Part shown: positions 1-64,000 of the stretch, piece by piece
Layout: each line of letters starts with the position of its first letter
Numbering within the stretch: the first letter of the stretch is position 1
From: Agarophyton chilense
Lineage: Eukaryota > Rhodophyta > Florideophyceae > Gracilariales > Gracilariaceae
Direction of reading: 5' to 3'
Length of the DNA stretch: 64,000 nucleotides
Assembly: GCA_030374765.1 (NCBI GenBank)
Contig: JARGXX010000006.1
Span: 496,001-560,000 of the forward strand
Translations under genes and position numbers: made by a program
The notes under the pieces: model-generated
The model's database searches: none
Told to the model about the DNA's origin: nothing
What the model saw: the letters and a program-made list of their open reading frames with translations, nothing else

Positions 1-2029
1 AAAACGAATTTCGTTGTGACGTTTCTTTCTTAATCCAATTTACGTAAGAAGCCAAAGAGACCCCTGTACCACAGGTGCAGTAACACGCACTCATAAGTGG
101 TATCATGTCGATAAGAGCTGCGATTATGAGATCAAGCTAGAAATACACTCCTGGCTTCGATCTGTGAAAAAACGACCTTGTAGTGCTCTCACTCTCTCCA
201 GCTTCTGCAACATTGTAGAACTGCCGTTTCAATGCATGAAAATGCTTTTTGTTTCTTGTCAGCTTTATATTTTCGAGTAGCTCTAGCCCTTCGTTTACGT
301 CTCGGTATATATCAGACGTCTTCGTGTTAAGATTGTCTTTAAGCAATTTTCGCAGTTCAAAATGGATAGATTTTGTAGTAAATAAGAGTGAAGCGTTTTT
401 GTCAGCATTAGAGTTTTTTGGAAATAAACGAAATAGAAGTACAAAAACAACTTACAGTTTACTGCATTCATTTATAGTCCAAAACTGTAGTATCTGAAGA
501 GCAAAAAATAGTAAAGACGCTGATGTTGGCGCTGTACTGAAAGGAGAACGTGCGACGAGAGAACATTCTGGCAATCGGATAGATACGACGGGAGATTGTG
601 CGACAGGAGATCGCTCTGGGGACCGGGTTTTAATGATTGTCACGTTCTGACGACGTCGATTGTCACTCTTTGAAGACGATAGGTGGACGATAATGACTGA
701 GAATTGGGATGACTTGGACTGGAACCATTGGGCAGAGAAGAAACGATGTTTGAGCCTACTGTTTTTATTGGCCGAAATTCTAAAAATACGATATAGCGAT
801 TGGCATAGTGAGAATCGTCCTCCTGGTGCAATGGTGGTGTGGACCAATGTCTGAGCCTAGGCCTCTGGTTGGTCACTTTTTCGACGCCGGCGACGTCGTG
901 TCGATTCGACACTTGCCCGCATTACGGACAAACTTGTTCCTTTTTCGCCAGTGCTGAATTTCAAATTTCGAACTGAATAAACTATAAGTGGCACAGCTGA
1001 ATCTGCAAATTTTGCAGTGCAACCGATACCGTAGACTTTTATGTCGATGTTATCAGCTGAAATAAGATCCGCAACATGCCAAACGTTCTTTATTCGATCT
1101 TTTGATTTGCCTGACTTGTTTTTTTTCTTTAGTAGTGCCTTTTATTAGTAGACCTATGTGCGGTAGTATACCAAGTTGCGGTGAAAAAGACTTCCTTTCG
1201 ATTTCTCGGTGGTTTACTCCACAGTAAAGTGGGCTACTTATACTAGACCGTGCGTTTCTGTCACGCAGGGAGCACTCCCCGTGAGGCTCACGCGTGCTCG
1301 TGACCGAAATGTGGAAGAAGCGATGCTGATATAGAGTATTACACTAGCCTACGCATTTGCTACTGTACGAGAGAGAACACCGATGCGGTTCCGTCGGATC
1401 CGTACAGGAAGGTAGAGAAACATTGGGAGCCTGGAAGGCTGGTGTTGCATGTATTGCTTCAAAGTGTCCTTTTTCCAGCAGAATTTGGGGTTTTTGTAGA
1501 GCCCTTGCAAGTCATAACATCGCCACTTCTGGGTGTATGTGGTAATTATCAAATAGTGGAGTGGATGTGGCGAACTACGCGAGTTATTCGTGGTAATGAT
1601 GAGGTTCGATGCCTCGGTTTACTTAGAGGCAGGGTTATCGCTGGTTTAAGTACCGCGACAGAGTCTCCTGGTTGGGACACAACCATATCTAGACACACCT
1701 ACTATCGTTCTAACTACTTACGTGTCCGAGGTGACGGAACCTCGTTGGGTTCCGTCACATACAACTTTTACGTACGGTCTACACTATGGAGTCTGTTTAC
1801 CGAGACGTTTGTGCTGACACAGAGCGTAACTGCAGCTCGGGCGTGTCCGCGATCTCTATTTTGGCAGTTGAACTGACAGCAATACAGACTTTTAAGTGTT
1901 CGTTAGGCACGCGTGCTAAGAACGGACACACAAGATTCTTGGCAACCATAGCTGGCTAGCAAGTTAGTGAAAAAAAATAACTCGCGGCGCTCGATCCAAT
2001 AAATCGAGTCGATCACGAGAAAAAGCTTG
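1..2029. other. Non-coding stretch
   Basis: I see no gene I can support here. Open frames on both strands are short, overlapping and without recognisable motifs. Bases 540-640 contain two imperfect copies of a motif beginning GTGCGAC. The only clear structure is the hairpin at 1731-1758. Codon bias and composition give no hint of a hidden exon. Confidence 0.5.
1731..1758. repeat. Perfect 11-bp hairpin
   Basis: The arms GTGACGGAACC (1731-1741) and GGTTCCGTCAC (1748-1758) are perfect inverse complements around a 6-base loop. No gene ends here, so it may be the tip of an old inverted-repeat element. Confidence 0.7.
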
Positions 2030-2210
2030 AATCTCGATTAGAGACAGTTCTATATGCGCATAGTGTTTCACGGACTCACGCTGAGGGTAACCCTGAGCGT
2101 GCACCCTGAGCGTGAGTCCGTGAAACATTGTACGCGTATAGAATTGTGTTTAATCGAGATTCAAGTACCCTCAGGGTGAGTCCGTGAAACACTGTACGCG
2201 TATAGAATTG
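2030..2210. repeat. Foldback inverted repeat with an extra direct copy
   Basis: The left arm (2030-2088) and right arm (2103-2161) are each 59 bases and are about 86% inverse complementary. The outer tips are AATCTCGATTA and its complement. A third partial copy in right-arm orientation follows at 2167-2210. All three share TGAGTCCGTGAAAC. The layout resembles a non-autonomous foldback or MITE-type element, but no target duplication could be recognised. Confidence 0.6.
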
Positions 2211-3755
2211 CCTTTTATCGTCACCACCTCTTCGATAATATCTGTCGTCGTAATTGCACTTGCGACGCTGTAAGGGTAGTGCAAAGCCCTGTGAGAAAAG
2301 CGGGGCGGCATGACTTTCAAAGATACTAGCGGCGCGGGTCAAACGAAGTACCCTTCGTATGGTACGACAGTTGCAAGCGAACGCCAGCAGTCGCGTGCGA
2401 GCTTCCACAACGGAAGAACCGAGTGGACACCACCGGGCGACGAATTATATGTTGAACGATTAATGATCGGGGCCAGAGAGTGTCGACCGGCGTCAGAGAG
2501 ACATGATCGGCGCACACAAATTCATGATCCGTGCACACAAATTCACAAGTTCAAACCTGGCAATGCAGTTGCGTGTATACGGATGCCTTACACCACTGCA
2601 GGTATAAATTATACCTAGCTATAAAGATGTTTTGATAGTGTTGTAATTTTCTTTTGCGCTTGTCGGCCTGTAACAGCCGGCATTGCTGGTGGGTGCTTCG
2701 AGAGCTGGATCATTTCGCTGTGCTCTTGCCCGGCAGACGAGCTCAAAGGTAAGATAACGTTCGTACCACAAAAGGTGGAAAATGCCGTCCGTCTAGCTCG
2801 AAAAGAGAAGGAAGAGGGCGGGGATGCATCTTGTTCCGTTTTGGTTTCGTGCTTGGGGGTCGGATATTTTGCAAACGATACTGCAGCACAAACTTCGCTT
2901 GCATCGCGAGAATCACAACCATCCAACCCAGAAAACAGCTGTTTTCGAAACCCTAACGTTGTTCATTGGTTTTCCCATTAGACAATCATACAGTATCAGG
3001 CATACATTTCAAATCCTTGTGAGGGACAATTCCTTCTTTAAGGATTTCCTTTTTTCCTAAATGATACGATGCGGGGGTGACCGCTTGCAGATTTAGAGCA
3101 CCCCGGGGGTGACACTGTCTGTTGGGGCTGTTTTAGGGGTGTTGCTTTTTTTTAGCTTTAAAGGTTTTTGGGGTTGTTTGCACCTGTCATCCCCAGGGTG
3201 GTCTACTCCTGCAAGCAGTCACCCCCCGAATCGCACAATCTCCCTTCTTTTTTTGAGCGGCCCGGCCTGCTCCAAATCGAGTTGCTTCAAATCGAGTTGC
3301 TTCAAATCAAAGTGCTTCCAAGTTCAACAATCGGGGTTGGCCCAAAGCGATCCTCTTCCCAAAATATTTAGGACTCATAATAAATGTCACAAAAAAAAAG
3401 AATTCTTGGCTTTCTCAATGGGTGTGAGGCCTTTGGCAACGAATTGCGACCCCCCTGCGCCAGAAGCCACGATGAATATATATTTTTCCATTATTCTCAC
3501 ACCGCTCCAGTGCATACGGTATATTAAAGTTGTGTCCCGATATCCGCCTTCGAAAAGTACGGATGTCAATATCTTGGTACGAAACCACTCTCAAAGTGGT
3601 TAAAAATAAAAAAATCTGGAGATTAAGCCAAGGATGAAAGACACTTGTTGCATCCATCGCAGTAATTTCATATATGTTGAGATGCAGACCAAAACAGGGG
3701 AAAATCTGCCTTTCTTCTAAATGTAAAAGTTTCCTCCATAAGCTTCAGAATTCCG
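2211..3755. other. Non-coding stretch upstream of the alkylsulfatase
   Basis: No gene is recognisable. A short tandem repeat, three copies of a 15-base unit (CTTCAAATCGAGTTG and variants), lies at 3270-3314 and produces a periodic Cys/Ser/Lys open frame that I regard as spurious. Confidence 0.45.
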
Positions 3756-3763
3756 TATAAAAG
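3756..3763 (+). promoter_or_regulatory. TATA box of the alkylsulfatase gene
   Basis: The exact consensus TATAAAAG lies 126 bases upstream of the ATG at 3889. The distance fits a core promoter with a short 5' leader and supports an intronless gene starting at 3889. Confidence 0.6.
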
Positions 3764-3888
3764 AGTGAAGGTTTGGCAGTCTCTTACCCTGCATTTGGTT
3801 CCGTGCTCTGCATCCTCTTTGGTTGCACGTAGTGCTGCCACTGAAACAGAAAGCATCGAATCCCAACCCGAACACCTGCAATAACGAC

Positions 3889-5919
3889 ATGCCTCACAAG
3901 TTCAGTTCCAAAGACCGTGGACGTGGCAAGGGAAAGGGTAGAGTCACAGCGGATGCTATGGAGGATGTTCAGATAGAACCACGTACCTTCACACCAGACA
4001 TGAAGGATGCCACACAATCGACGATAAGCTGCTGGAACAATGTGTCAAACACCCTCAACTTCGGCGACACTTCTGATTACGACCACGCACAGAGGGGATT
4101 ACTTAACACACCTTCTGACTTAATCATTTTTCAAGATGGCCAACCTGTCTGGGATATGAAGTCGTATGCCGATTTCATCAAGCAAAATACGCAGTCTCCG
4201 CAGACTGTCAATCCGAGCCTTTGGCGCATGTCTCAGCTGAATATGTTCTACGGCTTGTTCGAGGTGACGGAAAATATTTATCAGGTCAGGGGCTACGATC
4301 TTAGCAACATTTCTTTCGTTAAAGGGTCAACTGGTTGGATTGTCTTCGATCCTCTCATCTCTGCTGAATGCTCCCAGGCTGCTCTTTCGTTGATTAATCA
4401 AGAAGTATACGAGAAAAATGGGGACCCTCCACAGTCTGTTTCGGCTGTGATCTACAGCCACAGCCACATCGATCATTTCGGCGGTGTGAAAGGTGTTCTT
4501 GGCCCAAATGACAAAGATAACATCCCAATTTATGCATCCAAAGGCTTTACCGAGCATGCCGTTTCGGAGAATGTCATTGCTGGCAACGCAATGAGCCGCC
4601 GAGCCATATTCATGTATGGTTCTCTGTTGGAGAAATCTGCAAAGGGATCTGTTTGTGCTGGGCTCGGAATGACCACATCCTCAGGAAGCACTGGGCTCCT
4701 TAAACCAACAAAAATAATTTCCGATGACTACGAAACCATTGATGTTGACGGAGTCAAAATGGAGTTCCAATTCACTCCAGGCACCGAGGCTCCCACTGAA
4801 ATGAACACGTGGTTTGTAGACTGGAATGTGTTGTGGATGGCTGAGAATACTACGCATACCATGCACAATTTACTCACTCTTCGAGGTGCCCAAGTTCGAG
4901 ATGCATTGATGTGGTCTGAGTATCTTACCAAAACCATCAACCGCTACGGCGCAACCGCGACAGTCAAATTCCAGTCTCATCATTGGCCTCTTTGGGGGAA
5001 TGATGAGATCATGAGTTACTTGAAGAAACAGCGAGCCATATATCAATATACTCATGATCAATCCGTTCGTCTGATGAACAAGGGCTACGTTGGGACAGAA
5101 ATCGCGAGCGCGATGCAGTTGCCGAAATCTCTCGAACTAGAATGGAGCACCCGTGGCTATTATGGAACGTTGAGCCACAACAGCCATGCCGTTTACCAGC
5201 GTTACATGGGATGGTACTCTGGGAACCCATCTGATCTCAATAAACTCCCTCAAGAAGAGGCAGGTGCGAAGTATGTTTCCTATATGGGCACGGAAGAGAA
5301 CGTCATCGAAATGGCAACAGTCGATTTTGATCAAGGAAATTACCGCTGGGTTGCGGAGGTGATGCGGCACGTGGTTTTCAAAAACCCCGACAACGATCAG
5401 GCTAGATATTTGCTCGCTGACACATACGAACAAATGGGATATCAGGCGGAGTCGGGTGCATGGCGAGCATGTTACCTTCAAGGAGCACACGAACTCAGGA
5501 ACCCGAAACCCACAAGTGGGCTCTCTACAATCTCCGAAGACGTGGTAAGAAACATGGAACCTTCAATGTTGTTCACCTACTGGGGTGTTCATTTGAACCC
5601 AGCTGCTGCGCAAGGTATGAATCTCAACGTCGTGATCAACTTAACAGATACAGACCTCGGTGATGACATTAGCACCACATATACGCTTACAGTGGAAGAT
5701 TGTGTGCTTATTCAAAGCCCTGAAGCCGTGGGCAGACCCGATGCAACGATCACCACTCCAATGTCAAAGTTGTACGATCTCTTTTTGACTCAAGACGTGG
5801 ACGCTTTTCTGAACGACCCTCTCGTAGAAATTTCTGATGATGAGAAGCAGTATGTGGTGGATTTAGTTTCTGTGTTTGATACTAAAGATGATATGTGGTT
5901 CAATATCATTGAACCGTAA
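3889..5919 (+). CDS. Type III (metallo-beta-lactamase-fold) alkylsulfatase
   Basis: Predicted 676-residue enzyme of the SdsA1/BDS1 family. These are zinc hydrolases that cleave primary alkyl sulfates, such as dodecyl sulfate, to an alcohol and sulfate. The zinc-site motif HSHIDH is at residues 191-196. E300 in TEAPTEMN, E319 in AENTTHTMHN and the histidines of HHWPLWG (364-365) follow at nearly the same spacing as the metal ligands of SdsA1. The middle and C-terminal parts look like the family's dimerisation and SCP2-like domains. Length is close to the bacterial enzyme (about 660). The first ATG of the frame is at 3889, after a TATA box. The N-terminus is basic (RGRGKGKGR) with no signal peptide, so a cytosolic location is likely. 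The frame is intact and ends in TAA with no intron. The family is mostly bacterial and fungal, so acquisition by transfer is plausible but untested. Confidence 0.93.
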   Translation: MPHKFSSKDRGRGKGKGRVTADAMEDVQIEPRTFTPDMKDATQSTISCWNNVSNTLNFGDTSDYDHAQRGLLNTPSDLIIFQDGQPVWDMKSYADFIKQNTQSPQTVNPSLWRMSQLNMFYGLFEVTENIYQVRGYDLSNISFVKGSTGWIVFDPLISAECSQAALSLINQEVYEKNGDPPQSVSAVIYSHSHIDHFGGVKGVLGPNDKDNIPIYASKGFTEHAVSENVIAGNAMSRRAIFMYGSLLEKSAKGSVCAGLGMTTSSGSTGLLKPTKIISDDYETIDVDGVKMEFQFTPGTEAPTEMNTWFVDWNVLWMAENTTHTMHNLLTLRGAQVRDALMWSEYLTKTINRYGATATVKFQSHHWPLWGNDEIMSYLKKQRAIYQYTHDQSVRLMNKGYVGTEIASAMQLPKSLELEWSTRGYYGTLSHNSHAVYQRYMGWYSGNPSDLNKLPQEEAGAKYVSYMGTEENVIEMATVDFDQGNYRWVAEVMRHVVFKNPDNDQARYLLADTYEQMGYQAESGAWRACYLQGAHELRNPKPTSGLSTISEDVVRNMEPSMLFTYWGVHLNPAAAQGMNLNVVINLTDTDLGDDISTTYTLTVEDCVLIQSPEAVGRPDATITTPMSKLYDLFLTQDVDAFLNDPLVEISDDEKQYVVDLVSVFDTKDDMWFNIIEP

Positions 5920-7222
5920 CACTTCAATAACGGAAGAAGCACGTGACCAGTGTGTCCGTTGATATACAGTACGAGCTTTAGTTGTTCACATCAATCTACT
6001 TTGTAAAGCTGACTGTTCACCACTGTCACTATCTTCCTACTGATAAACAGCCCTTCAAACAGCGAGGAATGTGATTTATCTTGCAGTGCGTCTTATTGAC
6101 GTCAATATGACAACACAGACATATCCACGATCGACGCATGGAACAGCCTTGTGTTGCTTCTTTCGTCATCCTCATTGTGTGTGTCTCGATTTCTGGTTCA
6201 CTTCTAAGTTTGTTGCAGCAGCTGCAAAATTGCGTTAAGCACCGAAAAGACACGCTCAGCTGCAAAGTGAGCCGCGTTCAGTTCCTTGCGTATTGGGACT
6301 GTGGCATCTGTTCTTCCTAGCGATTCTTTACACTACCCACCACTTCCCTTGCTTTGCTGGTTGCCAACAGGACTTGCTCTTGCGCAAGTCCTGACCAGCT
6401 GAGATTCATATTCTCTTTGCCCTCGTCGCTTCAGAGTCAAACTATGACAATCTTTCGACACCTAAAGCGGTACTAGCTACCCAAACCTTGCAATAAACTT
6501 TATTGCGTTCTAAATCGAAGCACTGGCATCTATCGTAGCAACAGCAGTCGAGAAGACCTATTTTATTGAATTTCTATCTTTCTTATATACAATAAAAATG
6601 GTATTTGTCTGCACGGCTGTAAAGCCCAAGATGCCTTGCAGGACAACATAGCTCAGAAACTACCAGGCAAAGCAAAGCTACGAACTGTATCCTTCAATGT
6701 GGATTAACGTTGTACATAAATCGAGGTAAGAGAAAAATTCATGGGCAAGAACACGCGGGACTTGAGAGGATCAAGGTCAAAGTATCACCGGAATTCTCCA
6801 GGCTCAATTCTGCAAAATCTTGACGCGATGGATGCTCGATCAGTGTTGCTTTTACAGCCCCGAAAGCGATTCTGGAAGGCGACTGGAGTAAACAGACACC
6901 TTGCTCGCGAAAACGAATGCTTTTCTCCTGCACGCTGTCCACATGTCAACGAGAAGTCATCGAATGACTCCCACCGAAGTGATGCAGGTGACTTTTTGGA
7001 CTATTTCCAATCAGACTAGCCCTAAAACCTTATGATCGTGTTAGAGGCCCAGGTGTTTTCAAGGCTTCTGGATCAATACAGCAAAAAGTATAGAAACCCA
7101 GCCCTCAGACAAAGTCCATGTAGGCATCGCTCTCATTTTATAGGTTAAATAATTGTCTAGACAACATGCACTGCGCTAAACATCACAGAAAGTATTGCAC
7201 CGCTCCGCATCTACATTCTTCT
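5920..7222. other. Intergenic region between two convergent genes
   Basis: No gene is supported. An AATAAA signal lies near 6490 inside a small GCAATAAA/TTTATTGC hairpin and may end the alkylsulfatase transcript. The hairpin at 6356-6399 is described separately. A 92-codon open frame at 6741-7019 (+) has no recognisable motif, and I leave it uncalled. Confidence 0.4.
6356..6399. repeat. Two-tier hairpin downstream of the alkylsulfatase
   Basis: The inner stem CAGGACTTGC (6368-6377) pairs perfectly with GCAAGTCCTG (6384-6393) around a 6-base loop. An outer GCTGGT/ACCAGC stem continues it. It may be a structured 3' UTR or a repeat remnant; there is no evidence for either. Confidence 0.5.
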
Positions 7223-7753
7223 TCAGGCCGTACGGAACACCACACAGGCCCTCATCCTAATAGCATCATGCGGGCTCAAATTTACGTTGGTCACCACGAC
7301 AGGGGGATAAATGCTCTGGAGCCTCTGGTAGGAAGTAAAATATACACGCACGCACTTATTTTTGGCCAAAGATGCATCGCCCTGGAACGTTTCGTGGCCA
7401 ATCCCAGACCCAATGCGTTGTTGGATGGCAAATGGCTTGAACTGAGTAGGAGTAAACCTATTTCCGAAGAAAGTGATAGCGGTCGCAACCCCGTGGGAAT
7501 TGATGAACTGAGGCTCCACACCGTTGGAGTTCAATATACCGATGCGCTCTCGACGATTGCTTGATACAATTTGCGGGGTAAACGGGGTGTCCGGTACTCC
7601 TAGTGAGAATGTCTGAAGATTGTTTGAACCCTGGAAGCGGAAAGCACAATTGTAGAATGCCCGTTCACATGCATCCGGACGGCGTGGACGACCACTTGCA
7701 TTTGCTGCAGCGAGCAACGTGACAAGGGAGACAAGATGAATGATGGTTCTCAT
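7223..7753 (-). CDS. Small secreted protein of unknown function
   Basis: A 176-residue protein from the ATG at 7753. An in-frame TTG four codons earlier is not needed. Residues 1 to about 20 form a classical signal peptide: MRT, a hydrophobic core IIHLVSLVTLLAAA, then a cleavage-compatible ANAS/G. The mature protein has few cysteines (C-x8-C near its start and two more near the end), suggesting disulphides. It is otherwise a soluble domain with many Phe, Gln and Arg and no transmembrane helix. A TATAAAAG box lies about 105 bases upstream on the same strand. I do not recognise the family. It converges on the alkylsulfatase gene but shares no promoter with it. The intact frame, signal peptide and TATA box together make it a likely real gene. 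Confidence 0.72.
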   Translation of the reverse strand: MRTIIHLVSLVTLLAAANASGRPRRPDACERAFYNCAFRFQGSNNLQTFSLGVPDTPFTPQIVSSNRRERIGILNSNGVEPQFINSHGVATAITFFGNRFTPTQFKPFAIQQRIGSGIGHETFQGDASLAKNKCVRVYFTSYQRLQSIYPPVVVTNVNLSPHDAIRMRACVVFRTA

Positions 7754-7856
7754 GTTGAAATTCAACCCCTGTGAGATTTGCTTCCTTTGAGTGTGTTAAA
7801 GTGGGATACGTCGATGAGTTCGACTCATTAACATACTTTCGGAAGCTTTGTTTCTT

Positions 7857-7864
7857 CTTTTATA
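7857..7864 (-). promoter_or_regulatory. TATA box of the secreted-protein gene
   Basis: TATAAAAG read on the minus strand, 104-111 bases before the ATG at 7753. It is the same sequence and nearly the same distance as at the alkylsulfatase gene. Confidence 0.55.
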
Positions 7865-10419
7865 GTAGTTTGTCTTACTTGCCTCCAGAGATCTGCAACC
7901 CACCTGCAACGCCAATAAGCTTTCCTGTCTGACTTGTTTCTCTTACTCGAATTCGAAGAACTCTCATTGGTTTCAAGATATTTCCCAACGACACAGACTA
8001 GTATCATAAAAAACAATTCCAATGAGCACTTGACTGGAAGGAAGTAGCCAAAAGGCTCTCTTAGATAGAGCAAATATGGAAGAATACCCTAGCTGTGAGT
8101 TTTTATTGCGAATGATGTGTACGATTACCTGTCCTATTCTGCTGCGGAATGCACATGAACCGAAGAGACGACCCATCAAGCGTCAGACATAGTGGCATTA
8201 ATGCATTGTATGAATCTTACTCCTTCAAGGTCTTGCAGCTCGATAATGTGATTCTCTACCATCTATTGGTAAGTTACCAATAGATGGTAGAGAATCACAT
8301 CACACGCAAAACCATTGGTAAATTTTGCAAATCGCAAAGGATTACATAGAAGAACAGCCAAAAAGGGGTTTCTACTTTCTATCAGAAGAAAACCTGTAAG
8401 CTAAAGACTCGAGTGTTTCGTATTCGGCATGGACTCGATACCTGCTTTTCATGAAATTCTGTCTCACGTACATGCATAATGCAGACATCCAGTCAGTCCG
8501 AACACGACGAAAAATTGTTTCGTGTAGGCTTGTTGGGTGACATCTAGTTGCGTCCTTCAGTTGGAAGATCGAAAAATGCCTGCTTCTTATCACTCTAATT
8601 TCATGAAGATTGCGAACTAATTCGAGCCTTTCAATTTGCGCCCCTGTGTTCTGATAGATTATGAAATTTTATTATTTGATTACGGACTCCTTACAATTTT
8701 GTTCTTTCTGCCAATAGCACATGGCAAAACATCAACGTGGACATCGCATCAAATAATTCACCATGTACCGTTGTACCTACTCCCTGGTATCCTCGAATTT
8801 CATCTGGCTTTAGTTTTATGTGAAAACTTACTATTTTACACAACTTTTTATCGAAGAGTTTCATTCAAATACAACTGGACATTGGCATGACTCAGCTTAC
8901 AATTGGATTCCTTTTTAGGGATGACAACCATGCATGCAAATAAAAATTAAGCCTTTCATGTCGCACGATCATACTGTCCAGGTTTTAGTTTTGTATCATC
9001 CTTAAACATCGCAACCAGCTGGCAAATAGACCTAATACAATCAGGTGCAGCAAATACAGGACCACAGCCACAGGGAGATATCCAGGTTTTTGATGGAGGA
9101 GAATTCATTCATCTCGAATGATAAAAAACAAACAAAGACTCCACAAGGATGCCAAGACACAGCTTGATTGCCCTGGACTTCGATTTAAAAAACAGCTCCC
9201 ACATAGACAAACACATAAATGTGACCAATTCTAAAAGAAGATCAGATGTTATAAAAACCCTAAGCAGGCTCGACAAATACATAGAAGGTGTCTGGCATCC
9301 TGATCCAGTATCCAGAACAAAGAAAGTCCAGCACGAATCAGAAACTCGGAAGGATTCATCGTTGGAGCTGTTCAGAGCTTCAGCCATGTAACATTATTCC
9401 ATCTCCTCTCGAAAATGTGATTTGAAAAAGATTATATGAAATACCCAAACAAAGATGTGCCGGTCGCAAATGAATAAACGGAAACCCTTCGGCGATAGAA
9501 AATATCTGCCACCAGTGAAAACCACATGAGACGAGATGTTAAAATCGCAAAAAGAATTCAGGGCCACCCACTGTGAGTTCAATGCTCAATTCTTTTAATG
9601 TTTTTCAGTCCTTCATGCGTTTCCACCACGATACTTCATATATCTGAGTATGTCCTCATGACCCGTCGATTTCATGAGATTTCTCGGCACATCGATTCCC
9701 GTTCACGTCTCCGTTATTTTTAATAATTGCTTGCCAGTAGTCTCGCAACCCCTTCAACTTGCGTTGCCTTCCTTTTCTCTCGTTTCAACCATCGCTTCGT
9801 CTTCCTTCTTTGAGGGCCTTTCTTGCAGCCACTTTTGCTGCTGTTCTCCGCCTGTTCTCCGCTCCAAGACGAAGTGTAATTTATGAGCATTTTACGTTGT
9901 TTCGATTAGAGGTTTCCTCTAGCTACCGAGCGGAACTGACCCACGAAAAGTGAACCTACACTTCGTCCTGTTACTTTCGTTCCCTGGAAATGCGGGAAAT
10001 TCGCCATTTTTGATTATTTAGCCAAGTATAATGCAACATATACTGCGATCGCACAATGAACATTTTAGCGTACGTAAAGCTCTGTCAAAGACCTAACATG
10101 TACCCATTCGGGTTTCATCCTAGTTCCAACTTTAGAACTGGGAGTATTTCAAAAACGAGAGTAGTTTATCGCAGTTTTGGGCGAGCGAAAATAAAAGCCA
10201 AAACTTTTAAGAACTCGTAACGGCGTTTACTGAATTTAAATTTGTGTTCAAATTACTGAGATGTAAAGGTTTCAAAAACATATCCCTGGCCCAGAGTTTC
10301 CGAAAATTGACGTTTTGGCTACAGTAAAGCTGACAAAATCATTGTAACAAGAATTTGAAGTAAAAATACAGTTTCAAAAAACATAACCCTTATTGCATCA
10401 TATTTACTGTAACGCGAGT
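7865..10419. other. AT-rich non-coding stretch
   Basis: I see no supported gene. The open frames of 60-90 codons lack motifs and overlap on both strands. The notable structure is the perfect 27-bp hairpin at 8246-8300. Confidence 0.45.
8246..8300. repeat. Perfect 27-bp hairpin with one-base loop
   Basis: Bases 8246-8272 are the exact inverse complement of 8274-8300, with a single G at 8273 between them. The arm reads ATGTGATTCTCTACCATCTA and continues to GGTAA. A near-perfect palindrome of this length is recent or maintained. Confidence 0.8.
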
Positions 10420-10895
10420 TCAGTAGCTTATTCTAGCTCCGTAAGACTGTACAAAGCTTATATAGCGATTTGGAAATGATTTTATAAAAAGATTGAAAAC
10501 ATTACTGTCAATATTTTCCCAGCAATATTTCATACAATTATTCAAATAAACAATGGTGTGAAATTGCCTTTCTTTCCCATAAACCATTCGGATTAACATC
10601 CCCAAAATATGTTCAATAAGGTTCAGTTCAAGAGAGCGCGCAAGACAATTCATAACCAACGTATCTAAAGTATTAAACCAGTCTTTCACAGAATTAGACT
10701 TACTCAAATGTGCATTTACCTGCTGTAAAAATTCACCGTCTCTGTACATATAGTATACAAATGGTAGCAAATAATTTTATAGAACTTCAAAATATTTCTG
10801 ACACCCTAAAAACCTTTCAATTAAAGCGATATAGGGTGTTTCTTTCCTAAATATTGCAGCCCCAATCATAACCAGATACCTTTGTTAATTGTTTC
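10420..10895 (-). pseudogene. Tc1/mariner transposase remnant (C-terminal half)
   Basis: The minus strand encodes the C-terminal catalytic half of a Tc1/mariner DDE transposase. In order I see a VMIGAAIF-type strand, then NYLLPFVYYM, then KDWFNTLDTLVMNCLARSLE leading into LNLIEHILGMLIRMVY. The last part matches the family signature [24 protein letters not shown]. The final carboxylate region is altered (SLELNLIEH) and a stop interrupts the frame near 10770. This is an inactive fossil in very AT-rich DNA. The N-terminal DNA-binding half was not found. TIRs were not found. Confidence 0.78.
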
Positions 10896-12640
10896 CCATG
10901 AATTGAATTTTCTTTTTTGTAGATTAATCCAATAAAATTTGGAGAAATATGAACAGTCAAGCTAGACATTCGATTATTCGATAAAAATAAAACTATTTCA
11001 TTGAGTTTTCAAATACGTTTTTTAAGCTAAATAATTCACATGGTTGGCATTAGTATGTTCTTTTCAAAAAACGGTTTTTTAAGTTTTCTGTATTTTCAAA
11101 ACTTTCGCCCATTAACTATAAGTCATAAAGTAATCTTAAATAAAGACGTTCCCACATTTTTGTCAATTAGATTGCAAAATGAAGAATTGTTACATTTTTT
11201 ATGCTTAATGTCACGCTTAAAGTCTGAAACAAGTGACGTAAGACTGTCTTCTGAAAGCTTTATACCGTATGCTGTAAGACTTTTTATTTAAATGCTGATT
11301 GTATTTGGGCTGCGCCTGATTTTTTGGGCTATACTTGCCGGAGATATACTTTTGATTTACATATTATATGATTTTCAGCTGTTCGGCGCATGTCCGAGAC
11401 GGGCTACAAATCATAGTTGCGCTATTGCTTGAATAAAAAATGTTTTTTAAAAACAGTGTTTTGTGTTTTGGACGGAGTGGTTTTTATTTGGTGTATAGGA
11501 TGTTCTATAGTACATGAATAGCCAATTTTGGCGTATTTTGTTTCAAGGGATATATTTTTGGAACGACTTGTACTCTGATATTGCATTGGAAAGCACTTTC
11601 TCTCGATTTCAAGATTACTAATATAATATTGGTCCAGTAGTTTTACTCCCAGATAATTTTTTGTGCTGTCCTGTTTCGTTGAAAGCACAGGTGATAACGA
11701 CAAAGGGATTAAATTGGCTGCAACGTTGTATTCCGGTACTTTCAGCGGCGGTACACCATAATTCAGAAGCGTGGACGAATCAGAAAAAAATCTTGGGCTT
11801 AACTCTTTCATGATTATTGTAGTACTCTACACATTCGGATAGCCATTGCATCTTTTTTCGTCTGAGTACGATGATACTCAAAAGAGTCTGTGACGGCATG
11901 GATTGAGTTATGAGCAGCGATACGCGGAGGTTATGTGTTACACGTTCAGATGGCTTGCCACGGAGCATCCGCATCATCCCTTCATAGAGAAATGCTGGAT
12001 TGTCAACGGCGCATGTAGTGGATAGCCAAGTGGTAGGAAAGTCTATCCTTCGTAGACAGAAACCCATTGGAGCCGACTACGCTAGAGCCCATTAACCTAT
12101 ACTGTAGAGGGGCTAATTGGTTCACCAAGGTTTATATCTAGATATTACTTTGTGGCCCTCACCTCTGTGCACAGTACATGTAGTACAGAGGTGAGCACCA
12201 ACTCCAAAGTTAAAAAGACAACAACGAATTCACAACTGTCTTGTTCTTTGTTCAGAATTACTTAACCGGAGCTTCGTACAAGCTACAAAAAATATTTGTA
12301 CGCCTAACAACGACCCTACTCTTTCTACCACCCTCATTAACGAGTGGGATTTTACAACCCCCATCTTCTAGCTCGCTAGTGTTGTAGGTCTATCACTGTT
12401 TATCCCTTCGCTGCAGCACCCTTAGCGGCAGTCCCAACGCTGTCGCAGGTGTCTGCTCTCTCCGTTAGAGTGGACACTACAGTTATAGCCCCACTTGTGG
12501 CGGTTTGCTGCAAACAGAATACTTTGGATGCCTCATTAAGGATGGAACAGTGAAGTACTTCCCAAACAACGACTTCCAGTGTTTACATGTCACCATGCTT
12601 CCTGGTACACACTCGTTACTAGTTGCGCTATTTCGAATAT
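10896..12640. other. AT-rich stretch with two unassigned open frames
   Basis: Minus-strand frames at 11422-11811 (129 codons) and 11780-12067 (95 codons) have plausible protein composition but no motif I know; they may belong to a decayed transposon. An 11-bp inverted repeat (CTCACCTCTGT/ACAGAGGTGAG) lies near 12156-12196. Nothing else is supported. Confidence 0.3.
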
Positions 12641-12649
12641 AATCAGTCA

Positions 12650-13850
12650 CCTACGACGGTTAAAAAACGTCTTCTCTAAGTAACCGCTTTTAAACGTCAC
12701 CGAAACACAAGTCACTGACATTGTTAGTGTGACCTGCAACCAGAAAGTGCAAAACCATTTTCTCCTTTAAAAGAGCCAAGGTTCTCTAAACGATGTAGAA
12801 CAAAAAGTACCAATTATAGTTATGACCCGAACAATTACCTGCATGCAGTAACAGCCGAAGCTTCATTGCTCTTCCTAGCAGCTGATCTTTTTCAAATTTA
12901 ATCATGTAGCATAGAAATGAGGGTGTAAGCGGTTTTCTCATTCAACAAATACCCCCCAACCAAACGAAAAATGTCTGTTTCGCGGTCATTCCCGCATTCA
13001 ACTCCAAATAAGTCAATCTTCAAACCCACTACGAAATGGAATTGTCCTGAGTGTTTATGTAACTTGGGAAGTAAAATTTCCTCCACGGATTCAAAAACAA
13101 AATGATTAGTTTCTTCTTATCGTAGTAGTGATGCAGTCTCAAGAAGCTCTTTGTAGAGATGGAACACAATTTTGTCTTTTTCCAAATGCCGCATTAAAAA
13201 AATTTTGGAGGCCGTACGTTGTAAAGTCTCAAATTGATCCAAATATATAAAATTTCGAATTTTAGTTCACACGTCGCAGAAGTTCAAACCTTTTGCTTCT
13301 ATCATAACCAATGAAATATCTTGCAACCAGTATCACGTAAACAAACTATACGAAATTGGACTCTAGAGCATGGAAAACCTTTCTTCTTGGTATAGAGTTT
13401 TTTCAAAGAGATCCTTCCACGATGCATTATATTCATCGTAGAATATCTCTTTTGTGAAGTGAGAAGGGAGGTGCTGAAGCGGAGATTCTTTTTTATATTC
13501 TCTGCCTTTCCGAGTTTTTATGCCCAAGTCCCGAGCAACGCTCATGTTATATGTATTCAGTACAATGCTATGAATTCCAGACCTCTTCTCTCTGCACGTA
13601 GCCCTCTGTGTCTTGTACACCTTTGTAGTGCAGTCCGCACTGACTTCTTCAAAGTTCCTTCTGATACATTCCAATGAAAGCTCTGTCACTGCTGCAAAAG
13701 CCTTTGCACAAACCCTCTGTCTTCTGATTTCCAAAATGGTTAGCGTTCTTTATTGTGTGGTTCAATGTTATTGCGCATTTGTCTTCAACTCGTAATTTTG
13801 GAGAGTTGCATAAGTTCATTATGTTGGCCTTTGGCCGAAGAGAGAGCAAG
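12650..13850 (-). pseudogene. Decayed DDE-like transposase of the LHADNC(S/G)GQNK type
   Basis: Read on the minus strand there is an N-terminal part (13850-13363) containing RRQRVCAKAFAAVTELSLEC, a pattern typical of the CxxAF module of a widespread eukaryotic transposase family. Next comes KHSGQFHFVVGLKIDLFGVE (around 13040), then LHAGNCSGHNYNWYFLFYIV (around 12840), then AGHTNNVSDLCFG (around 12700). Relatives have LHADNCxGQNKN and AGHTKxxCDxxFG. The catalytic-looking Asp has become Gly and stops interrupt the frame, so it is dead. I know the family only from these motifs and give it no name. Confidence 0.62.
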
Positions 13851-15467
13851 TAGCATGGCTCTCAGAAATGAAATAGGCTGTTTTTTTATTCATTCCAGAA
13901 AATCCCAGGGCCAACTGCAGTCTTTCTACATCTTTGCAGATCAAATGATCACACATGTTGCAATTATAATGCTCGGTGATTCATAGAAAAACATCCAATG
14001 CAAATGTTGAATCACCAAGTACTTCTGTTGCCAGAACCGCCGAGCATTCCGTTTAATGGGAAATAAGATAGACCGCTTGAACAGAGGAGTGCGAGAGCAA
14101 GCTGGTGGCGTCAACTTCATCGTCATGGTCCCATAAGTTTGGTTCCATTTTGTGGTGCAAGACAAGAAGACCAATTGACACGAAAATGTTTGATCTCTTC
14201 CCCTCTAGGGGGTAGCACACCGACAGAGTCTCCCCGAAAATGCACCACGAAGTCAGGATGTAAGTCCGAGGCGAACCGGCACGAGAAGCGGGGAGAGCTA
14301 TTAGGAAAGGCTAGTTTCATGGGTATTGGTGCAAACTGTGTAGTCGGCCACGAGAGTAGGAGACAAGAAAAGGGTGTCACCCAGCGGAACTAACGGGGTG
14401 TCGGGAACGGGAGCCAGGAAAACGAAATAGAACAACCCTGTACAAGGGCGAGAATACGACAAGTAATAAATAACAGACGCCAACGGCGGTAGTGGTCTTC
14501 TTGAAGACGAAGGTTGGGTAAATCTGCCATGGGTACGGCGGCAAGATCTTCGAAGAGAGTAGTAGCTGGGGAACGCGAAAAAGACTAAGAGCCACTAAAG
14601 CCGGTTGGAAAAGATTTACTGATCGGTAAGGAGTGATAACCAATGCCCTATGTAGAGTATAATATTATAGGACACTCCCTTCCTTGATAGAAATAATGGA
14701 GATGAAATATATAAACTGACCAGCACTGCTAGGCGCCCAAGATTACCCCTCGCGCGCACAACCAGTTTATCGGGTATTGATGCTCCCTAATACGGGTACG
14801 ATTCGTAAAAAGACCCAAGCGATAAAAATGTCGAAGTTATAAGAAACCACCTTCACGAAATTTGCACTTAATACACTTCTCCTTAGCTACGAGTAAGACA
14901 TCAGCGATGGAGGGAGAAGTAGCGGAGATCCCGCATATAAGAAAACAGGGTGGCTGGTCTCGTCTCCCAGTCGTAGTATCAACCGCTCGACAGTGAAACT
15001 CAAGTCTTCTGGTAATGAACACTCTCATATTTCGTTGTCTACGACGTATGCACCTTAGCGATCAACATCTCCGATTTTTAAGCTTCCCTCAACGGTTCGC
15101 CGTTCAGCTCTTCGGAATTTACGGTAATATTCCCATCTAATAGGCGACAGAAACAATAAACCCGATCACACTGGCAACACCCCACAAGAATATTACTCCG
15201 GATCTTGTTCCATAGCATTCCGTTCCGTAGGATTTCGTTCCATGCCAGTACCCCAAAACGGTGCAGGAACTGCGGCGCCGGTTGCACCAGTTGCGAATGA
15301 GGGCGTCGCTCCGGCGGAATATTATCCACCGGTGGTGTGCGTCTGTGTTCTCGGAAATGGAAATTTACTTCTAAAAAATCTAGTATTTTAAATGCTGGGA
15401 AGTCAGTTGCTAATCTATAAGTGTCCTAGTATGAAAGTGCTAGGAAATCTAGCAAACTAGCAAATGT
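13851..15467. other. Unassigned stretch
   Basis: No gene is supported. Overlapping open frames at 14123-14393 on both strands and at 15078-15329 (-) are without known motifs. Composition shifts from AT-rich to mixed near 14.1 kb, suggesting a boundary between two old insertions. Confidence 0.35.
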
Positions 15468-18400
15468 TTGGATGAGGGGAAGTATTTCCACACCGTCCTA
15501 TCTCCATCTCATCCCTCTCACTTCATGCTGTCTTGCTGCTATTCCGGTTGCCTGTACCGCACGAACTCCCTCTACTCCTTCTCTCAGCATCAAAAACGCT
15601 GTCTACACGGCAAAACCTCTAACCCCTACGTTTTTCAAACCCCCTACAGCTGTTTCACATTCGCTCCACGCACCAAAAAGTCACACATCCAAACTTCCCT
15701 GAATGCATCCATCTGTGTCTCAAACTGCCCCTCCGATAACGTCCCGCCCCTAGAAGACGACCCATATCACTCCAACCATATCGCGCTCTTGCAACACGTT
15801 CCGCAGATGCAGCTGGAATGCTCCACACCGCTTTCTCCTCCGCATTTCTCCCAAAAATCATCCCCTTGTCCTCTATTAACCACTCCTTTCTTCAGATGTT
15901 CATTTACATCTCCCCCATATCCACCAAAATCGGAAAGCTAACCGCAGACGAACTCATCCACATCGTCAAAGACCCCTCTTTCTCACCCTCAGACTTCCAG
16001 CAGTCTTTTCCTCCTCCCAATGCCTACAGCTCCAATCCAAAGTATTCGAGCACACCGTAGGCTTCATTGGATTCAAAACCCCCATCATCTCAGATAAACT
16101 CAAGAAATTCTCCGCAACTTCATATATCAAATATTCCATAGAATTTTTATGCCAGCAACTACAACACACTTCCCATAACATCTCCTTCTTCCATCCAGTC
16201 AGGCAATTCTCCACCACAGGCATCCCCGCCTTAGCCCACCCCATGGCTTCCGAACTCGTTTCACACGTTTTCCCCGCAATGAAAGAACACATCCACAACT
16301 CCCGAAACCCAGACAGCATCTTGCACGAACCCAACACCACCGGCATCGACTCTTTCGTTGGATTCCTAAAACTCTACTCAGAAAAGTCCTCTACCACTCT
16401 CAAAAGCTCCTCCGTCACCTCCCACTTCTTGCACATCACCCCCCTCAATTTCTCAGACTCCTTTCCACTCCACTGCATCTCCCGCAACTACACCCTCGTC
16501 GGTTACATCTGCAATTCATACAACAACACTTCCTCCCTCTCAGACGACGCGTCCATCTACATAAACCCCTCCTTCTACTCCATGGACCGCACAACGCGTA
16601 CGGAACTCGTCTAGAAGTCTTTCAACAAAATCTTTAACCACCTCTGCGCCGCCTGTTTAAAAGATTTCCCCTTCGGCGACGCTGACGGCGTCATCCGTCA
16701 ATGCTATCCAGTGATTGCAAACTATAGCGCAGACATCGCGGAAGCATAGGACATCCTCGCCGTCCGCCATTGCATAAAACCACTGAAGCTTTTTCACAGA
16801 TGCCTCGTCCCCAGCTCAGACCTCCACCTCTACACTCCCACCCTCATTCTCCGAACTGTCTCTCACACCACTCAAACAAGGTCCCGGCACAAGTGACTGC
16901 TCCAAAACTCCGAGGAAGGCCTCCTTTTCCGAAAACCACACGTCGCAAGAACACGACGAAACCAAGCCATAGAACTCCTTCATTGGAACTCCCTCTCCTC
17001 TTACACCTCCTTTCTCGAATCGTACCCCCTCCTCAACGTCTCCCCATTTCTCACCCCCTACTCCATCTTCTCCTTCGAACCATACAACAACTTCCACCTC
17101 GGCATCTCAAAGCTCATCAAGCTCGCCACCATCGAAAGACTCAAGTCCGAAGATAATTTCTACAACGACAGTCACTCACCCTCCACAAGATCATTCAAGA
17201 CCATGCACACCCCTCTTCTGAACCACGCCAACACCATCCGCGCAGACATCGAACTCCACTTCCCTGCTCCGGGTCTTCATATCGACTTCTGAACTCCCGA
17301 AAAGGGTAAATCACTTAACGGCTTTTTCACCCCGGACGGTATCGAAGGAATGCTAGAAGCAAAGGACTACATAGCACTAGATATGGTCTTTTCCTTCATC
17401 GGCGCCTTCTTCGCACGGTGCCGCGATGAAGTTGACACAGCACCCATCACCTCCATCTTCCCGTCCTACGCCGACCTCTTCAACAACGTGCTCCACTACT
17501 ACAAGTCCTCAGAATAGACACAGACCCGCATTTTATCCTTCGAGGCCCTCATCAAGAATTTTGAGTCAAACGCACTCTCTATCCTGGGCCCCTTCCAGGC
17601 GTTCAACTTTCGAACAATAAATTTCCATTTCCTTGATCACATCATCCCGGACATCAGAAGATGCGGAGACCTCCACTTCGGTGACGCAGGCATCTAAAAA
17701 CATGCACACGACCTCTTCAAAAACCACTACCACCACACCTCCCGCAGAGAATTAACATCTCAGAGAGAAAAAATCCACGCCATCCAACAGTCAGAGAACT
17801 TTCGCAACTACATCTCCATCTCAACCTCAAACTCCTGCGCTTTTCCTCCAACTCGAAAGCCCAGAATGGTCCGTGAAGGCATTACTATTATCCTCGGGGA
17901 CGTCATCACCGCCGACAAGCACATCCGCTCCCATCCTCATTCCACAAACTCCTCCCTATCACACATCTTCCCCATTTCCACCATCTCCTTCATCAACCAG
18001 ATCTCTCGAGACGCCATCCCCGCTTTCCATAAACTGTGCCTCGAAACCCTCTGCCTCTCCTCATCCTCTTTTCATCTCCACAATCTCCAAAGTCGTCAAC
18101 TCAGACTTTGTTCGCGGCTGTTTCAACCCTTTCTTTCGTGATTACGACTCCCGTTTCAATGGCATTTGTTCGGCAGAGCCAAGCGCCCCTCTCCTCCAGC
18201 GCACCTTCGGGACCCCCTCTTTCGGTCCATCTAAGTCTACCAAATTCTCCTACATTTTGGTCTCCGGTACTCCCCCAAAACACTGAACCTTCCCCAACAC
18301 TTGGATCTGCAAACTTCTAGCCCTTAATCGGTTCGAATTCAAAGAAAACCACTCAAACGACGAAAAATATGCCTTGAAACGCTTCTTCGAGGTCAACAAG

Positions 18401-18604
18401 CCAGTCGATCTCGTCGAACGCACCCTCAACTGCGTGTTCCCTGGTCGGGCCACACATGGTCAACTCGACCACATACTCTCCCCCAATCACACCAACTCCT
18501 TTCACAGCGTCACCCCGTGGTTCGGTCTCATCCCATTCTTCTCCATCAAAGGTTCTATTCACGTCGTACGCCAAATTTGTCCCGTCAAGCACTTATTCCT
18601 CTAA
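15468..18604 (+). pseudogene. Plavaka/KDZ-like transposase, decayed
   Basis: The plus strand is C-rich and encodes one long protein broken by stops and frameshifts. It begins with a zinc-finger-like CCYSGCLYRTNSLYSFSQHQ leading to KRC near 15530. Later come a region ending MDRTTRTELV (16614), LESYPLLNVSPFLTPYSIFS, FEPYNNFHLGISKLIKLAT (about 17070-17130) and FNFRTINFHFLDHIIPDIRR (about 17600). The pattern P(S/Y)SIF...LHNLHLGISKLLK followed by a KFHxLxH-like block is what I associate with Plavaka-type KDZ transposases. Breaks include TAG at 16612, 16747 and 17516, TGA near 17290, and frame changes near 15800 and 16020. Termini were not identified. The family assignment is moderate. Confidence 0.45.
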
Positions 18605-18923
18605 CTGCACTGGCAATTCCACCGCTCATACGTTAACAGATTCTACAGAGACCCATGTTCTCGTGCGTATGTCTCCATTTAAAGCGAACACGCTAGAACT
18701 TCAAATCCATAACACTGAGCATCTTTTCACAAGCACTAAACACATTTTCTGCCCAGTCTCATTCACTCTCACAACCTTCTACTACCCCCTCTTCTCCTTC
18801 TTGTGGCATTGTATGATCCTCACCTCCATGAACAGAACTTGCCACAACCTCCAGATGATCGCATCCCAGTGGCTCCAACTCCATGCTAACAGGCCTGCAA
18901 CTCCTTAAGTAACAGTCCACAAC

Positions 18924-19774
18924 TCATCCCAGGTGACTCGTAAACTCGCTCATGAACACTTCTTCACAACTTGCCAAATACACCATTTGCTTCGAAGGCA
19001 TCTGTAGTGCAACAGTCCCGACCCTCTCCCAATTGCCAAACAAATGCCTCGGTTCATCCCTATCCACTTCCCTGGTCTCCAGTTCCTCCCTGTATATCTC
19101 CTTCACCTTCCCCGTTGCTGTCTCTAAAACCCCTTCTACAGCCAGCTGAAGGTGCTTTGAAAACAAATTCGTGAACAGAATCTGCCGTCTCCCACCTCTT
19201 CCCACGTCACAATCCATCGCCCGCACATCAGACGCAATCTACACATCCAGGCACCTGAACTGCACAACACTCCCATCTACATACATATACCCTTCCTCCA
19301 CTTTTCGCCAACGTTGCGGAACGTCGTACCAAATAAACTTCTTCAGCACTTGCAAATTCACTCCGTTCAGGCACATTCTCATACTTCTCCAAACATACAA
19401 GAAATCCATGGAAACCTATCTCTTCTACTTTTCTTATCCTGCATGTCGACAACACTTTACCCCCACCGATATCCTTCGATAGTACCTTTTGAAGCGCCCG
19501 CTGTACCTGCCACACGTACCTCCTCTGCAATTTGTTTCCCTCTTCTCATCTAGGGTGAATAGCCATCAAATTGTAACCCAGTTTAAAAAACAGCTTCTTC
19601 ATTGCATCCTGCTTTCGTACGCCCACACCATCGCTCAGAACCTTCTTCACCCTCTTCTGTAAACACGCATTCTTCATCAACATCTGCACACACTCCTATT
19701 CTTTCCCCAACAACCGTACTGATGCCTCTATCGGCACCTCTACTGTATACTTCCTGAAGGACAATGCCCTTCAA
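18924..19774 (-). pseudogene. Unrecognised gene convergent with the transposase
   Basis: Minus-strand frames 19774-19583, 19530-19228 and 19226-18924 read as consecutive pieces of one acidic, Val/Glu-rich protein, separated by frame changes and a stop. Pieces include GFHGFLVCLEKYENVPERSE and EIYREELETREVDRDEPRHL. Codon choice, with many G-ending codons, looks protein-coding. It lies tail-to-tail with the decayed transposase, so it may be a second gene of the same DNA transposon. I do not recognise the family. Confidence 0.35.
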
Positions 19775-19978
19775 GGGGGTTTCTTCCCAGGACTTAGAGA
19801 TTTCGCTGGCTTGAGGACTAGCTTGGTCTATTACAAGCTATACCACTATTGCGTACCGACGGCCGGTTAGGACCGGAGGTGCACACTGGTGGGACACGTG
19901 GACTGCACGGATGCCGACGCTCGAGTGCGAGGCGTGCCACACGTGGCCGGGATTCTACCTAATGGTTAGTATTATTTA

Positions 19979-19983
19979 GTAAT
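19979..19983. repeat. Target-site duplication GTAAT (left)
   Basis: GTAAT immediately before the 5' LTR matches GTAAT at 31733-31737 immediately after the 3' LTR. This is the 5-bp duplication expected of LTR retrotransposon integration. Confidence 0.93.
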
Positions 19984-20899
19984 TGTAGAGCAACGCCCAG
20001 TTAGAGGATACTTGAAGATGCAACTCATAGAATGAGGATTGAACCCTCCGAGGGTTATGACTATGATCCCCTCTAAGGTGTGCTGAGGTGGCACTGTTTT
20101 CTGGTTAGAGTTCGCCTATGAAGGGAAAATTCGGATGGCCCATGGTTGGATTGGCCTCGTGATACACGTGGCTTAATTTTGGCACCGATTTTCGGATATT
20201 TGGTAGACCGTTGGACTTTTGGGCCCTGACAGTGGGATCTCCACGTGTATGGCCCTGAGCAGGTGTGCACTACTGTAGAGTTTAGTTAGTGGGCCCTACT
20301 TAGGGAGACGAGATCTGACAGTCCGAAGCTCAAAGTAAAGGGTAACCAAGGTTGGTCTTCGATACCTTTAGAGGTTCTTCGTCGCCATCGTTTCGGCCTT
20401 ACAACCCGGAACGGGCTCTGGTTAGCAACGCATGCGTAGGGACACGACTCCACTTGGAGAGTGCCCACGTTTGGGTTCCGTGCAACCACCCCCTTGGGAC
20501 CGCTCAGACGACCTGCGTGCACGATACCCCGTGGGGGTTCTGCTTACTTGTTGCGTGTTTTTTGTGTTTCCTTTCGAGGACAGGTTTTCGCCCCTGTATT
20601 GGGTTTCTTTTGCTGTTTCGCCCCTTTTCTGGTTCTCGGGTTCGGTGCCTGTTAGTGCCCGACCCTCGCCCCGTTTTTCCTCTTCGCCGGATTTTCCCCC
20701 ATTCTTTGGGATACTCATACCCATTCCCGATCCAACGGTTTCTACCCCTCACCTCCGTCGGTACTGCCGGAATCCCCCGTGGGAGTTACACCCCACACTA
20801 CGGGTGGAACGGAGGGCTCTGTCTCTGAGTCTGCCTCCTCCAGGGAGCAAGGCTTCGAACACCTTGAGAGCACTTCCCGTCGCCGGGTTTTGCTCCACA
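19984..20899 (+). repeat. 5' LTR (916 bp)
   Basis: Starts TGTAGAG and ends CTCCACA, giving TG...CA ends with a short imperfect inverted terminal repeat. It matches 30817-31732 end to end without gaps. A further copy, inverted, forms the solo LTR at 46499-47413. Confidence 0.95.
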
Positions 20900-20901
20900 A
20901 G

Positions 20902-20919
20902 TGGTCTCCCGACTTAGAA
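20902..20919 (+). other. Primer-binding site
   Basis: TGGTCTCCCGAC starts two bases after the LTR. TGG is the complement of a tRNA CCA end. The complement CGGGAGACCA resembles the 3' end of tRNA-Tyr of yeast type, not the initiator Met tRNA common in plant elements. The primer's identity is inference. Confidence 0.6.
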
Positions 20920-21126
20920 TCCGTTCTCGGACTTTTGGGTTGGTCATACACGTGTTGGAATATCTCTTGAAAGAGGAAGCACCGTCGTGAAGATTTGTTG
21001 TAGTGGTCCCCTTTGGAAAGGGTGGAATTGGTTTTTATTTTTGTTTTGTGTTACGTCATCCGTTCTCCGGGAATCTCGTGATCGAATTTCATCGTTACCC
21101 CGAATCGTCGGTGTCGTGTCTGCAGC

Positions 21127-23208
21127 ATGTCGCCGCCTACCCGTGGTTCCAGGACTGGATCGAACCGTCAAGCGGATTCAGTGCCCCCGGCCCCGCCTAG
21201 GTCGAGGAGCTCAATTCCCGAAGATCGGAACGATTCCGGTATCGATCCGGACACTCGGAGAGCACCCTCAGTGGTTTCAGGTCCTCGAGAGGTCGTGGCT
21301 GTGGGCCCAGCTCCAGTGGTGGAGACCCCCTCAGCAGCACCCCGAAGTCGGGCCGACCCTGAATTACAGCGCCTGGAGACTCGAATCGATATCGCCAACG
21401 CGGCTCACGTCGAGCTCCTTCAGGAGGTTACTACCCTCCGCTGCAAGGTGGAGGACGCCCAGGAGCGGGGAGTCGCCGATGACCTTCGTACCCTGAGGAG
21501 GGATGTGAACTCCCTTTTGGAAAGCTTTGGTACCCCTGGGGTCTTTCTCCAGGAGTACCGGAGCCTCGTGGAGGAACACCTCCTGCAAGCGGAACGCTTC
21601 CGAGCTCGGCTGGACACCCTCGAGGCCATTATCCGTATGGACGGAGTCACAGAAGCCTCGAAGGATAAACCCGACGTTTCGGAAGACGAAGAACACCGCT
21701 CCGCTAAACGGGACCGCCGCAAGTCCAAGAAGAGGGTTCACCTCCAAGAGGATTTATCGGATTCTGATCCCAATCGCTCGTCATCGAGTTCGTCCTCCGA
21801 ATCTTCGGATAGTGAAGATGGACGCCGGTTGTCCCGGGCGACTCGGTCAAAGGCTACTTACACCTCTCAAGGGGCAATCCGTACCCGGAAGAAGAAGGGT
21901 AGGAAACACCTTGGATTAAGGGAGCTGAAGCCGACAAATCCTCTCTATCGGAAGCTGCTATCGTACCGCTATTACAGGTTGGATAACCCTTCGGCAGATC
22001 GAACATCCCGCGGAACGGGTAAGGTCAAGGACTACATCAAAAGGCTGAGCATTACCCTACAGAAGAGGGAGTTCACACGAACAGACCCAATTCTGGTGCT
22101 CGATTTCCTTGCGAGGTTCGTCCAGGAGGCTGACATCCTCGGTATGAGTGAAGCGCAAGCGTATCTTGAATTACCCTATTTCTTAAAGGGGATGACTGAA
22201 CACCAGTTCAACTCCGTCCGTGGATCATCCCGAGCCTCGAAAGGGGGAGTCACGTGCTGGCCCGAAGCGGTGCAGTACCTCTTGAGGTCATACGCTACTG
22301 GAAATGCGATTCAGAAAGCAATCCTTGCATTAAGGGATACGCGGCGGAAGCCGATGGAAACCGAAACGGTGTATTCAACTCGCTTGAATAAAGCGTTTCA
22401 CCGATGCGGGAATGTATTCCCCGCCTACGAGAGATGCTCCATGTTTGTGGATGGTTTGGACCCCTCGATAAGGGCATTGGTTGCCCGACATTGGGAAGAG
22501 AAGCGCAAGCTGACCTACTTGGAACTGGTTCAGTACGCCCAGACTGAGGGGGATACTCTCCGTGCCCAGCAGAACCAAAAGAGTCGGCCGACACGTGCAC
22601 TCCTCGCCGATGGAGGTAACTCGTCTTTGTCACTCGCAGGAGGCCCTGCCCCTGTGGGGGTCAATGATAACATTCACTTCATGGGAAGTAACCCCGAATC
22701 TATGGGTACGTCTGAGTTGCCGTCGACATCCGCTCCGACTACGGATGAAGACCCTGCGCTCTATACCCAAGGACGGAGGGTGCCAACCGCATCGCTACCT
22801 TTTGCGAATACCGCTGCTCGGTTCTCTCGCCCCGGATGGAGCGATACAGCACCACGTCGCGTGGATTCACGTCCACAACCGAACCCGGCAGAGCTGATTT
22901 GCTATTTGTGTTACCTCCGTGGTCACAAAGCACCAGACTGCACATTTCCCCTGCGGGAGGGTTCACGACTTATCGCTCAGTACGAGGCTCTGACCCCTGA
23001 AGAGAAAGCTCGAGTCCCGAGTAGGTCCTATGAGGAACAAAGGATACTCCGAGCTCACCTTTCTGACAGGGATACAGAACTTATACCCGCGAACGGGGAA
23101 AAACCGGTCCCCTTCGAGGCAGCTGCACCGAATTCGGTGGGGTCCGCTTCGAAAAACAAAACTTGGGAGTCTCTCCTGCGGGAGGGGCGTCTTCTAAGTC
23201 GGAGTTGA
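21127..23208 (+). CDS. gag: Ty3/gypsy Gag polyprotein
   Basis: A 693-residue structural protein that packages the element RNA. It starts at the ATG at 21127, 228 bases after the LTR. The N-terminal 200 residues are charged and partly coiled-coil-like, followed by a Ser/Asp/Glu-rich linker and a basic stretch (TRKKKGRKHLG type). The capsid-like retrotransposon gag domain runs from about residue 290 to 460 (DYIKRLSITLQKREFTRTDP, then FLARFVQEADILGMSEAQAY). A CX2CX4HX4C zinc knuckle (CYLCYLRGHKAPDC) is encoded at 22900-22941. The frame is intact and ends in TGA at 23206-23208, overlapping pol in the -1 frame. A homologous decayed Gag lies at 51336-52971 (-). Confidence 0.92.
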   Translation: MSPPTRGSRTGSNRQADSVPPAPPRSRSSIPEDRNDSGIDPDTRRAPSVVSGPREVVAVGPAPVVETPSAAPRSRADPELQRLETRIDIANAAHVELLQEVTTLRCKVEDAQERGVADDLRTLRRDVNSLLESFGTPGVFLQEYRSLVEEHLLQAERFRARLDTLEAIIRMDGVTEASKDKPDVSEDEEHRSAKRDRRKSKKRVHLQEDLSDSDPNRSSSSSSSESSDSEDGRRLSRATRSKATYTSQGAIRTRKKKGRKHLGLRELKPTNPLYRKLLSYRYYRLDNPSADRTSRGTGKVKDYIKRLSITLQKREFTRTDPILVLDFLARFVQEADILGMSEAQAYLELPYFLKGMTEHQFNSVRGSSRASKGGVTCWPEAVQYLLRSYATGNAIQKAILALRDTRRKPMETETVYSTRLNKAFHRCGNVFPAYERCSMFVDGLDPSIRALVARHWEEKRKLTYLELVQYAQTEGDTLRAQQNQKSRPTRALLADGGNSSLSLAGGPAPVGVNDNIHFMGSNPESMGTSELPSTSAPTTDEDPALYTQGRRVPTASLPFANTAARFSRPGWSDTAPRRVDSRPQPNPAELICYLCYLRGHKAPDCTFPLREGSRLIAQYEALTPEEKARVPSRSYEEQRILRAHLSDRDTELIPANGEKPVPFEAAAPNSVGSASKNKTWESLLREGRLLSRS

Positions 23209-26200
23209 AGACGCCCGAGGCGCTCCAGCTTCGCTCCCCAGCTGTGACTATCCTTTCAAGGAGAACGGCTGACACCGACGTTAACTCGGGATACTTTAGT
23301 GTCCTCCGTCGCCCGTGGATACGGTCCCGTAATCTCCGTATTCCGGATCGAGTTATGGTAATGGCCAAGCGGAATTATAAGGTATTCGCCGACTTCGGCC
23401 TGTCCAACCAGTTTATGGTTCGTCAAATATCTGTCCTGGATACAGGAGCCGCTCCTAACTTAATTCATGTTGAATTGTTACCCCCGCTGCTCCGGGTTCA
23501 AGTTCGTACCGGTCCACGTTTGGATATCGCCGATGCGAACAACAACCCGCTACGGACACTGGGTACAATTTCCCTCATGGTGAGGTTAGGCTCCTATCTC
23601 GTTCAACTGGAGTTTATTGTATGCAAGTCACTTGCAGCACCAGTCATACTGGGTTGTGACTTTTGCGACCGCTTCGTGGAAGCCATCCGTCCTCGGAATA
23701 GAACTGTGGAACGCGAAGACGGGTCTACGATCCCAATCGTTCGTAAACCCTTACAGGGAGCAGCGCGAACACGCGTTCCTCTCCCTGTCGCGCAGGAATC
23801 TGTGAAGAAGGACCCGGTGTCTACACGGGTAAAGGTTGCGAAGTCAGTGGCTATCCCGCCAGAAACCCAGGTTTGGGTCACAGTTGTTACCAAGCAAATT
23901 GGTGTGCATGTGGTACAACCGAACACGTCTCTGTATACGCGGCGTCAACTCGCCCTTGCGAATGGGGTTGTCTCCGTGGAACCGGATAAACCTTTCAAGG
24001 TTTTGGTAGCCAACTTTGGAAAGACAACGCAGCATTTGGTCAAACACCAGATCCTGGGTTCTGTTCTTCCACACCCGCATGCGGTCGTACCTATAAAGAT
24101 CTCTATCGCAGAGTTCCTTGGTGTGGCGGACCCTAAGGAGGGGGAGGACACTGCCGAAATCGCGGAAGACGGTGTGCATACGACTGCAGCTCCACACGCT
24201 GAACACTTTACACCTCAGGAGGTTACGGCCCCTATCACAAGAGCAGACCAGACGGATCCTGTTCAGGAATTGGAGAAATGGGATCTCAACCATGTACCCG
24301 CATCTCATCGGGAGAAGCTGAGGCACATGCTTCGTGAATTTACCCCCATGTGGGATGGTTCTCTTGGAACTATTGGGATTACAGAACACCGCATCGAGTT
24401 GTTACCGAACACTCGGCCTATTGCCCAACACCCTTACAGGGCTGGACCGAAAGCTCGGGAAGAGGAGAAATCTCAGGTGGAGAAGATGCTTAAAGCGGGC
24501 GTAATTGAACCTGCCCAGTCCGCTTGGGCCTCACCAGTGGTGTTAGTTCCGAAACCGGATGGATCGTGGCGTTTCTGAATCGATTACAGTCGCCTGAACG
24601 AGGTAACCATTAAGGATGTGTACCCGATCCCTCGGATGGACGAATACATCGACTCCCTTGGGAGCGCTACTGTTTTCTATACCCTCGACGCCAATTCGGG
24701 CTACTGGCAAGTCCCTATTAGGGAGGAAGATCGAGACAAAACGGCGTTCGTGTGTCATCAAGGACTTTTCCGATTCCGGAGGATGCCTTTTGGGTTGACA
24801 AATGCCCCCGCAACGTTTCAACGGGCGATAGACATTCTGTTGGCTCCCTTCAAGTGGAGGACGTGTCTAGTGTATTTAGACGACATTATTGTCTTCTCCA
24901 ACAACCTGGATGATCACCTCGAACACGTCAGGGACGTAATGAAGATACTCCGCGACGCGGGAATCACCTTGAAACTCAAGAATTGCGAGTTTTTCACCGA
25001 TTCGGTTAAATATCTGGGTCATATCATCCGTCCCGGACAGCTTTCAATGGATGAAGTACGAGTGAAATCCTTGAAGGAAGCAAAACACCCGAAAACTCAA
25101 ACGGAGTTGCGATCCTTCTTAGGTCTGTGTAACGTGTATCGCCGATTCGTCCCGAACTTTGCGGATATTGCCACCCCCCTCAACAGGCTCCTGACGAAGG
25201 GACAACCAGTTGAACTGGAACCTTTTGGCGACGCGGAAGCGTCTGCCTTCACGGCACTGGTGAATGGCGTAACATCACCGCCAATCTTGGCTCTACCCAA
25301 TCCTGGGCTCCCTTACGAAGTGGACACCGATGCTAGTGCAAACCAAGTAGGGTTTGCACTGTTCCAATCCTCTGAGGATGGTGAACGTCACCCTATTGGG
25401 TACTGGTCACGTTCCCTGAATGTCCATGAAAGGAACTACTCGGTCTCCGAGAAAGAATGTTTAGCCGTTGTGTGGGCCTTAGCTACACTTCTCCCCTATC
25501 TGATGGGTACTCGTTTCAAAGTCCATACGGACCACGCATGCTTGCGTTGGCTCCTGGAGATCTCCGAACCCTCGGGCCGCCTTATGCGCTGGCGTCTCCG
25601 ACTGTCGGAATTCGACTTTGAGATCCTGTACAAGAAAGGGAAGCTGAACACTCAGGCTGATGCACTATCCCGCTTGGGAACCACAGCGGAAACGGAACCC
25701 TACGAGGACGATGACATCCCATGCTTTATGGTATCGGACCTCGAGGGAGGAGCTCAACCGCTGATGGATGATGTTTGTGACGATATACTCGTCAATGAGA
25801 GTCTGGATTCGCCGACCGGCTCTTTTATACCTATCTCTCCAGAGGAGATGATACGCGAGCAACAGATCGACCCATTCTGTACACGGATTCGGGCTCGCCT
25901 CAACGGAGGATTTCAGTTACCTTTCGAGGACGACGATCAGGGTTACCTAATCAGGACCGTTGGACCTCGCCCGAGGATAGTGGTGCCGCACACCCTACAA
26001 CAGAGGGTATTACACCTCACTCACTATGTGAAGGTTGGCGCCCACCCCGGGGGAAGAAAACTGTACCTCACGTTGAGAAGGGACTTTTACTGGCCGGCAA
26101 TGGCATTCGATTGTTACGCCGTCAGACGGGCCTGCGCCAATTGCGCCAAGAATGACGTCAAACTTCGGAAGCACTCTAAGAAGTTGACGCTGTTCCCGGC

Positions 26201-27695
26201 ACGGGCTCCACTCGAATTCGTGGCCATAGACATCCTAGGGGAGTTTATCAGGACGCCCCGAGGTCATCGGTATATTCTTGTCATTTCTGACAGATTCTCT
26301 AAGCTAACGAGAACTGTGCCGCTGAAGCGGATCACCGCCGCTACCGTCGCGCAAGCGTTCGTGACCCATTGAGTGTTCGTATATGGACCGCCGGTGCAGT
26401 TGTTATCCGACAACGGAGGGCAATTCGCATCAAAGTTCTTTCAGGATGTATGTCGAATCCTTGATGTAAGGAATTTATTTGTTACTACGTATCACCCTAA
26501 CGGGAATGGCCAGGTTGAGAGGTTTAACCGCACGATACTCAACGCTTTGAGATCGTATGTTGCGGATCACCCCAAAAATTGGGACTTGTACACAGACGCT
26601 ATCACGTATGCATACAACACCCAGGTACATCGGGTTACATCGTTATCCCCATTCGAACTGGTACTGTCGAGGACACCGCCGCCGGTCGCCATCGAGTCTC
26701 AACCGACGCTGTCGACGTACCCGTCACCGGGATTGTACCGAAAAGCCTGGAAGGAGTGGCTTACGAAGATGGTGCCGATAGCCCGAAAAGCAATGGACAA
26801 AGCTCAACGCGCCTACAAGAAGGACTTTGACAATCGGGTTCGCAAACCTCTACCTCAGGTGGAGCCCGACGACTTCGTCTTCCTTCGAAAGGAATACTAC
26901 AATCCTGAAAAGGAACGTAGGCACAAGCTTTCGCCAATTGTGGACGGACCCTATCGGGTGGTTTCTGTAGACCCGGACACGGTGGTATTGGATATCGCTA
27001 ACCGCCACGAACGGATCTCCAGGGACCGCATCACACGAGCGCCCAACCCAAATGTGGAAGTGGTGTCGGCACCAACGCCCTCCACAGGGGATGATTCAAC
27101 GGAAGTTAACCCGTCAGGCGGAGATTCGAACACCCGCCCCGTTATACTTCCGCACCCGGAACGTGGTTTAACCGACCTACCGGAAACTTCGGATACTCCC
27201 GAACCTGGGCCCGCTCCCTCAAGGGCCCAGTCAACGAACTCTTACAGAGTTACTCCCCCACCGGAGGTAATCAAGCCTCCTGGCTCTCCGCCTAAGGAGG
27301 GGGAAAAGGACTTAGTTCCTTCGCAGGACGATGTTTCGGCGTCAGCCAGTGGCCCTAGCAGGGAATCTAGTTCTCAAAATGAGACGGCGAGCCCGACCGA
27401 GCCGGCGACAGAGAAGTCACAACCCCAGCGTATGGGTAGCGACATCACCGCCGACCCAGCCGAGCACGACGTCAGAAAAGATGACGAAAAACCGCCTAGG
27501 GAGAGTCGTGTGGAGAACTCCGCACCCGGAACGCCTACAGAGCCGACGATCACCCGCCGCCGCGGACGAGACACTGAGGTGTCGCACACTCAAACCCCGC
27601 TTTCTCGGGAACGAGCTGTGTCAGCGGACCCGCACGGGGAAGATCTCGACGACGAGGTTGACCAAATTTGGCTCTCCGTTATGGAATGGGAATAG
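23163..27695 (+). pseudogene. pol: Ty3/gypsy Pol polyprotein with two in-frame TGA codons
   Basis: One frame, -1 relative to gag, encodes about 1500 residues. Order: protease (LDTGAAP, DTGA at 23439-23450); reverse transcriptase, with MPFGLTNAPATFQ and YLDD at 24873-24884; RNase H (DTDASANQVG, EKECLAVVWAL, HTDHACLRWL, QADALSRL); integrase with an H..H..C..C zinc part, then D at 26229, D at 26409 and E at 26517 (D-35-E spacing); then a GPYR module and a long Ser/Pro/Glu-rich tail. TGA codons at 24576-24578 (within WRF-IDY) and 26370-26372 (before VFVYGPP) interrupt the frame. The related element at 45-53 kb has an Arg codon (CGT) at the first position, and most relatives have Trp at the second. 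Both are therefore probably nonsense mutations, so I call it a pseudogene. Expression would need a -1 frameshift; the start given is where the frame clearly leaves gag. Confidence 0.9.
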
Positions 27696-28245
27696 GAACT
27701 TTTATGGAGACACTGGAACCCTCAGGAATGGGAAAGAAATGAGTGAGACCCGTCGGGGACAGCTCAGGAGAGTGCTAGCGCGTGTCGAAAGCGCCACCTC
27801 ACATCCGCTTGCGGAGTGGCAACCGGCGCCCGCGCATTTATGTGGCCCACGTCGAATGGCACCGAGCCAATCAAAAGGCTCTGACGACCAACCGTCGCGC
27901 AAACCGCCTCCGTCGCACGGCGCGTTGCACAAGAGCAACCTTCGTCCCCGTAGCTCGGGTTGACGTTGAAGTCTTATTCCCCTGAGATTGGAGACGCTAC
28001 CGCGTCGCGGTTTCTCAACCGTCACGGAATCTAAGAACACCGTTGTTATCGGGTAGATCTCAGCTTTAAGAAAAACCTAAAACTGGGCCGTTTTGACTCC
28101 GTAGATGGAAGATACAACGTAGCCCACAGGCCACTCGGCGCCGTTCGGACGAAGTGCTGAGACCCGCTCGCAACACGGAAAAGAACCCACCGGGGTGTGT
28201 CTAGACCCTACGTTGACACCCTCAAGGGAACTAGAGCGTTCCAAG
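27696..28245 (+). other. Spacer between pol stop and chromodomain ORF
   Basis: Contains no continuous frame that joins pol to the chromodomain. The other open frames here continue shadows of pol. It may hold a splice or reinitiation signal, but I see no clear one. Confidence 0.4.
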
Positions 28246-28485
28246 ATGGAAGAGAAGCCCGGACAGGGAAAAGTGTACCCGCAGGAATTCGTTATCGATC
28301 GCATCGTGCGTCACATCTACACCCCCGAGGGAGAAGTCCGCTACCAAGTCCGATGGTACGGATTCTCGCCTGATGAGGATACAGTGGAACCCATTGAGCA
28401 CCTTCCGAGGTCTAAGGTTTTATCCTATCACCGACGCGCTCCGGTAACCTTGCCTCCAAGTCTGGATCGTGCCCAAGTCGGGTAA
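28246..28485 (+). CDS. Separate chromodomain ORF of the Ty3/gypsy element
   Basis: A 79-residue protein from the ATG at 28246. Residues about 15-65 form a chromodomain: EFVIDRIVRHIYTPEGEVRY, then QVRWYGFSPDEDTVEPIEHL, with the aromatic cage positions and the (W/Y)xGFxxxxDTxEP signature largely kept. The usual Trp of TWEP is Val (TVEP). Chromodomains of chromovirus integrases bind methylated histone H3 and direct integration to heterochromatin. Here the domain is not fused to integrase: it lies 550 bases after the pol stop and in a different frame. The older element has the same arrangement (45215-45345). How it is translated is not visible; a spliced or reinitiated message is possible. Confidence 0.82.
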   Translation: MEEKPGQGKVYPQEFVIDRIVRHIYTPEGEVRYQVRWYGFSPDEDTVEPIEHLPRSKVLSYHRRAPVTLPPSLDRAQVG

Positions 28486-28694
28486 GCCACCACGGGAACT
28501 GGTGTGGATGGGACCTCGAAGTGAGGAAAATGTTGGACCTCTGAACAGGAATTGAGGAGAGTATCCCGAAGAACACGTATTGAGAGGGAATGTCTACTGG
28601 CCCTCGGCCTAGCGCCTTTAACCGGGGAACACAGCACCGGTTATCGGGACAGTTTATGATGAAAAAGGAAAAGAAGACCCACGAAGTGGAGATG

Positions 28695-28766
28695 AAGATT
28701 AAGAAGAAGATTGGACCCTAGCAAGGGAAGAAGATTAAGAAGAAGATTGGACCTTAGCAAGGGAAG
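28695..28766. repeat. Two tandem 36-bp purine-rich units
   Basis: Two nearly identical 36-base units rich in GAAGATTAAGAAG lie between the chromodomain ORF and the end of the antisense ORF. They form part of the purine-rich block 28650-28810. Confidence 0.75.
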
Positions 28767-28879
28767 AAGATGAAGTAGAAGTTAAGATCCTAGGAAGGAA
28801 GAAGAAAAGAAGTTATGCAAATATCAGAAGTTTACTATTGTCGCCAAGCTATGGACTCCACAATTGCCCGAAGGCGGTA

Positions 28880-30735
28880 CTACGGAAAGCCCGAGGAGGG
28901 ACCCGCCCCACCGTTGGGATTCTGACCCTGATGGTACGCCGAGGCGAAAGCCAACATCTGGCTCACATCCGTCATACACGGGGGAATCGGAATGCCTGCG
29001 TTCACGAGGCCTTGTCGCACACTATCCGCTTGCGGAGCGGCAACCGGTGCCAGCGCAAGGGCGTTCACACCCCACCCGGGGGGAGCAGATGGACCGCCAC
29101 CGGATGCATTCGCCGCCGCAGCTGAGGTCGTTCCCACTGGTTGGAAGGGTGCAGATGGCTCCACAGGGAGTACTCCACTAGGAGCTGGCATGTCGTTATC
29201 CAACGCTGGATCGTCCAGGTCTACTGGAGGCTCGTACTCGTAATCGTCGGTATAAATGAACCCCGTCGGGTGTCCCACCGGCATCGGTCGAGGCGAGTCA
29301 ATCAGCGCCCGTGCTTGCGCCGCGCTGATGCGAACCCCTTCGAAGGGATTGTAATAGACCCAGTTACCGGAGCCCGGATCGTACCGGCCAGGAGACTTGT
29401 CTCGCGCGGATCCTTCCCCTGCGGGCTGATTTTCCACTGGAACTCGATCCCATTGGGTGTTGTCGATCACGTCCAAGATTGGATACAGGTCCTGCACGTT
29501 GCTGACCGAACCCAACGCTGGGACAAGGTCGATCTGACGCATGATGGTCCGTAGCATCGGAGGAATATACCAGATACGGAAATGGTCATGAGCATCCCAG
29601 AGGAGAGGTGCCGCTACGCGGGCTGCCCACTCGGCTGCAACGAGGGCCCAGTATCCCGAGTTCGGGTCGTGCATCAAACGAGACCCGATATAGTAGATGC
29701 ACGGGGGCAGTTCAGCAAAGCACCCTCGGGGGACCTCGACCTTACTCCACCAAGCTGGAAGGGGCACGACTCGCCCAACCTTCGCCGTGTTACGGATACG
29801 CTCCAGTTCCACGTGAGGATATGGGACAAGGAACCCGAAACGGGAGCGCGAGCGGCGCTCGAAGCGCACGCGTCGATCGAACCCATACTGGGTAAACTGC
29901 CGTTGAAGGTACCTGAATTCAGCCCGAAGGATGGGACGACTCCATTGGAGCATATCTTCTCGGAGAGGAAAACCCGGTCCGCGGAACTCGGCTTCGGGAA
30001 AGGCTGCCAGGTTATCCCCGTAGGAGACCTCACCGTACGTGCGGTAATAGGCGACATCGAACCCGTACTCCGGGGGAACCAGATGGTCAAAGCGTGACCT
30101 CTCCAATCGCTGGTAGGCAGAGCCGCCATCGCTGCGCGCGCCTTTTCCAGGGACTCCCCGCGACTGCGGTATAGATACTGAGGCTCTATGGCTACCTGCG
30201 CCCTCCAATCGGGATAACGTACAACCTCGACAGGTAGGCCACCCGGCAATAAGCCGTCCTCCACGTAGGAGTCGATGAGCTCATCGTCGCGAACCGCTGT
30301 CGGATGGAACCACGGAGCGCGGGAATATATCACCGGATCGGTAAGGGGACTCCACCTTCGAAAGGATTCGTTTGAGATCCAACCTCTGGGGTTTGCTACC
30401 AAGGGCATCGCATGAGCGGAGTTCCACGCCACCGCGTTAATGTCCAAATCCTCCTGAGGATGTCGGTTGCTCGCCGAGGTGGAAGGTTCGGTACCTGACG
30501 GAGCCGCATCCAAACCGGAGAAATATCCACCCTGCTGGGGAGCTTCGTTGTCCGCCGGCGCGGAGGCCGATGGCCCCGAGAGTGGGTTGAGGACGTATGG
30601 GTTCATTCCCTTAAGAGGGCTGGTTGAGACTGCTGTTGCGAGAAGTTGCTTATCGCCGAAAGTCGGAGGAGTAGAAGAAAGTTGTACCGATGTGCCGGTT
30701 TTGTGGCGATCCTCAGAAGTGGTGAAGGACCCCAT
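28880..30735 (-). pseudogene. Long antisense ORF of the Ty3/gypsy element (about 617 codons, one frame change)
   Basis: The minus strand, opposite to gag-pol, is open from the ATG at 30735 (an in-frame GTG 13 codons earlier is less likely) to TAG at 28880-28882, with a single frame change near 30100-30130. The N-terminal 120 residues are Ser/Pro-rich. A conserved core follows with APWFHPTAVRDDELI (30313-30270), RPILRAEF (29938-29915), PHVELERIRN (about 29815-29786), DPNSGYWALVAAEWAARVAA, IWYIPPMLRTIMRQIDL and YPILDVIDNTQWDRVP. The C-terminus is Pro/Gly/Ala-rich. No signal peptide, membrane helix or known domain is visible, so it is not an obvious Env. The decayed element at 43-53 kb has the same protein in the same antisense place, and there the segment spanning the frame change is in one frame. 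The change here is therefore a mutation of this copy. A promoter in or beside the 3' LTR would be needed. Confidence 0.8.
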
Positions 30736-30803
30736 TGGGAGAGAAGTATATATGGTGACCGGAAAGCGAGACACCCGCGGCTCGGAATGTTCTTCCTCGT
30801 CTT

Positions 30804-30816
30804 AAGGAGGGGGAGA
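30804..30816 (+). other. Polypurine tract
   Basis: AAGGAGGGGGAGA directly abuts the 3' LTR. It is the expected plus-strand primer for reverse transcription. Confidence 0.85.
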
Positions 30817-31732
30817 TGTAGAGCAACGCCCAGTTAGGGGATACTTGAAGATGCAACTCATAGAATGAGGATTGAACCCTCCGAGGGTTATGACTATGAT
30901 CCCCTCTAAGGTGTGCTGAGGTGGCACTGTTTTCTGGTTAGAGTTCGCCTATGAAGTGAAAATTCGGATGGCCCATGGTTGGATTGGCCCCGTGATACAC
31001 GTGGCTTAATTTTGGCACCGATTTTCGGATATTTGTTAAACCGTTGGACTTTTGGGCCCTGACAGTGGGATCTCCACGTGTATGGCCCTGAGCAGGTGTG
31101 CACTACTGTAGAGTTTAGTTAGTGGGCCCTACTTAGGGAGACGAGATCTGACAGTCCGAAGCTCAAAGTAAAGGGTAACCAAGGTTGGTCTTCGATACCT
31201 TTAGAGGTTCTTCGTCGCCATCGTTTCGGCCTTACAACCCGGAACGGGCTCTGGTTAGCAACGCCTGCGTAGGGACACGACTCCACTTGGAGAGTGCCCA
31301 CGTTTGGGTTCCGTGCAACCACCCCCTTGGGACCGCTCAGACGACCTGCATGCACGATACCCCGTGGGGGTTCTGCTTACTTGTTGCGTGTTTTTTGTGT
31401 TTCCTTTCGAGGACAGGTTTTCGCCCCTGTATTGGGTTTCTTTTGTTGTTTCGCCCCTTTTCTGGTTCTCGGGTCCGGTGCCTGTTAGTGCCCGACCCTC
31501 GCCCCGTTTTTCCTCTTCGCCGGATTTTCCCCCATTCTTTGGGATACTCATACCCATTCTCGATCCAACGGTTTCTACCCCTCACCTCCGTCGGTACTGC
31601 CGGAATCCCCCGTGGGAGTTACACCCCACACTACGGGTGGAACGGAGGGCTCTGTCTCTGAGTCTGCCTCCCCCAGGGAGCAATGCTTCGAACACCTTGA
31701 GAGCACTTCCCGTCGCCGGGTTTTGCTCCACA
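30817..31732 (+). repeat. 3' LTR (916 bp)
   Basis: Same length and ends as the 5' LTR, with 12 substitutions and no gaps. Followed at once by the target duplication GTAAT. Confidence 0.95.
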
Positions 31733-31737
31733 GTAAT
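31733..31737. repeat. Target-site duplication GTAAT (right)
   Basis: Partner of 19979-19983. Confidence 0.93.
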
Positions 31738-32251
31738 TTTCAGTATTTATTTAGCTACGCTATCGCTGTTTAGTGTCTATTTTTCGGGCGCGCGCCCACT
31801 GTCAGGGGGCGCACGCCACACTACTTAGGAGGTTGAGCACTGCTCCCCAGTAAACACTCTCTTGGGAGAGACCAAGGAGGGAGTCTTGGCTCTGAACGTA
31901 TCGTCTTCGGCGTGTCTTCACTGCATACTGCGTGAGCGCCCGTTGCACGTTAGTTCATCCATCCCTCTGTCGACCAGAGTGCTACCACCACCGTGAGTTC
32001 ATATTTAATCGCCGACACTTGTCGTAGTCTCGCCCCTGTATAGGGTTTCGCCCCCGTTTTCCTCTTGATCTTCTTTTTGGCTCTCGTGAGTGGCCGCCTT
32101 ACTCACCCCGCTCGTCCACCTTATACGAGTGTTTCCTCGCTCCTTTTCCGACAATCGCCGTGAGACCGCTCCGCCTAGGATTGGTCACACCCCGGACTGT
32201 GCCGTGCTCACCTACACACTCTAGGTATATCCCGCCGGATTGGCCTCGGTC
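31738..32251 (+). other. Non-coding stretch, perhaps a diverged LTR
   Basis: Contains a GGGCGCGCGCCC palindrome near 31790. Near 32035 the text TCGCCCCTGTATAGGGTTTC resembles TCGCCCCTGTATTGGGTTTC in the LTR at 20588. This suggests a relative of the same LTR family into which the young element inserted. No gene is seen. Confidence 0.35.
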
Positions 32252-32707
32252 TTACACCCGACTCCGTCGTGCCTTTTCAGAGTGGCTCTGTTTCTGTGCT
32301 CCGCAGGGACGTGTCTTCTCCGCCTGCGGCGTGTTTTTCAAGAGAGGAAGATCTCGAACATCTTCGTGGTGTCTCCGCTCCAAGCGTTGTCCTACACTTC
32401 CCACATCGTACAACCACGCCGCATTTTCTCTCTTCACCGACGGCGTATACGGTTTCATCTCTCGCGCTACCTCCACAGGACATCCTGGAAAAATCTCTTT
32501 CGCATACATAACCATCACGCTTTCCTCTCTCCGTTCTCCCACAACCTCACACTTCTTCGCCCAGCTCCTCGTCACAGCACCCGAAAGACAGAGCTCCGAC
32601 GACTCACTCTTCGCATACTGAAGAACACTGTCATACACATTCCTCGCCACCCCATAGAATCTTTCATCCACTTCTATCTCATGTCGCATTTTCCCACCCC
32701 TTTCCAT
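32252..32707 (-). CDS. Unrecognised open frame, possibly a gene fragment
   Basis: A 151-codon minus-strand frame from the ATG at 32707. The protein is Glu/Arg/Val-rich, for example DERFYGVARNVYDSVLQYAK and ELCLSGAVTRSWAKKCEVVG, and reads like a folded domain. The opposite strand is C-rich low complexity. Codons ending in G resemble those of the gene at 18924-19774 (-). Its end runs into the possible LTR remnant, so it may be truncated. I do not know the family. Confidence 0.3.
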   Translation of the reverse strand: MERGGKMRHEIEVDERFYGVARNVYDSVLQYAKSESSELCLSGAVTRSWAKKCEVVGERREESVMVMYAKEIFPGCPVEVAREMKPYTPSVKRENAAWLYDVGSVGQRLERRHHEDVRDLPLLKNTPQAEKTRPCGAQKQSHSEKARRSRV

Positions 32708-33117
32708 CAATTTTGTTTTCTCTTCTTTGTTCTTCACCACCTGCTGTTACGATTGTATAAGAAGTTGTTGATCTCTAAACTTCTTTCCAAGTCGTTAGAT
32801 GTCTTCTTAGGCCAATCTCAGACTCATCTTTAAACTCTTCCAATCATCCCTCGCACTATTTTGACCCCCTTTCAACCTACCCATCTTCATAAACAGTTCA
32901 ATTCGTGCGTCATTCGACTCCCCTACACACTGCACTCCTCAAGTCTCCTCATTAGTCCCAAAACCCAATTTCCTGCTCGAAATCATTCCCCCGATCCCGT
33001 TCCCTTCTCATGCCCCATGCAGCTCTTCTATTCACTCTTCTTCTTCCCCACCCCAGCTCCCTTATCATCGCCTGCCTCCTCTCTCCATACCACAGTGCAA
33101 CTGAATGCACGCAGTCC

Positions 33118-34182
33118 TCATAATCTACCAGTATCTCGATTTCGTTTTATCCATCTCTGTGTTTTTCCACCCTCTGTTAACCTCTCAACCCGATCCCGTG
33201 TTCGAAAACCCCATCCCATACCTCTCTTCCCCACCTTACCTATCACATCTGTCGCCTGCTGAGGGAGTTCTGAACCTCGACTTGAAATCCCCACATTCCC
33301 CTGCGCAACCTTTTTTCGAGACGCAGATTTCATAGATCTTGGCCCGAGCAATGCTCTCGTCGCCTTAGTGGCTTCTTGCGATGCCCGTAACGTAACTTTC
33401 GGCAGCTTTCTGATTTTATCTTTAGCAGTTACGCCCGTGCAACCTGGTACGAAGTCCTGCTCCCTTCCATCTTCATACTCATACTCCCTTTGATTAGATT
33501 GTGCCTTTTCCAATAGCTTCCTGTGCTCTACACGAATAAACTCCGCAGAATTCCTTCGTGCCAGTTTCGGCTTCGCGCTGGGCTTCTCTTACATCTACAA
33601 CTTCAGCTTCGGCTTTGGCTTTGGCTTCGGCTTCGGCTTGGTGGCTTTTAGAGTGAGAAGTTCATCTCTCTTTCTTGCGGGTTTACCGGCGAGGATCTCA
33701 CTCTCAGTGATTTCTGTTGCCGTGGAGAGAGTTTTTGCATGCGTGTCAGGTATAATTCTAACACGCGCTGCACGTCCCGAAGTCTTCGAAGACAATCCAT
33801 TTCGCGGCGGCCGCTCTTGCTTCCCTCCCGACCCAGTGCTTCTTTTCTTCGTAATGCCGGGTTCTTGTACCCGAGCCCTCCCCCTCGCGAGAACCAATCG
33901 GGGTACTCTGTTTCGTTGTACGCGTGGAGGGCGCCATGGACCAGGGTTAGGTATACAAAGAAACGGAAACGGAATGAGAGAAAGAGAGAGGAACACGAAA
34001 AGAATGAGAGTGAGGAGGCGGAGAAGGAGACGGAGAGTGTTGATGGTGGTGAGGGAAAGGAATTGTCTTGCGATGGTGTCGCCTAGAAATACTAAGAACA
34101 GTTGGGTGGATGCTCTCTTTCGCAGTTTCTGTAGATTTGGGGATTTTTCGTTTATCTCCCGCTCTGTTTCCCGTAGCGCCAT
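33118..34182 (-). pseudogene. Broken basic, low-complexity protein gene
   Basis: Two blocks in the same minus frame (34182-33595 and 33513-33118) are separated by TAG and TAA near 33580. The encoded protein is rich in Lys, Arg, Pro, Thr and Ser, with a (KP)n run around 33600-33640 and segments such as RRPRNGL-like and TATEITESEILAGKPARKRD. It looks like a disordered nuclear or nucleolar tail. The N-terminal part above 33950 overlaps a better plus-strand Lys/Glu frame (33946-34086), so only 33118 to about 33940 is credible. Function is unknown. Confidence 0.3.
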
Positions 34183-34382
34183 TCAAGCACAGAATACCCA
34201 ATACGCTTTTAATATGTCTGTCGCCCGCTTATCAGGATCAACAAGACGCTGAAGAGTACTGTGTTCTTCGCGAGAGCTATACAGCCGTTCTTTCGGATTC
34301 AACCGGAGATTCTCGCGCCTGCTGCAAGTTTCGCGACCGTTAGCCCGTTTCAAACAGACAGCGCCCTTTCATTCGTGTTCAA

Positions 34383-34975
34383 ATGAGACGAGGTGACCTG
34401 ATGCGAACCCGGAAGTCGAACGGTAAGCCTACCGGCAGGAATCAAGGTACTCTGAGGAACGCAGAACGCGGCGAGATGGATATAACGAGAAGCGGCGCGA
34501 AGGGAGAGACTGAACCGAGCTGGGCCTCAGAGCCTGAAGCGCGAGTGAATCTTCTGGTGCAGGGATCGCGTAAGACGAAGAAGGCGGTTGGTTGGGCGGT
34601 GTTGATGTCGGTGAAGCTCCCATCGGGAAACATGATGTTGCAGCGATATTTACACGGTCATGCTCTACAGGTAAATCCGAGTGAGGATATGTTGGCCATC
34701 TACAAGGCGAATATTATAGGCGAGAAGAGGCTGTAGCACCTCTACTCCTTTCATTGTCTCGATCTTGATGCTGTGCCAAAAACGCTGGAGGATATGGACG
34801 ACAAGAACCTTTACGATTGGGTCATGAATTTCATGGAGCCGCTCGCTTCACCTGTGGCAACGGCGAAGACCACAGCTACCCAACCCCACCCATCTCGAAG
34901 GCGAAGCCAACCTCGAAGGCGAAGCCAACTCCAAAGAAAACGCCGAATCCGAAGGGGAGGTCCAAGACGCTGAGA
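34383..34975 (+). pseudogene. Unrecognised gene with in-frame TAG
   Basis: From the ATG at 34383 the frame encodes a basic N-terminus, then KAVGWAVLMSVKLPSGNMML and SEDMLAIYKANIIGEKRL. A TAG follows at 34734-34736 and the same frame resumes with HLYSFHCLDLDAVPKTLEDM and DDKNLYDWVMNFMEP. It ends in a repetitive tail (EGEAN or RRRSQ units, depending on frame). The TAG most simply derives from CAG. The family is not recognised. It is convergent with the frame at 34990-35517. Confidence 0.4.
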
Positions 34976-34989
34976 ACCATTCTCCCGTT

Positions 34990-35517
34990 TTGACTCAAAT
35001 TGGATCTCTGCAAGTAGATTACTCTTCCTAGCATCGTATTGGTGTGTTCTCCACTAGCTATCTCATCTATTTCGATCCGGATTCGCCACGCCGTCTGGTA
35101 CAAAACGATACCATCGAGTATCTCTGGCGTCGCTTCTATCCCACGTTCTCTGCCACGAAAGATCGAACGCAGTGCGCTGTCGATTTCGTTTTGCGCTGCA
35201 ACGGGGCGCTTGTCTGAATACTTTTGAACAGAGCGTTCGAAGTTTTCAAGGGCACGTGTGCTTTCTGAGAGTGTTCCTGACGCATGCAGATTTCGTTGCG
35301 ATGCCACCATTTGACTTGCAGCTACCATAATTTGTCTGAGGACTTGGTCATTCTTCGCATTCTTTTTACCAAGCATGCGTTGTGACCCCTCCGTGTTCAT
35401 CCTTGTTATCTCAGTCAGATCCCCAGCACTCGTTGGTGTTACTTCTGGCATCAACTCTTTCACCGTTTCCGCTTTGCAGTCCCGTTTCCTGTTTTGTACT
35501 GCTGAACAGATCATCAT
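34990..35517 (-). CDS. Unrecognised open frame
   Basis: From the ATG at 35517 the minus strand encodes a helical-looking protein: LMPEVTPTSAGDLTEITRMN, QVLRQIMVAASQMVASQRNL, SALRSIFRGRERGIEATPEI, LYQTAWRIRIEIDEIASGEH. Beyond about 35030 the frame becomes Phe/Gly-rich, which is the reverse of a plus-strand repeat and is unlikely to be real coding. No family is recognised. It could be a gene fragment; its C-terminal limit is uncertain. Confidence 0.4.
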
Positions 35518-35734
35518 CAGAAGAATTTATCTGCGCTTCTTCCTAACCGTAACCGGAAAACCTATCTGCCATCATTACAGTTGTCACATTTCCATCAAAT
35601 TCACCCGCACCATAAAACAAACCTGTTTGTTCACCGATACTCTCGATTTCGTGGGACATATTTCTTCACAAGACCATTAACCTGTCACCGAAATTTTTTG
35701 CCTTGTTAGGCTCTAACTTCATCTTCTGAACCAA

Positions 35735-38689
35735 CTACAGATGTCCTTCTGCGTCCTCCCCCGATGGAATTCTTACCACAATCACATATTGATCTACAGG
35801 CCCTAGTGAAATTGCAGATGGATTCACCGCTTTGATCGTTCTATGCAGGGTCCGCCTTTCTTTCGGCCTAACAATCATCGAGGAACCCGTCGCAACGCTG
35901 CTTACAGAGCTTTTCCCCAGTAAAGATTGCAAGGACTCAAGCAAATAGGTGTTCCTGGATATGCAGGCTCACGATATCACAAAACGAAGAGCATCGTATC
36001 CTCTCTCGGTGTCTACGAACGCAGAAAGAATCCCTCTGAGATCCAGTAACGCAGCACATCGCCGTCCTACTGCAAGGTTTCCGGCCGCAAAAGTCATGTT
36101 AAGAGTGCGCTGGATCATCCGAAACAACTCTGTTCTATCATAAAACTCAGCGGATGAGGGCAAACGTGCATACTCTTCTTCAAGTATGGCCAAAGCACCT
36201 GTGAAGTCACCTAATCTCCCCAGAAGAGCAGAACGGCGCAATAGCGATAAGCTGCCCTTTCCTTCGGCAGACAGGCATATGAGATAAGCCAGAGGAGTTA
36301 GTCTGTTTTGTATAAGAGAATCAGTTAATCCTGCAGAAGCTTTGGACGCATCGTGAGTATCCAAGATTGCTTTCAACTTATCAGTAAGGTCTGGATATCG
36401 GCCAGTTTTCAAGTTCTCGAAGGAAAGCACACCCCTGACTGTATTTGACAGTGGGCTATATGGTTGCGTGGCGACAACAAGAGAGCATTGGCTTGCATCA
36501 AGAATTGAAGTCGTATATACAACCCTTTCAGGTAAACACGCAACCAAATCAGGGAGACATCCTCCATTACTGAGATTGGCCACAAGATCTGCTTGAAATC
36601 TTAAAGCTATGGAAAACACAGAGTTGCCATGTGCCAGTAGAATGGATGGTCCAACCCCAGCAATATTTGGAACGCAAAAACGTACCACTTTTATCATTAT
36701 GCTTTTCATATCGAACACGGAGTATTCACTGAGAATATGGCGCACAAAAAAGATTGGCTTATCCGTCATTTTAGCGCCGATATACTGCTCTGAATGAGAG
36801 GGCAACTTCTGCCATCGTAAATCCACGACAATTTCATTCTTCCTTATTGCGACAGCCGTTTCGTCGTCCATCGCCAATGCTGTTGCAGCTTCTTGATAAG
36901 AATCACGTCGATATGTATCTGCATCAAAAGCATTTTTCGATACGACTAGTCGATTGTTATCATAATCATGATGCAAAACCGCGTTCCATTGAGCGAATGG
37001 TGTCTGAAACACAATTTTCACGCCGCCAATAATCAGTTTGAAACGTTGAACACCTCGAGACTGGCGTACTTGATGAATCTCAAGGTTACTGGAGGGCGCT
37101 GCGAACGAGAATATCGAAGCAGTTGACCCGGAGCTCGATACAACGAATATTTTATCCTGTTCTCCAGAGGCACCAAGGAAGCATCCAGTTTTACCTCCAC
37201 TAAACTCCGAGACGTTCAAATTTTCATTCTCACTCTTTGTGCAGAGCACGTATTTTTCTGGAGGTTCGGGTCCGCCGCATAAGAGTTACTATCAACTCCA
37301 CTTTCTCCGTTGTAAAACACTAGAGCACCGATGCAAAACCCGTCGGCATCAAGAGCAACATCAATGCATTTTGTTTCTCCGTTGAGAAACTGACAGCAAA
37401 AAGAAAGCTGCCGCATACCGAGTCCGTATCGAAAAAAACATCCCTGATGAACCACGAGGCTATCTGGATCGACAATGACAGATCCTGTGAACATATCCCC
37501 GCTTCTAAAAGAGAACCCGGGGTCAAGGCCTGACGTAATTGGTCTTTGTATGGCGGAGAGATTAGAAATGGAGGATTAGAACACATAAACATTTTCGGTG
37601 GTATCCAACGTACATGAAAACAGACCAAAAATTGGATCTGTCGTCAACGTGGCCGGCTTTCTGGAATTCTTCCCATTTCGGTCGTTTACATCGTCTTTCT
37701 GAAACGAAGGAGATTCGTCCAGAAATAATGGTAGGCGGGAAGGTTTAGGAAACCATATGCTTGGAACAAGCATGTTTGCAGAGTTATTTATTTTTGACAA
37801 CAATTATTTGAGATGTTGCTATGAGCAATAAATACCCCGGTCTTGTCTTCGTGAAACGTATGGCCCGAAACCACCTCCTCGGTTCTTGCACTCGTGAAAA
37901 GGCGAATCTTCGTTGTTCTCCGCGCCGATACATTCCAAACTGTACGTTAAACGCTATGATTCGCCCCAAACTTGTAAAAATGACAAGAATATTTCGAAAT
38001 GGATGAAGGGCGATACCTAAAGGTTTCCCCGCCATCTGTATCTGGGTATCAAAGCAGCTTTGCAACTTTTTCTTGGCGATATCCCAGACACGAATGATGC
38101 CGTTTTCATAAACAGCAGCGACTCTCGGGATCTCGTCGTGAATGGAAAACGCTGATATTGGACGTAGTCGCGCCTTTACACTTGTAGCGACCTTTCCGCG
38201 AGTATGGGATAATACGCCATCAACTACACCAATGTTGCTTTGGTTTCAATCTATATGGCTACTAAGCTTAGATCGCTTCGATATCTGCCCATCATTTTCA
38301 ATACGCACACACCACATGCTTGGACTGTTTGCTTTCACAAATACGGCATGTTGTCCACGAGTTCTACCACATTCCATTTTGACTGACCGCCCATTGTCCA
38401 GAGAGCGCTCATCCACAAGAAACACTGCACGAGGACTATCAACATAAGATTTAATATGACCGTCGTGTAAGAAGACAATGAACGACTTTCAGCCGCCCAT
38501 GTTAACCAGTTTGTCTACTGGTGATGTAGTGCGAAGAGTAACACGGACGGCATTTGTTACGATATTTTTAGCTGCAATGAGATCTTTGCTTGCCGTGAGA
38601 AGGAGGGTCTGAGATGAAGAAAGCACATACTCCGGGCTGCTCTTGACACCATACGGATGAGAATCGATAAAGCGAAGCTGAATCTCCAT
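35735..38689 (-). pseudogene. TTRAY1/TWD40-1-like WD40 and solenoid protein of the TSET/TPLATE complex, interrupted
   Basis: The minus strand encodes about 980 residues of a protein matching the layout of plant TWD40-1 (TTRAY1 of TSET), an adaptor-like complex in membrane traffic. From MEIQLRF at 38689 there is a beta-propeller region (VAAVYENGIIRVWDIAKKKL, ALHPFRNILVIFTSLGRIIA). A second propeller includes EKYVLCTKSENENL, LRWQKLPSHSEQYIGAKMTD and VGPSILLAHGNSVFSI. A helical part follows (LLRRSALLGRLGDFTGALAI, LFRMIQRTLNMTFAAGNLAV). Motif order and several residues agree with the Arabidopsis protein as I remember it. Breaks in this copy are TGA at 38489-38491, 38246-38248 and 35969-35971, TAA at 37576-37578, and frame changes near 37790 and 37255. 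The TAA and some frame changes could be short introns, but I see no clear splice sites. A pseudogene is likeliest. Confidence 0.6.
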
Positions 38690-41246
38690 GTCGGTATCAT
38701 TCAAATGCTAGAGATTAATTCAATGACATATCGCCCTGATGCTGCTCAGTTGTACGTAAGAAAGGGACTGACCCGAACGGAGAGGATGAAACTTCTTCAA
38801 TTTTCAAATGTGTCCATTTTGTACAAATGATGCCTTCGTAGTAGTCTTGTCTTCGACAGCACTTTTTAAGCACTTCGATAACAATAATCGCAGATTTATA
38901 ATAATCTTAAATATGAAGAAAAGGGTTTTTACTTTAGATCTTTCAAGTTTGAAGGGTTTCTATGATTCCGAATTGAATCCATACTTTTTCCTTTTTGTTT
39001 TAGCCACTGTTTCACGGGCACTGTTCTTTTTTAACACCTCTTTCTCTATACAAATATCTCTTTTTTCTTATATGTTGCTTGGCTTCACGATATCAGTTCC
39101 AGCTATGCGCAAAGAACTCATTTTCACACAATCTTTCTTGCATACTAAAAGCCAAGATCCTGTAATAACTTGAACGCGTCTTTTGGAAACTGTATTTTAA
39201 ACGTTTCCTCGCTGATGAGGCAACGCCTCAATCTTTCAATGCTCAATAAAACTAATATTCTTTTTCAATACTGATTTCAGCCACCAGAAGAATTCAAATA
39301 CTTTGGACATGGATGTCTGTCACTGCTCGACAGCAAAAAGAAGTAAAATTAGATCGGATGTAACAAAAAGGAAGTAAAAACGTTTAACACTGACATAATC
39401 TTATGAGGAGAATATCCCTGAGTTGCAATGAGACTTGAAGTGACATCAACAAAAGTTCAAGCACGTCATTGTTACATGACAAAAGGTAATTTCATTTGAT
39501 AGAAGACAGTTCATGATGCTTTATTGAATGCGTCTTCCGTAAAAAGAATTGGACGGGGATTCGAGAAACATTCGAAACGCTATATCTACGCAAGTGCTTT
39601 TGGTTCCATCTTATTTATTCATTCAAGCGCACGCGTAAAAGTCGCATCGACTTGTTCCATAGATCGTCTTTTCTCTATTGTTGCCGATGCCATACATCCA
39701 GCTTGCGGACGATTTCGTTCCAACCTGCGTTGCTCGCCTTTCGTTTATCGTCAAACTGTAGATGCGGTCTGACGTGTTCGGCAGCTCGAATAAATGCGAT
39801 TCATGTGTTATTTTATACTCAAGTAATGCTAATTTTTGATCGTTTTCGAATTTTGATCACATTTCAGCAGATTCCTGGAGATGTATCAGCCACAAGAGCC
39901 TTCTTCATCTTCGTCTGGTTTTTTCATCGTCTTCTTCTTCATTCTTCGAATCAGTTGAAAACTAGTTGTAGTATGAAAAGCCAGATATAAGAACTCTCAC
40001 TCGCTTCATGTTTCAAACTGAGAACTTCGAACCGGCCCGCGAGCACATCTGTATAGGTGCACTTATGGTGACAAAACTTCAGTCATACGTCTTTCCAGAT
40101 TGAGTTCAGGATGCCAGATGTCCTCCTTGTATCAGGTTGTGTAGCATACCTCGGGAATCGCAACCCACTCCAAAGTTTGAGATATGCTCTAAAGCATGAA
40201 ACACAAAGATTCTCGGAATCCAAACACTATCATAACGCATTCGCAAATGTTGGAATGAGCTTGGGCAACAATGGTCTTCTCAATCCACATAATTATCTCT
40301 AAAAATGGCTTTTGTGTCCTTTTGGAAACACCACAAATTATAATAATGTTGATGTTATATCTTTGTTTTCTCTGGATCAGTCGGTCTTTACAACTGTCTA
40401 ATCGGTTTTAACGCTAAACGCCGGTTGTTTAGATATGCGGCGTTAGTTGAACGGTAAGTTCTATATAAACCGTGCGTTCTAGCTGAAGTAAGACCGGGCC
40501 GTTTTTCTGTATTGAGCCCTTCAATTTGATGAAGAACTGAAAGAGCTCCCGGACAAAAATATTTTGTAACTTGTACAATCAGACTATCAGAGTATCTCTC
40601 GAGCTCGGGGTTCAAGCGCTACACTACGAACAACAAGAAACGCCTCATAATTATCTCAGTTGAATTGGGCTGGGTCTCCTTAGAGCACTTCCAACTTCTA
40701 CTACCAGCGGTTGCGAAGGCCAAAATGATGATGAAGGGTTATGCAGCAGGTCTTATATCCTCAAACATTGAAAACAAAATTTTTGTTTTGGTAGTTGTGA
40801 CTTGTATCCCCCAGAACTCAACCTTAGTTTTAAATCTTCGGTGCCCAATAACATTATTTCAAACAACCATGCAGGTAAGGGTTAGCGATCGCTAGCGATC
40901 TCTTTCCAGCCTTCGTACCGTCGTACATAAAGTCGTTTAGAACAAGAAATTATCTTTCTTGCGAAAGATTTACTATAACGACACCGTAGAACGGAAGCGA
41001 AATGGATAATGCCTGTGGCAGGAAGTTGAGACCTCTCGAAAACTACCATCATCTATTCGACCGATACTGGTTTCTACTTGCATCAAACCCAAGAGTCCCT
41101 TTACAAGTCACCAGTCTCCGGGACAGGTTTTGTATTACTTTAGTTTTTCGAAGGGCGAGCGTGAAGGAACCCGTTGCTGGTAATATTATAGTTTCAACCC
41201 GCCACGCTCTGTACGGCATGTCAGTCTTATACTCAGGACTTTGAAT
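38690..41246. other. AT-rich non-coding stretch
   Basis: No gene is supported. A 121-codon AT-rich frame at 38808-39173 and smaller ones lack motifs. A GATCGCTAGCGATC palindrome lies near 40885. Bases 41002-41244 could hold an upstream exon of the kinase pseudogene, but no homology is visible. Confidence 0.4.
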
Positions 41247-42221
41247 ATGCGAACGGGAATGAAATATGTTTCTGTTACTTTGCAGACATACTCAGTTAAT
41301 GATCTAAAACACTTTAAGGTCGTGGTGGAAGGCACGACTGCGCGTCTGTCTCAAGCCTCTCTCCATGGTCTCCGAGTGGTCGTCAAGACACTCAAGCCAC
41401 TTGATGAGATAGAGGAATCTCTGACACAAGAGCGTGCTGTGACAGACTTTGAGAACGAACTGAGTATCAACGCCCAACCTCGCCACCCCAACATCGTGCT
41501 GTTTATTGGTTGCGTGGGATTAGGGAATCCGGAAAGTCTCATATTCGGGTTTTTCGATGGGGGCAGATTACAATGTTCGAAGTATGGTCCATCAAGAATT
41601 CAAAAGGGGCTGGAAATATGTTCAGGGGTAGCCAGGGCTTTATGCTTTGCACACGGATTGAATGTGATTCATCGGGACGTAAATCCAAGTCAAATCCTGG
41701 TGCATGGTGATGTACCAAAGCTTGGAGACTGGGTACTAGCGACGCACGCCACCCAAGAACGTAATATGACGGGCGAAACAGGCACATGAGAGTTTGCAAG
41801 TTGACCGAATAGATGTATTGACTTTTTAGACCTGAGTATCATCAATTTACATCACTTGACTGCTTCTCACGTTGGCCACTCTCTTGCAACTACAGATGGC
41901 ACCTGAAGTTATTCTCCCTGAGAAATATGGACTGTCTGCTGACGTCTACTCATTTGGAATGCTGATGTTTTGTGTCACGTCTGGTAAGAATTACCTGTTC
42001 ATGGAAACGTACATAACTCCAGCACAAGCAGAATTGGGTGTAGCTAGGCATGGCCTGCGACCAAGCCTAAATTTTCAGATTCCGGAAGTGGTATCATACA
42101 TTATCAAATATGTTGGGCGGGAGATCCTGACGTACGACCATCAATGACGCAGGTGGTGAGCATACTTGAGAAGGCAGAGAGTTTCTGTGCTCCAAAGTCG
42201 ACTTCTACCTCAACTAATTGA
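41247..42221 (+). pseudogene. TKL-type protein kinase pseudogene
   Basis: The plus strand encodes a kinase domain. The order is an N-lobe with VVVKTLKPLDE (the VAVK lysine); HPNIVLFIGCV; HRDVNPSQIL; KLGDWVLAT in the DFG position; GETGT; MAPEVILPEKYGLSADVYSF; and in another frame CWAGDPDVRPSMTQ, then VVSILEKAES, ending at TGA 42219-42221. HRD is kept, but the metal-binding Asn of HRDxxxxN is Gln and DFG reads DWV. Between GETGT (41787) and MAPE (41896) the activation loop is lost or replaced by an intron: TACAGATGGCACCT looks like a TACAGATGGATGGCACCT that lost one ATGG. A one-base deletion near 42108 shifts the last part. It is dead as read. Confidence 0.75.
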
Positions 42222-43440
42222 TCTACAAGGATCTGGAGATAGAGCCAGGGATTGCAGAGTATGGTTACAAAACGATATGACACCGAACTGAATAGATATC
42301 TTCTGCTTAAGGGAGGGGTGCGACTGACTTTCAATAAGCTCGGATGTTGAATATTGAGGCAAGTTGTTTCGCGTAGGATTCATTTCGATTCTGAGCTACA
42401 TCCTAGAGCTACAAGGCTCAAAAAACAGTGGCAATGTCCACAACTCTTACGAAAGTAGAAAAGTCATGAATCACAGACCATCGCCTCTGATACGAAATAT
42501 ACGAAGTTTGTTTCACGTTTTTTTTTAGCCCCAGTTATCTTTTTGTTCATTTGATGTTCCCACTTGTGTGCGAGGTCACAGAAGACAGACACAGGTTTTT
42601 GTCTACTCAGATCGATGCAACTCAAGGATATGAGTCGCCAGCGTCTTCGCGAAAGTTTTGCTTGCTCACTCTCGAACAACATTGAGACGATAGAACAAGG
42701 GTTTCTTGTCGGAGATGAAGAAATTCAAGGCATGTCACTGGTGATGAGCTAGATATGATTGTTCACATGACGCAACGGTGCGGTGAAAGCAGTCTCTGGA
42801 GAAGGTCTAGGCAACGCAAGAGGTGGAAAAGAGGAAGGGGAGAGTTGCGGAGAAGAGGCCGATTGTGGCGAGCGATATGGAGGTGGAGAGAAAGAGGGTG
42901 AAAGTGAAGGTGGGGGAGAAGAAGGAGAACGAGAAGAAGGGGGAGGTTGGTGGGTTCAAGACGTTGGCGGCTGCTGGGAGTGAGGGGGAGAGGATTCTAG
43001 CGGAGCCGGAGATGAAGAGGTGGGATGCCTTGGCGCGGAAGGACGCGCGTGGTGGGGGTGGAGCTGTGAAGGGGGAAGGGGATAGGTTTCCGAAGGACTT
43101 CTATACGCTGAAGTTTCCTGAGACGGAAACGCAGACGCCACTGGGCGGGATTTGCTTCTGAAGGGGAGGAATGGTGCGTGTAGTACGTCGATGGTGGGGT
43201 TATTGAAGAGTTTATTGGTGTTTAGTAAAGACAAGTAAACAAGCGTTCACTCCTATCGAACGAGGTGCAAAGTAGAACTTCAGGGCACTTCTGTTTTGCA
43301 TTCGCCACTGCTAGTATTTGTGTGAATGCGCAAAGATGTGGTATCCGAACAATATGAATTAAATGCTTGCACATTGCCCATTCCTCATTTTTTGCAGATT
43401 TTTTGACGATTTTCTTTGCCCCCTGCGCTTCTAGAACCTC
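42222..43440. other. Intergenic stretch with a Lys/Glu-rich gene fragment
   Basis: Bases 42823-43161 (+) are open and encode a Lys/Glu/Val-rich tail ending FPKDFYTLKFPETETQTPLG. G-ending codons resemble a host gene, and no ATG opens it, so it may be the last exon or a fragment of a nucleolar-type protein. The left LTR of the old Ty3 element should lie between about 43165 and 43440, but I could not find it. Confidence 0.35.
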
Positions 43441-45026
43441 AAACCAGCATTCCGAGAACACAGACGTGGCTTTCGTATCACCGGCTCTTTAAGTCTTAAA
43501 CCCACTCTGGATGCATCTATCCTTCGGCTGGCGACGTGGTTCCACCCAACTGTGGTGGTTAAAAAAGCGCTGTTGGCGATGTATACCGAAAAAATCGAGG
43601 TGCTCCCGGGAGATATTACGGGCCTTGCAACCATTTCTTTGGAATGGCGAAACCGTGTGGCGGTTCGGGTTAATACGATAAGTCGTTACGAAAGCGAGTC
43701 ACTAGCTTCTGCTCATGAGGCTGCTGTCTTCCTTGGTCATCAACAGCTTCGCTGTCTTTCTTTCGAATATCCCATCCCCGATAGTCTGAGCTCTGACGTC
43801 AGGTTGTTTCGCCCCCAAGGTGAAATTGGACATCTCCACCGCCTCGCAGGTTTGGAAAACTTACCATGGAAGGGCTTTTCCCTGGTGCGCCAGGACGCCG
43901 TTTTTAGGGTCCTACCAATCATTAGGGCTGAATTCTGTGTCATGCGTCAACTTGGGCGAGCAATATCTTGGGGATGATTCGTTTGAGTGGCGAGCGCGAT
44001 CTAGTTCTGGTATATGGTCCGGTTTCATATCTTGGAGATCGAACGCATTCGCGCAGCCAACCAACGCGGGTTATGTATTTTTAATTCATCTTGATGGTCG
44101 TATCTCGAGACTTGTCGGGAATCTTACACCGAGTTATCTCTAGTCATCCCATATTACGGGTCTTATCTCCTCGAAGATCCTCAGTCTGCATTTTAGTTCG
44201 TTGTAGTCTCCGAGTTGGCTATCTGCATGGAGGTGTTCATCCTCTGGGAGGTGTACACCAAGTATCGACTGCAGTTTATTCCAGTGCAACTTTGTGCCGG
44301 GATTAATGCGTTGGGCTTGCTCACAACACTAGGTAGTAAAATTAACTTCGAAGAGGTGGCGACACAAATCAATTTCATCGACCAGGGTCGACTAAGAATC
44401 TTTTTTTTTTTTACAAAATGGACGCGCAGCTGGTGGCAGGGCGCACGATCTGTAAGCAGGACGTCGAAATATGCTCGTGGATGACTTCATATATATATTA
44501 AACGGGAGGGACATGGAATCTCTTCAAAGAAGGCTAACGAAGTTTGGTCTGCTCCGCAGTATATCGCCAAGATACAAACGACCGGTTTCTTAAACGAGGA
44601 AGTGTATAACCACTTTTACGACTGTGAAAACCCGTTGTTCGAAATAAACCCATTGATGGGGTGGCATCCGCTGAGGCGAACGAATGCCGAGCTGTGGAGG
44701 AGCCACTCAACGCAGGGAATCCTTTCGTTCCATATATGGACGTAGGTAACCTTGCGGGGGTTGCGCAAGATGTTGCAAATGCTGCTGAACCTCCGGCTCA
44801 GCAATTGGGTGTCCCGGGTCGGAGTGTCTCTATTTCAGGCCTGGAATGGTCCGCCTTGGCAGGTCAGACCAATGTGATCTTCCAGTTCCTCCGCGAAGTG
44901 AGGCAGGAGAGTCGCGAAGTGAGGCAGGAGAGTCGCGCTGCAATTCGTGAGATTGTTGAGATGCGCTCGGCCTTGATTTCTCGTCTTCAAGGCAACCATT
45001 CAGGTGGTAGCCATTCCACCCTGTAA
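43441..45026 (+). pseudogene. Decayed copy of the Ty3 antisense ORF
   Basis: Antisense to the old element, this is homologous to the antisense protein at 28880-30735 (-). Matches in order: RRGFRITGS.. (43460); LRLATWFHPTVVVKKALL (43525-43580) against SRAPWFHPTAVRDDELI; SRYESESLASAHEAA against YRSRGESLEKARAA; LPIIRAEF (43912-43935) against RPILRAEF; ILEIERIRAANQRG (about 44030-44070) against PHVELERIRNTAK; then DPQSAF, LAICMEVFILWEVYTKYRLQ and INFEEVATQINFID. The C-terminal 44661-45026 is Ala/Gly-rich with a duplicated REVRQES unit (two 21-base copies near 44897). Stops and frame changes are numerous. The N-terminal 140 residues were not found. Similarity at protein level despite decay implies past selection on this strand. 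Confidence 0.75.
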
Positions 45027-45214
45027 AGCATGTATCTTTCCGATTTAGAACAGCTCCCAACTTCTCAGTACGTTACCGATGTACTCGAATAAATACCAAG
45101 TTACTTTTGCATTATTCTTACTTCTTATTCCAACTTTTAAAACATTGTTCTATCTTCCATCTTCTCTTCCCCCAAGGTGGCTCGAGTATCTGACCTGTGC
45201 GATAAAGATCGTTG

Positions 45215-45345
45215 CAGGGATCTTTGTTCGCGTTCGATGGTGATGTGAAACCACCCTTGAACTTTGAAGATTCTTATTCGGTTCATCCGAGTCGGGCTTG
45301 GTACTATAGCCGTTCCAACGGCCAAAATACTGATTTATACACTCT
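45215..45345 (-). pseudogene. Chromodomain of the old Ty3 element
   Basis: The minus strand reads CINQYFGRWNGYSTKPDSDE, then PNKNLQSSRVVSHHHR. It is homologous to YQVRWYGFSPDEDTVEPIEH in the young element and ends in the same SxVxSxHRR pattern. It lies about 100 bases beyond the pol stop and in another frame, as in the young element. Confidence 0.72.
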
Positions 45346-46498
45346 GACGGTATGAGTATTCTACAATATGGTCGATACCGAATAACTGTTTGTGGACCTT
45401 CCGGCCTGGCCATGTTTGTAACGCAGACTCCTCTGTCAGATGAAGTTCTGGATCGCGCTTCAAGACCTTACGTCCTATTTTCCTTTCTGACGGTGCGGAA
45501 GTTCAAGACGGAGCTGGCTGTCCCAGCATGCGCCTCGCATCAGGCAGTTTACCGCCTTGTGCGATGATTGTTATGTCTGTCGAGGTGAGGGCCTTGTTCT
45601 CACATGCGTTCCACCTGATGACTGGAAGCGCTTCGCGTTGTGGCGCATTCCGCCTCCCTACTTTAGGGCTCGTACAGCAGCGTTGTAGGTGAGTTTGACC
45701 TCTTTGGCGTGACAGTACCGCTTCCAACGTTTTCCTCGGAAGTCTCTGTATTTTTTCGCCCAAGTGTCGTGAATGTGGGTGGATTGTATGTTTCTTGGAT
45801 CCATTGACGCTGCAGCGTACTCTTTTGGAGGTCCTAACTTCACTCGGCAACGAGTTAATTCCGCTTTCGGCGTTTAAGCTTTCCATGATCGGCTTGCCCT
45901 TAACGCCATTGTTTAGTTTTACTTTAACATCCTCCTCCATTTCCTCAGATGGAGTAGTAGGAGGAGCGGTAGGGAGTGCTAACCTGTGATGATAGAAAAT
46001 ACGAGGCGGTGTGAGAGAGGGCCTCTTCTGGATAGCTTCCGACAATAGCTGAAAAACAGAGAGTCTTCCAGAAGAGTACGGCAAGACTGAAGATTTTGTA
46101 ACCACTGAAGTCAGCTGAGCCACTGAGGTGTGCCGCAGACCACTATCAACGGTTTTGGGTTGTGTACCTAAATTAGGTGTTTCTAAGGGCTGTGGGGGGG
46201 CAATGACAACGCGGTGGCGGGAGATGTGCTCCTGATAGTTGACAAACTCCACCACAATGGCAGTATCCTTTAAAAGATTTTCTTATAGGGTCAGCCCACG
46301 ATACACATGAGTTTGTGGCTTTTCTTCCTATCAGGGTTCCAGTATTTCTTACGGATGAAGACGTAGTCACCCGATTTTATTGGTGACGCCGTCACGCGTA
46401 AGCAACAGTCCAAACCACGCTTGTAAGTGTCTTAAGCACGGAAGCCATTGAACTGAGAGCAGCTGAAACCAATTTGGTCAGCCTTTCATTGCACTTTC

Positions 46499-47413
46499 TG
46501 TGGAGCAAAACCCGGCGACGGGAAGTGCTCTCAAGGTGTTCGAAGCATTGCTCCCTGGGGGAGGCAGACTCAGAGACAGAGCCCTCCGTTCCACCCGTAG
46601 TGTGGGGTGTAACTCCCACGGGGGATTCCGGCAGTACCGATGGAGGTGAGGGGTAGAAACCGTTGGATCGGGAATGGGTATGGGTATCCCAAAGAATGGG
46701 GGAAAATCCGGCGAAGAGGAAAAACGGGGCGAGGGTCGGGCACTAACAGGCACCGGACCCGAGAACCAGAAAAGGGGCGAAGCAACAAAAGAAACCCAAT
46801 ACAGGGGCGAAAACCTGTCCTCGAAAGGAAACAAAAAAAAGCACGCAACAAGTAAGCAGAACCCCCACGGGGTGTCGTGCACGCAGGTCGTCTGAGCGGT
46901 CCCAAGGGGGTGGTTGCACGGAACCCAAACGTGGGCACTCTCCAAGTGGAGTCGTGTCCCTACGCAGGCGTTGCTAACCAGAGCCCGTTCCGGGTTGTAA
47001 GGCCGAAACGATGGCGACGAAGAACCTCTAAAGGTATCGAAGACCAACCTTCGTTGTCATTTTCTCTGAGCTCGGACTGTCAGATCTCGCCTCCCTAAGT
47101 AGGGCCAACTAACTAAACTCTACAGTAGTGCACACCTGCTCAGGGCCATACACGTGGAGATCCCACTGCCAGGGCCCAAAAATCCAACGTTCGAACAAAT
47201 ATCCGAAATTAGGTGCCAAAATTAAGCCACGTGTATCACGGGGCCAATCCAACCATTGGCCATCCGAATTTTCCCTTATAAGCGAAATATAACCAGAAAA
47301 CAGTGCCACCTCAGCACACCTTAGAGGGGATCATAATCATAACCCTCAGAGGGTTCAATCCTCATTCTATGAGTTGCATCTTCAAGTATCCCCTGACTGG
47401 GCGTTGCTCTACA
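46499..47413 (-). mobile_element. Solo LTR of the young Ty3 family
   Basis: A 915-bp inverted copy of the 916-bp LTR at 19984-20899, with the same TG...CA ends. It is flanked by the perfect duplication CTTTC (46494-46498 and 47414-47418). No internal sequence remains, so a full element inserted into the old Ty3 pol and was removed by LTR-LTR recombination. Confidence 0.93.
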
Positions 47414-49832
47414 CTTTCGGCGATAATCATTCACTGAAGGGAGGTACACCAGTGTAGGCTAGGGTTTCAACGCGATAGCGGGAGGAGGGCAGGACAAGAC
47501 CAATTCTTATGGATTCCAACCCATTGTACGGTGTAGCTCAGTATTGTACGCCAACTTTAAAGCTCCATAATAAAGATCCCAACGATTGGGTTATTGGTCA
47601 ACTAAGAACGAAAGGATGCAAGTAGCGTTCGTTTGAATCTCTCGGCTTGTCCATTACATTTAGAGTGGTAGGTCGTTGTGAAGAGATTCTTTATGTAGAG
47701 AGTCCGACACACATCCTCTAAGAATCTCAATACGAATTGCTTTCGATTATCGGAAAAGATATGAATCAGCGGGCGGTACACAAACACCTGTTGGGTTACA
47801 GAAGCTTGTGCAACCGTGAAAGCAAAAACATTTCTAAAAGGCACGTCCAGGCCAACTTCGATGAAATATCTGTAGTAAATAGTACAAATTTACCTCCACG
47901 TCGGGTGGTGAGTAGCGGGCCGAAAACGAGGATGGAGACATACTCGAGAAAAGCACGTGTCGGGAAAAGCTTCAACTTGGTGGAATGCTTGCGTAATTTT
48001 ACGCCCACCGGCGTGTCCACTAAATTTTGGAATAGTGTGATTGATGCAATACTCTAGATTGTGGAGTATTTGGAACCATTATATGCGAAGATGACTGTAT
48101 CGTTTGGACCAGGTATCCAATTTCATTTATCTCTAAAGGGAGTTGTGCGCCACCGTCAAGATGGGCACGTATATTCGTACAAAAGGGGTCGCATTGCTGG
48201 TCTCTCTCCATCTCCTCCGAGGGTAGTGGTGCAATCTTCAGGCCAAATATCATGCATCCTATCCGGTTCGCTTGGTGCTCGGTCACCTACAGTGAAGCGA
48301 GATATATCCTCGTCATCTGTGGCCAGGGATTCTCCATTCGTGGGTAAATTTAACAGTGTGTCCGCTTGGACGTTGTGTGTACCCTTTTTGTAAACGACTT
48401 CGAAGCCATATTCCGCTAGGCGGACTCTCCAACGCATTAAGCGGCCTGATGGTTCCGAGACGGATAAAAGCCATCGTAAGAAGAAATAATCTATGTAGAC
48501 AGTAAAGTGAACACCAAGAAGATAGAGAGGAGAGTCAAGAGAGGCCTAGAAGACGGCGAGATACTCTTTCTTGGACATAGAGTAGTCGCATTCGTGGACT
48601 TTCAGCAAATGTGACCAATTCCTAATGAATTTCCGTTCTCGTGTGGGATTTGTTTGATAGAGAGCACATCCTACTTGGTAGTTGCTGGCGTCGGTGGCCA
48701 CTAACTGGTAGTATGCGTTTCGGCAATGATAAGGTCGGTGGTGATGTGATGGTTTCAAATATAGATTAAAAACAATCACCGTCTCAGTCACAGGTTCAAT
48801 TCCTAAATGAAGCGATTTTACTCGAGCTTCTTCGATCATCACTTGTCTAGGACGGATAATGTGACCGAGATACTGGAGAAAAGCTGTGAAGAAGTTTTAT
48901 TTTCGGAACTTGAGGGTTACTCTAGCTTCTGGGAACGTGATCGCAAGGTCCCTGACAGTGGTCAGGTGGCCAAGAAAGGTATCAGACAAAGCTATGATAC
49001 CATCCAGAGAGACGAGACAGATACTCTACTTATCGCGGGCTGCTAAGATATCAAGAGCATAAATGGGAACAGAAGCATTAGTCATACTAAGAGATATCCG
49101 TTTGAAACGGTAGAGTTCCGATTGGAAAACAAAAGCAGTCTTTTCTTGGTCTTCTTTTCTGCCTGGAACTATCCATTATTTCCACTTGTCGTCTATAGCC
49201 GAAAAATTGTAGCAGTGAGAAGTGAATCAATGTACTCTTCCATGCGTAGAATCGGACACACGTTCTTGACTGCTAGGGTTTTCAGGAGACGTTAGTTGAC
49301 ACGGAAACGCCAGGAGCCATCAGGTTTCGGAGTCAGTACCACTGGAGATGCCCACGGCGACAGAGTCGGTTCGAGTACTCCAGCTTGGGGCATTTCTCTA
49401 CTTGTAACTGTTCCTCTTCACGAACCTTGAGGTTTATGCTGTAAGGGTGTTGAGCAACCGGTATAGAATTTGGAAAAAAGTTCATTCGGTGTTCCATTGT
49501 AATACTCTCACAATGAGAGTCATCTCAAATTTAATTAAACTCTCGTAACATATCACGGAGACGTTTGTGAGGCGATTCCAGCAGTTGGGAGAAGTCGAGC
49601 TTCTCGAGTTCTTTCACTGGGGATATCCGGTCATGGTTCGCCAAAACGTGGTCTTTTTCTGCTTTGGCAGGTTATCGGTCCACATTACTGTATGATTGGG
49701 TGACCATGTCTTCCCCTTCGTCAGAATGAACGTGGTTGAGTACATCAGCCGCGGTCATTTTAGTAGAGACCATGGCAGTGGGGTGAAACATGACTGACAC
49801 AATAACTTGGGGTTTCACCAGGAATTTCGGTG

Positions 49833-50102
49833 TGTTGTAGAAACCTCTAGAAGGTCTTAAGGAAACAACTAGAAACTCCTCTATGAATTAGAACTGTGTA
49901 GAAGCATCTAAAAGCTTCGATAGAACATTTATTGTAGAAACTCTAAGAACTATCTTAGAAGAAATGCTGTGCTTCTAGAACAAAGTAGAAGTTCTTTAGA
50001 GTACTATAAAAGAATTTAAGAATAAAGACTGAGTCTCGAAAAACGAACTCAAGTCTACACTTCACCAAGTTATCTGTGTTCTAAGTGTACTTCAAACCAT
50101 CA
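49833..50102 (+). mobile_element. 270-bp solo LTR of another family
   Basis: Begins TGTTGTAG and ends CCATCA, and is flanked by the perfect duplication CGGTG (49828-49832 and 50103-50107). It contains TATAAAAG at 50005-50012 and AATAAA at 50021-50026, so transcription runs on the plus strand. Removing it restores the old Ty3 pol reading around it. Size and AT-richness suggest a Ty1/copia LTR; the full element is not in this window. Confidence 0.8.
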
Positions 50103-51335
50103 CGGTGTGGTGCCGAAATAGGCAACCAGAACAGTGAAACGTTTTTCCGAATCTATCTGATCAACGCCATTGGCTATGGCCAGTCGATATTTATCTTAGA
50201 GCGATCGGAGATGTGGACTAACCCGTAACCCGTGTTGACAAGAATTGACACGCTCCCAGACATGAGACTCAAGTGGAATTCATATCGACGCGGCCGCATG
50301 GAGCTTAGTAGATTTCCGAGAAGCATTTGGAGCTTCCTGTGCCGCAGGTAAGAGTACGGGCTTTCTAGAGACTTGTCTTGACGGACGACGGACAATTGGA
50401 ACCAGCGAGCCGCCTTCCACTTCCACACGCTTTATGCGGGGCCTTTTCGAATCAACAAATCTGTGGCAATGGTCACATCCCAATAGTAAGGAGGCATCCA
50501 ATTATAGGCATATCATTAAATAAATATACACCATGAAGGAGCCCAAGCGAACGACAAGGACAAGAATTCCCAGTGTTGACAACGGGTGGTTACTCGCGTC
50601 AGCGACATCTGGTATCACGCCAAGGCTGATCTGAGACCGCTTAGGCGGAAGAAAGAGCGAATTCACGAGGAAGAGAGGACCATAAAATGTATCCAAAACA
50701 GTAAGAACTCGCACCATAAATTGGATAGACGAACCGGGATCTGCATACACTTTGTATTTGCCCTTAGTCATTTCCATGACTCTATTCGGGAATCGGTTAC
50801 TTTTACTCTGTTTCCATGGTCAACACAAGACACCAAAGCGTTTAGAGTTCACTTCTTAGACGGCCTGTTCGTTTGTAAGGATTTCGACCGGAAAGCGAAG
50901 CAAGGACGCCTCGGGCGTCGACAACCTCACTGTCGGGAATGCCTCTCTCAAAGGGTAGAATTCTGTATTCAGTTTTCCTGGGCCTGAACCACCGATTTGG
51001 GGATGCCAGCGGCGTTATCCCTAAAAGTACTACTGGAACCGGTTGTTAGATTAACCAGGTTAAGCCACACATTCGGCGGGTTTATAATCGAGATATTCCC
51101 TGAAAAGTCCGTTTATTCAGGGAGATACGAACAAAGCAATGGAGACGATCTGCTTCTCCAGAGAGGTCAATAAATTATAATTTACGATCACTCGAGCGAA
51201 TTCTCTCAATGTCAGAATAAAGTCCGGGGAAATGTAACCGTGTTCAAAATCAATGTTGCGTATGAGTCCAGGACGTGGGAGCGACAAACCGGGACAAACA
51301 CCGGTGAACATCACCGCAGGCCGAGTATCCCTCCG

Positions 51336-52971
51336 TCAAGGACGACTCTGTCCAATACTCTGGTTCCCATAGAAAATAAAAAGGTTTTGGACACGATGTG
51401 GAGCTGCACAAAACAGAAGTTGTTCTTGAGCCGTGCCATAAAAGGTCTTCGTAGTGGATGTGAGTTCTGTTGCCGGAACAGACTGGGTGTTGCTGCAAGC
51501 GAATTGAACGTAATCGTAATCTCTTTGGTGGTGCTCACTCGCGACCAGCAAAAAAAATGGAAACTTTATTTGCATCATCAACACCTTTGCGTAACAGGAC
51601 ATCTGACCAGAGTTAAGAGCTCGAAGGGCATCGCCTTCCGCTTGCGCGGTTTTAAATAACTCCAAATACGTGGATCTCCTTCGTTGAGCTCGATATCTGG
51701 CCACCATTGTACATACTGCGCGATCCATTCCATCGATGTAAATGGTGAAGCGTTGTCCAGCAGATTTAACATTACTAAAACGCCGGAAACCCTTATTAAT
51801 ACGTACAAAGAACTTGGTTGTGGTTTCTCCAGGCTTCCGGTGGGTGTCACGAACAGCGAGAATTTCTTACTGAATCGCTTGATTAGTGACGTTGGACCTC
51901 AAGAGTTATTGGACGGCTTTGGACCAATACGCAACTCCTCTTCTAGAAGCTCGGAATTAACCTCTTATTGATTTGTACTGAACCTCAGATAGGTAACGCA
52001 GAAAGTACGGTAGCGCAATTTAAACCTGAACCTCATTCATACCAAGTGTGTCGGCTTCTGCAATAAAACGTGCAAAAAAAGCCAACACCAACATGGAGTC
52101 GTCTTCAGAACGAGAATGGTTAAGTAGAAAACGCTGTACACGCATAATGCTGTCATTCATCTTACCCGTTCTTTGAAATGTACGATCCAGTGAAAACTCC
52201 TCCAACCGAAGATATCAGTATAATACCAGTTCCCTATACAGGAGATTGGTGCATTTCAGTTTCCTCAAACCAGCTTGCTTTATTCCCTTAGTACGGGTAC
52301 GAACTACAACTAGAGTGGTAGAAAAATAGTTTAAGGCGAGACCAGTACCTTCGATGACGGTCGTCAGATGTGAAATATGATGGATTAGACCTAATCAAAT
52401 GGTGAGAGTTCTGTGAAGACCGGGAGGAATCTGAGGAATTTTAATTGCAGTTGTCTTTCTTCTTACGCTTTCGGCGATTTACAGCCTTCTTGTTTTGCTT
52501 CTTGTACTATGAGACAGCTGTCAGCTCTTCGAGGACGTCATCATCTATCGTGGTAGTTTTCTCTAACGTCTGCAGAAGGGAACTGACCCGATCGAGTCGA
52601 TCTTCACAGTTCTTCGCGGTAACGGCAGGACCACCAAAACAGTTCAAAGTTATGTCGACCCCGTCCAGTAAAAGAAAAAGATCTCCGAAGAAATTCTTCT
52701 TACAAAAGGTATTGAACTTAACAAAAACGCTTTGAAACTCCTCTACAATCGCCTTTTGAGCTATTCTTATCTCAGTAATCTAATTGCCCAGTTCCAAAGC
52801 GTCATTAGCTTGAAATTCTTCTTTCTGGAGCGTCCCGTAATGTGCTGGATCCTGGATATTTGCATCAGGATCGGGTTCTACATCAATAATGGGTCCTTCA
52901 CGTGACGCCTTCGGCGGATGATTTCGACTATTCGAAGAGCCCTGGCCGTTACGTTTTAGGTTACGGTTCAC
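51336..52971 (-). pseudogene. gag: Decayed Gag of the old Ty3 element
   Basis: Pieces homologous to the young Gag, in order on the minus strand: a charged N-terminus from about 52971 (DVEPDPDANIQDPAHYGTLQ), LLQTLEKTTTIDDDVLEELT, a basic NRRKRKKKDN segment, RTGKMNDSIMRVQRFLLNHS then FFARFIAEADTLGMNEVQV (52205-52020), and ARYRAQRRRSTYLELFKTAQ then AEGDALRAL (about 51690-51600). The zinc knuckle region is not preserved. Many stops and frame changes. Confidence 0.75.
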
Positions 52972-53313
52972 TATAGGTCAGGCGCTCGCAATGGACCTCA
53001 TCGGAGGAGGGCCACCTACGGCGAAGCTGGAAAGAAAAAGAAGTCAACACCAGAGGAGAAGAGAGGGAATTGAAGAGAGTGGAGAACGTCGGGACGAAGT
53101 GGGACTTGTGGAGGAAGTAGATGACCGGTAGCAAATTGGGCGCAGCGAGTGAAGGAAGCGTTTCAGCCCGTCTTGCGCATAGCTTGTGAGTACTTGGAGA
53201 ATACATATAAAGCCCGATTTGATATCACACTCAAACGAGTGTGATAACCGAGGATTGCGCAAATGTCAGCACTACTACAGTACGCGTCAATAATATAGGA
53301 CTGGCGAGCACTA
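52972..53313. other. Junction between the old Ty3 and copia elements
   Basis: Probably the leader or truncated LTR of the old Ty3 element. It contains the 10-bp hairpin at 53223-53246 and a TATAAAG-like site near 53206. No gene is supported. Confidence 0.35.
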
Positions 53314-53497
53314 TGGAAAGCAGTCGTACGCAAAGCGAGAGGTCTGTCGGTATAATGTCTAGTATGCGCTTGTAACGCGAGGTGGAACCGAAGAAGATGC
53401 AACGGGCAAAAAGTGTCCCCCCCTGCTTCTATGTCCCCAGTGTTTCGAGGTGGAGCAGGGGTGAGGTTTAGTATTCAGCGCCTGCGGCATTGTGCCA
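53314..53497 (-). repeat. Left (3') LTR of the copia element
   Basis: On the plus strand it begins TGGAAAGCAGTCGTACG and ends ATTGTGCCA. It aligns without gaps to 60050-60233. Confidence 0.68.
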
Positions 53498-53728
53498 GAT
53501 GGAAGCGGCCATTTTCCTCACAGGCCAGTTATCTCAACAAATCTCCTCTGCGTGCCCTCAGTGTTTTGCGAGTACCCCTCTTTTTCCTTTCGAGAACTAC
53601 GCACGTGCCAGAACGCCAAATTTGCGACGACACGGCTTCCATCTATAAGTGTAAAACCTTGACGCGGGACTCGACGTGTCTCCTCTCGCCGGACAGCGTG
53701 GACGACTTCTGCTTAAGTTAATCCATCG

Positions 53729-54871
53729 GTGGATCGCACTAAACAGACGGCTTGCAAATCTGTTGGCGGAAAAACCCCACGGCGCCAGCTCGCGGGCAAA
53801 GCCGCAAGAATCACAAGCGATACATATTTTGACCAATATCTTAACAAGAATATTGTCAAGCTTCTCTGTTCCAATCCACAGCGCGTCCTGAGAAAAATAT
53901 ACGCAATTACATTCGAAGGCAGCAACAACCTCGTGCGATTTAGCGAAAACGAAGCCGCTATTTTGCTCGGGGGCAGGATAGCTCATTTCATACGGAAGTT
54001 TCGTGGCACTCACTTTGGAGGGTTGATGCTGTTCCGATTGGGTCTTACAGAGGGTTTGGCTGACGACGGAGATCCCAATACCCGAATTGAGTACAACGAT
54101 TGGATGATCGAGAAGGTATGGTTGTCGATAGGAGGTCGTGGTGAGATTTAGGACCAATTCTATGCTCTGAAGCATGGAACTAACGTAGTTTGCCGCATAG
54201 ATATGAGTACTTTCCAAATCGAGTACAGTCAGTCAATCGAAGGTGGTGCATCGAGGAGTAGGGTAACGTATGATGGCGAAAGAGCAGAAAGAACCATTCA
54301 TTGGGGAGGCAACGACCGGTATGAAGCGATCAAGAGCATTATGGCTACTTGAAGTGCAAAGCCAGGTCATAGGTTCAACGTGCTCCAACCCGAAGCGCGA
54401 ATGCCATTGTATGGCGTCCGAAGTTTCCATCTCCCTCATACGTCCGTGCAGTCTCGCGACGAGACGTTTCTGTGCCTTGACGCTTCTTTAAGCAATGCAT
54501 TAGCTATCATTATTAGATCAGAGAAGGCTGCAGAGTGTTTGGCGTATCTCGTCGGTTGTGTTATGAAGAACGCAGACGATAATGAGATATACTTGAACGC
54601 CATTGCAGGTCTTGATTTTGGTGATATTATTGAGATTGAATACTGGAACCGGAAAGCGCGAAGGGAGGTACGACGAAATTTCTGTGAACTCAAGGATATG
54701 CAGAGGTTTGTTTGGGAAAAGAATCGTGTTCTTATTAGCCTCGATTACCTTCGCGATGAGACTGGACACCAAGAAGAAAACTTCGATCCGGATAACTTCC
54801 GCGATAGCGGAAAGGTCTTCCTTGCAAGTCTCTTCAGGCAATTGACGGATACCTACATGCAGTTTCCATAG
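53729..54871 (+). pseudogene. ORF beginning with a histone H3 N-terminal tail, antisense within the copia element
   Basis: A single plus frame of 381 codons. It opens with GTG at 53729 and DRTKQTACKSVGGKTPRRQ, then LAGKAAR, which aligns with residues 1-26 of histone H3. K4, K9, S10, K14, R17, K23 and R26 are kept; R8 is Cys and K18 is Arg. No histone-fold core follows. The remainder includes NKNIVKLLCSNPQRVLRKIY, GGRIAHFIRKFRGTHFGG, YDGERAERTIHWGGNDRYEA, CLAYLVGCVMKNADDNEIYL, IAGLDFGDIIEIEYWNRKAR and KVFLASLFRQLTDTYMQFP, and belongs to no family I know. TAG at 54149-54151 and TGA at 54350-54352 interrupt it, and the expected ATG has become GTG, so this copy is dead. It is antisense to copia gag-pol and lies between RNase H and the left LTR. 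It is either a captured H3 tail fused to an element gene or a mimic of it. Confidence 0.72.
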
Positions 54872-54971
54872 ATAGGGAGGGGAACATGATTATTGATCCA
54901 GTGGAAAAGTATCACATGGATCTCACGCAAGTTGCTCTCGAGTCCTGTGTTGGATCAGACCGTTCTTTCAG

Positions 54972-57900
54972 TCAGTCATATTGCGAACTGTGGCGTAGTG
55001 CGCTTGCTCCAAGAGAGAAAGGATGGGAAACGTGCTCGCCGCGGGAAGAAACGGCGTCACCAAGAAGGTTCCTCAAACTGAGTTGAAAGCTTGGCCATAT
55101 TAGACCCAAAGCTTTAGGGTTCCATGCCCCACGATGGTGGCCCATTGTAGATATGATATCTTTACTTAGCATACTTTGAACCATATCTTGGTTCAATTCA
55201 GTAAATGAATGATGATTGCCCTTTGTCATCGCGTCGGATAAGTTCAGACTTCCTGCTATCCAACGCATGAAGGATATGTCTCCAGCTTCGGAGTAGTGAT
55301 GGAGGCGGGACACGGTGGGGCGTAATCAGCAGTCTCAGCATTCATGGAGGGTAGTAGTATTTGACTATAAACCAAATGAGTCGACGTAAAGGACGAGCGA
55401 ACCGAAATCCGATATAAGAACTTTCATGCATTCCCTAAGTAGTATGGATCTGTCTGCGGATTCTGCTGCCGCAAGAATTTCGGCATCGATTGAAATAAAG
55501 GTTATGCGTCCTTGCTTCGCGCTATTTCATTCGACGATGTGGTACGAAACGTTCGCACCTTGGAAGAAGGCGATGCCACTGATATAGCCAGTTTGACCGT
55601 AGGATGACTTTCCAATGCTGGCGTCAGAGAATATCACTATGTGGCAAGCGTTCATGTTATCAGATACCATCGGGGATCTCGGATCCATGTGCTTCAGGAC
55701 CGGACGGAGCTTAAGGACGAGCTTGAGGATCCGGTTTGGCTGCAAAAGGTGCCTAAGGCGCATGTCTGGGACCAGCTGCTGCATGAAGGTAGCAGCGTAC
55801 GCAGCTCTAGGCAGCACACCATGGCCGAGGTAGTTGAGTTTTCCAGCAAGAGACTGGATTTCTCGGACTTCTTGCTTGGTACATAGATCCTCGAACTGCT
55901 TCCACCTATCCATTGAAATCGGAATGGGGGCGAGCTTTATTATAAACTCTTCCATGGAGATCTTGATCCTGAAATCTTTATATTGCCGAATCCGAAGGTG
56001 GCTGAAGATAATCTCGTTCTTGAAGAGTGCTTTTCCAGCCTTGAAGCGAGCTGAGAGAGAATTAGAGAATGTGGAAAACTCACTCTTTGATCCGGCAAGG
56101 AGAAGATCTTCCACCAATTTGACCAGGAGTAGAGATATACGTCCATGGTGTTCCGACAATATAAACATCTGTGGCATACCACGGACACTATGGAATCCGT
56201 ACTCACACTGCTTTTGCTTGAAGCACAGCTGCCATAGGCGACCGGACTCTACGAGGCCATACGCAGGCTTGAGTAGCCTCCATACTTCGTCTACGAACTG
56301 TGTCCATCTCATTGGAGGCCGCATGTATATATCTCCTTTGGGGTCGCCTGATTGAAAATACGCTCTAGAGATGTCAATGCTTTTAAGAGTGAGGTGTAGT
56401 AAAGTTGCAAGAGAAAGCAGAAGTCTGATGCAGGTGAATTGAGCCGTAGAGGAGTCAGATTGAATGTTATCCTTTTGGTAATCCCAGTTCCCATTGGGTA
56501 CCTGACGGAACTTGAGCTTGAGCTTACCACTCTCTCCATCTAACTTCATCATGAAGAAGTGATGGGAGGAGATAATATTTGCATTTCGCGGCAGTCCTTT
56601 GATGGGGATCGGCTTGTATGCCTCGGCTCCAGAGTAGTTTCTCTTCTCTGCTACGATGGCCTTTTCAGTGGCCTTTTCGATTATCCATTGCGAGTCAAAC
56701 TGAAGTTTAGCTTCTGTGGCTGGTTGGTCTCCAATGACATTCCTGATCTGCTCGAAAATTCTTTTCTCCAAAGACAATAGATTTTCGCCTTTGGTGTGGA
56801 ACCTAAGCGAGGTCTCACCAAAATCTTTGCAGAGTTGAGGGTTCCCGACATCCTTTGAGGGTGCGTTAACAGCCGTTTTGTCTTCCTTTGACGCAAAGAA
56901 TGGTGAAGAGAACGGATGAAAAGACCGCAAGTTTTGTTCATCTGATATGTTGGTGTCGAAACTTAAAGGGTCTTGTATGTTCTGCACAAGAAAGTCTGTG
57001 ACTTCTTTATCTAGGACAAGCAGATGAGATGAACATTCGGCTTCAATCCTTTCTTCAAGGACTGGGACCGGTGTTCTGGGGCGTTAGTGTCCGGGAAGGA
57101 CGAGTATCCAAGCGCATGTTTGTCCAGTTCCTGTAGAACGGATGAACGCGGGACTAACCTTATGTCCTCGTAGGTGTTCTGATGCTTCGGTTCCTGGGGA
57201 TTTTTACCGGGAGAGACCCACATTTTATATTCAGTAGTAATGACCACAAATGCCTTGTACCAAGCACCATGTTTTCCAACCCTTTTAAACACATATACCG
57301 GAGTGCTTGGTGCCAGAAGGTGTTGTGATAAAGAATGCGATGGATTGGTACGAATGAAGGTGTTTACGACACGCCTGGAAACGTGTTCGTGGTAGAAAGC
57401 AAGGAGCTTCTCTGGAAGCATCTGCTTGAGGAACCCAGAAACAGAAGAAGTGTAGCAGTGAACAAGCTCGAAGCTGCTGACTGAAATATTACCATACAGC
57501 ACATTCTTCAGGAATGTGGCTTTTGAGAGGATCTCAAAGTCCGTGCGATACACTTGACGAGTTTCTTTCAGATGGGGTACGTCGAGAAGAATCGTTTGGA
57601 CAAATGTACGGATGGTCTTGTTTCTCGATTCGACTCTTCCAATCTTGTTGTGGCGTTGAGCAGGGCGCGGATCGAATGATATTTGATTCTCGACACAGAA
57701 TCGCTGAATGGATTCGTTATTGAACTCTGGGTCTCCTGATAATTTTGATGGAGACCCAAAGACATCAAACCAATGAACGACAATCATGCTAGCGGTATCA
57801 GTCATATAGCTTGAAGTCATCAAGACAGTCACGGAGAGACCGGTTGATACACCCTTAACATGCAGAATGGGGAGCATTCCAGACTCGCGAATGAATAGGA

Positions 57901-58813
57901 AATCAATTTGAAGGTGCTCCTTGACCTCACCCAGTATTCTCTTGAGTGATATATTTCGAGCATGTAATGGGCGCCAAGACCTTTTGCATGAAGTAATAGA
58001 ATTGTAGGCCTGTTAGAGCTCCCCAGGGAGTGTTCGATTTAGAATTCCGCCTCGACTGCAAAGCTTTTTCATATCCTTTGGGGAGAGATGGGACTGCCAG
58101 TGTAGCTTTTTCGCGAAGCCGCCGGCATGGGTTTGATCCATGCCGTTCTTGCAAGATAGTTTGGCGATCAGATGAAGATTCCTAGAGAGAAAGGAATAAT
58201 GAAAAGAGAAGAAGAATTTGAACGACGTTATTATCGAAGGAACGACGAATAAGTGTGTTCGGCGGTCATTGTCTTCACCTAGGACGTACGCTGAGAGAAC
58301 TTCGTCATCCCGAGATATTCCGAACGAAACGGGCACTACGAGCGTGTTGTCCGAACCCATGAGGTCGTAACAGGAAACTATGTCGTTTCCCAGTAGCAGA
58401 GGACCGTCGCCTTCCGTAATGTAAGACATAATGTCTTCTTTCACATCGTTGAGTTCTTTGATCTTCAACCTCCAAGTTCATAATACCAGTTTGGGATTTG
58501 AACATTTTGAAAAAAAGCCGTGATAAAAGAGGTCACAGTCGAGGTGCTCAACGTGAAATTGGATGCTTATTGCGATTGATACTGCAGCGGCTGACTCGAC
58601 TCCTCCCACACTACTAAAACCACCAATTTCAATGATGGGGATAGGATCTCTCGTTCCACTGACCAAATCATAAGGCGCCCCAATCCACGACTTTAGGCAT
58701 GGTTGCGCTTCGATGGGGCGGCGCCTGCTGTAAAATCCGCGTAAGATCCACGGTGTCGTTCTCTGGAGGCATCTTTTCTGGGATGTCTTCCTCCACGACG
58801 AGAAACTGTGCAC
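54972..58813 (-). pseudogene. pol: Copia Pol: protease, integrase, reverse transcriptase, RNase H
   Basis: Minus-strand blocks in copia order. Protease: 58813-58478, where GAPYDLVSGT sits in the usual DTGAPYDL place with the catalytic Asp lost. Pre-integrase region: 58468-58013. Integrase: 57877-57011 (VVHWFDVFGSPSKLSGDPEF, HNKIGRVESRNKTIRTF). Reverse transcriptase: 56987-55527 (LTLKSIDISRAYFQSGDPKG, LLKPAYGLVESGRLW, and LLVKLVEDLLLAGS where YVDD is expected). RNase H: 55526-54972 (NSAKQGRITFISIDAEILAA). TGA at 55527-55529 falls where relatives usually have Trp. The active-site YVDD reads LVED, so the enzyme is inactive. Confidence 0.82.
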
Positions 58814-58923
58814 CTACCGTTTGAATCATTGCGTTGGCGTTCGAACTTCCTCTTATTTATCAGAAATGAGGAACTTTGGCACAAGTCATTTCCAGCCATG
58901 TGCTCGGTATCACCACAATCAAA

Positions 58924-60044
58924 TCAGAAGGACGACTTTCCACCTTTCCTGGCCTTAACATCGGTGCGTTTCCTCTTCGCATTGCCCGGTTTGGAAGACA
59001 CGGTTGATGAATTTTCATCCTTCCTACTTCCCAAGCGAGTTATTACGCTCTGGTGGGATTGAAAAATTGCATATAAGGCAGTTTGGACTTTCTGACCGAC
59101 GATATTTTCAATGTCCTCCCTCGTATAGTGAGCAGCAGAGGTCGAAGGGGCAAAAGGGAGATTCCGTATGACTGTAACGGCGTTATACAGGTTTCGACGA
59201 CATCTGCGGGAAGGTTGAAGGAGCTCGTTGGTGGAAAGAGTTGGGCTGGTCTTTGAGCGAGTGTTTGTAACATGTCCCTCCAACTCAACGACCGCTTCAT
59301 TGATCTTTCTCTCCGTTAACAAAAGCTTTTCTTTCGTCAAATTATGATTATCGCGCCTCGAAATCTTAAGGTGAGGATTCGATAGCATTTCACGGAGGTT
59401 GGTTACGGACTCCTGAAACTTCACAAGATTCACGTGTTGCTGGGTATCCCAAGTGTCACTTCCAATTCTCATGCAAGCTTTGGTGAGAAAGATGAGTTGT
59501 AGTTTGGCATTGGTCAACGTCTCCTCACTCAAAGATGAATTGTTGAGTGGAGTTATTTCGAGAACTTCTCCAACCTGAGATGAGAATAAGAGTCCACTAT
59601 GCATGAGATTATCGGCAGGCGAGCTGCATAAAAGTGATACGAAGCTAGCTAGAGGCTCATCCTTATGTCGATGGCAGTTTGTACCACGATTGAAGGAAGA
59701 AATCAAACGAGAAAAAAAGCAAGTGGAGGGTCGACTGCGACAAGTTCAACGATTTTGCACACCGGTTTCACTTGGTCTTCCTGCTTGTAATCAACAATTC
59801 TTTTTTTCTGGGCTTCGTCGACCACGGATTTCTGAGCACTACGCAAAGCTATGTCAAACAGCTGTAGACCTAGAGTTGCAAAGATTGTTTGGTAACGACG
59901 ATCGGTGTCCTTCTTGGCAGCAGTAGAAATAGTATCTCCTCATCGAAAAACGTTGCCGCGCCATTCTTGAAGATCCTTGGTCGGATCAAACTTTGGCGGG
60001 TCTCTCGGATTGAAATACATAACAGCTCCTGACCCTGGGCCCAT
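58924..60044 (-). pseudogene. gag: Copia Gag, broken
   Basis: Starts at the ATG at 60044 with MGPGSGAVMYFNPRDPPKFD. After TGA at 59940-59942 it continues DTISTAAKKDTDRRYQTIFA, TLGLQLFDIALRSAQKSVVD. After another frame change the block 59706-58924 follows (HKDEPLASFVSLLCSSPADN, and a basic Lys/Arg-rich end KRKRTDVKARKGGKSSF). The layout and the WRG/RRW motif match the gag at 63096 (+). There is no zinc knuckle; the basic tail may bind RNA instead. Confidence 0.65.
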
Positions 60045-60049
60045 AAATA

Positions 60050-60233
60050 TGGTAAGCAGTCGTACGCAGAGCGAGGGAGCTGTCGGTCTAATGTCTAGTA
60101 TGTGCTTGTAACGCGCCGTGGAACCGAGGAAGATGGAACGGGCACAAGGTGTCCCTCCTTGCTCCTCTGTCTCCAGTGTCTCGAGATGGACCAAGGGTGA
60201 GGTTTAGTATGCAGCGCCCGCGGCATTATGCCA
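60050..60233 (-). repeat. Right (5') LTR of the copia element
   Basis: Partner of 53314-53497, abutting the Gag start. On the plus strand it begins TGGTAAGCAGTCGTACG and ends ATTATGCCA. Confidence 0.68.
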
Positions 60234-60419
60234 GGTGGCGATCCTGTATTGCACAAGCCCACCATCAATGTAACGAGGGTGAGTACAAAAGAAACATTGT
60301 CTAAACATTATATAAAAAATTACCACCATGCCAACCGCGTCTGAAAAGGCTTCCAAATTCACAAGTTATGTATAAGACAGTCTCCAGAGCCAATCAAAAA
60401 TATAGGACTACTTCTTTGT

Positions 60420-60711
60420 TTGCTTGTCAGACACTACAATAATCGTTTAATACTTCGTTTGAACACCCTGCTTTGCCAACACAGCAATGCAGGGACGCTG
60501 TTTACTGTGAATAAGGTGCAGCACTTCCTCACCCAATTTGTTTTACACCTCAAGTATAACCGTATCAAACTCTTCGGCAGGGATAAATTGGCGCGCGGCA
60601 TAGTAGAATCGATGAAAAAACCGCCGACAAGTTCTCAATGGGGTTCAGACCCGGTGCAAGACTAGGCCAATCCATAAACTTAATTTCTTTTGAGTAAAAC
60701 AGCTTTTGGAG
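60420..60711 (-). pseudogene. Tc1/mariner transposase remnant, split by a pogo insertion
   Basis: The minus strand reads KLFYSKEIKFMDWPSLAPGL, then NPIENLSAVFSS, the Tc1/mariner DWPxxSPDLNPIENLW signature, with a frame change inside. The upstream part of the same protein (ATMDALPPYQFHNCICF) lies on the far side of the pogo element near 62686-62760. A different copy from the one at 10420. Confidence 0.65.
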
Positions 60712-60713
60712 TA

Positions 60714-62683
60714 CAGCGTTCCCCCGCTATGAGCATTAACTTTTGGGAGAAGCCCATTTTATACGCATAGCGAAGTTATGGCGCTAACGAGAGAGATTTT
60801 CATTGTGTATGAAAAAGGTCAGCAATGGTCGGCTGCTTCAGACGGGCCTTTTTCTCGAGTCTCAGCTCCCTCTGGCAAACTAAAAAGACCTTTTTGAATT
60901 TGTTGTTCATTCTACCAAGGCGATCCAAGACAGCCTTTGCCACTGCGAGACCATTTAACTGCTCGTCAATACTGTACCCACTCTCCTCCTCCTCACATTC
61001 AGTTTCAACTGCGTCCACAACTTCCACACCAGCAATTAACAGACCTTGATTTTCAATAGAAACCTCCTCCGTAATAATGTCCTCTTCCTCTGGGTTCAAT
61101 ATATTTTCTATACCCATCCTACTGTGCTAAAAACTATGTTCCGTAACATCTCTCAAAAGTTGAGAACGGAGTTCATTTTGGATACTGTTCTGAAAAGTAC
61201 TGCTTCGAACATCACCCTCTTCAGAGCAATGATCTAAGCAGTTCTGTATGGTAGAAGCCGGTAGAACATCCCACTCCTCTCGAACCCAACGCATTTCTGT
61301 TAATATGTCGACGTTGTATATTGATTTCCGTCCAGCATCGATATTGTCAAACACTCTGAACAGTAATCGACGGCGGTATTTTGCTTTCAATGAAGCGATA
61401 ATCCCTGTATCAAGCGGCTGTACGCGGCTAGTTGTGTTCAGAGAAAGGAACTTAATGTACATATTCCGCAGTTCAGAAACCACATCTGCACCCCAACTTC
61501 TGCACCCCAACTTCTGCACGCCCATGCGCTGAGCAGTTATCGAGAAACAACAGAATTTTAAGCCCTTAAGTCCTTCAAATATACACATCCAGTCGTTTCA
61601 GCCAAGCGAAGACAGAACTTGCGTCATCTAAGCCTTGCTGTTGGAACGGGGCTCCAACGCGTGACCGACAACCATAAGACGGTACTACTCCGTGCCGTCC
61701 TCATTACAATAGGCCAGAAATGTGATCCTCGTTTTATCCTTCTTGAAGCCTGCCGTCGGTTTGCTTGAAAGCCACCATCCGGGCGGCTGTCTGTAAAAGA
61801 GTCCAAACTCATCCGCATTCCAAACATCGGATGGGCTGTACGTGGAGATCTTTTACCGTATACCCGGAAGGGCAGCAGCCAAGCCGTTGTTACTTGCACT
61901 TAAAGCTCTCCCGTGTATACGGCGAAGCCGAACGTTGTATCGCTTCTGGAAACGGTTTATCCAACCGTGAGAGAACTTTAAAGACAGACGTTCATTTGAC
62001 GGGAGATGTAAGTTCGCCTCCGTTTGTAGTCTCTCGGCGTAATTCCGAACAATCGGTCCATTTAGTTGTACTCCATGAGCGTTTTTATCACAGAGCCAAG
62101 TAAACAGTGCTGCTTCAAGGCGTGGAGCGGCAGGGGTACGATGCTCCTTAAAAAGAAGTGCACATCGTGTTTCGGAATGCTTGCAGTGCGGCGGTGGAGG
62201 ACAAAATGCGTGAAATTGTTGCTTGGCTTGGAGTTTCTTTAAGTCGGAATTGTTGGTTTTCCCAGGCAGCAAGGGCTTTCTGTGAGAATTTATGACCGAG
62301 ATCGACACGCCTTTTGTGTTCGGCTACGATTTGTTATCGTTGTCGAATGGTCAGCGCTCGCATCATTTTGGGACCATGCCAGTGGAAAGGGGGCTGGGAA
62401 TGGCGAAACTAGAAGCAAAGCTTAGCAAGTGGATATAAGTTAAATCCTTGCAGAGACGATTTGAAATATCAAATGAGAAAACTATGCATTGATGTCAGGG
62501 TCAACTAGCGAAATTTTTAATGAAAACACAGAGTTACTTTCAAAAGCGGTATGCATGTATGCATCATGCATAATGGCGGGGACTCCGGCTCCGAATCGAC
62601 GTCTCTCTCCCCGGAGCCGAGATCTGTATGCGCATATCCGAGTTATGCACATAACGAGACATGACCATAACGGGGAAACACTG
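60714..62683 (-). mobile_element. pogo/Tigger DNA transposon with TIRs
   Basis: A 1970-bp element. The left end CAGCGTTCCCCCGCTATG (60714) and the inverse of the right end CAGTGTTTCCCCGTTATG (62683) form terminal inverted repeats matching 18 of 23 bases. TA dinucleotides at 60712-60713 and 62684-62685 are the expected target duplication. It contains one decayed transposase gene on the minus strand. Confidence 0.85.
60800..62308 (-). pseudogene. pogo/Tigger transposase, broken
   Basis: The N-terminal CENP-B/Tc5-type DNA-binding region is encoded at 62308-61853 (RLEAALFTWLCDKNAHGVQL, NGPIVRNYAERLQTEANLHL, LKFSHGWINRFQKRYNVRLR). The DDE domain follows: NADEFGLFYRQPPGWW; then LSLNTTSRVQPLDTGIIASL and KAKYRRRLLF (about 61440-61360). 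An acidic C-terminus (EEEDIITEEVSIENQ, VETECEEEESG) ends at 60800 with QPTIADLF, which resembles a PCNA-binding PIP box as described for pogo transposase. The frame is broken by a TAG near 61690, frame changes and a duplicated CTTCTGCACCCCAA motif near 61500. Inactive as read. Confidence 0.82.
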
Positions 62684-62790
62684 TAGTCAGAAACATATAC
62701 AGTTGTGGAATTGATAAGGCGGTAGAGCATCCATGGTTGCCTTATGAATTTAATGTGATATATTGAAAAGCACAGTGTTTTGCATTAAGC

Positions 62791-62916
62791 AAACCTGATC
62801 GGGCTACAGGGCCCATTGCGATTATCACCACGAAACCTGATCGGGCTATAGGGCCCGTTGCGATTATCAGCACGACACCTGATCGGGATGTATCGCCAAT
62901 TGCTATTATTAGCACG
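62791..62916. repeat. Three tandem 42-bp units
   Basis: Units at 62791-62832, 62833-62874 and 62875-62916 each begin with A(A/C)ACCTGATCGGG and end near ATTATCAnCACG. The first two are almost identical, the third diverged. The 42-bp period keeps a minus-strand frame open (ARSG...IIA repeats) but I do not think it is coding. Confidence 0.8.
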
Positions 62917-63095
62917 AAACGACAGTCAGTGCCCAAGCGAGCAGGCACATGCACATGACGAAGAGAAAAAAAGAAGACCTAACCTTAGGTTAAGGAAACA
63001 GAGGTGAGACCGCGGAGAGAGCGAGCGGAACCGAGCGTTGTGCTGAATCTTATCTTCGCCTATCCCAGACTCTGTAGATACACCCCATTGTTAAT

Positions 63096-64000
63096 ATGAA
63101 TAGTAACGTTGACCGAAACGTTACAGTTATGGGCCCAGAAGGGTTTGTATCTGCGACATCTATCAGCACATTTAACAACGCGCCGAGATTCGTTACTAAT
63201 GTTACCTCTAAAGTTCGCTACCGAGATACAGTAAGACGATGGATGAGAATGGTGAAGCAATTTCCCAAAGTTGACAAGAATTGGAAAGCCATATGTGAGG
63301 GTGCTGGCCATATCATTTACATGGCATGTGATGAGACCGCCCGACACCTACTGAAGAAAGTGGAAACGTCGGGAATATTATCGTTGGATGGGATGCAAGA
63401 AGATTCTGGAAATGAAGAAATGACTGAAGCTATCCTCCACGGAATTTCCAAAGACAGTCCAACGGAATCCATCAAAAGAGAGGTTAATATATTGACCGCG
63501 ATTCAAAAATGTGAACGGATGGACAATGAGCAAGTGTCCTCGTTTTCTAGCAGATTTACCGGAGCTGTCGCGAGCTATGCCAATCACGCTGCTGGTATCA
63601 GTGACGCAACGAGCAGACAATTTGCTTTATTGATACTTTGGAATGCCAAGCCAACCCTAGACACAATGAATTATTTTTTCTTTCAGCTCACATCATCAAA
63701 CATTTCTGCGCAATAGCAGCCCATGACTCAACTACCTGTATTAGAGAGTGAACTAAAACCATTCTCTGATCTCTTAAATTCTGCAGATGACAGCACTGAT
63801 GCTGAGTACAAGCCCTTGAAGATCAAAGTGAAGGATTCCATGAAGAAGATACAAGACCAACCTTCGTGCAATGTTCCGATGTTCACCATGGAGAATGCAT
63901 CTGAATACCTATCCCATGTGAATGACATGCAGCCGAAGATAAAATTATCAACGCAAGATAGAGTTCAGACTTGCATGCTTGGAAAGAGGAATGAGACAGT
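63096..64000 (+). pseudogene. gag: Copia-type Gag, running off the window
   Basis: From the ATG at 63096 the frame encodes MNSNVDRNVTVMGPEGFV, then YRDTVRRWMRMVKQFPKVDK, ESIKREVNILTAIQKCERMD, and VSSFSSRFTGAVASYANHAA, a gag-like helical domain. A TAG at 63714-63716 is followed in the same frame by at least 90 more codons (ESELKPFSDLLNSADDSTDA...) to the window edge. Its start resembles that of the copia Gag at 60044 (-), including the WRG/RRW position. It could be an intact short Gag with a leaky stop or a decaying copy; the rest lies outside the window. Confidence 0.5.

Follow-up and report, generated by a model that had tools for sequence, protein, structure and literature searches.

Antisense additional ORFs lying between pol and the 3' LTR (aORF-3R) have been described from the LTR retrotransposons of flowering plants, with gene23 of maize Grande, rice RIRE2 and Silene Retand as the examples (PMC7264820); that account gives no determined function for them, describes no clear similarity to database proteins and places some of them in the nucleus. 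A second line of work concerns viral proteins that imitate the histone tail, such as influenza NS1 with the motif ARSK, SARS-CoV-2 ORF8 with ARKS and the HDV antigen (PMC10208167). For red algae, GalEa-like Copia elements are on record (PMC3587641). The locus that we describe here, from the red alga Agarophyton chilense, belongs to the first of these kinds and resembles the second: it is an antisense accessory ORF of a known kind, and what is new is that this one is a candidate histone mimic. The whole stretch of DNA analysed, 64,000 nucleotides long, is called the window below.

The first 26 residues of the window ORF are identical to those of host H3 (loci L021 and L022) at 20 positions, K4, K9, S10, K14 and K23 among them, and a phmmer search of the first 140 residues against the PDB chains gave H3 tails and H3 proteins as top matches (best E 1.9e-5), which bears out the sequence-only reading that the ORF starts with an H3 tail carrying these sites. 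The likeness stops at residue 26; the same reading had seen no histone core behind the tail, and the Pfam scan of the ORF pieces agrees, with neither PF00125 nor any other domain following. The lack of a core rules out a host H3 or CENH3 gene. Chance resemblance is ruled out by the PDB matches and by the genome-wide matches to a degenerate MARTKQTARK pattern, 46 with at most three mismatches versus none for the reversed control. The 46 comprise 33 loci of the ORF family, four host H3 or H3-like genes, seven places in another repeat, the lone tail at C128:816952 and the single position C25:1006133. The window copy is dead, as had been claimed from its altered start codon and two in-frame stops; the end proposed for it, 54871, does not hold, since a frame shift close to the C-terminus carries the conserved C-terminal part on to the stop ending at 55081.

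Two further sequences resemble the tail. At C25:1006133-1006162 (plus strand), outside every locus of the H3-tail ORF family, there is a MARTKQTARK-like stretch with two mismatches, and at C128:816886-816981 (minus strand; L067) there is a lone tail, MGRTKQTARKSTG..., with a more H3-like T11, which joins an unrelated repeat after approximately residue 33.

Features of the Copia-type element and its antisense ORF in the window
Feature	Position	Strand	Evidence
Old, broken copy of a Copia-type LTR retrotransposon	53312..60255	-	LTR pair, RVT_2, target duplication
3' LTR, recognisable part	53312..53502	-	86% identity with 60048-60238
Antisense additional ORF: H3-like tail, body and basic C-terminus; broken copy	53729..55081	+	comparison of copies; purifying selection in frame
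Histone H3 tail mimic, start codon and 26 residues	53729..53809	+	20/26 identical to host H3; PDB H3 matches
Cys of the C-L-x-A-S-L-S-N-A-L motif, candidate catalytic residue	54473..54475	+	conserved in copies; putative function
His...Asp motif (LHA...IIDP), candidate catalytic residues	54856..54897	+	conserved in copies; putative function
Basic stretch KRARRGKKRR, candidate nuclear localisation signal	55028..55057	+	putative NLS
pol, Copia-type reverse transcriptase region	55530..57083	-	PF07727 RVT_2, E 2.7e-15
Integrase C-terminal region, Tudor/SH3-like signature	57083..57340	-	PF18336; FMRP Tudor chains
pol segment upstream of RT, putative integrase	57341..58477	-	collinear with pol of other copies
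gag-side ORF	58927..59745	-	no recognised domain
5' LTR	60048..60255	-	direct repeat pairing with the 3' LTR

The H3-tail ORF occupies the interval from the 3' LTR to pol, in convergent orientation to pol, and starts about 230 bases inside the recognisable edge of the LTR; that it lies within the element and antisense to it follows from the flanking LTRs and the minus-strand RVT_2 match. The type of reverse transcriptase and the LTRs with their target duplication identify the host element as a Copia (Ty1/copia) LTR retrotransposon. RVT_2 (PF07727) scores above the cut-off in the window and in two further copies (L035 and L046), an rve match upstream of the RT was seen in two of the nine ORFs scanned (L048 and L033) at 18.9 and 17.3 bits, under the cut-off of 32.6, and the domain scan of the gag-side ORF found no recognised domain. 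The element is flanked by AGCAC and AGCCC, an imperfect 5-bp target duplication. LTR pairs were found for the window element and for six of the 20 further copies fetched, no second LTR being detected within the approximately 10 kb taken for each of the other 14; the K2P divergence of the seven pairs ranges from 0.054 to 0.152, the window having the highest value. By eye, the 5-bp duplications of these seven are exact in two (L035 and L046), agree at four of the five bases in four and at three in one.

Elsewhere in the window, a second LTR element of Gypsy type lies at 24579-27692 (plus strand), with matches to RVT_1, RNase H, an integrase zinc-binding domain and a Ty3-like integrase. Remnants of a Tc5/pogo-like DNA transposon (DDE_1 and HTH_Tnp_Tc5) adjoin the Copia element at 61130-62323 (minus strand), and a long ORF at 3769-5916 (plus strand), with the alkyl sulfatase domains PF14863 and PF14864 and Lactamase_B, is probably a host gene.

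Searching the genome (79.76 Mb in 135 contigs) with the first 140 residues gave 79 matches, merged by hand into approximately 53 loci that include near-identical duplicates (on C14, twice on C82, on C106 and, judged by the tail, also on C81); the C-terminal piece of the ORF gave 52. In 14 of the 20 further copies, the ORF is followed by pieces of pol in the other orientation, and in the fetched stretch of the other six (L030, L031, L036, L037, L039 and L040) there is no pol match. Seen from the side of pol, 33 loci, counting the window, reach at least 51% identity, and 30 of them have a convergent H3-tail ORF within 16 kb; none of the 16 loci with at most 45% does, in a comparison covering 49 of the 88 pol matches after fragments of listed copies and most low-identity rows were dropped. 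Three of the 30 have their ORF 8-12 kb away and are likely split copies or chance neighbours; two others, within 3 kb, were paired through the C-terminal piece only. Intact relatives had been thought possible elsewhere in the genome, and none of the 21 copies read over the whole ORF is fully intact. Protein-database searches with pieces of the H3-tail ORF returned no match, transcript-derived or other.

As an observation on the assembly, one contig (C39) holds eight nearly full-length genes of phycobilisome proteins, two of them repeated near the contig end, and its partial phycobilisome matches repeat 185,684 bases further on; the contig appears to be a circular plastid genome whose sequence runs on past the origin, which points to a red algal host.

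The copies appear to be mosaics. In the window (53399-57098) and seven others, pol is approximately 0.86-0.93 alike per 100 bases, compared with 0.78-0.85 for the initial 900 bases of the antisense ORF and 0.73-0.75 for the 3' LTR side. The same eight copies give pS 0.134 for pol, with dN/dS 0.65, and pS 0.365 for the ORF, a contrast suggesting that the ORF and the 3' region are older than pol and have been reshuffled against it through recombination.

The tail region was read in 36 of the 53 loci, and its start is recognisable in 34 of them, with the same body behind it; the idea of a mobile-element protein carrying an H3 tail, joined in these copies to one partner, thus holds well beyond the window, and a fusion restricted to one locus, formed by a single insertion of an H3 fragment, is ruled out by this recurrence. 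By eye, the tail DNA of two copies (L014 and L017) can still be recognised despite a deletion or shift, one copy (L010) retains the second half only and one (L018) has lost the tail. Thirty-two copies align codon by codon, and the H3 residue is kept at most sites in the majority of them (of 32: A1 30, R2 26, T3 26, K4 29, Q5 27, T6 24, A7 21, R8 28, K9 28, S10 26, G12 28, G13 16, K14 23, A15 10, P16 24, R17 17, Q19 27, L20 25, A21 25, K23 28, A24 23, A25 27 and R26 21). The family departs from H3 at T11, which is V in 20 copies or D in nine, at K18 (R in 22), at T22 (G in 23) and at the position of K27 (I in 22 or V in seven).

Against the host H3 protein, the tails are identical at up to 21 of 26 residues (mean 17.5), while synonymous differences from the host H3 genes are saturated, with mean pS of 0.74 and 0.80. 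The two host genes themselves stand at pS 0.70 over this stretch with zero protein change. With silent sites saturated and the host genes so far apart, the age of the capture is unreadable from the DNA, and the dating by host H3 genes that had been proposed is impossible.

Raw pairwise comparison of 15 copies gives a dN/dS of 0.48 for the tail (1.45 and 0.77 in the shifted frames) and 0.29 for codons 27-140 of the body (1.24 and 0.85), values that mix selection during the life of the element with decay after insertion. We therefore set apart two subfamilies of six and four copies, recognised by the residues that immediately precede the start, and subtracted the within-group from the between-group divergence; the remaining five of the 15 copies, the window among them, are unassigned and were left out. 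For the tail, this gives a net dN/dS of 0.10 (95% bootstrap interval 0 to 0.43), and 994 of the 999 usable replicates have dN below dS; the body has a net ratio of 0.07 (0.03-0.12), with dN below dS in 998 of 998. In the shifted frames it is net dN that is the larger: net dN and dS of the tail are 0.160 versus -0.017 and 0.135 versus 0.067, and the net ratios of the body are 2.78 and 1.38. Within the groups, dN and dS of the tail are near parity (0.076/0.104 and 0.065/0.052), as expected of dead copies, and dN of the body is approximately 0.6 of dS. Over the 15 copies, tail and body are equally well conserved, with 0.851 in the tail versus 0.834 in the body. Tail variants shared by at least three copies are 31 nonsynonymous to 17 synonymous and singletons 46 to 16, a weak shift; with raw tallies so weak and the raw dN/dS of the tail at 0.48, the case rests on the comparison between subfamilies, which covers 10 copies and 25 codons. 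On that basis, purifying selection acts on the tail and keeps it at the modified sites of H3.

A more distant relative on contig C11 (L049; pol 44% identical) carries the same body antisense beside pol, recognised by the profile in two plus frames (E 3e-7 and 3e-5). Its ORF begins at the body, without the tail, and corresponds to a 271-residue protein (P0001; 245 of 245 residues identical) that has a transcript-style record name in the public eukaryote protein set and was the sole match in the protein search with this relative. P0001 is collinear with the body of two copies, as none of 500 shuffles reached the score; against their tails there is no alignment signal (87 and 293 of 500 shuffles reach the score), and against the N-terminal half of the body alone the signal is weak (81 and 3 of 500). 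The body piece of this relative has 45 matches in the genome, several on the opposite strand beside pol relatives of 42-45% identity, and no MARTKQTARK match with up to three mismatches lies beside relatives of that class. In this wider Copia group, some copies with body relatives have open frames of 380-493 codons. The body thus does occur without the tail, as the sequence-only reading had considered, but it does so in sister families, and the fusion is not confined to one locus. Since sister families have the body, without the tail in the one relative whose N-terminus was read, the most likely course is that a single clade gained the tail on an antisense ORF that already existed; alternatively, the tail may have been lost in the relatives.

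We propose, with rather better than an even chance of being right, that the ORF encodes a nuclear antisense accessory protein mimicking residues 1-26 of H3 to engage the readers or modifiers of the H3 tail, a binding role suggested by the conserved residues. The ancestral protein would have had approximately 400 residues, with a conserved body bearing Cys, His and Asp and a basic C-terminus, much as sister Copia families still retain. In one clade, an N-terminal extension copying H3 residues 1-26, either captured or converged, would have been added and then maintained by selection. An antisense transcript arising from within or beside the 3' LTR would be translated, and, as the initiator methionine is removed before Ala1 as a general rule, its cleavage would expose a free, H3-like Ala1-Arg2-Thr3-Lys4. 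The protein would enter the nucleus through its basic C-terminus, and there the factors that read or write K4 and the Q5-S10 segment around K9 could bind or modify the tail like that of H3. PHD, ADD and WDR5 domains and HP1-type chromodomains recognise the free Ala1, R2, K4 and the Q5-S10 segment. The outcome would be either that silencing factors are titrated off the chromatin of the element or that opening factors are recruited to it.

Because K4, R8, K9, S10 and K23 are kept but K27 is lost, the K4 and K9 machinery makes a better target than Polycomb. Of 1935 chromodomain candidates, 150 were scored and all 150 exceeded the cut-off, so reader domains of the H3 tail are common in this genome; many lie in ORFs of over 1000 codons, suggesting that many belong to elements of chromovirus type, and the set probably includes rival retroelements. 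A role as 'decoy or bait', as had been suggested for the protein, is plausible, and the selection seen on the tail would agree with it. That the element plays the histone itself specifically against host silencing we hold to have slightly better than an even chance.

The partner of the tail might lie closer at hand. The C-terminal region of the element's own integrase matches Tudor_FRX1 (PF18336) in all seven copies compared (the window, L035, L046, L047, L048, L034 and L033; best E 1.8e-5), and its best PDB matches are FMRP Tudor structures (E 0.005); if this Tudor/SH3-like module binds the tail, the accessory protein would mask or redirect the integrase and so control where or when integration occurs. 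The PF18336 scores available, 16.8 to 22.9 bits, all fall under the cut-off of 25.9, however, and as integrase C-terminal domains are generally SH3-like anyway, the likeness may be one of fold only. We consider this reading unlikely. In its own right, the Tudor-like end of this Copia integrase, with its sub-threshold resemblance to the FMRP/FXR Tudors, is a possible methyl-lysine reader.

It is similarly doubtful that the tail exists to serve the body, as the pseudosubstrate or substrate-recognition arm of a Cys-His-Asp peptidase-like enzyme that, for example, clips or modifies H3. Where a copy truly aligns at the motif in question, the residue is mostly kept (Cys by 16 of 17 copies, His by 12 of 14, Asp by 14 of 16), all three are present in the distant tail-less relative, and their order would presumably suit a papain-, OTU- or NlpC-like peptidase. 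On the other hand, searches of the body against Pfam, NCBIfam and PDB gave no match of weight and no recognised family, and the PDB search with the tail-less relative returned weak, unrelated matches only, so that the peptidase-like core is only suggested by the motifs; sister families, moreover, own the body, the single one read having it without the tail.

The tail may instead be a basic arm for localisation or nucleic-acid binding, descended from an H3 gene and engaging no reader. H3 tails are basic, and a protein of the element would need nuclear entry. Yet residues that are not basic are conserved as well, namely A1, T3, Q5, S10, G12, Q19 and L20, and the protein already has a separate basic stretch at its C-terminus, which is at least partly visible in 16 of 21 copies (the C-terminal piece is matched in 17, the match in L045 ending short of the basic stretch, and has no match in L031, L039, L040 and L044). 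We regard such an arm as quite improbable.

That the tail is a chance-captured H3 fragment, carried along without function, has a precedent in this genome and could draw on the weakly shifted raw tallies. A separate repeat family of eight loci, 86-90% alike (C75:728868-729400, which is L066, C75:632530, C115:191021, C77:408929, C113:928861, C7:762132, C7:650919 and C31:409086), contains a decayed first exon of H3 with the start of an intron; over 139 bases, it shares 81% identity with the host H3 gene. Confusion with this repeat is ruled out, as the Copia tail has neither its exon-intron makeup nor its closeness to host H3. A functionless passenger is made very improbable by the net dN/dS of the tail and by its retention in nearly all copies read while silent sites have become saturated relative to host H3. 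Least credible of all is that the element codes here on the opposite strand, in the sense of pol, with an incidental likeness to H3: one minus-strand frame does have a low dN/dS too (0.37 versus 0.27 in eight copies) and is fairly open (47 stops versus 33 in 21 copies), but it is a reflection of the plus frame's wobble positions, the above-threshold profile matches in the distant relative are in plus frames only, and the plus frame of the best copies matches H3 at 20-21 of 26 residues.

The H3-like tail gives one of the antisense ORFs on the 3' LTR side an unmistakable and selected clue. If our preferred reading is true, that the accessory protein presents this tail to the readers or modifiers of H3, a transposon has evolved a histone decoy, and histone mimicry widens from the short motifs of viruses to an entire tail, in an element resident in the genome; we know of no earlier instance in which a transposable element would act as the histone itself to counter silencing by its host. 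The titles and abstract openings listed from the open-licence literature include no H3 tail or histone mimic borne by a transposon.

Bracovirus H4 and giant-virus histones possess the histone fold, and chromovirus chromodomains read H3 tails. The Copia ORF differs from the former in having the tail only, without a core, and from the latter in presenting the tail that they read. The likeness in each case is that histone sequence has entered a mobile or viral genome, as with the viral histone H4 of bracoviruses (PMC10208167) and the histones of giant viruses (PMC10208167, PMC9145170), or that a retroelement makes use of the histone-tail code, as with the integrase chromodomains of chromoviruses (PMC3605345). 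LTR retrotransposons of bdelloid rotifers have likewise gained extra protein modules, among them ORFs of envelope-like, esterase and exonuclease type; the main text of that report nowhere uses the word 'histone' (PMC5408684). The viral mimics share with the H3-tail ORF a parasite protein that carries H3-tail residues at modified sites, but theirs are motifs of approximately four residues, whereas the retrotransposon ORF reproduces approximately 26 from a free N-terminus (PMC10208167). Closest of all are the aORF-3R, as the available account portrays them: they have in common with the H3-tail ORF the position between pol and the 3' LTR, the antisense orientation, the retention in most copies and a suggested nuclear role, and they differ in their hosts, flowering plants rather than a red alga with its Copia element, and in that only the algal ORF has an N-terminus that is plainly the tail of histone H3 (PMC7264820).
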